Origin: a virus
Reading direction: 5' to 3' (one strand)
IMG/VR virus record: IMGVR_UViG_3300030106_006632
Span: 1 to 33,584 of that record
Length of the DNA stretch: 33,584 bases
Positions 1 to 33,584 of the stretch are shown here, one piece after another. The translations under genes were made by a program, and so were the position numbers. Numbering within the stretch: position 1 is the stretch's first letter; every line of letters begins with the position of its first letter. The notes under the pieces are model-generated. The model did no database searches. It was given only the letters and a program-made list of their open reading frames with translations, and was not told the origin of the DNA.

Positions 1-8
1 AAGCTCAG

Positions 9-2285
9 ATGCTTTTTGATATCGCAAATACAGCATTAGCTTTTGCTAGTCCTATGCCTAATGAACCTATGGGGTTGAGTGGGGCAGAAAGACTGGCGTT
101 GGCGGCCCAAGGCACACAGCTTTTTGATAAGATTGGCACAAGGGGTCAGCAACTAGAAGCTTTTAAACAAGCACAGGAAAAAGATAGAAGAGCATTAAGC
201 TTAGGTGCATTACAATCTGCTGAATCTCAACTAGCTGCGGAAAAAGCAGCGGCTGCCAAAGGATCAAAAACAGCTAAAGAAGATAAGTATGAAGGTACTT
301 TGGAAGATGGAAAAAAAGTTTATGGAACTTTTGAACAAATTTTAACGTTAAACCCAAAACAAATTAATAAAATCGGAACAGCAGAACAAACTGAAAGTTT
401 TTACAAAGGTTTTACACCTGACGGTGAACTTATTGTGGGACCAGATCCTAAATATGTAAGAGATCAAGGCGTTACAGATGTTGTTAAATTAACGGGACAA
501 GTCGATCCATTTTCCTTGGCAAAGTATAAAGCTGAATTAGAAAATAATAAAATTGAACTTAAAAATAAATTAAAATCAGAGCTCTTTGAAAAACAATTTG
601 AAAGTGAAAAACAAAAAGAATTAGAATTTGCTAATTTGAAAAATGATTTTACTAAAGAACTTGCACTTCTTAAAATATCAGAAAACAGAAAAGATAAAGA
701 GGATGCTCAAGCTTTTGAAATAGAATTTGCTTTAAAAAACCACGAATTAGAAAAAGAAAAAATAAAAACTAATTTTGAAAATAAAATTAAACTTCGTTTA
801 CAGGAGTTTGGATTTGATAAAGAATTAGCTGAAAGAAAATTTGTAAACGATAAAGAACTTGAAGCTTTAAAACAACAAGGTAGAAACGAAAAATTAGAAA
901 AAGAAATAGAAGCAAGGGCTAAATTAGAAAAAGCTAAATTAGATTTAGCGACAGAAAAAGAAAATAATCTTGAGGCACAAAGAAAAATTAATAACGAAAT
1001 TGCAAAAAACAATCAAGAACTTGAGTTTGCTAAATTTCAATTAAGTAAAAGATTAAAAGAATACGATATGGCTCAAGGTCTTAAAAAAACAGAGCTTGAA
1101 AGAGAAGTATTTGATCTTAAAACCCGTGTTGAAGAAGCTGCTATGAAAAATGCCGAAGCTAATTTACAGCTTAATACAGAAAAGTTAGCATTAAAAGAAA
1201 GAGAAGTAATAATAAAAGAAGAAGCTGCTAAAGTTGATAATATCTTTTCATCAAGTAATTTAGGTTCTTCAATGAATTTATTGTCGAATGATGATTTGAG
1301 AAATCGATATGAAAAAGGTCTTACCGATCAGACAGAAAATAATCAAATAAATTTTGCAATAAAAGTATTATCAAAAAGAACAATAATATCGCTTCCTGAT
1401 GGAAGTAAAAAGGAAAGTGTTCCAATTGGTATACCATCAATTTGGAAAGAAAGTATTAGAAAAAGAGCTAATCTTGGCGCCCAAGATTTTAGTTTAGGTG
1501 GAGGTGTTGAAGCTCCTGTTGAAGAAGAAACAGTTGAAGTTTCCCAAAATTTTCGTGTAGATCCTGATGTTTTAAATATTATAAAAGATCCCCCGCCTGA
1601 AGAAATATCGGAAATGGATACCCCAGAATTTAAAAGAAAGCTATTTTCAAGAGAGGGGGGACTTAACAAAGAAAGTGAAGAATTTAAAAAAATACCTCTC
1701 AATATAATAGATCCGTCCATAAGATACCCAAGAGCCACAGGGCTTGGTGAGGCTTTAAATAGATTAAAATATTTTGGTCAAGAAGTAACCAGAGAACTTT
1801 TTGGGACACAACCTTTAGGTGAAAAAGGGATGGAGCTCGCTAAGGCAGATAAAGATATAGATAATATTAGAGAGGCTATTCTAAATACTATATTTAATTT
1901 TGCAGACAATAGAATTTTACAAGCTACTCAAAACGCTATTAGAGCAAATGCTTCTCAATTATATCCTGGTCTTACAAAGTCTGATGAGAAAGCCCTTTCT
2001 ACTTTGGAAGCTTTAAGTGGCTTACTTGAAAAATCTTTTGAGGATCATGCTCAACTTGATCCTCAATATACTCCTGGTGCTAAAGGTCTTATAGGTCCTA
2101 AAACAATTCAAAAAGTACGAAAAACTATGCCTGAACTTTTAAGCCTGTTAAGAGAAGTAGATACTCTAAAAGACTCCTACGAAACTTATTTAAATGAATT
2201 AAGAACTTCTCCAAGATCAGGAAGAAATATTAATGAAATAAAGAATATAATTCAACAACTTCAAAAAGAGAATAAAGATGAGTGA
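9..2285 (+). CDS. Large coiled-coil virion-type protein (possibly 5'-truncated)
   Basis: I do not recognise a named family. The 758 residues begin with a hydrophobic, Ala-rich stretch (about residues 1-45). A very long charged region rich in Glu, Lys, Leu and Ala (about 175-400) follows, typical of an extended coiled coil, and then a mixed globular C-terminal half. The reading frame is open to the left edge (two sense codons precede the ATG) and only eight bases are visible upstream, so the true start may lie outside the window and no ribosome-binding site can be judged. It overlaps the next gene by 8 bases, so the two are probably translationally coupled. Position beside a 1221-residue virion-like protein suggests an internal or tail-associated structural protein; this is inference from context and composition. 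Base composition is strongly A-rich, unlike the terL/portal block. Confidence 0.75.
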   Translation: MLFDIANTALAFASPMPNEPMGLSGAERLALAAQGTQLFDKIGTRGQQLEAFKQAQEKDRRALSLGALQSAESQLAAEKAAAAKGSKTAKEDKYEGTLEDGKKVYGTFEQILTLNPKQINKIGTAEQTESFYKGFTPDGELIVGPDPKYVRDQGVTDVVKLTGQVDPFSLAKYKAELENNKIELKNKLKSELFEKQFESEKQKELEFANLKNDFTKELALLKISENRKDKEDAQAFEIEFALKNHELEKEKIKTNFENKIKLRLQEFGFDKELAERKFVNDKELEALKQQGRNEKLEKEIEARAKLEKAKLDLATEKENNLEAQRKINNEIAKNNQELEFAKFQLSKRLKEYDMAQGLKKTELEREVFDLKTRVEEAAMKNAEANLQLNTEKLALKEREVIIKEEAAKVDNIFSSSNLGSSMNLLSNDDLRNRYEKGLTDQTENNQINFAIKVLSKRTIISLPDGSKKESVPIGIPSIWKESIRKRANLGAQDFSLGGGVEAPVEEETVEVSQNFRVDPDVLNIIKDPPPEEISEMDTPEFKRKLFSREGGLNKESEEFKKIPLNIIDPSIRYPRATGLGEALNRLKYFGQEVTRELFGTQPLGEKGMELAKADKDIDNIREAILNTIFNFADNRILQATQNAIRANASQLYPGLTKSDEKALSTLEALSGLLEKSFEDHAQLDPQYTPGAKGLIGPKTIQKVRKTMPELLSLLREVDTLKDSYETYLNELRTSPRSGRNINEIKNIIQQLQKENKDE

Positions 2286-5200
2286 TGTACCCTCTTTAGT
2301 AACTTTTACTGACGATCAGTTTCAATCTTTAATGAAAGAAGAAGGATTAGAAAATGTCGTTGCAGGCGTTGTAAAGATTGCTGAGGATAAACTAGGATCA
2401 GAAAGAGTTAATCTTCAAAGTTTACGCAGTGGAGAAGCCCCCATATTAGACCTTTTTCCAGGCTATGCTAATTTACCACCTGAAAAAAGACAATTAACCT
2501 TTGAAGAAATATTAACTATTTTTACAAATGTAGAGGATTACGGAAAATTTGACGATTCTGGAGAAGGAGCGGGAACAAGAGCTTTTGTTTCTGGTCTAGC
2601 TAGGACAGCCCCAGAAACAATTGCGGGAGGTTATGGTGCGGGAAAAGGAGTCGCTTTAGCTTCACCTTATGCAGCAATGATTCCACCCGCAGGTTTGTTT
2701 GGATTAGCAGCAAAAGGTGTGGTTTTAGGAGTAGGTGGTATAACAGGTGCTTTGTTAAGTGCTTTTGCAGCCGATGAGGTAGAAAAACAATTAATCGGAG
2801 AGCAACCTCCTATAATACCATCTTTACAATCACAAAGAAATTGGGCTGAGACCACGGCTCTCGGACTTTCTTTGCTTAATTTTCCAAGACAAGTTGAAAA
2901 TGTAGCTAGTCCTATGGCTAAAAACGTAGAGTTTTTACAAAATTTTAAGAACGTAGCTTCTGGTGATTTTGCTGCAAAATTAAATGATATTACAAAAAAC
3001 ACTGCTAAAAACGCAGGTCTTAGCGAAAAATATTTTAAAATGGCCCAAGAGGCTATGGAGAAAAAAAATAAACTTGGGACTATGTTTGGTAAGGGCGCAC
3101 AAAAAAATTTAGGAATTAAATTCTTTAACCCTGGAGGATATTTATTTGATCCAACAAAAGGTCCAATCTCAGAAAGAATTGCAACAAGTATTTCAAAAGG
3201 AATAGGAGCCTCTTTAGAATTTGCCAGAAAAAAACCAAAAACTTTTATTACAATTGAAGGTGGGGCCGCAGCAGGGGCGGGAACGGCTGCTGCTATAGCT
3301 CAAGAAACTGATCCATACGATCCAAGCACACGTTTTCTTTATGAGGTAGCAGGATCTGCCATAGTTCCAATTCCTGCACAGTTAGCTGTAGATAAGGGTC
3401 CTGAAACAATTAATACTATGATTAATGCAGTTAGATCATATCTCGGTAGAAAAAAAGAGGACGTGGTATCAAATAAATTACAAAGAGAAAGTGCGGAAAG
3501 ATTTTTAAAAGCTATTAGATTATCTGAAGAGTTTGATGACCAAACGGGTGAAGTTAAATTACAACAACTAATTAAAGCCTTGGCAGAAGAAGGTCCCTCT
3601 TTGTCGGTATCAGCTTTTGTAAAAGAAAAAGATTTACCTTTTGCAAGAACAATTTTAGATATTGAAAGGGAACTAATTGAGTCAAATAAAAGATTAAGCG
3701 TTGCTTCTGAAAAAGGTAGAGAGCAGTTTATGGAAAGGGCTCTTACTACAATTAACACTTTAGTTGCTAGTGGTGATCCAAATGCTATTCAAATAGCCGC
3801 CAGACTTGAACAAAAACTTTTTGAAGAAAATATTGAAAATAACATATCTCTTGCGTTGGAAAAACATTTTGACGCGATAAAGAGGGTTGTTGGAGATGAA
3901 CCGTTAGACCCTTCAAGACAAAAAGAATTGTCTGAAACTATGTATAATATTTTAGATCAACAAATAAAAGCAAGCAAAAAAAGAGAAAATGAACTTTGGA
4001 AAGCTACAGGTAATTTACCTTTAACAACTTTTACAGCAAAAAATGGTCGAGTTACTTCAATTCCAAACACTTTACGAATTATGAATCAACCAACTATCAG
4101 GGGTGGATTAAGAGGAATGTCAGAAGCTGAAATAGCTGAGTTTGAAACTGCTCTTGGAAGTTTAAACAAAGATGTAGAGACTTTTAGAAAATATTTCTTA
4201 CCTAGAGAGAATGATACTGATGTTCCTACAGCAAATCCTGTTACAACAGCCAAATTATATAGTATGAGACAAATTGCTTTAGAAAAAGCAGCGCAATTAA
4301 AAGCTAATAATCAAAGACAAGCATCCTTTGCTATGAGTAAATTTGCTGATGCAATTTTGAGAGATATGCAGGGTGCGGATAATGGTAACGAAGCTTACAA
4401 TAAAGCCAGAGCGTATACTAATGCTAGAAATAATGTTTTTACCAGAAGTTTTTATGGAGATTTACAAGTATTTGATAGAAACAGATCTTTAAGACTTTCT
4501 CCAGAACAATTACACAGAGAGTTTTTTAAAGGCGGTAACGATAAAACAAGCGAAAGAGTAAAAGAAATTTTTGCAGGAGTTCAATTTGGTGTTGACCATG
4601 GTTTACCTGAAGAATTATTTAATCAACTCACGACCAAAGAAGCTATGGATATTTTAATTAGAGATTCTTTAAAAAAGTTTGTGTCTGAAAAAAAAGATCC
4701 AATTACAAATAAAACAATAGTACAAATAGATCAGGGAAGACTAAATAGATGGAGACAATCACCTGGAACAAAAGAATTATTTTCAATATTTCCTACATTA
4801 GAATTAGATACTAGAACAGCAAGTAAAGCAAAAACTCTATTAGACGCTGAAGTTACACCTATTATAGCAAGAGGTGAGTCACCTGCTGCTAAAGCTTTTC
4901 AAAGCGTAATAAAATACCAAATGAAACCAATGGAGGCTGTATCAGACGCATTAAAATCAGATGATCCCATAGGTGCTTTACAAGAACTCGTAACATTAGC
5001 TAACAAAAGAGATAATTTTAAAGACCCTATAACTGGAGCTAATTATACATCCGCTCAAGCTAGAGAGGGTTTAAGAAGAGCTATCTTAGATCATGCTCAA
5101 ACACATTCAGGTCAGACTGGTTTACAATTTAATCCAACTTCTTTTTACAATAAATTATATACAAGAATAAAAGGCACAGATCCTGGCAAAAACGTAAGCA

Positions 5201-5943
5201 TGATGGAGTTTATGCTCAATAATGATATCATAGATGTAGAAACCAGTAAACAACTTGAAAAAGCTATAAAAGAAATGAGGGGTGTTGAAGAGGCTTTTTT
5301 TACAGGTAATTTAGAAAGTGTTCTTTTTAAAAATCCTTCTCCTGCTAAATTATTTCAAGCAAGAGTTTTAGGTGCTACTTTAGGTGAAAGAGGTCAAGGG
5401 GCTGTAAATGAATTAATTTCTAAATTTCTCCCAGGCTCAAGGGGATTAGGTGGTGGAATTATAGCTGCTGAAGCGGGATCTCAAGCTGTAGTTAATATGT
5501 TAATCAAAGGACCTGAGACACAAAGGTTAAAATTACTTTCAGAGGCGTTAGCTGATAAAAATATACTTGGAAAATTATTGGAAGATATATCAACAAGAGA
5601 AAAACAAAAAAATGTTTTTAAATCCTTAGAGGCTTTATTTTCAGGATTAGCAAGACAAGCAGGTAGAAGACTACCTTATGGAGCGCCCTTAGTAGGTGAT
5701 GTAATAGAAGAGGATTTGCCAGAACCAGAGGTTCAACAAGAACAAAGCGTACCGCCTTCTAATCAATATTTACCAACACCTCTTGAAAGGCCCGTTCCTG
5801 CCCCAGTCCCTGCACCCGTTCCTGCTTCTACCCCTGCCCCTCCTCCACAAAACGTGGCCCAAGGACCTGTAGATAGATCAAGATTTGCAGCCTTATTTCC
5901 AGAGGATGCTGATTTAATTAGGGGTATAGGTAGCTTAGGTTAG
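2278..5943 (+). CDS. Very large internal-virion-type protein with Pro-rich tail
   Basis: This is the longest gene in the window (1221 residues), and I cannot name it by motif. The N-terminal part has a glycine/alanine-rich hydrophobic stretch (about residues 100-165) and a second short Gly/Ala-rich segment near 325-345, either of which could insert into a membrane. The central region is a long helical, charged sequence. The C terminus has a repeated Pro-Ala-Pro-Val linker (about 1170-1195) followed by the tail motif RFAALFPEDADLI. The linker plus LFP-type tail resembles the ends of other marine phage structural proteins I have seen, which is only an impression. Size, hydrophobic segments and pairing with the coiled-coil gene fit a DNA-ejection (internal virion) protein of a podovirus; this is inference. 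No transglycosylase motif is obvious. It converges with the minus-strand helicase gene and overlaps it by 9 bases, with no clear terminator between them. Confidence 0.8.
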   Translation: MSDVPSLVTFTDDQFQSLMKEEGLENVVAGVVKIAEDKLGSERVNLQSLRSGEAPILDLFPGYANLPPEKRQLTFEEILTIFTNVEDYGKFDDSGEGAGTRAFVSGLARTAPETIAGGYGAGKGVALASPYAAMIPPAGLFGLAAKGVVLGVGGITGALLSAFAADEVEKQLIGEQPPIIPSLQSQRNWAETTALGLSLLNFPRQVENVASPMAKNVEFLQNFKNVASGDFAAKLNDITKNTAKNAGLSEKYFKMAQEAMEKKNKLGTMFGKGAQKNLGIKFFNPGGYLFDPTKGPISERIATSISKGIGASLEFARKKPKTFITIEGGAAAGAGTAAAIAQETDPYDPSTRFLYEVAGSAIVPIPAQLAVDKGPETINTMINAVRSYLGRKKEDVVSNKLQRESAERFLKAIRLSEEFDDQTGEVKLQQLIKALAEEGPSLSVSAFVKEKDLPFARTILDIERELIESNKRLSVASEKGREQFMERALTTINTLVASGDPNAIQIAARLEQKLFEENIENNISLALEKHFDAIKRVVGDEPLDPSRQKELSETMYNILDQQIKASKKRENELWKATGNLPLTTFTAKNGRVTSIPNTLRIMNQPTIRGGLRGMSEAEIAEFETALGSLNKDVETFRKYFLPRENDTDVPTANPVTTAKLYSMRQIALEKAAQLKANNQRQASFAMSKFADAILRDMQGADNGNEAYNKARAYTNARNNVFTRSFYGDLQVFDRNRSLRLSPEQLHREFFKGGNDKTSERVKEIFAGVQFGVDHGLPEELFNQLTTKEAMDILIRDSLKKFVSEKKDPITNKTIVQIDQGRLNRWRQSPGTKELFSIFPTLELDTRTASKAKTLLDAEVTPIIARGESPAAKAFQSVIKYQMKPMEAVSDALKSDDPIGALQELVTLANKRDNFKDPITGANYTSAQAREGLRRAILDHAQTHSGQTGLQFNPTSFYNKLYTRIKGTDPGKNVSMMEFMLNNDIIDVETSKQLEKAIKEMRGVEEAFFTGNLESVLFKNPSPAKLFQARVLGATLGERGQGAVNELISKFLPGSRGLGGGIIAAEAGSQAVVNMLIKGPETQRLKLLSEALADKNILGKLLEDISTREKQKNVFKSLEALFSGLARQAGRRLPYGAPLVGDVIEEDLPEPEVQQEQSVPPSNQYLPTPLERPVPAPVPAPVPASTPAPPPQNVAQGPVDRSRFAALFPEDADLIRGIGSLG

Positions 5944-7389
5944 CCATTCTCTAAACTCCTCACCTAAAACCTGACTAGCTATATTACTTTTATCTTTCAA
6001 AGCACTTATTATTTTCTCATCAATGGTTTTAGGGGATACCAAATCTATATACGTCACCGATTTCTTCTGACCAATACGATGCGCTCTGTCCTCGCTCTGG
6101 ACACGTATTTGAAGATCGTAGGAATTACTAAAGTAAATAACCGTGCTTGCTTCGTGTAAGGTAATACCATAGCCTCCTGTTCTTGGCTGACCAACAAAAA
6201 AGCGTAAAGGACTATCTTTGTCCTGAAAGCTATCGACTATTGCTTGCCTGTCGTCCTGTGGTGTTTCACCATAATAAGAGGCTACAGAATCACCTCCATA
6301 AACTTTTACAAGCTCGGTTACGATCTGTCTGATATTGTGTGTAAAAGTAGCCCATATAATAATCTTACCTTGTGTTTCCTCCACAATGTCCATAAGTTCT
6401 CTAATCCTATTACACGATACCTCTTGTATGTCACTATCGTCAGGCTGAATAAAACCACAGCATATCTGTTGTAATCGCATAATCTGGGTTAGTACACTAG
6501 CGGTTGTCGATAACTCTCCATTGTCGAGTTGAGCTAGGGCTAGTTTTTTCATCTGCACATATACCCGATCCTGCTCTGCGGTCAACGGCACATGGCGCTT
6601 CATATAGATTTTTTCTGGTAGATCTAAGCAGTCTTCTTTTAAAACACGGTTGCTAAACCGATTAAGCTTTTCGTTTAGTTCGTCTAACCGCCTGTAGCCC
6701 ACGATCTGTTGAAAGCTTCTATGACCCATCGTGCGTTGCTGTATGTTAGCATAGCGTCCTTGAAAAGCATAATAGCTTGAAAATTGTAATACCCTGAAAG
6801 ATAAAAAGGCACATTGAGAAAACAAATCCATAGGAGACTTGGTAACAGGGGAGCCCGTCAATATGCGTCTATACCTACTGCGGTCAGCAAGTTTCATAAT
6901 TGTTTTGGTACGGGCAGCCTTTCTATTTTTAATTGTTGTGCTTTCATCTACGATCACAATATTCTCAGGGTTTTTATCCAAAAATACTTTAGCTACGTGT
7001 TCACCCCTATGGGTAGACAAAGCTTCTACATTCATTACAAAAATCTTGAAGTCGTCACTTTTGTTTAAAACAAAATCACCAAGTTCTTTTTGATACCTTT
7101 TTGAATTGTTTGGCATCCATTTAACAATCTGTTTATTAATACGATCAGGTAAATGTTTTGGTATTTCACCTTGATACCAATTGTCATAAACTCCTTTGGG
7201 TGCAATAATTAAGGATGCTTTTATTTTATTTTCTTCAAACAACAAAGCCATTGTATCCAAGGCAACTTTTGTTTTACCTGTTCCCATCTCCATAAATAAA
7301 GCGTAAAATTCCTTATCATAGGAATCCTCCAAAGCTTTCTTTTGATGAGCAAAAGGTTTTGTTTTAAATTTATAATTCATTTTTTTCAT
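5935..7389 (-). CDS. SNF2-family DEAD/DEAH-type helicase
   Basis: A 484-residue SF2 helicase of the phage SNF2-like type, an ATP-driven DNA translocase or remodeller likely to act in phage replication, recombination or transcription. Visible motifs in order: a Q-motif-like F-x-H-Q (residues 13-16), Walker A in MEMGTGKT (33-40), motif Ia around IIAPKGV (61-67), a divergent motif II V-D-E-S (147-150) in place of DEAH, motif III SGSPVT-like TGSPVT, and in the C-terminal lobe GGYGITLHEA with RVQSEDRAHRIGQ, the diagnostic SNF2 motif VI. The length is that of the compact phage versions without accessory domains. The start is supported by AAGGAG four bases before the ATG and by a near-perfect promoter just upstream. 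It is transcribed against both neighbouring operons and is the only long minus-strand gene. Confidence 0.95.
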   Translation of the reverse strand: MKKMNYKFKTKPFAHQKKALEDSYDKEFYALFMEMGTGKTKVALDTMALLFEENKIKASLIIAPKGVYDNWYQGEIPKHLPDRINKQIVKWMPNNSKRYQKELGDFVLNKSDDFKIFVMNVEALSTHRGEHVAKVFLDKNPENIVIVDESTTIKNRKAARTKTIMKLADRSRYRRILTGSPVTKSPMDLFSQCAFLSFRVLQFSSYYAFQGRYANIQQRTMGHRSFQQIVGYRRLDELNEKLNRFSNRVLKEDCLDLPEKIYMKRHVPLTAEQDRVYVQMKKLALAQLDNGELSTTASVLTQIMRLQQICCGFIQPDDSDIQEVSCNRIRELMDIVEETQGKIIIWATFTHNIRQIVTELVKVYGGDSVASYYGETPQDDRQAIVDSFQDKDSPLRFFVGQPRTGGYGITLHEASTVIYFSNSYDLQIRVQSEDRAHRIGQKKSVTYIDLVSPKTIDEKIISALKDKSNIASQVLGEEFREWLT

Positions 7390-7397
7390 AAAACTCC

Positions 7398-7426
7398 TTG
7401 ACTAATATTTATTATAGGACTATATA
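7398..7426 (+). promoter_or_regulatory. Promoter for the replication operon
   Basis: TTGACT (7398-7403), a 17-base spacer, then TATATA (7421-7426): a strong match to the bacterial sigma70 consensus, pointing into the gene at 7484. The predicted start near 7433 lies just before a perfect small hairpin. It overlaps the minus-strand promoter at 7411-7438 face to face. Confidence 0.7.
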
Positions 7427-7438
7427 GGTATTTGTCAA
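7411..7438 (-). promoter_or_regulatory. Promoter for the SNF2 helicase
   Basis: Read on the minus strand: TTGACA (7438-7433), 16-base spacer, TATAAT (7416-7411), a perfect match to both sigma70 hexamers. The predicted transcript has a very short leader of about 15 bases carrying the AAGGAG ribosome-binding site. RNA polymerase bound here would cover the opposing promoter. Confidence 0.75.
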
Positions 7439-7453
7439 GTTACGAAAGTAACT
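7438..7453 (+). other. 5' leader hairpin with GAAA tetraloop
   Basis: AGTTAC / GAAA / GTAACT forms a perfect 6-bp stem closed by a GNRA-type tetraloop, about five bases after the predicted start of the replication operon transcript. It has no U-tract, so it is not a terminator. Role inferred: protection of the mRNA 5' end or a protein-binding site. Confidence 0.5.
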
Positions 7454-7483
7454 CTAACCACGGACAAGAAAAGGAGAAACACG

Positions 7484-8059
7484 TTGAACGATATACTAGA
7501 TATGATGGAAGACGACTTTGAAAAAACGGTATCCTCTGTCGAAAGTGTAGATCAAAATAAATTAACAAGTGTTGCCAGTGTAGCTAAGGCTATAAAGTCA
7601 AAAGAAGATTTGATTGCAGACCTTGAGCAAAAACTCAAGGACGAAAAGAAATCCCTTCTTAAAATGACTGATGAAGATCTCCCCTCCATATTATCTGAAA
7701 TAGGTATGTCCAAGTTTACTTTAGACGATGGTTCTGAAGTAAATGTCAAGCAAACTTATGGTGGTAGTATTTTGGTTGAAAACCGTCAAAAAGCTTTTGA
7801 ATGGTTGAGGGAGAACGGATATGGAGACATTGTTAAGAACAAGATATCCTGCCAATTTGGTCAGGGTGAGGATGACGAAGCCCACCGCTTTGTACGTATG
7901 GCACAAGGCCAAGGTTATGTCACCGATCAAAAAGAAGAAGTCCATCCGCAGAAACTCAGGGCTTGGATTAAAGAACGAGTCGAAGCAGGGGAAGATTTTC
8001 CTATGGAACTTTTTGGAGCCTACATTGGGCAAAGAGCCGTTATTAAAAGGAGTAAATAG
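7484..8059 (+). CDS. Conserved phage replication-module protein, TTG start
   Basis: A 191-residue acidic protein that resembles a conserved phage protein commonly found next to replication genes. I know of no proven function for it. The N-terminal third (about 45-75) is a likely coiled coil with alternating Leu, Lys and Glu. It is followed by the conserved-looking segments F-T-L-D-D-G-S-E-V, A-F-E-W-L-R-E-N-G-Y-G-D-I, and a C-terminal P-M-E-L-F-G-A-Y-I-G. The start is chosen at TTG 7484 because AAGGAG (7471-7476) sits seven bases upstream and no ATG is as well placed. It is the first gene after the forward promoter, and the next gene begins one base after its stop codon, so it is part of the replication operon. 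Confidence 0.85.
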   Translation: MNDILDMMEDDFEKTVSSVESVDQNKLTSVASVAKAIKSKEDLIADLEQKLKDEKKSLLKMTDEDLPSILSEIGMSKFTLDDGSEVNVKQTYGGSILVENRQKAFEWLRENGYGDIVKNKISCQFGQGEDDEAHRFVRMAQGQGYVTDQKEEVHPQKLRAWIKERVEAGEDFPMELFGAYIGQRAVIKRSK

Positions 8060-8060
8060 A

Positions 8061-8831
8061 ATGGCACAATCAAAAGAAGTAGCTGAAAAGAAGAATAGTG
8101 CATTAGCACTAGACTTATCTGTATTGGAGGGAGATGCAGGGGGCGGTATGGAGAACATCACACAAGATGATCTCGCTCTACCGTTTCTTAAAGTTCTTTC
8201 TGGTAACGATGAAGTATTAGACCGTGATGAAAGCGCAAGAAAAGGCGATATTTATAACACGGTTACAGGTGGTATCTACAAAGGCAAGGACGGTATACAA
8301 GTTGTACCTTGTGCTTACCAACGTAGATTTATCCAATGGTCGCCAAGGGGAACAGGTAGCAATGCACCTATTGCTATTTATACTCCAGAGGAGACAAGAC
8401 CAAAAACAGAACGATCTGCTGAAGACAATAAAGAATACGTTGTCGATGGCAATGGTGAGTACATAGAAGAAACTCATCAGCATTTTGTTTTGGTATTAAA
8501 TTCTGATGACTCCATCGAAACCGCTTTGATTGCTATGAAATCCACTCAGTTAAAAAAATCAAGAAAGTGGAACTCTATGATGCAATCCATCACCATGCAG
8601 GGTAAAAATGGTCCGTTTGTACCGCCCAAGTGGTCCCACATTTATCATTTGAAAACTGTTCTTGAAGAAAACAGTAAAGGTTCTTGGCACGGTTGGGAGG
8701 TGTCGAGAAAAGGACCTGTCAGTGATATGAATGTTTACAATCAAGCTAAAGTTTTTGCAGAGAGCATAAACAAGGGAGATGTGGTTGTAAAACATCAACA
8801 GGACGACAGTGGCGAAAACCCACCATTTTAA
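8061..8831 (+). CDS. Putative single-stranded-DNA-binding protein
   Basis: A 256-residue protein of a conserved phage family found in replication modules. The start is ATG 8061, preceded by AAGGAG, not the earlier in-frame codons that lie inside the previous gene. The central part (about 30-190) looks like a beta-rich domain with conserved-looking D-D-L-A-L-P-F-L-K-V-L and Y-x-G-K-D-G-I-Q-V-V-P segments. The C terminus is an acidic, flexible tail ending D-D-S-G-E-N-P-P-F. An acidic tail with a terminal Pro-Phe or Phe is characteristic of bacterial SSB and T7 gp2.5-type proteins, where it recruits replication partners. Together with its position before primase, helicase and polymerase, this suggests an ssDNA-binding role. 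No OB-fold signature can be confirmed by eye. A terminator hairpin follows immediately. Confidence 0.7.
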   Translation: MAQSKEVAEKKNSALALDLSVLEGDAGGGMENITQDDLALPFLKVLSGNDEVLDRDESARKGDIYNTVTGGIYKGKDGIQVVPCAYQRRFIQWSPRGTGSNAPIAIYTPEETRPKTERSAEDNKEYVVDGNGEYIEETHQHFVLVLNSDDSIETALIAMKSTQLKKSRKWNSMMQSITMQGKNGPFVPPKWSHIYHLKTVLEENSKGSWHGWEVSRKGPVSDMNVYNQAKVFAESINKGDVVVKHQQDDSGENPPF

Positions 8832-8839
8832 TCAGGCAA

Positions 8840-8870
8840 GCGTGGCGGTCTAGGCCGTCACGCATTTTTT
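8840..8870 (+). terminator. Intrinsic terminator / attenuator before primase
   Basis: GCGTGGCGG / TCTAGG / CCGTCACGC forms a 9-bp stem with one G-U pair, followed by ATTTTTT. It lies between the SSB-like gene and the primase with no obvious new promoter after it, so it probably lowers rather than stops transcription into the downstream replication genes. Confidence 0.8.
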
Positions 8871-8879
8871 AGGTGCATA

Positions 8880-10415
8880 ATGTCAGTAGAAAAATTTGCT
8901 TCTATATTTGACGGCTTGGAGGAAGCTTACGGAACCTTCAAGATCGAAAAACAACAATCCAATGGTAAAAATACAGGTAAAGCTGCCCTAGTACGCGAAA
9001 CACGGACCACGGCTCTATGGCAAGGTCATTTGTCAGGCAAGGGTTCAGGTGTTGGTATTATACCCATCAACTCTGAGAACAAATGTAAATGGGGCTGTAT
9101 AGATATAGACCAATATCCATTGGATCACAAAAACCTTATGGGTAAGATTAGAAAACTTAAATTACCTTTGGTGGTGTGTCGCTCCAAATCAGGTGGCGCT
9201 CACTGTTTTATCTTTTCAAAAGATTGGATAGAAGCCAAAGAGATGCAGAAAACCTTACAACATTTATCTTCTGCATTAGGTTATGGAGAGAGCGAGATCT
9301 TTCCAAAACAAATAAAATTACATTTAGATAGAGGTGACGTTGGTAATTTTTTAAACCTACCATACTTTGATGCAGAAAATGGTTTAAGATATGCTTTTAA
9401 GGATGACGGAACTTCTGCAACTTTAAAAGAGTTTTTTAGTTTGTACGATCAATATGTGCAAACGCCAGAAGAGATTATTAAATTACAGATTTTAGAAAAC
9501 GGAAAAAAGAATTTTTTACAAGATGGCCCTCCCTGCCTACAGATCCTGTGTGCAGATAAAATATCAGAGGGTGGACGCAATAACGGTCTTTTCAATCTCG
9601 GAGTATACCTACGTAAAGCGTACCCTGACAGTTGGGAATCAGAGATATTAAATTATAATATGAAGTATTTACATCCGCCTTTACCATTGAATGAGGTAAA
9701 CATTGTAGCCAAGCAGTTAGAGCGTAAAGACTACGCTTACAAATGTACAGATGCCCCTATCAATGCTCATTGTAACAAAGAGTTGTGTCAGACCCGTAAA
9801 TTTGGCGTAGGAGCTGCGGTTCAGGGCGCTTCTATAGCAAACCTTAGAAAATACAATTCGACGCCTCCTGTGTGGTTTATGGACGTCAATGGGGAGCCTC
9901 TGGAATTAGATACGGATGCTTTGCAAAGCCAAGCTTTATTTCAAAAGACTTGCATGGAGCAGTTAAATTTTATGCCACGGTCTTTGTCCAGAATAAATTG
10001 GGAGAATAGAATATCTGCTTTGCTAACCGAGATGAGACAGAATGAAAGTGCGATTATAGAAGTATCTCAGGATGCAAGCACCAAGGGACAGTTTTACGAT
10101 TATTTAGAAGAGTTCTGTCGTCATTTACAGCAAGCCCAAGATAAGGAAGAGATCCTACTAAAGAAGCCTTGGACAGATGAAGATAAAAACATTACATACT
10201 TTAGACTTAAAGATTTTGAAAACTTTTTAAAGAAAAATAAATTCTTTGAATTTAAATCACATAAGATAGCCCAAAGGCTACGAGATATAAATGGGGAGAG
10301 CATTGTGTTAAAAATTAAGAACAGGTCAGTAAGGGTTTGGTCCATACCTTCTTTTGACGTTGCAGACGTCGATATAAGTGCCCCTGACTTTCATCAAGAG
10401 GAGGTTCCTTTCTAA
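8880..10415 (+). CDS. Archaeo-eukaryotic-type (AEP/PrimPol-like) DNA primase
   Basis: The 511-residue protein carries the hallmarks of the AEP primase superfamily, in the form also seen in TOTE conflict systems and many phages. It has a D-x-D metal site in WGCIDIDQY (D75, D77), the S-x-x-H nucleotide-binding motif in RSKSGGAH (H108), and the third acidic/basic region around SEIFPKQIKL (138-146). A helical primase C-terminal-like region (about 215-290, G-R-N-N-G-L-F-N-L-G) follows. It leads into a cysteine cluster C-x6-HC-x4-C-x4-FG near 290-310, resembling the zinc/Fe-S type motif of primase accessory domains. The role is RNA or DNA primer synthesis for phage replication. An AGGTG precedes the ATG, and the stop overlaps the next start by one base. 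The C-terminal ~180 residues have no recognisable motif. Confidence 0.85.
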   Translation: MSVEKFASIFDGLEEAYGTFKIEKQQSNGKNTGKAALVRETRTTALWQGHLSGKGSGVGIIPINSENKCKWGCIDIDQYPLDHKNLMGKIRKLKLPLVVCRSKSGGAHCFIFSKDWIEAKEMQKTLQHLSSALGYGESEIFPKQIKLHLDRGDVGNFLNLPYFDAENGLRYAFKDDGTSATLKEFFSLYDQYVQTPEEIIKLQILENGKKNFLQDGPPCLQILCADKISEGGRNNGLFNLGVYLRKAYPDSWESEILNYNMKYLHPPLPLNEVNIVAKQLERKDYAYKCTDAPINAHCNKELCQTRKFGVGAAVQGASIANLRKYNSTPPVWFMDVNGEPLELDTDALQSQALFQKTCMEQLNFMPRSLSRINWENRISALLTEMRQNESAIIEVSQDASTKGQFYDYLEEFCRHLQQAQDKEEILLKKPWTDEDKNITYFRLKDFENFLKKNKFFEFKSHKIAQRLRDINGESIVLKIKNRSVRVWSIPSFDVADVDISAPDFHQEEVPF

Positions 10416-10879
10416 TGGTTGCTATTTATAAATTTGGAAAATCAAAAGAAAAAAAAGATCGTAACAAGGATATTTACATACAAAGGGTTGTAGAAAAGCG
10501 AACCCTACAGGCGATTGGTAAAAAATACGGGATTACTAAAGAAAGAGTAAGACAGCTTGTTCAGTTACAAAGAAAGTATTATGAAGTGCCTGACAGGGTA
10601 GAACTCATGGGTGATCTTCCCTTGAATACAAAGCTGTATCATACTTTAAAAAGGTATAAAGAATTAGAAACACCGATAGTTTTATTTATAAAGAAATACG
10701 ACATTGAAAAGCTAGTTAAGATACCTGGTATTGGTCCTACGGCTGTTTGTTTTTTATATAAATTGTTAGACGAGAGAGGTTATGATGTTCAGAATCTTTG
10801 GACCCCCAGGGACAGGGAAGACTACGACACTTTTAAATATGGTCGCATCTGCTTTAGAATCAGGGACTTCACCGAATGA
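10415..10879 (+). CDS. Sigma-region-4-like HTH plus helix-hairpin-helix small protein
   Basis: A 154-residue basic protein with two recognisable pieces. Residues about 28-56 (R-T-L-Q-A-I-G-K-K-Y-G-I-T-K-E-R-V-R-Q-L) match the helix-turn-helix of sigma70 region 4, which binds the -35 element. Residues about 97-122 (L-V-K-I-P-G-I-G-P-T-A) look like a helix-hairpin-helix or RNA polymerase alpha-CTD-like DNA-binding motif. It could be a phage transcription factor that redirects host RNA polymerase, or simply a dsDNA-binding replication accessory. The last 33 residues overlap the helicase gene out of frame by 98 bases and look unstructured, so this tail may be a read-through extension. It is coupled to the primase by a one-base stop/start overlap. 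Confidence 0.8.
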   Translation: MVAIYKFGKSKEKKDRNKDIYIQRVVEKRTLQAIGKKYGITKERVRQLVQLQRKYYEVPDRVELMGDLPLNTKLYHTLKRYKELETPIVLFIKKYDIEKLVKIPGIGPTAVCFLYKLLDERGYDVQNLWTPRDREDYDTFKYGRICFRIRDFTE

Positions 10880-12302
10880 AATAGCTTTTCTTGCTTTTAC
10901 AAAGAAAGCAGCTACGGAAGCTAAAATAAGAGCCTCCGAAAAGTTTCATTTAGATCCTGATAAAGACTTAATATTTTTTCGAACCATACATAGTTTGGCT
11001 TTGAGTATGACTGACATATCAAAAGACCAGATTATGCAGGAAGAAAACTATAGAGAACTAAGCGATATTATGGGTGTAAGCGTTACGGCTAAAAATATGG
11101 TAGGCTATGACGACAATGTATTAGAGTTATCTAAATCAAGCCATCCAATCTTGGGTTTGATAAATTTAGCCCGTCTTAAAAAGCAAAACCTCAGAGAAGC
11201 TTACAACCAATCTCATTTAGAAGAAGATTGGAATACTATCAACTACGTCAATAATGCCTTGGTTGATTACAAAAAGCGTTTTAATTTATATGACTTTACC
11301 GATATGCTAGAGTTGTTTATCAAGCAGGGGGACAAGTATTGTCCTAATTTTGCTTTGACCTTCCTAGATGAAGCACAGGATTTATCTCCTTTGCAGTGGG
11401 ACATTGCCCATATATTAGATCAAAGATCTAAAAAAATGTATTGTGCAGGTGATGACGATCAAGCCATCTACCGTTGGGCAGGGGCAGACGTCGATCATTT
11501 TATTAATCTTGAGGGCTCTTCTGAAACCCTGTCTCAATCCTACCGTGTCCCGAAAGTAGCTTGGTTTCTGGCATATAAAGTTAGCCGACGCATCAGTGGT
11601 CGCTTTCCAAAAAGATATAAGTCAAGCGATAGGATGGGTAAATTAATAAGGATTACGACCATCTCAGAATTAAATATGGACGAGGGGACTTGGTTGATAC
11701 TAGCTCAGGCGGGCTATCACCTACAGCCCGTGGCTCAGGACCTGAAAAGTTTCGGTTATCTATTTAATTACAGAGGGGTTAAAAGTGTACCTGAAAAAAT
11801 TGTACAGGCCGTCAATGGTTGGGAGCAACTAAGAAAAGGTCATCAAATATCAGGTGAGATAGCCCGAAAGATTTATAGCTTCATGTCTGTAAAAAACAGA
11901 ATTACCCGTGGTTTTAAAAAATTATCAGGATTAGATGACACTGATTTTGTAACTTTAGAAGATTTACAGAGTAATCACGGGTTATTGGCAACGGATCAGA
12001 TGATATGGCACGACGCTATGGATAAACTACCTGAGATAGACAGGGCTTACATCGTAGCCATGTTAAGAAGAGGGGAGAAGTTTAACAAGGAACCACGGAT
12101 CACGGTGTCTACCATACACGGCTCTAAAGGTGGTGAAGCTGATAATGTAGTGATTTTTACGGACTTATCGCCTGCTGCCGATGCAGAAATGAATATAAAT
12201 CCAGATGATTTGCATAGGTTGTTTTACGTTGCTGTAACAAGAACCAAAGAGAATTTGTACATTGTAGAGTCAGAGGATGTAACAAGGAGCTACGATTTAT
12301 AG
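10782..12302 (+). CDS. UvrD/Rep-like SF1 DNA helicase
   Basis: A 506-residue superfamily 1 helicase, likely the replicative or repair 3'-5' helicase of the phage. Motifs in order: Walker A GPPGTGKTT (7-15); motif Ia FLAFTKKAA; Walker B with the Q of motif II in FLDEAQDLSPLQW; motif III AGDDDQAIYRWAGA; motif IV SQSYRVP; motif V TVSTIHGSKGGEADNVV; and motif VI FYVAVTRTKENLYIVE. It is shorter than E. coli UvrD because the 1B and 2B insertions are reduced, as in many phage versions. Two adjacent ATGs (10782, 10785) are possible starts, with GAGAGG just upstream. The first 98 bases are shared with the preceding gene in another frame. Confidence 0.93.
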   Translation: MMFRIFGPPGTGKTTTLLNMVASALESGTSPNEIAFLAFTKKAATEAKIRASEKFHLDPDKDLIFFRTIHSLALSMTDISKDQIMQEENYRELSDIMGVSVTAKNMVGYDDNVLELSKSSHPILGLINLARLKKQNLREAYNQSHLEEDWNTINYVNNALVDYKKRFNLYDFTDMLELFIKQGDKYCPNFALTFLDEAQDLSPLQWDIAHILDQRSKKMYCAGDDDQAIYRWAGADVDHFINLEGSSETLSQSYRVPKVAWFLAYKVSRRISGRFPKRYKSSDRMGKLIRITTISELNMDEGTWLILAQAGYHLQPVAQDLKSFGYLFNYRGVKSVPEKIVQAVNGWEQLRKGHQISGEIARKIYSFMSVKNRITRGFKKLSGLDDTDFVTLEDLQSNHGLLATDQMIWHDAMDKLPEIDRAYIVAMLRRGEKFNKEPRITVSTIHGSKGGEADNVVIFTDLSPAADAEMNINPDDLHRLFYVAVTRTKENLYIVESEDVTRSYDL

Positions 12303-12376
12303 TTAACTTATTGATTATAAAAGAAAAAACAACAATTTTAGTTTCTAAAGTTGCCTTATAGAGAACAGAAACATTT

Positions 12377-12392
12377 TAAAGGGGCCCCTTTA
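12377..12392. promoter_or_regulatory. 16-bp perfect palindrome, possible operator
   Basis: TAAAGGGGCCCCTTTA is a perfect 16-bp palindrome in the 120-base gap before the winged-helix regulator gene. A weak promoter (TTGCCT 12351-12356, 17-base spacer, TTTTAA) would place the transcription start inside it, so it could be the site of autoregulation. The same GGGGCCCC core recurs just before terL (24330-24337). The remainder of this gap shows nothing else. Confidence 0.4.
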
Positions 12393-12422
12393 GTACACTC
12401 AATAACTTAAAAAGGATACATT

Positions 12423-12953
12423 ATGAAAGAAGAATTACAAAAATTAGAGAATATATTTCAAGAAATTAGAGCTATTGATACTGAATTACAGTTGCAAGCT
12501 ATCTTAACTCTGCTTTTAGTTGCAAGTGCAGAAGAAAAATTTTATGAAACTGAAAATTTTGATGACCTGATGGGTAATACAGAGCTTGCTAGTATTTTAA
12601 ATATGACAGGCGCTAGTGTCAGTAGAAACGTAGCTGCTTTATCAGAGGGACAAAAGCTAACAACAAGACCAAGAAGAAAGTATGGCGGTTTAAATTTAAT
12701 TAGAATTGAACGTCATCCCCTTGGATCAAGAAAAAATGTTTTGTATTTAACATCTACAGGAAGATACTTAGTAGAAAAGTTAACAAGTATGTTAAACCCT
12801 GAATATATTCCCTATAATTTAAGAGTACGTAAATCGTCTGTTAAAGATAAAAGAAGTGGTATAAACACAAGAACAGGACAGAGAGTTAATAAACAATATA
12901 AGATACTCAATAAAATAAAAGAATTAGAAAAACAATTATTGGAAATGACATGA
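12423..12953 (+). CDS. Winged-helix DNA-binding regulator (paralogue 1)
   Basis: A 176-residue MarR/ArsR-like winged-helix protein, probably a transcription regulator. The N-terminal helix (I-D-T-E-L-Q-L-Q-A-I-L-T-L-L-L) resembles a dimerisation helix. The recognition region is L-A-S-I-L-N-M-T-G-A-S-V-S-R-N-V-A-A-L-S (about 57-76), the wing follows, and a basic C-terminal tail rich in Lys and Arg ends in a short coiled coil. It is clearly paralogous to the 112-residue protein at 16905-17243, which shares the QLQ...LLL helix and the ASxSRNVAxLS core. The downstream gene overlaps it by ATGA. An AAGGAT precedes the ATG, and a perfect GGGGCCCC palindrome lies about 30 bases upstream. Confidence 0.8.
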   Translation: MKEELQKLENIFQEIRAIDTELQLQAILTLLLVASAEEKFYETENFDDLMGNTELASILNMTGASVSRNVAALSEGQKLTTRPRRKYGGLNLIRIERHPLGSRKNVLYLTSTGRYLVEKLTSMLNPEYIPYNLRVRKSSVKDKRSGINTRTGQRVNKQYKILNKIKELEKQLLEMT

Positions 12954-13126
12954 AGCTTACAGGATTTAAAACGATTGAAAAAACTATAAAGTCTGTCTTT
13001 GAAAATCCAGATATAAAACCAGAAGATCGAAGAAAAGTAATTGCAGAATTACTTGAGCCCATGACCCAAAAATTATTTGGAAATGATTACGATCCTTACA
13101 TTTCAAAAAAAAATACAGGAAAATAA
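12950..13126 (+). CDS. Small hypothetical protein (58 aa)
   Basis: This short frame encodes 58 residues beginning MKLTGFKTIEKTIKSVF and ending in a basic tail (K-K-N-T-G-K). It is helical and charged, with no recognised motif. The start overlaps the stop of the winged-helix gene (ATGA), and its stop is one base before the next gene's ATG, so it fits a tightly coupled operon. Function unknown. Confidence 0.6.
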   Translation: MKLTGFKTIEKTIKSVFENPDIKPEDRRKVIAELLEPMTQKLFGNDYDPYISKKNTGK

Positions 13127-13127
13127 A

Positions 13128-13382
13128 ATGAAACGAGCAGAAATATTAAAGAAAGCAGAGAGTCTGGTAAACGGACCACGGGCCAAAGACTATGGTAGCG
13201 CGTATGAAAACCATGCGCGCATTGCAAAATTATGGTCGGTCATTTTACAAAAGGACATTACTGTACCGCAAGTATACCAATGTATGATTGCTTTGAAGTT
13301 AGCAAGATTAGTCGAGACGCCTGACCACGAAGATTCATGGATTGATATCTGTGGCTATGGCGCATTAGGTGGAGAGAAGTAA
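13128..13382 (+). CDS. DUF6378-like small protein
   Basis: The 84 residues from ATG 13128 match the pattern of the DUF6378 phage family: R-A-K-D-Y-G-S-A-Y-E-N-H-A-R-I-A-K-L-W near the N terminus, a central M-I-A-L-K-L-A-R-L, and the C-terminal D-S-W-I-D-I-C-G-Y-G-A-L. The conserved His, Asp and Glu residues hint at a metal- or nucleotide-binding helical bundle, comparable to small MazG-like proteins, but no activity is established that I know of. An upstream in-frame start at 13077 would lie inside the preceding gene and is not favoured. The stop overlaps the polymerase ATG by one base. Confidence 0.75.
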   Translation: MKRAEILKKAESLVNGPRAKDYGSAYENHARIAKLWSVILQKDITVPQVYQCMIALKLARLVETPDHEDSWIDICGYGALGGEK

Positions 13383-15280
13383 TGTCCTTACAATTAAATT
13401 TACTCACCCAAAAAAGTGAATGGCTACCCCCACAAGAATTACCTGATTTATCCGAAGCTAAAACAATAGCTATAGATGTAGAAACCAAAGACCCAGAGAT
13501 TAAAACTTATGGTCCTGGATGGGCAGTTGGAAATGGTCACATTGTTGGCTACGCCATTGCGACGGATTTTTGGAAAGGCTATGTACCTATCAGGCACTTG
13601 GGCGGGGGTAATCTTGACGAGCGTATTGTAAATAATTGGCTCAAGAAAGTTTTTGAGAGCCCTGCGGATAAAATCATGCACAATGCCCAATATGATGCAG
13701 GTTGGATACGTCAGATGGGGTTTAAATTAAACGGACGACTCATAGACACGATGCTAATCGCCTCTTTATTGGACGAAAACCGTTTTAGCTACTCACTCAA
13801 TGCACTTGCTTTTGATTATCTAAATAAAACCAAATCAGAAAAAGGATTAGTAGAAGCTGCAAGAGATTTTGGTGTCGATCCCAAAGCTGAAATGTGGAAG
13901 CTACCCGCCATGTATGTAGGACCGTATGCAGAAGCAGATGCCGAACTGACCTTGGAACTCTGGAACTTTTTTAATTTTGAACTCAACAAGCAAGACCTTT
14001 GGCAGATTGTAAATCTCGAACTAGAATTACTGCCCTGTCTCATTGATATGACATGGCGCGGTGTGCGTGTCGATCAAAATAGATTAGAAAGAACCAAAGA
14101 TGCTTTATTAAAAAAAGAAGTCATACTATCTCAGCAGATAAAAAAAATGGTTGGTCACGATGTAGAAATATGGGCAGCCCAATCGTTAGCCAAGGCTTTT
14201 GATGCGCTTAGTATCCAATACCCAAAGACAGAGAAAGGCGCACCGTCTTTTACCAAATCGTTTTTATCAGAGCATCCACACGAATTACCCAAGCTGATTG
14301 TTGAATCACGAAACATCAACAAGGCCAATGGGACTTTTATTAATACGATTATGAAGCACTGCCATAAAGATAGCAGAATCCATAGTCATATTAATCAGAT
14401 ACGTTCTGACAGTGGGGGGACTGTTTCAGGACGTATCTCCATGAATAATCCTAATTTACAGCAGATCCCCGCTAGAGATCCAGAGATCGGACCCATGATA
14501 CGTAGTTTGTTCTTACCTGAAAAAGACGAAAGTTGGGCGGCCATAGATTTCTCTCAACAAGAACCACGGCTCTTGGTTCATTATGCCCATGTGTATGGAA
14601 AGGCGAAAGGTAGCCCGTTGCCCGCGATTGAAGAATTTGTCACGGCTTATAACGAAAACCCCGATATGGACTTTCACACGATGGTAGCTGAGATGGCTAA
14701 CATACCCAGAAAGAAAGCAAAAACGATTAACTTGGGCATGATGTATGGTATGGGCGTCAATAAATTATCGGAACAGTTAGATGTCTCCTTGGACGAAGCC
14801 AGAGAATTAATTGGTCAATACCATGCAAGAGTCCCGTTTGTTAAAAAATTAATGAACGGTGTTACCCAGAGGTTGAATGAAAAATCAAGTAGCGGTTCTA
14901 TTCGATCCATACGGGGTAGAAAATGTCGATTTGATTTATGGGAGCCCGATACATTCAGTATGAACAAAGCACTACCGTACAAGGAAGCCCTGAAAGAATA
15001 TGGCGAAACCACCAAACTAAAACGAGCATACTCTTACAAAGCCCTTAATCGTTTAATCCAAGCATCGGCTGCTGATATGACCAAACAATCTATGGTAAAC
15101 CTCTATAAAGAAGGCATTATACCGCTTATTCAGATCCACGACGAGATAGCGGTTTCTGTAAAGGATAAAAATACAGCAAAAGATATTGCCAAGATTATGG
15201 AAAATGCAGTATTGTTAGAAGTACCTAACAAGTGTGATGTTGAAATCGGCCCTAGTTGGGGCGAGGCAAAAGCATTGTAA
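13382..15280 (+). CDS. polA: Family A DNA polymerase with 3'-5' exonuclease
   Basis: A 632-residue replicative polymerase of the Pol I family, lacking the 5'-3' exonuclease domain as is usual in phages. The proofreading domain shows Exo I AIDVET (D32, E34), Exo II HNAQYDAGW and Exo III YAEADAELT. The polymerase domain shows G-T-V-S-G-R-I-S-M-N-N-P-N-L-Q-Q-I-P, motif A AAIDFSQQEPRL, motif B RKKAKTINLGMMYG (residues 443-456), and motif C IQIHDEI with the catalytic Asp. In motif B the residue equivalent to E. coli Phe762 is Leu (L451), a variant noted in marine phages and linked in the literature to slower or temperate life styles. It ends the replication operon, and a strong terminator follows 30 bases later. 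Confidence 0.96.
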   Translation: MSLQLNLLTQKSEWLPPQELPDLSEAKTIAIDVETKDPEIKTYGPGWAVGNGHIVGYAIATDFWKGYVPIRHLGGGNLDERIVNNWLKKVFESPADKIMHNAQYDAGWIRQMGFKLNGRLIDTMLIASLLDENRFSYSLNALAFDYLNKTKSEKGLVEAARDFGVDPKAEMWKLPAMYVGPYAEADAELTLELWNFFNFELNKQDLWQIVNLELELLPCLIDMTWRGVRVDQNRLERTKDALLKKEVILSQQIKKMVGHDVEIWAAQSLAKAFDALSIQYPKTEKGAPSFTKSFLSEHPHELPKLIVESRNINKANGTFINTIMKHCHKDSRIHSHINQIRSDSGGTVSGRISMNNPNLQQIPARDPEIGPMIRSLFLPEKDESWAAIDFSQQEPRLLVHYAHVYGKAKGSPLPAIEEFVTAYNENPDMDFHTMVAEMANIPRKKAKTINLGMMYGMGVNKLSEQLDVSLDEARELIGQYHARVPFVKKLMNGVTQRLNEKSSSGSIRSIRGRKCRFDLWEPDTFSMNKALPYKEALKEYGETTKLKRAYSYKALNRLIQASAADMTKQSMVNLYKEGIIPLIQIHDEIAVSVKDKNTAKDIAKIMENAVLLEVPNKCDVEIGPSWGEAKAL

Positions 15281-15310
15281 GTTAGTTTTTCATATTCGTC
15301 TCCCTTAATG

Positions 15311-15340
15311 GCCCCGTTAAATCAAAAACGGGGCTTTTTT
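15311..15340 (+). terminator. Terminator of the replication operon
   Basis: GCCCCGTT (15311-15318), an 8-base loop, AACGGGGC (15327-15334), then TTTTTT. It is a classic intrinsic terminator 30 bases after the polymerase stop codon. Confidence 0.9.
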
Positions 15341-15341
15341 C

Positions 15342-15370
15342 TTGACATATTGTATAAACTCTTATATTTT
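15342..15370 (+). promoter_or_regulatory. Promoter for the ribbon-helix-helix gene
   Basis: Perfect TTGACA (15342-15347). TATTTT lies 17 bases further on (15365-15370), with TATATT at a 15-base spacing as an alternative. It begins immediately after the terminator U-tract and leads to the small gene at 15397. Confidence 0.6.
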
Positions 15371-15396
15371 CTTAGACAATTATATAGGAGATACGT

Positions 15397-15561
15397 ATGG
15401 ATACAACCAAATGGAAGAGTGTTTTAGTTCCGAAAGAAATTTATGATGAGATTAAAAAGCTTTCCAAGGACGAAGGACGCACCATTAGTGGTCAGTTGCG
15501 TTTAGTTTTTGATTATTATAAGAAAAAACAACCTCTCACGCCCTACAGTACCAAGGATTAA
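15397..15561 (+). CDS. Small ribbon-helix-helix (CopG/Arc-like) regulator
   Basis: A 54-residue protein with the plan of a CopG/Arc/MetJ-type repressor. A short beta strand (W-K-S-V-L-V-P) is followed by helix A (K-E-I-Y-D-E-I-K-K-L-S-K-D-E-G) and helix B (T-I-S-G-Q-L-R-L-V-F-D-Y-Y-K). Such proteins dimerise and bind operators with the paired strand. The start ATG has AGGAG six bases upstream, and a consensus-like promoter lies directly before it. It is a single-gene unit isolated by the polymerase terminator, and it runs into the converging minus-strand gene with a 4-base overlap. It is a plausible regulator of the divergent control region around 15.3-16.7 kb; its targets are unknown. Confidence 0.75.
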   Translation: MDTTKWKSVLVPKEIYDEIKKLSKDEGRTISGQLRLVFDYYKKKQPLTPYSTKD

Positions 15562-16061
15562 AAAATACCCATTGGAAAAGGTTTTGGAGTTCCGCCCTCA
15601 AAATCTGCACTAGGAAACTCATTTTTAATAAGCGTTTGTATACCTGACATCAGACCCTGTACTTTGCCTTGAGATTCTTTAGCCGTATCCTGCATGGCTA
15701 ACATATTCAGAAAAAACTGTAAGCCTTGTAATGGGTTTTGATTAATTTTGGGAGGAATTAATCCAGGCATAGGAGAACTAGTGGGATTGTAAGTGGACTC
15801 AGTAGCCTCAAGTAAATCTTTTCTTAATGCATCAAGATTGGAGATTGCAGGTTGACCCGCAACAGTTGAAGCTGTGACTCCTGTAGAGGGTGTTTGAATA
15901 TCAGGCGTCATTTCCGACCCTGAATCCATCATAGCACCACCAAGATTACCACCTAATAAATCTGCTGATGAAACTTGTTGTGCTTGTAATTGAGGTTGTT
16001 GAGCCTGCTCAAACAAACCACCGATACCGCCAATACCAAATTGATCCAAAGCCATTTTCAT
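15558..16061 (-). CDS. Hypothetical protein, Gly/Gln-rich, minus strand
   Basis: The 167 residues are not recognised. The N-terminal part is low-complexity, with Gly-Ile-Gly repeats then Gln-rich (Q-A-Q-Q-P-Q-L-Q-A-Q-Q). The middle is Ser/Thr/Pro-rich and the C-terminal half helical (L-Q-G-L-Q-F-F-L-N-M-L). Composition resembles a minor virion or scaffold-like protein more than an enzyme, but its isolation among regulators on the opposite strand argues for something else. No Shine-Dalgarno sequence precedes either possible ATG (16061 or 16055). A TATAAT box lies only six bases upstream of the first, so the mRNA may be leaderless. Confidence 0.65.
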   Translation of the reverse strand: MKMALDQFGIGGIGGLFEQAQQPQLQAQQVSSADLLGGNLGGAMMDSGSEMTPDIQTPSTGVTASTVAGQPAISNLDALRKDLLEATESTYNPTSSPMPGLIPPKINQNPLQGLQFFLNMLAMQDTAKESQGKVQGLMSGIQTLIKNEFPSADFEGGTPKPFPMGIF

Positions 16062-16067
16062 ACGTTT

Positions 16068-16095
16068 ATTATAATAAATTAAAAAAAAATTACAA
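16068..16095 (-). promoter_or_regulatory. Minus-strand promoter giving a near-leaderless mRNA
   Basis: Read on the minus strand: TTGTAA (16095-16090), 16-base spacer, TATAAT (16073-16068). The expected start is at about 16061, which is the A of the gene's ATG. Confidence 0.55.
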
Positions 16096-16110
16096 TTGTG
16101 AATTTTTTTC

Positions 16111-16139
16111 TTGCAATATCTTATAAAATCCTTTATAAG
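16111..16139 (+). promoter_or_regulatory. Promoter for the candidate ncRNA
   Basis: TTGCAA (16111-16116), 17-base spacer, TATAAG (16134-16139). The -10 region lies in an inverted repeat CTTATAAA/TTTATAAG (16120-16139), a possible operator. It points into a gene-free structured segment that ends in a strong terminator. Confidence 0.55.
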
Positions 16140-16145
16140 TAAAGT

Positions 16146-16255
16146 GTTTAGTTGAAAATTTTTTCAATTTAGACAACTCCGTAATAAAGACCTTGGTTTT
16201 GCCTGTAAAGATTCCAAGGTCAACTCAGGGGGACACAACTGTCCCCCATTTTTTT
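16146..16255 (+). ncRNA. Candidate structured small RNA, about 110 nt
   Basis: A plus-strand segment between two minus-strand genes, with its own promoter upstream, three predicted hairpins and a terminator, and no usable reading frame. Hairpin 1: TTGAAA/TTTCAA near 16152-16167, enclosed by AGTTG (16150-16154) and CAACT (16174-16178). Hairpin 2: GACCTTGG (16189-16196) with CCAAGGTC (16214-16221), 8 bp with a 17-base loop. Hairpin 3 is the terminator at 16228-16255. It matches no RNA family I recognise (not tRNA, tmRNA or 6S). The end runs into the stop codon of the minus-strand zinc-protein gene, so it could also act as antisense to that transcript. Expression is inferred, not shown. Confidence 0.5.
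16228..16255 (+). terminator. Strong intrinsic terminator
   Basis: GGGGGACA / CAAC / TGTCCCCC is a perfect 8-bp stem with a 4-base loop, followed by A and seven Ts. The U-tract exists only in the plus direction, so it terminates plus-strand RNA even though the flanking genes are on the minus strand. Confidence 0.9.
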
Positions 16256-16481
16256 AATTCATTACTTGGTGACTGGTGGGTTCTTTCGGATAGTAGACTT
16301 CTACATAGGTTCCGCAGTTGGGACAGGTAAGATTGGAAACAATTAAAAAATCACTTTCCTCGTCATCAACATCGTGATCCCCACCCCAGATTAAATTCGT
16401 GCCACAATGCCAACAATCCATGCTTCTAATATTAAAGACCTTTACAAGCCTTTTTCCCTTATTCTTTTTAATCTTTCCCAT
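16254..16481 (-). CDS. Small zinc-ribbon protein
   Basis: The 75 residues include two C-x2-C knuckles, CWHCG (about residues 23-27) and CPNCG (about 53-57), separated by an acidic stretch W-G-G-D-H-D-V-D-D-E-E-S-D. This gives a classical treble-clef or zinc-ribbon fold of the kind found in small phage proteins. The N terminus is strongly basic (K-K-N-K-G-K-R). It may bind nucleic acid or a host protein; no function is established. GAGG about seven bases before the ATG supports the start. It lies downstream of a second zinc protein on the same strand and overlaps it by 40 bases in another frame. The stop codon lies in the U-tract of the plus-strand terminator. Confidence 0.75.
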   Translation of the reverse strand: MGKIKKNKGKRLVKVFNIRSMDCWHCGTNLIWGGDHDVDDEESDFLIVSNLTCPNCGTYVEVYYPKEPTSHQVMN

Positions 16482-16612
16482 ACTACATCCTCATTGCAGA
16501 CGTTGCAACACCTACCCTCCTCGGCCAACGGCTCAGGGTTATGACTGTCCATAATGTGTGTAATCTTTTTTCCACAGATACAACAGTAGATAGGTTCTTT
16601 TAGTCCGTCCAT
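16442..16612 (-). CDS. Small Cys-rich zinc-finger protein
   Basis: The 56 residues from ATG 16612 contain C-C-x2-C-G (Y-C-C-I-C-G-K-K-I) and R-C-C-x2-C-N (C-N-V-C-N-E-D-V-V), the pattern of a widespread phage small zinc protein with H-N-x-E-P-L between the knuckles. An upstream in-frame ATG at 16660 would add 16 residues (M-S-N-N-I-C-F-Y...), but that part looks unlike the family, so I prefer the shorter form. Neither start has a Shine-Dalgarno sequence. A TATAAT box on this strand (16639-16634) would give a leader of only about 14 bases for the shorter one. Function unknown; it probably forms an operon with the following zinc-ribbon gene. Confidence 0.65.
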   Translation of the reverse strand: MDGLKEPIYCCICGKKITHIMDSHNPEPLAEEGRCCNVCNEDVVWERLKRIREKGL

Positions 16613-16653
16613 AATAAGAGAATAGCAGACTTTATTATAAAAGCAAATATTAT

Positions 16654-16683
16654 TTGACATTATCTTAGTTATTATTATATAAT
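16654..16683 (+). promoter_or_regulatory. Promoter for the small-gene operon at 16714
   Basis: Perfect TTGACA (16654-16659), 18-base spacer, perfect TATAAT (16678-16683), directed into the gene cluster 16714-17899. It is divergent from, and close to, the minus-strand zinc-protein unit. Confidence 0.7.
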
Positions 16684-16713
16684 CTTATAGTTTATTACGA
16701 AGGAGTTAAAATA

Positions 16714-16902
16714 ATGTTAAAATTTACAAAAGAAGAAACAGAAATGTTGCTAAGATCGGGTGTACAGTATGAACGGGCCGTAAATCTATATGGTCCAAAT
16801 GTCGATGGTCTATCCAAAAAAGAAGTAAAAGGTATTAAATCTGGATTGTTAAAGCTACAGAATTACTGGGAAAAAAATTTTAATAAGTATTCAGATGAAT
16901 AA
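16714..16902 (+). CDS. Small hypothetical protein (62 aa)
   Basis: An acidic/basic helical protein with no recognised motif (starts MLKFTKEETEMLLRSGVQYE). AAGGAG (16700-16705) precedes the ATG by eight bases, and a full consensus promoter lies upstream. It is the first gene of a probable early operon. The next gene starts two bases after its stop. Confidence 0.7.
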   Translation: MLKFTKEETEMLLRSGVQYERAVNLYGPNVDGLSKKEVKGIKSGLLKLQNYWEKNFNKYSDE

Positions 16903-16904
16903 TT

Positions 16905-17243
16905 ATGAGTAAAGAAACCATAGTTGCTAAAAATTTTGTAGAAAAGTTGAGGATGATAGACCCAGAAATGCAACTACAATCTGTAATGGCTTTACTTTTA
17001 ATATCAGAAGGCCATGAAACAGAATCTTGGTACACAGTAAAAGAGTTAGCAAAGAAAATTGGAATATCTTCAGCTAGTGCTAGTAGAAATGTTGCCGTGT
17101 TAAGTAAATGGAATCGACACGATAAAAAAGGTCACGATTTAGTAGTAAGTTGGGAAAATCCTAAAAAACGAGTAGAAAAATTTGTTAAACTTACACATAA
17201 GGGTGAAAAATTCATACAAGAAGTTAAAAATTGTTTAAAGTAA
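16905..17243 (+). CDS. Winged-helix DNA-binding regulator (paralogue 2)
   Basis: A 112-residue winged-helix protein sharing its whole core with the 176-residue regulator at 12423: the helix I-D-P-E-M-Q-L-Q-S-V-M-A-L-L-L, the HTH L-A-K-K-I-G-I-S-S-A-S-A-S-R-N-V-A-V-L-S (about 48-67), and the closing L-T-x-K-G-E-K-F segment typical of MarR-like wings. It lacks the basic C-terminal tail of the other copy. It is probably a transcription regulator of the phage. The two proteins could share operator sequences or form heterodimers, which is inference. It sits in the small-gene operon, two bases after the preceding gene. The ribosome-binding site is weak, so translation may be coupled. Confidence 0.8.
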   Translation: MSKETIVAKNFVEKLRMIDPEMQLQSVMALLLISEGHETESWYTVKELAKKIGISSASASRNVAVLSKWNRHDKKGHDLVVSWENPKKRVEKFVKLTHKGEKFIQEVKNCLK

Positions 17244-17248
17244 TAATC

Positions 17249-17437
17249 ATGCAAGTACAAAAGTTTTTATTAGTGGACCATGTATTACAACAAATACAGG
17301 ACGACGTATTAAAAGGAGATATGACGGCCATTGAAACATTAATCTCAGAGCTGCCCGTCGATACACTCAAAGCTTTTCTTTCGGAGGTAAATCTAAATGA
17401 AAATAGAAAAGGGAATACCAATTCCAATTCCAAATGA
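17249..17437 (+). CDS. Small conserved phage protein (62 aa)
   Basis: I chose ATG 17249; an in-frame TTG at 17231 overlaps the previous gene. The core V-L-Q-Q-I-Q-D-D-V-L-K-G-D-M-T-A-I followed by E-T-L-I-S-E-L-P-V-D-T-L-K-A-F-L matches a small helical protein that I associate with many phage early regions. No biochemical role is known to me. The C-terminal end (N-S-N-S-K) overlaps the next gene by 41 bases in another frame. Confidence 0.65.
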   Translation: MQVQKFLLVDHVLQQIQDDVLKGDMTAIETLISELPVDTLKAFLSEVNLNENRKGNTNSNSK

Positions 17438-17645
17438 TAAAAATATTTACAAACAAGTTGTGCAAGATAGATTAGATGTTTTTAAAAAAATGGAAATTAC
17501 GGATAGTATATTTTTTGAAACTTTACGTGAAGCTGATATATTTAGAGCGACTATTTTTCGTTTTTATGGAAACGGTAATTTGGTTAGTAGAAAATTTAAT
17601 AATGGATATAGGCTTTGGAAAGTTAAAAAAGGTGAAACAAAATGA
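17397..17645 (+). CDS. Small phage protein with MKIEKGIPIP N terminus
   Basis: An 82-residue basic protein. It opens with MKIEKGIPIPIP, then a central helix, and ends with a strand-rich R-K-F-N-N-G-Y-R-L-W-K-V. This architecture resembles a family of small phage proteins (possibly DUF7303) that look like truncated winged-helix or RHH-associated domains; the assignment is from memory of the pattern and uncertain. GGAGG nine bases upstream (17383-17387) gives it one of the strongest ribosome-binding sites in the cluster. It overlaps the previous gene by 41 bases and the next by 4. Confidence 0.65.
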   Translation: MKIEKGIPIPIPNDKNIYKQVVQDRLDVFKKMEITDSIFFETLREADIFRATIFRFYGNGNLVSRKFNNGYRLWKVKKGETK

Positions 17646-17899
17646 AAAAAATAATTGTTAGTCCCATTGTAAAGGACGCCATGAAAATTTTTTCGTTAGA
17701 AAGAGTATACAATCCTTATTTAAAATGGGCCGACGATCCCGATCCAATGGACTTTGACCATCTTTATGAAAAAGATTTGGTAGCTGACGCCAAGAAGTTA
17801 TTAGAAGATAAAGATAAAATTTTTGATCCAGAAGATGTCAGACGATTAAAAGATTTTGTTCGTAAGTGGGATGTTGAAGATCTACCTGATCCCGACTAG
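17642..17899 (+). CDS. Small acidic hypothetical protein (85 aa)
   Basis: A strongly acidic 85-residue protein, rich in Asp, Glu and Lys and ending D-L-P-D-P-D. It has no recognised motif. The ATGA overlap with the previous gene shows translational coupling. It is the last gene of the 16714-17899 operon and is followed by the repeat cluster rather than by a terminator. Its negative charge would suit a DNA-mimic or inhibitor protein, but nothing specific supports that. Confidence 0.65.
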   Translation: MKKIIVSPIVKDAMKIFSLERVYNPYLKWADDPDPMDFDHLYEKDLVADAKKLLEDKDKIFDPEDVRRLKDFVRKWDVEDLPDPD

Positions 17900-17906
17900 T
17901 TGGTTT

Positions 17907-17992
17907 TGTCACAACTGTCACAGGTGTTTTGTAACTTTATATAAATAAAATTATTTAAAAAAGTTTTGTTTTAGCTTGTGACAAGTGTGACA
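17907..17992. repeat. Inverted pairs of TGTCACA half-sites
   Basis: Two TGTCACA copies at 17907-17913 and 17916-17922 (9-bp period) face two inverted copies, TGTGACA, at 17977-17983 and 17986-17992 (again 9-bp period), across about 54 bases of A/T-rich DNA. The layout suggests cooperative binding of a dimeric protein, or replication iterons. It lies between operons, just upstream of a promoter. Confidence 0.65.
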
Positions 17993-18002
17993 AGTATTTA
18001 GG

Positions 18003-18019
18003 TGCGACACTATGTCGCA
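18003..18019. promoter_or_regulatory. Perfect inverted repeat next to -35 box
   Basis: TGCGACA / CTA / TGTCGCA, a 7-bp inverted repeat with a 3-bp spacer, ends 11 bases before the -35 box at 18030. Its half-site resembles the TGTGACA units just upstream. Probably an operator for the promoter that follows. Confidence 0.5.
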
Positions 18020-18029
18020 TTAATAACCC

Positions 18030-18058
18030 TTGACTTATATGAGATTCTATGATACAAT
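18030..18058 (+). promoter_or_regulatory. Strong promoter with operator cluster
   Basis: TTGACT (18030-18035), 17-base spacer, TACAAT (18053-18058). The predicted start near 18065 falls at the base of a 9-bp hairpin. It drives the gene at 18171. Confidence 0.7.
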
Positions 18059-18061
18059 CTT

Positions 18062-18129
18062 ATATGGTTTAAAAAACCATATTGCTCTTTGACATTGATA
18101 GAAACCTTATTCGTAGACAGAAAACTGTC
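18062..18129 (+). promoter_or_regulatory. rrn-like boxA antitermination leader
   Basis: The transcript leader has three elements in order: hairpin ATATGGTTT / AAA / AAACCATAT (18062-18082), then TGCTCTTTGACA (18083-18094), then a second small hairpin GACAG / AAAA / CTGTC (18116-18129). The middle element matches the E. coli rRNA boxA (TGCTCTTTAACA) at 11 of 12 positions. A stem followed by boxA is the order found in rRNA leaders, where NusB/S10 bind to make RNA polymerase resistant to termination. The TTTGACA part could alternatively act as a -35 box, but no good -10 follows. Confidence 0.5.
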
Positions 18130-18170
18130 AGTGATCGAAGATTATTTTAACGAAACTTACGGAGTTCAAT

Positions 18171-18581
18171 ATGTTAGAAAAAGACTTAATTACTTTTAAA
18201 TTAACCAAGACCGAATGGTTCTTGCACCATGATAGAATACAGTTGTCGGATTGTCTTGAAGATGTTTTCGAATGTTGGTTTCAATATGAAGATGACCCAA
18301 GAGAAGCCGTTACTAATCTGTTTTCAAAAGTTCAAGATGCTTGTTACAATGAACACAAAAATGGTTCTTGTACCGTAACTTTAAATTTAAATAATAGATG
18401 GGACTTAGAACTTTGGAATGAATCTATAGATGGTAATGCAATGGTATGTGGTTGGATTTCTGATATAAAATCGGGATATAATGATGATAAATCACTTTTA
18501 ACACATTGTCGTAACATTAACAAAAAATTAGATTCTATTGACCCACATGGCCGTTATTTGTGGGCAAGGTGGATAATATAA
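18171..18581 (+). CDS. Hypothetical protein (136 aa)
   Basis: Not recognised. The 136 residues are Trp- and Asp-rich (W-F-L-H-H-D-R-I-Q-L-S-D-C, W-F-Q-Y-E-D-D-P-R-E-A, W-D-L-E-L-W-N-E-S) with several cysteines, and appear to form a single mixed alpha/beta domain. An ACGGAG precedes the ATG by about seven bases. It is a single-gene unit: a strong, possibly regulated promoter with a boxA leader drives it and a terminator follows immediately. Both flanking gaps carry TGT(C/A)AC half-site arrays, suggesting either tight control of this gene or that it lies inside a replication origin region. Confidence 0.7.
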   Translation: MLEKDLITFKLTKTEWFLHHDRIQLSDCLEDVFECWFQYEDDPREAVTNLFSKVQDACYNEHKNGSCTVTLNLNNRWDLELWNESIDGNAMVCGWISDIKSGYNDDKSLLTHCRNINKKLDSIDPHGRYLWARWII

Positions 18582-18587
18582 CAAACA

Positions 18588-18617
18588 AAGCCTCGTGGTT
18601 CACGGGGCTTTTTCTTT
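18588..18617 (+). terminator. Intrinsic terminator
   Basis: AAGCCTCGTG / GTT / CACGGGGCTT is a 10-bp stem with one T-G pair and a 3-base loop, followed by TTTCTTT. It ends the 18171 transcription unit. Confidence 0.9.
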
Positions 18618-18822
18618 GCACAGGAGATCAAGTAAAGTTATACTGGTTTAGGGCTCAATGCTCACGGACTGGGGATCACGGCTTGCTGACTTTGTTTTAC
18701 GTATCAATATTTATTGCTCTGGTTTATATTATTGTGGGGCTTGTTTATATATTTCTCTACAAATAACACGGTTTATGTTATATAGCCGAGAAATTAAAAA
18801 AATATTTTTTAGTGTTAAATAG

Positions 18823-18926
18823 GTGTAACTAGTGTAACCATGTAACTTTAGTGTTCAAGTACCTTATTTATAAGGACATAATTAGGTTACATAAGTAGTT
18901 ACACTAAGAATTAATAAAATGTAACC
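18823..18926. repeat. GTGTAAC iteron-like inverted array
   Basis: GTGTAAC at 18823-18829 and 18832-18838 and ATGTAAC at 18840-18846 (9- and 8-bp steps) face inverted GTTACAT (18886-18892) and GTTACAC (18898-18904). A further ATGTAAC lies at 18919-18925. A 14-bp palindrome CCTTATTTATAAGG (18862-18875) sits between them. The core TGT(A)AC is one base different from the TGTCAC core of the 17907-17992 array. The rest of the 476-base gap (18582-19057) holds the terminator, a run of seven Gs at 18956-18962 and A/T-rich DNA; I see no RNA gene. Confidence 0.65.
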
Positions 18927-19057
18927 AAATCTTCTTAATATCAATATTGCGTTATGGGGGGGTCTGCGACTTTTTTTTTAAAAAATATTTTTCTGGACTA
19001 TATAACTAGAATCGGTATTTTTAAGAGAACTATCGTTTATTAACTAGGAAAGTATTT

Positions 19058-19669
19058 ATGGCTAGAAAAAAAAGAAGATTGGTAGAAACCAGAGGTAGAC
19101 CTAAAGCAACTGTTAATTCAACTTTAACAAGACGACAGGAACTTTTTGTAAAAGAACTTGTTAGTAAAGATGGACAAATAACTATGAGAGAAGCTGCTAT
19201 TAATGCAGGCTATCCTGTATCTTCTGCACATACGAGAGCTTATGAACTTACTAATCCAAACATGAGTCCTCATGTAGTAGCTAAGATTAGAGCCTATCGA
19301 CAAGAACTAGATGAAAAGTATGGCGTAACATATCAAAGACATTTGAGAGACTTACAAACTATCAGAGATTTGGCTTTACAAAACGGAGCTTACTCAGCCG
19401 CAGTTCAGGCCGAGTATCGTAGGGGACAGGCACAAGGCGATATTTATATTAGTAAATCTGAAGTAAGACATGGTTCTATTGATAGCATGAGTAAAGAAGA
19501 AGTAGAGAAAGCACTAAAGGAGATAAAAGAGCAATATGCCCCGATCACCATTGATGTTACTCCAACCGAGGAGAGCAACAAACAAAACCGCAGTCAAGCG
19601 AGAAAGCGGATTTTATCAGCAGATGAAAACAGGAATCAAGAAGACCAAGAGGAACCTCATCCTGACTAG
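19058..19669 (+). CDS. terS: Terminase small subunit
   Basis: The 203 residues match the plan of a phage small terminase, the DNA-recognition part of the packaging motor. A basic N terminus (K-K-R-R) is followed by an HTH-type segment (L-T-R-R-Q-E-L-F-V-K-E-L ... R-E-A-A-I-N-A-G-Y, about 23-52). Then come a central helical hairpin for oligomerisation (Y-Q-R-H-L-R-D-L-Q-T-I-R-D-L-A-L-Q-N-G-A-Y-S-A-A-V-Q-A, about 90-118) and an acidic C-terminal region for binding the large subunit. AGGAA eight bases upstream supports the start. It is separated from terL by about 4.7 kb of small genes, unlike the usual adjacent order. Its last 134 bases overlap the nuclease gene in another frame. Confidence 0.85.
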   Translation: MARKKRRLVETRGRPKATVNSTLTRRQELFVKELVSKDGQITMREAAINAGYPVSSAHTRAYELTNPNMSPHVVAKIRAYRQELDEKYGVTYQRHLRDLQTIRDLALQNGAYSAAVQAEYRRGQAQGDIYISKSEVRHGSIDSMSKEEVEKALKEIKEQYAPITIDVTPTEESNKQNRSQARKRILSADENRNQEDQEEPHPD

Positions 19670-19994
19670 ATTGGAAACTTGGGCAACCCCTGGTATTCCT
19701 GATCTAATTATTTGTGACGAAAATGGTAAGTTTCATTTTATTGAACTTAAATATACGGCAACCAAAGCCGTTCAAATTAGTCCACACCAAGTAGCTTGGC
19801 TTTCAAAACATAAACATAGTAGCAGTTGGATTTTTATAAGAAGAGATTTTTGTAAAGAAAATACGAGTTTTATTATTATCTACAAAGCAGAAGATGCTAT
19901 TGACCTAAAATTACAGGGATTAAAAAAGCCTCCGTTTTACTGTGAGGAAGAACCTTTTGATTGGCATGAAATTTTATCCTTGACTATTTTTTAG
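19536..19994 (+). CDS. VRR-NUC-like PD-(D/E)xK nuclease
   Basis: A 152-residue protein with the nuclease core P-G-I-P-D-L-I-I-C ... F-H-F-I-E-L-K, i.e. PD-x(n)-ExK (about residues 53-73). It is preceded by the helix E-S-G-F-Y-Q-Q-M-K and followed by I-S-P-H-Q-V-A-W-L, a pattern typical of VRR-NUC/Holliday-junction-resolvase-like phage nucleases. Likely roles are structure-specific cleavage of branched replication intermediates or assistance to packaging. The start at 19536 is preferred because the conserved E-S-x-F-Y-Q helix lies upstream of the next ATG (19621). AAGGAG is 13 bases upstream, a little far. It overlaps terS by 134 bases in another frame. Confidence 0.8.
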   Translation: MPRSPLMLLQPRRATNKTAVKRESGFYQQMKTGIKKTKRNLILTRLETWATPGIPDLIICDENGKFHFIELKYTATKAVQISPHQVAWLSKHKHSSSWIFIRRDFCKENTSFIIIYKAEDAIDLKLQGLKKPPFYCEEEPFDWHEILSLTIF

Positions 19995-20008
19995 TTAGGT
20001 CTTATATT
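19980..20008 (+). promoter_or_regulatory. Promoter for the 20043 gene cluster
   Basis: TTGACT (19980-19985), 17-base spacer, TATATT (20003-20008). The -35 box overlaps the end of the nuclease gene. The leader continues with TTATTACGGAG, the same ribosome-binding context used by several later genes. Confidence 0.65.
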
Positions 20009-20042
20009 ATCTCATACATTTAATTATTACGGAGACACAGTA

Positions 20043-20453
20043 ATGACAGAAGATCAAGTAATAAAAACCCTTAACATTCATGTTACGAAAAGAATGAAAG
20101 TAAATGATGCAGGGGTCTGCACTATGATTGAAAAGAATAATATTGATGCAGATAAAAACTTTAGACAATTCATGTCTTTATTCGGGGTGGACTACGAACT
20201 TCTGGGTAAAGGCGGTAAAAATGGTAGGAAACTACTTGCTCAATACTGCAATGGTGATCCTTGTGTAATCAATTGTTACATTGTTAATGGTAAAGGTGGC
20301 CGTAAAGATAGACGATTTTCTTTATCTAAAATAAAAAAATATGCACAACCAAATGATCTATTAGCTTTTACTTTTAAAAAAGATGAAAATGGTAATACTA
20401 TTTTAGTAGTAAATGTAACCGCCTGTGCTAAACAAAATAGAAAGGTGGGTTAA
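20043..20453 (+). CDS. Hypothetical protein (136 aa)
   Basis: Not recognised. A basic, Lys/Gly-rich 136-residue protein with G-K-G-G-K-N-G-R-K and G-K-G-G-R-K-D-R-R segments and a beta-rich C terminus (N-T-I-L-V-V-N-V-T-A-C). GGAG eight bases before the ATG and a consensus promoter upstream support it. Next gene starts at the base after its stop codon. The basic repeats would suit nucleic-acid binding; nothing more can be said. Confidence 0.65.
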   Translation: MTEDQVIKTLNIHVTKRMKVNDAGVCTMIEKNNIDADKNFRQFMSLFGVDYELLGKGGKNGRKLLAQYCNGDPCVINCYIVNGKGGRKDRRFSLSKIKKYAQPNDLLAFTFKKDENGNTILVVNVTACAKQNRKVG

Positions 20454-20666
20454 ATGGCTAAGACTTTAGATGTATACCTTGACTCAGGAGTTAATGTTTC
20501 TTTAACAAAAGATTGGCATGAACAAGCTATTAAAAAATTTATTCAATCTTTGAATAACAGAGAAGTATCTTTTGACTATAAAATTTATAATGACGCAGAT
20601 GGAACTTTTTTAGCAATAGAAGATGAGGATGAACTAGAAAAAATAATAGAGAGGGAGAATAAATAA
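20454..20666 (+). CDS. Small hypothetical protein (70 aa)
   Basis: A 70-residue protein with a beta-alpha start (M-A-K-T-L-D-V-Y-L-D-S-G-V-N-V-S-L), a helix (A-I-K-K-F-I-Q-S-L-N) and an acidic tail. No recognised motif. It abuts the previous gene, with AAAGGTGGG as ribosome-binding site, and overlaps the next gene by one base. Confidence 0.6.
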   Translation: MAKTLDVYLDSGVNVSLTKDWHEQAIKKFIQSLNNREVSFDYKIYNDADGTFLAIEDEDELEKIIERENK

Positions 20667-21028
20667 TGGTTAAACCAATCTATCCAACTGCAAAAAGTTT
20701 AAAAGATAATGATGAATTAACTGATTATGGTGAAGAAATTTATCCTATCTTAGATAAGATTATTGCTCAGTCTAAAAAGTGGTTTAAGGAAACAAAGAAA
20801 GACAGAGATAATCAAGTAGACGAAATGTATAGATGTGGATTTGAAATTGATGACCACATTTTTGATATAGATATTTGGGATGGTAGGATAATCTCTGATG
20901 ATAATAAATGGCATTGTGAAATTATAGAATGCTACGACATAGATGGCTACCATTGTAGAGGTTATCGTGAACAATACCTATGGTCTTTTGAAATAACTAA
21001 AACGGAGTGCCAAAATGTTTCTAATTAA
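20666..21028 (+). CDS. Hypothetical protein (120 aa)
   Basis: Not recognised. The 120 residues are acidic and aromatic-rich with a helical N-terminal half. The beta-rich C-terminal half holds three cysteines and several Trp/Tyr/His residues (W-H-C-E-I-I-E-C-Y-D-I-D-G-Y-H-C-R-G). The spacing of Cys and His does not form a clear zinc-finger pattern. It starts on the last base of the previous stop codon, with GAGAGGGAG upstream, and overlaps the next tiny gene by 14 bases. Confidence 0.65.
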   Translation: MVKPIYPTAKSLKDNDELTDYGEEIYPILDKIIAQSKKWFKETKKDRDNQVDEMYRCGFEIDDHIFDIDIWDGRIISDDNKWHCEIIECYDIDGYHCRGYREQYLWSFEITKTECQNVSN

Positions 21029-21128
21029 ATGGTTAGCTATTTTAATTTATGGTCGGGATAACGTAGAAGAGTTCGAAAAATCAAATGCTAGACCTATTGT
21101 TAAACCAAAAAGAAAAAGGAGGAGATAG
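21015..21128 (+). CDS. Tiny membrane-type protein (37 aa)
   Basis: The 37 residues have a hydrophobic start (M-F-L-I-K-W-L-A-I-L-I-Y-G) and a highly basic end (K-P-K-R-K-R-R-R). CGGAG lies about eight bases before the ATG. The plan of short hydrophobic helix plus basic cytoplasmic tail would allow a peripheral membrane peptide. Tiny, so support is only moderate. Confidence 0.45.
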   Translation: MFLIKWLAILIYGRDNVEEFEKSNARPIVKPKRKRRR

Positions 21129-21134
21129 GTTAAA

Positions 21135-21314
21135 ATGTCCGAAACATTAAAAGCAATAAAGGAAGCTAGTATTTCAATAGCTTGTTTACTTGATGAAGTT
21201 GAAAATAAAAAAATAAAAAAAGATTTAAAACACATACAAAATCAAATAACAATTATTGAAAACTTTTTAGATCCTTTTACTGTGGCTGAACTAGAAGAGA
21301 TAATTAAACATTGA
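21135..21314 (+). CDS. Small helical hypothetical protein (59 aa)
   Basis: A 59-residue, almost wholly helical protein (M-S-E-T-L-K-A-I-K-E-A-S-I-S-I-A ... E-L-E-E-I-I-K-H) that may dimerise as a coiled coil. AGGAGG lies upstream of the ATG, inside the end of the previous gene. The TTGACT of the next promoter overlaps its last codons. Confidence 0.55.
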   Translation: MSETLKAIKEASISIACLLDEVENKKIKKDLKHIQNQITIIENFLDPFTVAELEEIIKH

Positions 21315-21366
21315 CTTTATCTCATAAATGATTATTATTAGGGACGGGACATTTTCCGTCCCTTTT
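21311..21366 (+). promoter_or_regulatory. Promoter-hairpin module 1
   Basis: TTGACT (21311-21316), 16-base spacer, TATTAT (21333-21338), then GGGACGG / 8-base loop / CCGTCCC (21341-21362) followed by TTTT, then TTATTATGGAG leading to the gene at 21386. The hairpin could be the terminator of the upstream unit or a structured 5' end for the downstream mRNA. The same module recurs twice. Confidence 0.6.
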
Positions 21367-21385
21367 ATTATGGAGATTACTTAAA

Positions 21386-22210
21386 ATGATAGAACAAATT
21401 GAAAATATGACCGATCAGGAATTAGTCGATTATTTATTCGATAAAGTGGACGTTAAAAAAACTATTTATAGAATGTTAACTGAAAACACAGGAATTAATT
21501 TTTTGGATTCGGGCGGGGGTAATGGTAGGCATTGGCAACGTAACCAAACGAAAACAATTAAAGACTTTCAAGATGAACCCGAGGCTACTTTAAGTTTTGA
21601 TGTTAGCGGAGATTATATATATTTAGATCCAACTATATCCGTATTTCATAAATTATCTAAAGTATTAGATGAATGCAAAATATGTAAAGATTTTAACGCT
21701 TTAAAAGTTAATAATTGGGATAGTGATAATTATTATGGAGTAAGTAAAGAGGGAGATGAATTTTTAAATTCCTATGGATTTAAAACTGTAAGCGGTGATG
21801 AAAATGTTGACTGGAATACATACAATTGGGATAACTGTTTCAGTCAAGTTGTTCAGGGTACTAATTTAATTAGTGATAATAACGAAAATTATGTTCTCAT
21901 TCAAATACATCAGGGCGCGGATGTAAGAGGGGGATATACGGACGCTAAACTATTTATTATCTCGCATGGGTATGATTGTTTACATTATTCTGTACATGAT
22001 GATAGTTGTATGTTTAGCGTTAAAAATCCTGAAATTGATGTTTTAACAAAAGATATGTTTAATTTTACCCGCGATAATAGATTATTTATAGACTATAGAG
22101 GCGGTTATTTTAGCAACGGGGACGGGCTAGAATTGGATCAAGAATATATTAAAAAGTTTGCAACGCTATGCGATCATAAAACTGTATCGGGAACATTGTA
22201 CGAATATTAA
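21386..22210 (+). CDS. Conserved phage/plasmid protein of unknown role (274 aa)
   Basis: A 274-residue acidic protein of a type I have seen beside DUF932 genes in phages and plasmids; no function is known to me. Recognisable segments are S-G-G-G-N-G-R-H-W-Q-R-N (about 42-53) and V-L-I-Q-I-H-Q-G-A-D-V-R-G-G-Y-T-D-A-K-L (about 170-190), the latter strongly conserved-looking. Many aromatic and Asp residues suggest a beta-rich single domain. GGAG before the ATG and the promoter-hairpin module upstream support the start. The DUF932 gene follows after a near-copy of the same module, so the two are probably co-regulated. Confidence 0.75.
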   Translation: MIEQIENMTDQELVDYLFDKVDVKKTIYRMLTENTGINFLDSGGGNGRHWQRNQTKTIKDFQDEPEATLSFDVSGDYIYLDPTISVFHKLSKVLDECKICKDFNALKVNNWDSDNYYGVSKEGDEFLNSYGFKTVSGDENVDWNTYNWDNCFSQVVQGTNLISDNNENYVLIQIHQGADVRGGYTDAKLFIISHGYDCLHYSVHDDSCMFSVKNPEIDVLTKDMFNFTRDNRLFIDYRGGYFSNGDGLELDQEYIKKFATLCDHKTVSGTLYEY

Positions 22211-22213
22211 TAC

Positions 22214-22271
22214 TTTACTTTTTCTCATATAAATGATATTACTAGGGACGGGGTGTTTTGCCCCGTCTTTT
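22214..22271 (+). promoter_or_regulatory. Promoter-hairpin module 2
   Basis: TTTACT (22214-22219), 17-base spacer, TATTAC (22237-22242), then GACGGGG / TGTTTTG / CCCCGTC (22247-22267) followed by TTTT, then TTATGGAG before the DUF932 gene. Most positions match module 1, including CTCATA-A-ATGAT in the spacer. Confidence 0.6.
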
Positions 22272-22297
22272 AATTTAATTATGGAGTTATAAAAACA

Positions 22298-23281
22298 ATG
22301 AATAAAATAGCAGATAATTTAATAAACAACGCAATTGCAACCGCAGAAAATACCGCAAACGTAGTATTTCCGCCATTGGAAAAAGTAAATTTTTCGGCCG
22401 TAAAAACCCCGATTTATTTACGTAATGTTAGCGGGGATTATGTACCTGTACCAATGGAAACGGGTCAAGCTATTATTAGAACCGATAATAGCACCCCGTT
22501 AGGCGTAATGAAAAAAAGATATGCAATCGCGGATAATTCAGAATTAGATATAGCGGTGCGCGAGGGGCTAGAAGATTCACTTCCAAAAGAGGCCTTGCAA
22601 AATATTAAGCTTATCGAAAAAACTGCCGATAATGGCTCAATATGCCGTTGGGGTTATTCTTTCGACGGGTTAGGCCGAGATATTCGACAATTAACAGGAA
22701 GTAAAACTCAATTAAATTTTCGTGTTATGATTATTAATAGTTTTGGCGGTCAAACCGCTATTAGATTACAAGCGGGCGCAGAAGATTTATTTTGCACCAA
22801 TGGTTGCACATCTGCAGAATTAATGGCAACCGCTTTCGGTCATACCGCTAGTTTTAACCCCGCTCAGGTAAAACCATTTATTGAAAAACAAGTTGAATAT
22901 TACGAATTAAAAGTTCAAACTTGGCAAGCGTGGGCAAATAAAGAAATTAATTTTGATCAGGCTTTTAAAGTTTTACAAGATAATTACCCCGCGTCCGAAA
23001 GTGAATTAAGAAGAGCAGAAAAAAAAGGAATTACTGCGGGTGAAGCAAAAAGCAGAAAAACCGCGCAATTGATGGAGCAATATGAGCGAGAGTGTGAACA
23101 ACGCGGCTCAACAGTGTGGGCTCTTTATTCAGCGTTAACTTTCTATAGTTCTCATTCGGAGGGTTCATTCACTGTTAAAAATTCTGCTAATCGGGATAAT
23201 GTAGAAACAACACTAATACAAAGAGAGCGAGAAGTTAATAACGTAACCGCGTCCGAAAGTTTTCTTGAACTAGCTATGTAA
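22298..23281 (+). CDS. DUF932 family protein
   Basis: A 327-residue member of the DUF932 (phage/plasmid-like) family. Typical features: the N-terminal Y-L-R-N-V-S-G-D-Y-V-P-V-P, R-T-D-N-S-T-P-L-G-V-M-K-K-R-Y, a central F-R-V-M-I-I-N-S-F-G-G-Q-T-A-I-R followed by F-C-T-N-G-C, and the C-terminal G-S-T-V-W-A-L-Y-S-A-L-T-F-Y-S-S-H. The molecular role is unproven; family members occur on phages, plasmids and integrative elements, often with replication or anti-defence genes. Codon choice is noticeably richer in CG-containing codons (GCG, CCG, CGG) than the left-arm genes, hinting at a different recent origin. GGAG before the ATG and module 2 upstream support the start. Confidence 0.85.
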   Translation: MNKIADNLINNAIATAENTANVVFPPLEKVNFSAVKTPIYLRNVSGDYVPVPMETGQAIIRTDNSTPLGVMKKRYAIADNSELDIAVREGLEDSLPKEALQNIKLIEKTADNGSICRWGYSFDGLGRDIRQLTGSKTQLNFRVMIINSFGGQTAIRLQAGAEDLFCTNGCTSAELMATAFGHTASFNPAQVKPFIEKQVEYYELKVQTWQAWANKEINFDQAFKVLQDNYPASESELRRAEKKGITAGEAKSRKTAQLMEQYERECEQRGSTVWALYSALTFYSSHSEGSFTVKNSANRDNVETTLIQREREVNNVTASESFLELAM

Positions 23282-23289
23282 TTTAATAC

Positions 23290-23351
23290 TTTACTTTATC
23301 TTACATTTAAATTACTACTAAAGGCGGGGTATTTATCCCCGTCTTTTTTTT
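23290..23351 (+). promoter_or_regulatory. Promoter-hairpin module 3
   Basis: TTTACT (23290-23295), 17-base spacer, TACTAC (23313-23318), then AAGGCGGGG / TATTTAT / CCCCGTCTT with a G-U pair (23321-23345) and a run of Ts, then AATTACGGAG before the gene at 23374. This is the third copy of the same arrangement, with the hairpin sequence changed but pairing kept. Confidence 0.6.
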
Positions 23352-23373
23352 AACAATTACGGAGTAAATAAAA

Positions 23374-23499
23374 ATGAATATAGAAGAATTTGAAAAATAT
23401 CATTTATGCGATTTTGAATATCTAGAAGAAATGAATTGTATTGAGGACGAAGAAATAAAAATTCTGGAAACATTTAGAAAATTGAAAGAAAGCGAGTAA
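23374..23499 (+). CDS. Tiny acidic protein (41 aa)
   Basis: The 41 residues (M-N-I-E-E-F-E-K-Y-H-L-C-D-F ... K-L-K-E-S-E) are strongly acidic and helical. ACGGAG lies nine bases upstream and the third promoter-hairpin module precedes it. No recognised motif. Confidence 0.5.
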   Translation: MNIEEFEKYHLCDFEYLEEMNCIEDEEIKILETFRKLKESE

Positions 23500-23505
23500 A
23501 TAAAA

Positions 23506-23754
23506 ATGTATCATTATCATATTTATTATAAATCAACTAACGCGGTTAATTTATCACCAAAATTGAGAAACATATCTTTTTTAAAAGATAGATATAAAAA
23601 TAGCTTGAAACATTCAAAGATAATTAAATACGACGATATAGACGAAATAGTCGTTTTTAAAGGACGTAAAATTCACGGATTTTATGATAAGGATTTTAAT
23701 CTGGATAAATCAAAACCCGTTTTTGTCCACAATATGTTTTATGGTTTAGATTAA
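23506..23754 (+). CDS. Small basic hypothetical protein (82 aa)
   Basis: An 82-residue Lys/Tyr-rich protein (M-Y-H-Y-H-I-Y-Y-K-S-T-N) with a central V-F-K-G-R-K-I-H-G-F-Y. It has no recognised motif. The upstream sequence (AGCGAGTAAATAAAA) gives only a weak ribosome-binding site; it follows the previous gene by six bases and is the last gene before the gene-free stretch. Confidence 0.55.
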   Translation: MYHYHIYYKSTNAVNLSPKLRNISFLKDRYKNSLKHSKIIKYDDIDEIVVFKGRKIHGFYDKDFNLDKSKPVFVHNMFYGLD

Positions 23755-23776
23755 ACCTAATTATATATTTTAAATT

Positions 23777-23803
23777 AAGGCCGTTTTAGACGGCCTTTTT
23801 TTT
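23777..23803 (+). terminator. Terminator closing the early-side genes
   Basis: AAGGCCGT / TTTAG / ACGGCCTT is a perfect 8-bp stem followed by TTTTTT. It separates the small-gene region from the late block. Confidence 0.9.
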
Positions 23804-23926
23804 ATGGCTACCTTAGTAGCTAAATTTTCAATATGCCTTTCAGTAAGCTTTAAAATAGTCATAGAAATAGCGCAAGCTACAGAGTACCCCTTTTTTGTTC
23901 GTTTTTAATAGTTAATCATGCAAAGA

Positions 23927-24151
23927 ACCGCGCCCCGTGGCCTTTTTAAAACGTACAGTAAATTTATATTGCTGGTCAAAAAACCGTGGACCGCGAACCG
24001 CGATTTATTTTTTATAGTCCAGCCCGAATATTTTTTACACCGTGTCCCGTGTAATTTTTACCGCGCCCCGTGTATTTTTTACCGTGAATATTTTACCGCG
24101 TCCCGTGTAATTTTGTTTACGGATTTTGTACCGTGGACTGTGTATTTTTTT
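23927..24151. repeat. Tandem GC-rich repeat array upstream of terL
   Basis: Copies of a unit close to ACCGYGYCCCGTGTAATTTT begin at 24039, 24060, 24081 (partial), 24095 and 24130, so the steps are 21, 21, 14 and 35 bases, all multiples of 7. Degenerate copies begin at 23927 and 23983. Each unit joins a GC-rich block to a T-run. The 586-base gap 23755-24340 otherwise holds a terminator, a bulged hairpin near 24157-24172 and the terL promoter. Such an array next to the terminase gene could be a packaging initiation site, a replication origin or a regulatory site; nothing in the sequence decides between them. Confidence 0.6.
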
Positions 24152-24279
24152 ACGGGACTCCGACGATCGGGTCAAAAAACGTAGAAAAAAATCCAGAAAA
24201 AACGGCCAAAAAACCACCGCCCCGCGCCTGTGCGCTACGTGTGCAAGGGCCAAGTTTTTCACAAATATTTAATAATAAT

Positions 24280-24307
24280 TTGATATTAAGATTAACTGTC
24301 TTATAAT
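24280..24307 (+). promoter_or_regulatory. Late-block promoter before terL
   Basis: TTGATA (24280-24285), 16-base spacer, perfect TATAAT (24302-24307). The short leader contains GGGGCCCC (24330-24337), whose AGGGG part is the only Shine-Dalgarno-like sequence before terL. Confidence 0.7.
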
Positions 24308-24340
24308 AGAGTATAAAATCTCATATATAGGGGCCCCGAT

Positions 24341-25801
24341 ATGGTTGCTTTACAAGACCCGTTAACCGTGGAAAAAAAACTGAAACTCGAACTGCGTTTA
24401 GCGCAATTGACAAAGAACGAGGAATGCCAAGAAAATTTTTTGACCTTTGTTAAAAACCTTTGGCCTGACTTTATCGCGGGCCGTCATCATTTTATTATTG
24501 CCGAGAAACTACAGCGTGTAGCCAAGGGTGAGTTGAAGCGTTTGATTATCAACATGGCGCCTCGTCATACGAAGAGTGAGTTTGCTTCCTTTTTGTTTCC
24601 CGCGTGGATGATGGGCCGTAATCCGAAGATGAAGATTATTCAGGCGACACACACGACGGAACTGGCGGTGAACTTTGGCAGGAAGACCAAGAACCTGATT
24701 GACAGTGATGAGTACAAGGAGATCTTTCCAAGTGTTAAATTAGCTGCGGATAGTAAAGCCAGTGGTCGGTGGGACACGAGCAGTGGAGGGATGTACTATG
24801 CTGTGGGTGTGGGCTCGAACTTGGCGGGCCGTGGTGGTGACTTGGTGATTATTGACGATCCGCATTCGGAGCAGACGGCTATGAGCAATAGTGGTTTTGA
24901 CGATGCGTGGGATTGGTATACTGGGGGCCCCCGACAGAGACTCCAACCTGGGGGTAGTATTGTTCTGGTGCAAACGAGATGGTCGGAAAAGGACATGACG
25001 GGTCAGTTGATACGGGCAATGGCTAAAGACCCGTTAGCGGACCAGTGGGAAGTTGTGGAGTTACCTGCGATTTTTGAGGATGGCAAACCGTGTTGGCCTG
25101 AGTTCTGGAGCTTGGACGATTTGACTGCGGTCCGCGCTTCGATACCCTTGAGCAAATGGAATGCCCAGTATCAGCAAAATCCTACGGGTGAGGAGAATGC
25201 GATTATTAAGCGGGAGTGGTGGAAGAAATGGGAGAGTGAGGTTGTGCCCAATCTTGAGTATGTGATACAGAGCTACGATACGGCTTTTAGTAAGAGGGAG
25301 ACGGCTGACTTCAGTGCGATTACGACATGGGGTGTGTTTTATCCCAATGAGTCGGGTGCGCCTAATTTAATTTTGTTGGACAGTAAGAAGGGGCGGTGGG
25401 AGTTTCCTGAGTTAAAGCAGATAGCGTTTGAGGAATTTAAGTTTTGGGACCCCGACACGGTAATCGTGGAGGCCAAGGCGAGTGGTTTGCCTTTGACTCA
25501 CGAACTACGGAACATAGGGATTCCCGTTGTAAACTTTACACCGAGTAAAGGAAATGATAAGGTGTCGAGGGTACATAGCGTATCTCCTTTATTTGAAGCG
25601 GGGATGGTGTGGGCGCCTGACAAGAGGTTTGCGGACGAACTGATTGAGGAGGTGGCTGCTTTTCCAAATGGGGAGTATGACGACTTGGTAGATAGTATGA
25701 CACAGGCTTTAATGAGATATCGACAGGGAAATTTTATACAATTACCAACAGATGACTGGCATGAAGATGAAAACTCTGTTAAGGTAAGGGCGTATTACTA
25801 G
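24341..25801 (+). CDS. terL: Terminase large subunit
   Basis: The 486 residues form the packaging ATPase-nuclease. The ATPase domain has the deviant Walker A of phage terminases, M-A-P-R-H-T-K-S-E (72-80), motif Ia near I-I-Q-A-T-H-T, Walker B L-V-I-I-D-D-P-H (about 165-172), and the coupling/sensor region V-L-V-Q-T-R-W-S. The RNase H-like nuclease domain has Q-S-Y-D-T-A-F (first Asp), V-I-V-E-A-K-A-S-G (second acidic) and Y-D-D-L-V-D-S (third). Its length is usual for the family. It starts the late block behind its own promoter. G+C content is visibly higher than in the left half. A GGGGGCCCCC palindrome lies inside the gene near 24926. Confidence 0.95.
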   Translation: MVALQDPLTVEKKLKLELRLAQLTKNEECQENFLTFVKNLWPDFIAGRHHFIIAEKLQRVAKGELKRLIINMAPRHTKSEFASFLFPAWMMGRNPKMKIIQATHTTELAVNFGRKTKNLIDSDEYKEIFPSVKLAADSKASGRWDTSSGGMYYAVGVGSNLAGRGGDLVIIDDPHSEQTAMSNSGFDDAWDWYTGGPRQRLQPGGSIVLVQTRWSEKDMTGQLIRAMAKDPLADQWEVVELPAIFEDGKPCWPEFWSLDDLTAVRASIPLSKWNAQYQQNPTGEENAIIKREWWKKWESEVVPNLEYVIQSYDTAFSKRETADFSAITTWGVFYPNESGAPNLILLDSKKGRWEFPELKQIAFEEFKFWDPDTVIVEAKASGLPLTHELRNIGIPVVNFTPSKGNDKVSRVHSVSPLFEAGMVWAPDKRFADELIEEVAAFPNGEYDDLVDSMTQALMRYRQGNFIQLPTDDWHEDENSVKVRAYY

Positions 25802-25811
25802 AAAGGATACG

Positions 25812-26693
25812 ATGGATAGATCAAGAGTGAACACGGGCATGGGCGGTTTAGCGACGTTACGGGGTGGCGAATCGGTTCCCAATCCCGATGCCAGAGAGGT
25901 ACTGACAGAAGAAAAAGGTATCTTTACGGTTTTGGGCGATTTTATAAAGGGGGATACCACGGGTTTAGCTCAAAGGGCAGAGGATTTATCACAGGGCGGT
26001 TTTTTTACGAGAGAGCAGGTAAAGGCAGGCGACAATCCTGTAATGAAGGATTTATATTATTCGACTTATGGTGAGGATATTGTAGACGGTGAGATGGTCT
26101 TACCAAGCCGTACTTTTGTTGAGGTTTTAAACGAGGACTTTGGTTATCCTAAAACAATTCCTTTAAAAAGACCTGACGGTACGTTTGTCGAGGGGGACGA
26201 TGGCGATCCTATGGCCGTGTTTCCTTTTCCTTTTGACAAAGAGGTTGATGAAAAATTACGGATGAAACGACCTGAAGGCCGTGATGATCTGCCCACGACA
26301 CAGGAACTGGCCGATGCTAGACAACACATGATTGCTTCTGCTATGGCAGCTCAGGAATATGGCCCAGAAACCATTGGACCCTTCGCACAATTAAGAGAAA
26401 TGCAGAATGTGATAAAGGGTGAAAGTAGTATTAGGGACATGCGTATGGATCAGCGCAATAATGCGGTGGGCATTAATATTTTTAAACAAGCAGGTATAAA
26501 CGCTACACCAAGAGAGTTGATTCAAAGGGTCGATAACGCTATATTCAAACAATTAGAAATAATTATGGGTAGAGATCCAGATGAAAGACGGTTTATTTCA
26601 CCGCCAACGGGGCCCGACGTCTATTTTCCAAGAGGGAAAGATGACCGTTTTGAAACAGGTGGTTATAAATCATTGATTAAAAGGAACAAATAA
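25812..26693 (+). CDS. Unknown late protein, possible DUF6973-like H/E...NN domain
   Basis: A 293-residue protein between terL and portal. The N-terminal half is Gly/Asp-rich without motifs. The C-terminal half has A-D-A-R-Q-H-M-I-A-S-A-M-A-A-Q-E-Y-G, a helix with a conserved-looking Glu (L-R-E-M-Q-N-V-I), then D-M-R-M-D-Q-R-N-N-A-V-G. This order, His helix, Glu helix, D-x2-NN-x-V-G, resembles DUF6973-type domains found in toxins and phage proteins and predicted by others to be hydrolases; I offer this with caution. Position suggests a structural or packaging-associated role. AAAGGAT before the ATG supports the start. It overlaps the portal ATG by one base. Confidence 0.7.
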   Translation: MDRSRVNTGMGGLATLRGGESVPNPDAREVLTEEKGIFTVLGDFIKGDTTGLAQRAEDLSQGGFFTREQVKAGDNPVMKDLYYSTYGEDIVDGEMVLPSRTFVEVLNEDFGYPKTIPLKRPDGTFVEGDDGDPMAVFPFPFDKEVDEKLRMKRPEGRDDLPTTQELADARQHMIASAMAAQEYGPETIGPFAQLREMQNVIKGESSIRDMRMDQRNNAVGINIFKQAGINATPRELIQRVDNAIFKQLEIIMGRDPDERRFISPPTGPDVYFPRGKDDRFETGGYKSLIKRNK

Positions 26694-29140
26694 TGGCAGA
26701 AGAAGATAAAAGACCTGTTGGAAGCCTGATGGACACGGGTGTTCCGTCCCAAATGGACGAAGAAGACCTCAAAGCAGAGATGGAAATAGAGCTTCCTGGT
26801 GCATTAGAGAGTAATGTTATTCAGTTTGAGGGCGAAGCCAACAATATGGACATTGAAATCACGGCTGATGACGACGGTGGTGTAACCGTAGACTTCGAAC
26901 CTGTCAATATGAACGCAACAGAGGCTGCTTTTGGTGAAAATCTGGCGGAAGTTTTGTCCGATAGGGAGCTTCAAAGGGTAGCTAGTGAGCTTTTGAGTGA
27001 ATATGATGCTAATAAAGCCAGTCGTCAGCAGTGGGAAGACACTTATGCTAACGGTTTAGAGCTTTTGGGGTTTAGTTATGAGGACAGAACGGAGCCTTTC
27101 AGGGGTGCTTCGGGCGTTGTACACCCATTATTGGCAGAAGCTGCCACACAATTCCAAGCTCAGGCGTTTAATGAGCTATTACCGTCCAGTGGTCCTGTGA
27201 GAACAGCCGTTTTAGGCAAGGATACGAGGGAAAAACAGGAGCAAGCCGAGCGTGTCAAGCAATTTATGAACTATTATTTGACAAATGTCATGGAAGATTA
27301 CACCCCTGACATGGATCAGATGCTATTTTACCTGCCATTGGCGGGTAGTACGTTCAAAAAGGTGTATTTTGACGAGGTTTTGGACCGAGCGGTCAGTAAA
27401 TTTGTGCCTGCGGAGCAGTTAGTCGTGCCTTACGAGACATCTGACTTGGAAACTTGCCCGAATATCACACAAGTTTTAAGAATGCCACTGAATGAGCTAC
27501 GAAAAAAGCAAGTTTCTGGTTTTTATCTGGATATAGACGTTATTCCTGCTCAGGGTGAGCTTAATTCTGTCGAAAAAGAGATTGATCGTATAGATGGCTC
27601 GGAACCTTCCCAGATTGACTACGATTGTACCATACTGGAGTGCCATGCAGACTTGGATTTAGAGGGTTTTGAGGAAACAGGAGAGGATGGGGAGGCAACA
27701 GGGATTAAAGTTCCTTATATTGTGTCGATATCAAAGGATAATGGGCAGGTTTTGTCCATCAGGAGAAACTATAGAGAGGATGATAAGACCAAGGCTAAGA
27801 TACAATACTTCGTGCATTATAAGTTTTTACCAGGGTTCGGGTTTTATGGGCTTGGTTTGATTCATACGATTGGTGGCTTGTCACGAACCGCCACCGCGGC
27901 ACTGAGGCAACTGATCGACGCGGGTACGTTATCAAACCTCCCTGCGGGTTTTAAGGCCCGCGGACTGCGTATTCGAGATGATGAAGATCCGCTTCAGCCA
28001 GGAGAGTTTAGAGATGTAGACGCTCCAGGTGGGGCTATTCGTGACAGCCTTATGCCGCTACCTTTCAAGGGTCCCGACGGTACGTTGTTTAATCTGTTGG
28101 GATTTGTGGTTCAGGCGGGACAAAGGTTTGCAACAATTACCGATATGAAAGTCGGAGACGGCAATCAACAGGCAGCCGTTGGTACAACCATAGCTATGTT
28201 GGAGCAGGGATCGCGGGTGATGAGCGCTGTTCATAAAAGACTGCACTACGCTATGAAAATGGAGTTTAAAATACTATCCCGTGTGATGGGCGAGTTTTTA
28301 CCACAGGAATATCCTTATTCTGTCTATGGTGAGGATAGCACGATTATGGCGTCTGACTTTGACAATCGTGTGGATGTTATTCCTGTCTCTAATCCTAATA
28401 CCTTTAGTCAGGCACAGCGTATTTTACTGGCACAAACAAAATTACAACTGGCTACACAAGCGCCAGAACTACATAATCTACACGAAATATTCAGGGATAT
28501 GTACGAAGCGTTGGGCGTGAGCGATATAGATCGTATTATGAAAGCGATGCCTGACGAGGAACCACAGCCCACGGACCCTGCACAGGAGAACATTGACAGT
28601 ATGGACGGGCTACCACTAAAGGCTTTTGAGGGTCAGGATCATCAGGCACACATCCAAGCGCACCTTATTTTTGGCAGTACACCGATGGTTGCCAATTTAC
28701 CTCCTGTAGCTATGGCTTTACAAAAGCACATACTGGAACACGTAAAAATCGGGGCTAGAGAGCAAGCAGCGGTTGCCTATCTACAACAAGTACAACAAAA
28801 GGGTGGACAGCAGGCCACAGATGAGGAAATGCTTGCCATAGAGGGCCTAACAGCACAGTTTGTGGCACAGGGCTTACAGGGCGTAAAAGATCTTTCTCAA
28901 CAAATGTCTGGTCAAGGACCTGATCCTCTGGTACAATTAAAAGAGAAAGAATTAGAACTTAGGGCTCAGGAGTCACAGCAAGATGCTCAACAGGATCAAG
29001 CAGAGTTGGCGTTGGATCAGCAAACACTTCAAGAACGTCAGCGTCAGTTTAATGAAAAGATTAGCAGTCAGGAAAAACAAACAGCCGCCAGAATTGCTGC
29101 TGCTAGAGAAAGAGAAATGATGAAGCAGAGGGCACGATAA
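26693..29140 (+). CDS. Portal protein
   Basis: An 815-residue portal, the ring through which DNA enters and leaves the head. Diagnostic parts are W-E-D-T-Y-A-N-G-L-E-L-L-G-F, R-T-E-P-F-R-G-A-S-G-V-V-H-P-L-L-A-E-A-A, and F-Q-A-Q-A-F-N-E-L-L-P-S-S-G-P-V-R-T (about 115-180). An I-G-G-L-S-R-T-A-T-A-A-L-R-Q-L-I-D-A-G stretch and the V-G-D-G-N-Q-Q-A-A-V-G-T-T-I-A-M segment follow, all typical of the P22-type portals of marine podo-like phages. The N-terminal 90 residues are acidic and probably disordered. The last ~90 are a Gln/Glu-rich coiled coil (Q-D-A-Q-Q-D-Q-A-E-L), like the barrel/crown helices of long portals. One-base overlaps join it to both neighbours. Confidence 0.93.
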   Translation: MAEEDKRPVGSLMDTGVPSQMDEEDLKAEMEIELPGALESNVIQFEGEANNMDIEITADDDGGVTVDFEPVNMNATEAAFGENLAEVLSDRELQRVASELLSEYDANKASRQQWEDTYANGLELLGFSYEDRTEPFRGASGVVHPLLAEAATQFQAQAFNELLPSSGPVRTAVLGKDTREKQEQAERVKQFMNYYLTNVMEDYTPDMDQMLFYLPLAGSTFKKVYFDEVLDRAVSKFVPAEQLVVPYETSDLETCPNITQVLRMPLNELRKKQVSGFYLDIDVIPAQGELNSVEKEIDRIDGSEPSQIDYDCTILECHADLDLEGFEETGEDGEATGIKVPYIVSISKDNGQVLSIRRNYREDDKTKAKIQYFVHYKFLPGFGFYGLGLIHTIGGLSRTATAALRQLIDAGTLSNLPAGFKARGLRIRDDEDPLQPGEFRDVDAPGGAIRDSLMPLPFKGPDGTLFNLLGFVVQAGQRFATITDMKVGDGNQQAAVGTTIAMLEQGSRVMSAVHKRLHYAMKMEFKILSRVMGEFLPQEYPYSVYGEDSTIMASDFDNRVDVIPVSNPNTFSQAQRILLAQTKLQLATQAPELHNLHEIFRDMYEALGVSDIDRIMKAMPDEEPQPTDPAQENIDSMDGLPLKAFEGQDHQAHIQAHLIFGSTPMVANLPPVAMALQKHILEHVKIGAREQAAVAYLQQVQQKGGQQATDEEMLAIEGLTAQFVAQGLQGVKDLSQQMSGQGPDPLVQLKEKELELRAQESQQDAQQDQAELALDQQTLQERQRQFNEKISSQEKQTAARIAAAREREMMKQRAR

Positions 29141-30843
29141 TGTCTCAATACGATCCTTTTAGATTTAGTAATTTAAATCCACAGTTGGTGAGTGAAATGG
29201 TTGTGGGTAATGTAGAGCAGACCCCCGCTTTATTGTCTCAATACGACGTTAATAATGACGGTAATATTAGTTTGATAGATCAGCAAATTATTCAGAATAA
29301 TCAAAATCAAATGAAGGCATCGGGTATGCAGTTTGCTGATATGAATATGCCTATGGTCACTCCTATGTCTCAACAAACTCAGATTCAAACACCTTCAATG
29401 GCTAGACCTATTGGACAGCCTTTACCAACGACAGCCCCCGCTCAACCACAAACAATAGGACAGGGTCAAAGAAACTTTGATCGTCTTAATGTTCAGCAAG
29501 CTTTAGACTTATCTGTGGGAAACACCAAAATGACGCCAACTTTTATGAAACAATATGACGTAAATGAGGATGGCACGGTAAATATTATGGATGTTTTAGA
29601 TATTTCTGATCAAAAAAAAGCAAGAGCCAAACAAAACTTAGCGCCTTTTGGATCTCAAGCTTTTAATCCACAGGTTCAAGCACAAACGCAATCTATGGCA
29701 AGACCTGTTGCACAACCGATGCCTGCCACAATGGCCTCCCCTTCGATGGCCGCCACACAAAATCCTTTTGCCAGAAGCATGGAAGACGGTGGGGTTGTAT
29801 ACATGCAAAATGGAGGTAATCCATTAAAAAAGATCTATGATAGCGTGGTATCAGGTGCAAAGAAAGTTGGAGAATTTTTATCTTCAGGTGAATCAACACC
29901 TAATACAGCAAGTAAAGCCCTCGCAAAATACCAAAAAGACTTTCCTCAAGGAGGTTCAGGTTTTGGTAACGTTTTAAGTCTTAGTGATTTAAAAACTACG
30001 TTTACGGGAGGAGATCCAGGAGATGCCGATCAAAGAGCAGCTTACATGGATTTAACCCCATCAGATCAAGCAAAAGCATCTATGCCTGGGTTTGTAGACA
30101 CTGTAAATATGGGTGGCTCTGATGACGAAGAGTTAAGAGACAAAGCATTCGCAGCTTACAAAGGAGCCATAAAATCAGGTGCAGGAGAAGGTGTATCACA
30201 AGATTATGTTAGAGGCAGGGGCGATGCAAGGGCAGAGAGCTTTGTTGGTGGGTCTGCGTATGATGCTACAAAAGCCGCAGCGGATGCGGGTGCAGACATT
30301 GACATGAGTGTATACGATCAAGCTTTAACAAGTAAAACGGTAAACGGTGTTAAGCTTGTCGGTTATCAGAATGAAAAAGGTGAATTTCAACCCATAAGTT
30401 TCAATGATGCTAATAGAGCCTTGGCCGCAGGAATAGTTGATATGCAGGAAACACAACCTAATCCTACACCGACACCAACCCCAACCCCGACTCCAACTCC
30501 AACACCGACACCAACCCCCGTTGTGCCACCAACCGTGGTTCCTACCCCGTCGGTAACACCACAAGTAGCACCTATACAACCTGTACCTACTACTCCCGCT
30601 AATCCCTTTCAAAGACCCGCAGATGTACCGTCACCTTATGCAAATCCCTTTGATGCTTCACCCTCTTTGTTTGATGTACAGCAACTCGCAACAAGTCCTT
30701 TTTCTTCAAGGTTTGGAGACCAGAACTTGACAATATATGACTCATTAGCACCCTTTACAGGGGGTCAACAGCCACAGCCTCAAACCTTTGAGGAAATTAT
30801 GGCTCAGTTTGATCCATTTAATCCCCTTAAAAATCAAGTTTAA
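29140..30843 (+). CDS. Virion-type protein with two dockerin-like calcium loops and a Pro-Thr linker
   Basis: The 567 residues start with a duplicated ~40-residue unit: L-N-x-Q ... V-G-N ... T-P ... Q-Y-D-V-N-x-D-G. Each copy ends in a calcium-binding loop of dockerin type, D36-V-N-N-D-G-N-I-S-L-I-D47 and D140-V-N-E-D-G-T-V-N-I-M-D151. Between and after them are Gln/Pro/Met-rich linkers with repeated S-M-A-R-P-I/V and a G-G-V-V-Y-M-Q-N-G-G segment (about 222-231). A central globular part (about 270-430) precedes nine Pro-Thr pairs (442-459) and a Pro-rich end. It is probably a head- or tail-surface protein; this is inference from position after portal and from the linker-rich design. The one-base overlap with portal indicates coupling. 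Confidence 0.8.
   Translation: MSQYDPFRFSNLNPQLVSEMVVGNVEQTPALLSQYDVNNDGNISLIDQQIIQNNQNQMKASGMQFADMNMPMVTPMSQQTQIQTPSMARPIGQPLPTTAPAQPQTIGQGQRNFDRLNVQQALDLSVGNTKMTPTFMKQYDVNEDGTVNIMDVLDISDQKKARAKQNLAPFGSQAFNPQVQAQTQSMARPVAQPMPATMASPSMAATQNPFARSMEDGGVVYMQNGGNPLKKIYDSVVSGAKKVGEFLSSGESTPNTASKALAKYQKDFPQGGSGFGNVLSLSDLKTTFTGGDPGDADQRAAYMDLTPSDQAKASMPGFVDTVNMGGSDDEELRDKAFAAYKGAIKSGAGEGVSQDYVRGRGDARAESFVGGSAYDATKAAADAGADIDMSVYDQALTSKTVNGVKLVGYQNEKGEFQPISFNDANRALAAGIVDMQETQPNPTPTPTPTPTPTPTPTPTPVVPPTVVPTPSVTPQVAPIQPVPTTPANPFQRPADVPSPYANPFDASPSLFDVQQLATSPFSSRFGDQNLTIYDSLAPFTGGQQPQPQTFEEIMAQFDPFNPLKNQV
30463..30516 (+). repeat. In-frame Pro-Thr hexanucleotide repeat
   Basis: Nine CCN-ACN units encode (Pro-Thr)9 inside the dockerin-like protein. 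Third bases vary (A, C, G, T), so the repeat is kept at the protein level rather than as a perfect microsatellite. It would form a stiff, extended linker. Confidence 0.8.
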
Positions 30844-30906
30844 AATAAGCTTTTAGCGTATTACTTAATCTGGTAGAGTATTCTACTGAGGATGGAGTAG
30901 TTTTTT

Positions 30907-31416
30907 ATGGTTTTAGGTGATGTAGTAGCAGGCATACAACTTGTTAAACAAAGTGTTGCGTTTATCAAAGACAATATAGGTACAGCCAAGGATATATCTG
31001 AAATAGCCCAACAGATAGATGATTTGTTTGAGGGTAAAAAAGAAGTTGATAAAAAGCGAAGCCGAAAAGATGGCATGTCCATTAAGGAACAATTTGGCGT
31101 AAAGTCTGTTGCAACAGAGATAATTGACGCTAAATTAGCAGCAGAGGAGCTATATAACATCTCCGTTTTGGTAGATCAGAGGTTTGGACATGGCACATGG
31201 CAAGCTATTTTAACAGAACGTAATAAAAGAATAGAAGCTGCCAAAGAAGAGCAAAAAGAAAGAATAAGAGTAAAAAACAAACAAAAAGAAGAACTTATGG
31301 AGTTTTTAAGCTATTTTGTAATCGGGGCTGCCGTCCTTGCTTTATTACTCGGTGCAGTTATTGGTGTAGTGGCGTTTGCCGACCAAGCGCTGTTTAATAT
31401 TGACAATGGACATTAA
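30907..31416 (+). CDS. Membrane-anchored coiled-coil protein of the lysis region
   Basis: The 169 residues have an amphipathic N-terminal helix, a Lys-rich middle, a long charged helix (E-R-N-K-R-I-E-A-A-K-E-E-Q-K-E-R, about 108-137) and a C-terminal membrane span (Y-F-V-I-G-A-A-V-L-A-L-L-L-G-A-V-I-G-V-V-A-F, about 139-160). It resembles a conserved protein found before holin/endolysin genes in marine phages. A spanin-like or holin-accessory role is possible but unproven. The ATG follows a hairpin (CTACT ... AGTAG) and six Ts; GGAG in the hairpin loop/stem is the only ribosome-binding candidate, so translation may depend on that structure. Its end overlaps the next tiny gene by 11 bases. Confidence 0.7.
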   Translation: MVLGDVVAGIQLVKQSVAFIKDNIGTAKDISEIAQQIDDLFEGKKEVDKKRSRKDGMSIKEQFGVKSVATEIIDAKLAAEELYNISVLVDQRFGHGTWQAILTERNKRIEAAKEEQKERIRVKNKQKEELMEFLSYFVIGAAVLALLLGAVIGVVAFADQALFNIDNGH

Positions 31417-31498
31417 AAGCTTCATTTTAATAATTATTGTTTTAATGGCTTACGCACATGCAACTTTCTTTCCACCAAGTTGGATATTGATTAAATGA
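31406..31498 (+). CDS. Tiny membrane peptide (30 aa)
   Basis: A 30-residue frame consisting of a signal-like hydrophobic helix (S-F-I-L-I-I-I-V-L-M-A-Y-A-H-A) and a short tail F-F-P-P-S-W-I-L-I-K. It overlaps the previous gene by 11 bases and the next by ATGA, which strongly suggests translational coupling in the lysis cassette. Candidates are a small holin-accessory or an outer spanin-like peptide, though no lipobox cysteine is present. Confidence 0.55.
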   Translation: MDIKSFILIIIVLMAYAHATFFPPSWILIK

Positions 31499-31860
31499 CA
31501 CAGAAAAAACTACAAAAAGGTTCTCAGTACGAAAAGTTTGATCTTGATAATGATGGTGAGATCAGCGATGGAGAAATGGCTATGGCTCATAAAGTAGCCC
31601 AGCTTGAACACCAAAGAAATATGAATGAGAACCTTGATAAAATGCAAGATCAACAACGAATGATGGCTTGGGTTGCTATGGCTTCGATGGTATTATTTGT
31701 AGTAGCTATGATGACTCCTATCATAGAGGTTGATAGGGTTAATCAACTTTCTGGTTTTCTTAATACTTTTTTTGTAAGTCAGGCTGCTGTTGTATCTGTA
31801 TTTATGGGTGCTACTGCTTATAGTAAAAGAAATAATGATATAAGTGTAAGAAAAGAATAG
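31495..31860 (+). CDS. EF-hand holin-like membrane protein
   Basis: A 121-residue protein with a canonical EF-hand loop, D16-L-D-N-D-G-E-I-S-D-G-E27, in the N-terminal soluble part. A charged helix (30-55) and two membrane spans (about 57-77 and 88-108) separated by a short loop (E-V-D-R-V-N-Q-L-S) follow. Two spans in about 120 residues immediately before an endolysin fit a class II-type holin; the EF-hand suggests that calcium could affect oligomerisation or timing. I recall similar EF-hand plus two-span proteins in marine phage genomes, but know of no experimental proof. The start overlaps the preceding tiny gene by ATGA. Confidence 0.75.
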   Translation: MTQKKLQKGSQYEKFDLDNDGEISDGEMAMAHKVAQLEHQRNMNENLDKMQDQQRMMAWVAMASMVLFVVAMMTPIIEVDRVNQLSGFLNTFFVSQAAVVSVFMGATAYSKRNNDISVRKE

Positions 31861-31868
31861 GGACTAAT

Positions 31869-32018
31869 ATGGTATCTGCAAGAAATAAACAAAAGATTAA
31901 CAAGGTTGTTAAGGGTTTGACTAAAGCGTCCAAAACCCATGCAGGTCAAGCTAAAACTTTAAAAGGTATTATTGGTAATGGAAAAGGACCCAAAAGTAGG
32001 AACAGGAAAAAAACCTAA
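31869..32018 (+). CDS. Small basic conserved phage protein (49 aa)
   Basis: The 49 residues are very basic: K-I-N-K-V-V-K-G-L-T-K-A-S-K-T-H-A-G-Q-A-K-T-L-K ... K-S-R-N-R-K-K-T. The K-A-S-K-x-H-A-x-Q-A-K-x-L pattern recurs in small proteins near lysis genes of marine phages. Function unknown; nucleic-acid or membrane-surface binding is possible. It overlaps the next gene by 41 bases in another frame. Confidence 0.6.
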   Translation: MVSARNKQKINKVVKGLTKASKTHAGQAKTLKGIIGNGKGPKSRNRKKT

Positions 32019-32262
32019 AGGTTCTGGTAGAAGACTTTATACAGATGAAAACCCGAAAGACACTGTTCCACTAAGGTTTGCAACGGTATCTGATGCAAAA
32101 AATACTGTTGCAAGAGTACGTAAAATAAGAAAACCTTTTGCTAGAAAAATACAAATTTTGACAGTTGGCGAGCAAAGGGCTAAAGTAATGAACAAGAATC
32201 AGATTGTTAGTGTTTTTAAAAAAGCCAAAGAACAACTTAGAAGAGAGAATAAAAAGACATGA
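31978..32262 (+). CDS. DUF5872-like basic protein
   Basis: The 94 residues from ATG 31978 include G-T-G-K-K-P-K-G-S-G-R-R-L-Y-T-D-E-N-P-K-D-T-V-P-L-R-F-A-T-V near the start, a motif I associate with DUF5872 proteins of phages and large viruses. A basic helical end (K-P-F-A-R-K-I-Q-I-L-T-V-G-E-Q-R-A-K-V) follows. The role is not known; it could be a DNA- or capsid-associated protein. An in-frame TTG at 31972 is an alternative start. It shares 41 bases with the preceding small basic gene, and the endolysin ATG follows six bases after its stop. Confidence 0.7.
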   Translation: MEKDPKVGTGKKPKGSGRRLYTDENPKDTVPLRFATVSDAKNTVARVRKIRKPFARKIQILTVGEQRAKVMNKNQIVSVFKKAKEQLRRENKKT

Positions 32263-32268
32263 GGTTAC

Positions 32269-32670
32269 ATGGTTGCTACCGCATTAGTGTGTTTAGCTTT
32301 GAATATTTATTTCGAAGCGCGAAACGAATCCTTAGCAGGGCAGTTTGCCGTCGCAGAGGTGACAATAAACAGAGTTGAATCGAAGTATTACCCCAATGAC
32401 GTTTGTAAGGTTGTTTACCAAAAAGGTAAAAAATCTTGTGCATTTAGTTGGACCTGTGATGGAAAATCAGATGTGCCTTACGAAAAAAAAGCGTTTCGTA
32501 AATCTTTAGATATAGCTAAGAGATATTTAGAAGAGGGACAATATATTAAAGTAGTTGGGTCAGATGCCTTATTTTATCATAATACTTCTGTAAAGCCATA
32601 CTGGTTGTCCGACGTAAAGAAAATTAAGGTTGTTGGTAACCACATTTTTTACGAAAGAAGAAAAAAATAG
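32269..32670 (+). CDS. SleB/CwlJ-type cell-wall hydrolase (endolysin)
   Basis: A 133-residue enzyme of the Hydrolase_2 (SleB/CwlJ) family, expected to cut peptidoglycan glycan strands. The catalytic Glu lies in I-Y-F-E-A-R-N-E (E16), followed by the family signature G-Q-F-A-V-A-E-V-T-I-N-R-V and V-V-Y-Q ... C-A-F-S-W-T-C-D-G. The final Y-H-N-T-S-V-K-P-Y-W and V-G-N-H-I-F-Y segments also match. There is no cell-wall-binding domain and no cleavable signal, so export would depend on a holin. It starts six bases after the preceding gene and ends the lysis cassette. Confidence 0.93.
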   Translation: MVATALVCLALNIYFEARNESLAGQFAVAEVTINRVESKYYPNDVCKVVYQKGKKSCAFSWTCDGKSDVPYEKKAFRKSLDIAKRYLEEGQYIKVVGSDALFYHNTSVKPYWLSDVKKIKVVGNHIFYERRKK

Positions 32671-32675
32671 TTAAC

Positions 32676-32704
32676 TTGCCATAATCCCATATTTTATCTA
32701 TAGT
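32676..32704 (+). promoter_or_regulatory. Promoter for the 2OG oxygenase gene
   Basis: TTGCCA (32676-32681), 17-base spacer, TATAGT (32699-32704), in the 72-base gap after the endolysin. Leader carries TATGGAGG before the ATG at 32743. Confidence 0.5.
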
Positions 32705-32742
32705 CTTTTCATAACAAATCAGTATGGAGGTTCTGATAAAAA

Positions 32743-33453
32743 ATGGCAAATATATATACACCAAAAGAAGATGAAGAAATCTTTGCACCGTTTAGTCCTA
32801 TTATTGGATACAAGAAAATGTCGCCTAGTTTTGTAGATAAACTTAACGATGCTATGGACGAAAATATGGAAGATTGGTCGCCTAATCTTGTCGGTAAGGT
32901 TTCACAAGAATTAAAATTTACCAAAGAATTAGATCAGCTTTGGGCAAAAGAAATGGGTTCTTTTTTAATGAAATACCAAAGTCACGCTGAATTATATACC
33001 TCTTTGGGTAAAAGAAACATACAACCTGACATTTTTAATTATAGCATAGACGTAACAAGTGGTTGGTTTGTTCGTCAGTTTGAACATGAATATAATCCTA
33101 TTCACGTTCACTTAGGTTCTTATCTATCCTGTGTAGGGTATTTAAAATTACCAGACGGTATAGATGAAGAGTGGGAAGAAGATTATAAAGACCACCATCC
33201 GTGTAATGGACATATACAATTTGTCTATGGACACGCAGCCAATCATACGGGGTCTAATTGTTTAATGAAACCAAGGGTCGGAGACTTCTATGTGTTTCCT
33301 GCTCATTTGCATCATTGCGTTTATCCGTTTAAAACAAAAGGGGAAAGACGTAGTTTTAGTGTAAACTGCACCATATCGGCTACTTATAAAGATCCGTCGC
33401 AAGAAGCTAAAACCTTTTCAGATCAAGAAAAAGAAATGAGTGTTGAAAAATAA
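32743..33453 (+). CDS. 2-oxoglutarate/Fe(II)-dependent oxygenase
   Basis: A 236-residue protein of the 2OG-FeII_Oxy_5-type phage family. Iron ligands are visible as H121-x-H123 in Y-N-P-I-H-V-H-L-G-S-Y and the distal H191 in F-P-A-H-L-H-H-C-V-Y-P-F. The 2-oxoglutarate-binding Arg is likely R203 in E-R-R-S-F-S-V-N. The jelly-roll strand S-C-V-G-Y-L-K-L-P follows the first motif. The family normally shows HxH here rather than HxD. The substrate is unknown; hydroxylation of a protein (perhaps host or virion) or of a nucleotide are both possible. GGAGG upstream and a separate promoter support independent expression. Confidence 0.88.
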   Translation: MANIYTPKEDEEIFAPFSPIIGYKKMSPSFVDKLNDAMDENMEDWSPNLVGKVSQELKFTKELDQLWAKEMGSFLMKYQSHAELYTSLGKRNIQPDIFNYSIDVTSGWFVRQFEHEYNPIHVHLGSYLSCVGYLKLPDGIDEEWEEDYKDHHPCNGHIQFVYGHAANHTGSNCLMKPRVGDFYVFPAHLHHCVYPFKTKGERRSFSVNCTISATYKDPSQEAKTFSDQEKEMSVEK

Positions 33454-33584
33454 TGTGGTTATCAATGGTTTTAGTATGTTCATCCCCCTTTGCAGATACT
33501 TGTAATATTATGATGGATATTGAAAAAATGCACGAAACTGAAATAAATTGTTTTAAAAGTGGCAATATTCAAGTAAAATACCTT
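33453..33584 (+). CDS. Small secreted-type Cys protein (3'-truncated by window)
   Basis: The first 44 residues of a frame that runs off the window. A short hydrophobic start (M-W-L-S-M-V-L-V-C) is followed by D-T-C-N-I-M-M and I-N-C-F-K, a cysteine pattern like that of small secreted or periplasmic proteins I have seen in marine phage late regions. The ATG overlaps the oxygenase stop by one base, so it is coupled to that gene. The end is not visible. Confidence 0.55.
   Translation, partial: MWLSMVLVCSSPFADTCNIMMDIEKMHETEINCFKSGNIQVKYL

Follow-up and report, generated by a model that had tools for sequence, protein, structure and literature searches.

The unit at 16111-16255 on the plus strand of the window, the whole 33.6-kb virus record analysed here, is likely to encode a small RNA by which the phage prevents ribosome binding to a group of its own early mRNAs, as judged from sequence comparison. 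Between hairpins 1 and 2 lies an unpaired linker, the predicted functional core, whose sequence is antisense to Shine-Dalgarno leaders of the phage. Such an RNA would very probably damp the translation of an entire group of genes.

The putative small-RNA gene and its conserved parts

The closest cultured relatives of the window phage are the Pelagibacter phages HTVC027P and HTVC023P, the seawater phage 023Pt_psg01 and the lake phage DSL-LC04, which share 50-64% protein identity with it (large terminase and DNA polymerase A). The unit is neighboured by a 167-aa minus-strand gene without known family and a zinc-ribbon gene, with DNA polymerase A 0.9 kb upstream. It contains the following features:

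16111-16139, plus strand: sigma-70-type promoter TTGCAA-N17-TATAAG, recognised from the sequence and nearly identical in six relatives
16146-16174, plus strand: 5' hairpin 1, from the fold, with the putative 5' end of the RNA at about 16146
16173-16189, plus strand: anti-Shine-Dalgarno linker (seed) ACAACUCCGUAAUAAAG, mostly unpaired in the fold, with CTCC at 16177-16180
16189-16221, plus strand: hairpin 2, GACCTTGG/CCAAGGTC, dispensable (missing in the relative L005)
16228-16255, plus strand: rho-independent terminator and U-tract, found in every relative with the stem or loop changed

The promoter consists of a -35 element TTGCAA (16111-16116), a 17-nt spacer and a -10 element TATAAG (16134-16139). 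The preliminary description had placed the -10 inside an inverted repeat. This repeat was a perfect 8-bp one, CTTATAAA-ATCC-TTTATAAG at 16120-16139, and gave a single match in the window at up to 3 mismatches (0.02 expected). The terminator hairpin, GGGGGACA-CAAC-TGTCCCCC at 16228-16247, is followed by ATTTTTTT, and the T-run is missing in the reverse direction, in agreement with the claim that it works in the plus direction only. Scans found 18 sigma-70 promoters versus 16.8 in shuffles and 3 terminators versus 3.2. Since these scans alone did no better than shuffles, the case for the gene rests on conservation. The minimum free energy of the RNA was -38.1 kcal/mol versus -21.3 ± 3.3 for shuffled sequences (z = -5.1; 0 of 200 shuffles as good). 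The sequence, this fold and six relatives confirmed the plus-strand unit of promoter, hairpins and terminator proposed before.

All six IMG/VR relatives (6/6) retained the promoter together with hairpin 1, the linker and a terminator, and CAACTCCGTAAT within the linker was invariant among them. In L005, the most divergent of the six, the promoter and the linker CAACTCCGTAAT were nearly unchanged, hairpin 1 and the terminator were of new sequence with the pairing intact (hairpin 1 is TGTTTAAAA/TTTTAAACA in L005/G005), and hairpin 2 was absent. The constant part is the promoter and the single-stranded linker, as expected of a base-pairing small RNA. Compensatory changes had been predicted for hairpin 2. 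None were seen there: the hairpin was lost in L005 and elsewhere showed one wobble change (GACC to GATC). They were found in hairpin 1 and in the terminator, where automatic folding of nine type-A members gave compensatory pairs in the stem. The earlier reading as a structured small RNA is partly supported: conservation, structure and relatives speak for a plus-strand gene of no known class; it had given no function and had focused on the dispensable hairpin 2.

Consistent with the earlier statement that the RNA matches no known class, a search of Rfam 15 returned no family above the gathering score for the small RNA. Weak matches (among them rliF, 24 bits, minus strand) were far below gathering scores and were rejected, and a pattern scan with GACCTTGG/CCAAGGTC returned only unrelated loci. 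Next to the unit, a minus-strand promoter-like element TTGTAA-16-TATAAT (window 16061-16095) stops some 6 nt short of the 167-aa gene's ATG, and the mRNA of this gene would therefore be nearly leaderless. The gene itself (15558-16061, minus strand) diverges far faster than its flanks, with 64-67% identity in relatives versus 92-97% DNA identity.

Complementarity between the linker and early-gene leaders

The lead came from a repeat search, in which the inverted repeat I1 joined 16167-16188 to its complement at 16691-16712, the Shine-Dalgarno leader of gene 16714. With gene starts taken from a simple ORF caller, the predicted targets in the window were:

16691-16707, plus strand: leader TTTATTAC-gaa-GGAGTT of gene 16714-16902 (inverted repeat; cofold rank 3 of 42; 3-nt bulge)
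18157-18166, plus strand: leader TTACGGAGTT (CTTACGGAGTT before the start) of gene 18171-18581 (start scan, cofold)
20024-20034, plus strand: leader TTATTACGGAG (ATTATTACGGAG before the start) of gene 20043-20453 (start scan, cofold)
21364-21375, plus strand: leader TTTATTATGGAG of gene 21386-22210 (cofold; orthologs in G004, G6c and L174 track their own seed)
22278-22288, plus strand: leader ATTATGGAGTT (AATTATGGAGTT before the start) of the DUF932 gene 22298-23281 (cofold; tracks seed type across phages)
23356-23365, plus strand: leader ATTACGGAGT (AATTACGGAGT before the start) of the 41-aa ORF 23374-23499 (cofold rank 1 of 42)

When the RNA was cofolded with 42 start regions, the six predicted targets took ranks 1-6, with -10.3 to -14.8 kcal/mol versus a median of -4.2 kcal/mol. 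The motif ATTAYGGAG occurs 6 times in the window versus 0.46 expected. The product of gene 22298 is a DUF932 protein (E = 2.9e-11), and the leader and gene at 16714 are replaced in the close relatives L003 and L004. Replication and structural genes of the window phage carry different leaders, so the six targets form a tagged subset in the early region. They lie 0.4-7 kb from the small-RNA gene on the same strand. A trans-acting small RNA is expected to have an unpaired seed that complements several mRNAs from other loci, as the linker does here. Hairpin-plus-T-run units were observed immediately upstream of target leaders (window 21340-21375, 22250-22290 and 23330-23365). Any promoters must therefore precede these hairpins, and the target mRNAs may each begin with a 5' stem-loop.

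The complementarity was then counted across phages. In 43 contigs with 1004 starts, contiguous complements of at least 10 nt were found at 51 leaders, 1 upstream control and 2 in-gene controls, and those of at least 9 nt at 82, 4 and 10, respectively. At a threshold of at least 8 nt, 123 were observed versus a mean of 28 with linkers shuffled keeping CTCC. When matches were anchored at GGAG and at least 5 further pairs were required, the phages' own linkers gave 49 leader matches versus 19.7 ± 6.9 for type-permuted linkers (0 of 2000 as high), and shuffled linkers gave 4.9. Some linkers in these tests were first spotted through matching leaders, so the held-out test is cleaner: 59 contigs (794 starts) were chosen from a viral scan by linker (seed) and terminator alone, and complements of at least 10 nt were found at 42 leaders, 0 upstream and 0 in-gene positions. 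As the contigs are related, the counts are not independent of one another and overstate how independent the evidence is; greater weight falls on the type-level swaps and on the orthologous leaders.

Because of G-U pairs, linkers of types A and E had equal scores on the leaders of the window at a threshold of 5 nt or more; only the types that differ more therefore demonstrate specificity for the window itself. A duplex-energy swap of 24-nt linkers, unanchored at the Shine-Dalgarno site, ranked the own linker first in 4 of 21 contigs, with the window, G004 and G006 at mid-rank. Its score was driven by G+C-rich flanks, and several of the linkers were wrongly picked terminator neighbours. This swap was poorly designed, and the anchored and contiguous-complement tests were used instead. 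Several contigs, L280, L286 and L212 among them, have the RNA and plenty of sequence, yet no target of at least 9 nt.

It is improbable that the shared sequence is a DNA motif, namely an operator or promoter element that overlaps the Shine-Dalgarno sequence and lies in opposite orientation in the unit, with no RNA pairing. A motif and its complement are identical in double-stranded DNA, the unit's promoter carries an inverted repeat, and TCCCATA elements recur in promoters of this phage group, all of which would suit such a motif. However, G-U wobbles made up 122 of 282 non-Watson-Crick positions at leaders versus 378 of 1133 elsewhere (OR 1.52, p = 0.002), a preference that RNA pairing would explain and a DNA motif would not. 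The motif is also anchored on GGAG at ribosome-binding distance, and its complement lies in the unpaired linker between the 5' hairpin and the terminator in almost all members of the family.

Matching linkers and leaders in related phages

About 40 related contigs carry a counterpart of the small RNA downstream of DNA polymerase, with a 5' hairpin of changing paired stems, an anti-Shine-Dalgarno linker and a terminator. Further RNAs in polymerase relatives lie 0.3-1.8 kb downstream of the polymerase on the same strand. In nearly all members the short 5' hairpin and the linker are at most a few nt apart, and by sequence there are more than 10 different stems. Stems rebuilt with the pairing kept include GAACATG/CATGTTC, GAACACCA/TGGTGTTC, GTGACC/GGTCGC, CGTGGCA/TGCCACG, GAGGG/CCCTC, AGGGTT/GGCCCT, TGTAGATG/TGTCTACA, TGTAGAGC/GCTTTACA and the TGTTTAAAA/TTTTAAACA stem. 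In L191 and L210 the predicted linker appears to be placed in a hairpin loop (GTGCTCCGTAGGCAC).

No such unit was found in the examined stretches of the cultured phages HTVC023P, HTVC027P, 023Pt_psg01 and DSL-LC04. A blastn search with two RNA units against known phages gave chance-level matches only, and a type-A pattern search of bacterial and archaeal genomes gave 0 matches. The sole Rfam match, which lies outside the small RNAs, was a glutamine riboswitch aptamer (RF01739, 55.9 bits) at L175:8301-8351 on the minus strand, about 330 nt from that phage's small RNA. A recurrent TTATCCCATA / TATGGGATAA element was seen in the promoters of small RNAs and of some target genes in L204, L173, L209, G6c and L161; it is possibly a binding site of a phage or host regulator.

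Linkers and leaders change together, as in the pairs CUCCGUAAU / AUUAYGGAG, CUCCAUGU / ACAUGGAG, CUCCGUAGUU / AACUACGGAG and UUCCCGUAGUU / AACUACGGGAG. The 59-kb contig G006 (IMGVR_UViG_3300029787_000038, L139-L141; observed at 1-3455 and 59059-59174) consists of a circle, with ends that repeat 3456-3573 at 97%, and an attached 3.4-kb alternative strain path of the window type. The two paths have different small RNAs, each with matching leaders. The circle RNA is at the same place, after the polymerase and a ribbon-helix-helix gene, and has TTGACA-17-TACGGT, then UCACUCCAUGUGAUAAAG and a long terminator; the circle leaders are ACATGGAG, the complement of CUCCAUGU.

Orthologous leaders gave the same picture. 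The leader of gene 18171 is aaacttacGGAG in the window versus ttaaacatGGAG in L174, where the ortholog has the leader ACATGGAG and the seed is CTCCATGT. For gene 21386 it is TTATTATGGAG in the window, TTATTACGGAG in G004 and TATACATGGAG in G6c and L174. The DUF932 leader is attatGGAG with linker CTCCGTAAT (window, G004), aacatGGAG with CTCCATGT (G6c, L174), aactacGGAG with CTCCGTAGTT (L173, L204, L274), aactacGGGAG with TTCCCGTAGTT (L222, L259, L294) and taactacgaGGA with ATCCCGTAGTTA (L164), so that one extra G in the leader accompanies one extra C in the RNA. Exceptions are the DUF932 leaders of L165, L177 and L280 (taacataacaaaGGA), which match their own linker poorly. Such covariation of seed and target is what a trans-acting base-pairing small RNA would show.

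This covariation also bears on the idea that the small RNA acts mainly on host mRNAs and is complementary to phage leaders through a common style of Shine-Dalgarno sequence. Many ribosome-binding sites of the host would pair with CUCC, and some phage small RNAs are known to target the host (review PMC12197685). But the match extends past GGAG, is missing at control positions and co-varies with the phage's own leaders, which makes a mainly host-directed role very unlikely. A minus-strand origin, either as the leader of a small peptide gene with Shine-Dalgarno ATTACGGAG (followed in L005 by 12 nt, ATG and a 21-codon frame, with a TTG frame in the window) or as an intergenic part of a minus-strand operon, is scarcely credible, because a 1-nt deletion breaks the frame in L002 and L003, for which the peptide was rejected, L005's three differences in the promoter stretch are all non-synonymous in the peptide frame, the terminator functions in the plus direction only, and the plus-strand architecture is kept in relatives from other genomic settings.

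In the cultured HMO-2011-like Roseobacter phages CRP-3 (L234) and CRP-212 (L237), extended leaders common to several early genes were observed (CTAACTTGGAG versus CTAACTGGAG) on gp57/gp56/gp55 and their counterparts, including a homolog of target 22298. These two phages share leader motifs, and no convincing antisense RNA was detected in them; CRP-3 has a terminator-linked CCAGTTA at L234:952.

Proposed function and relation to known small RNAs

The unit would be transcribed into an RNA of about 110 nt that begins with a short hairpin, leaves a linker exposed and ends in a terminator hairpin. The linker would combine an anti-Shine-Dalgarno core, CUCC, with a phage-specific extension. Its pairing partners would be the extended Shine-Dalgarno leaders that a set of the phage's own genes carries in the early region (between DNA polymerase and large terminase), one of them the DUF932 gene. 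Pairing of 9-14 nt over the Shine-Dalgarno sequence would prevent 30S binding, a mode of action established for many small RNAs, and the tagged gene set would be turned down together. We infer that host RNA polymerase transcribes the gene and that an occluded Shine-Dalgarno sequence leads to repression and not to another outcome. As the promoter is of the host sigma-70 type, the RNA is probably produced early in infection or for its whole duration. A search of ten related records, of which several are 50-60 kb long, found no tyrosine integrase (PF00589), so control of lysogeny is unlikely. We favour the view that the tagged early genes are damped or shut off in concert, with immunity to co-infecting relatives as a possible further role. 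More tentatively, the RNA might be the master post-transcriptional regulator of the early block in a phage group that is large and apparently virulent, where a diverging linker-leader code would let each RNA recognise its own kind. Such a code could provide a timing switch and, in addition, determine specificity against relatives that infect the same cell.

The c4 RNA of P1/P7 and the CI RNA of P4 are immunity RNAs that arise by processing of the leader of the operon under their control, govern lysogeny or immunity and have few pairing sites. The window RNA resembles them as a small phage RNA predicted to pair with phage mRNA leaders and to control phage genes. It differs in being an independent unit with its own promoter and rho-independent terminator, as is typical of trans-acting base-pairing small RNAs (here seen at the sequence level), in having several dispersed targets, and in that no tyrosine integrase was detected. 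AbcR and related alphaproteobacterial RNAs are chromosomal and repress several mRNAs of host genes through an exposed anti-Shine-Dalgarno stretch. The window RNA is predicted to have such a stretch for several mRNAs too, and a terminator hairpin; it would differ in targeting phage genes, and no Rfam model matches it.

According to the review PMC12197685, OOP and aQ of lambda are antisense RNAs that lower phage gene expression and are cis-encoded opposite one target. The window RNA would likewise be a phage antisense RNA that lowers phage gene expression, but it is encoded apart from its several predicted targets, on the same strand, and has a short seed. VpdS of phage VP882 affects phage and host mRNAs (PMC12197685). 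Unlike the window phage's RNA, it belongs to a temperate phage and to an Hfq and quorum-sensing network, and the passages of that review considered here describe no co-varying anti-Shine-Dalgarno code on phage leaders. Because OOP, aQ, VpdS and others have been described (PMC12197685), base-pairing small RNAs as such are familiar; what looks new is one that spans a phage family and bears a co-evolving address for a set of the phage's own genes. Searches of open-access literature of incomplete coverage found no report of such an RNA or of a phage-wide leader code with a co-evolving anti-Shine-Dalgarno linker.

If the proposed function is true, an abundant aquatic phage group coordinates a set of its early genes by a common extended ribosome-binding site and a matching antisense RNA. 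The linker-leader code would be readable, so that targets could be predicted from sequence in uncultured phages, and it would provide a natural set of orthogonal translation switches and a handle on genes of unknown function such as DUF932 and DUF7227. DUF7227 proteins were another recurrent predicted target family (L204:10767, L173:16306 and L221:19342).
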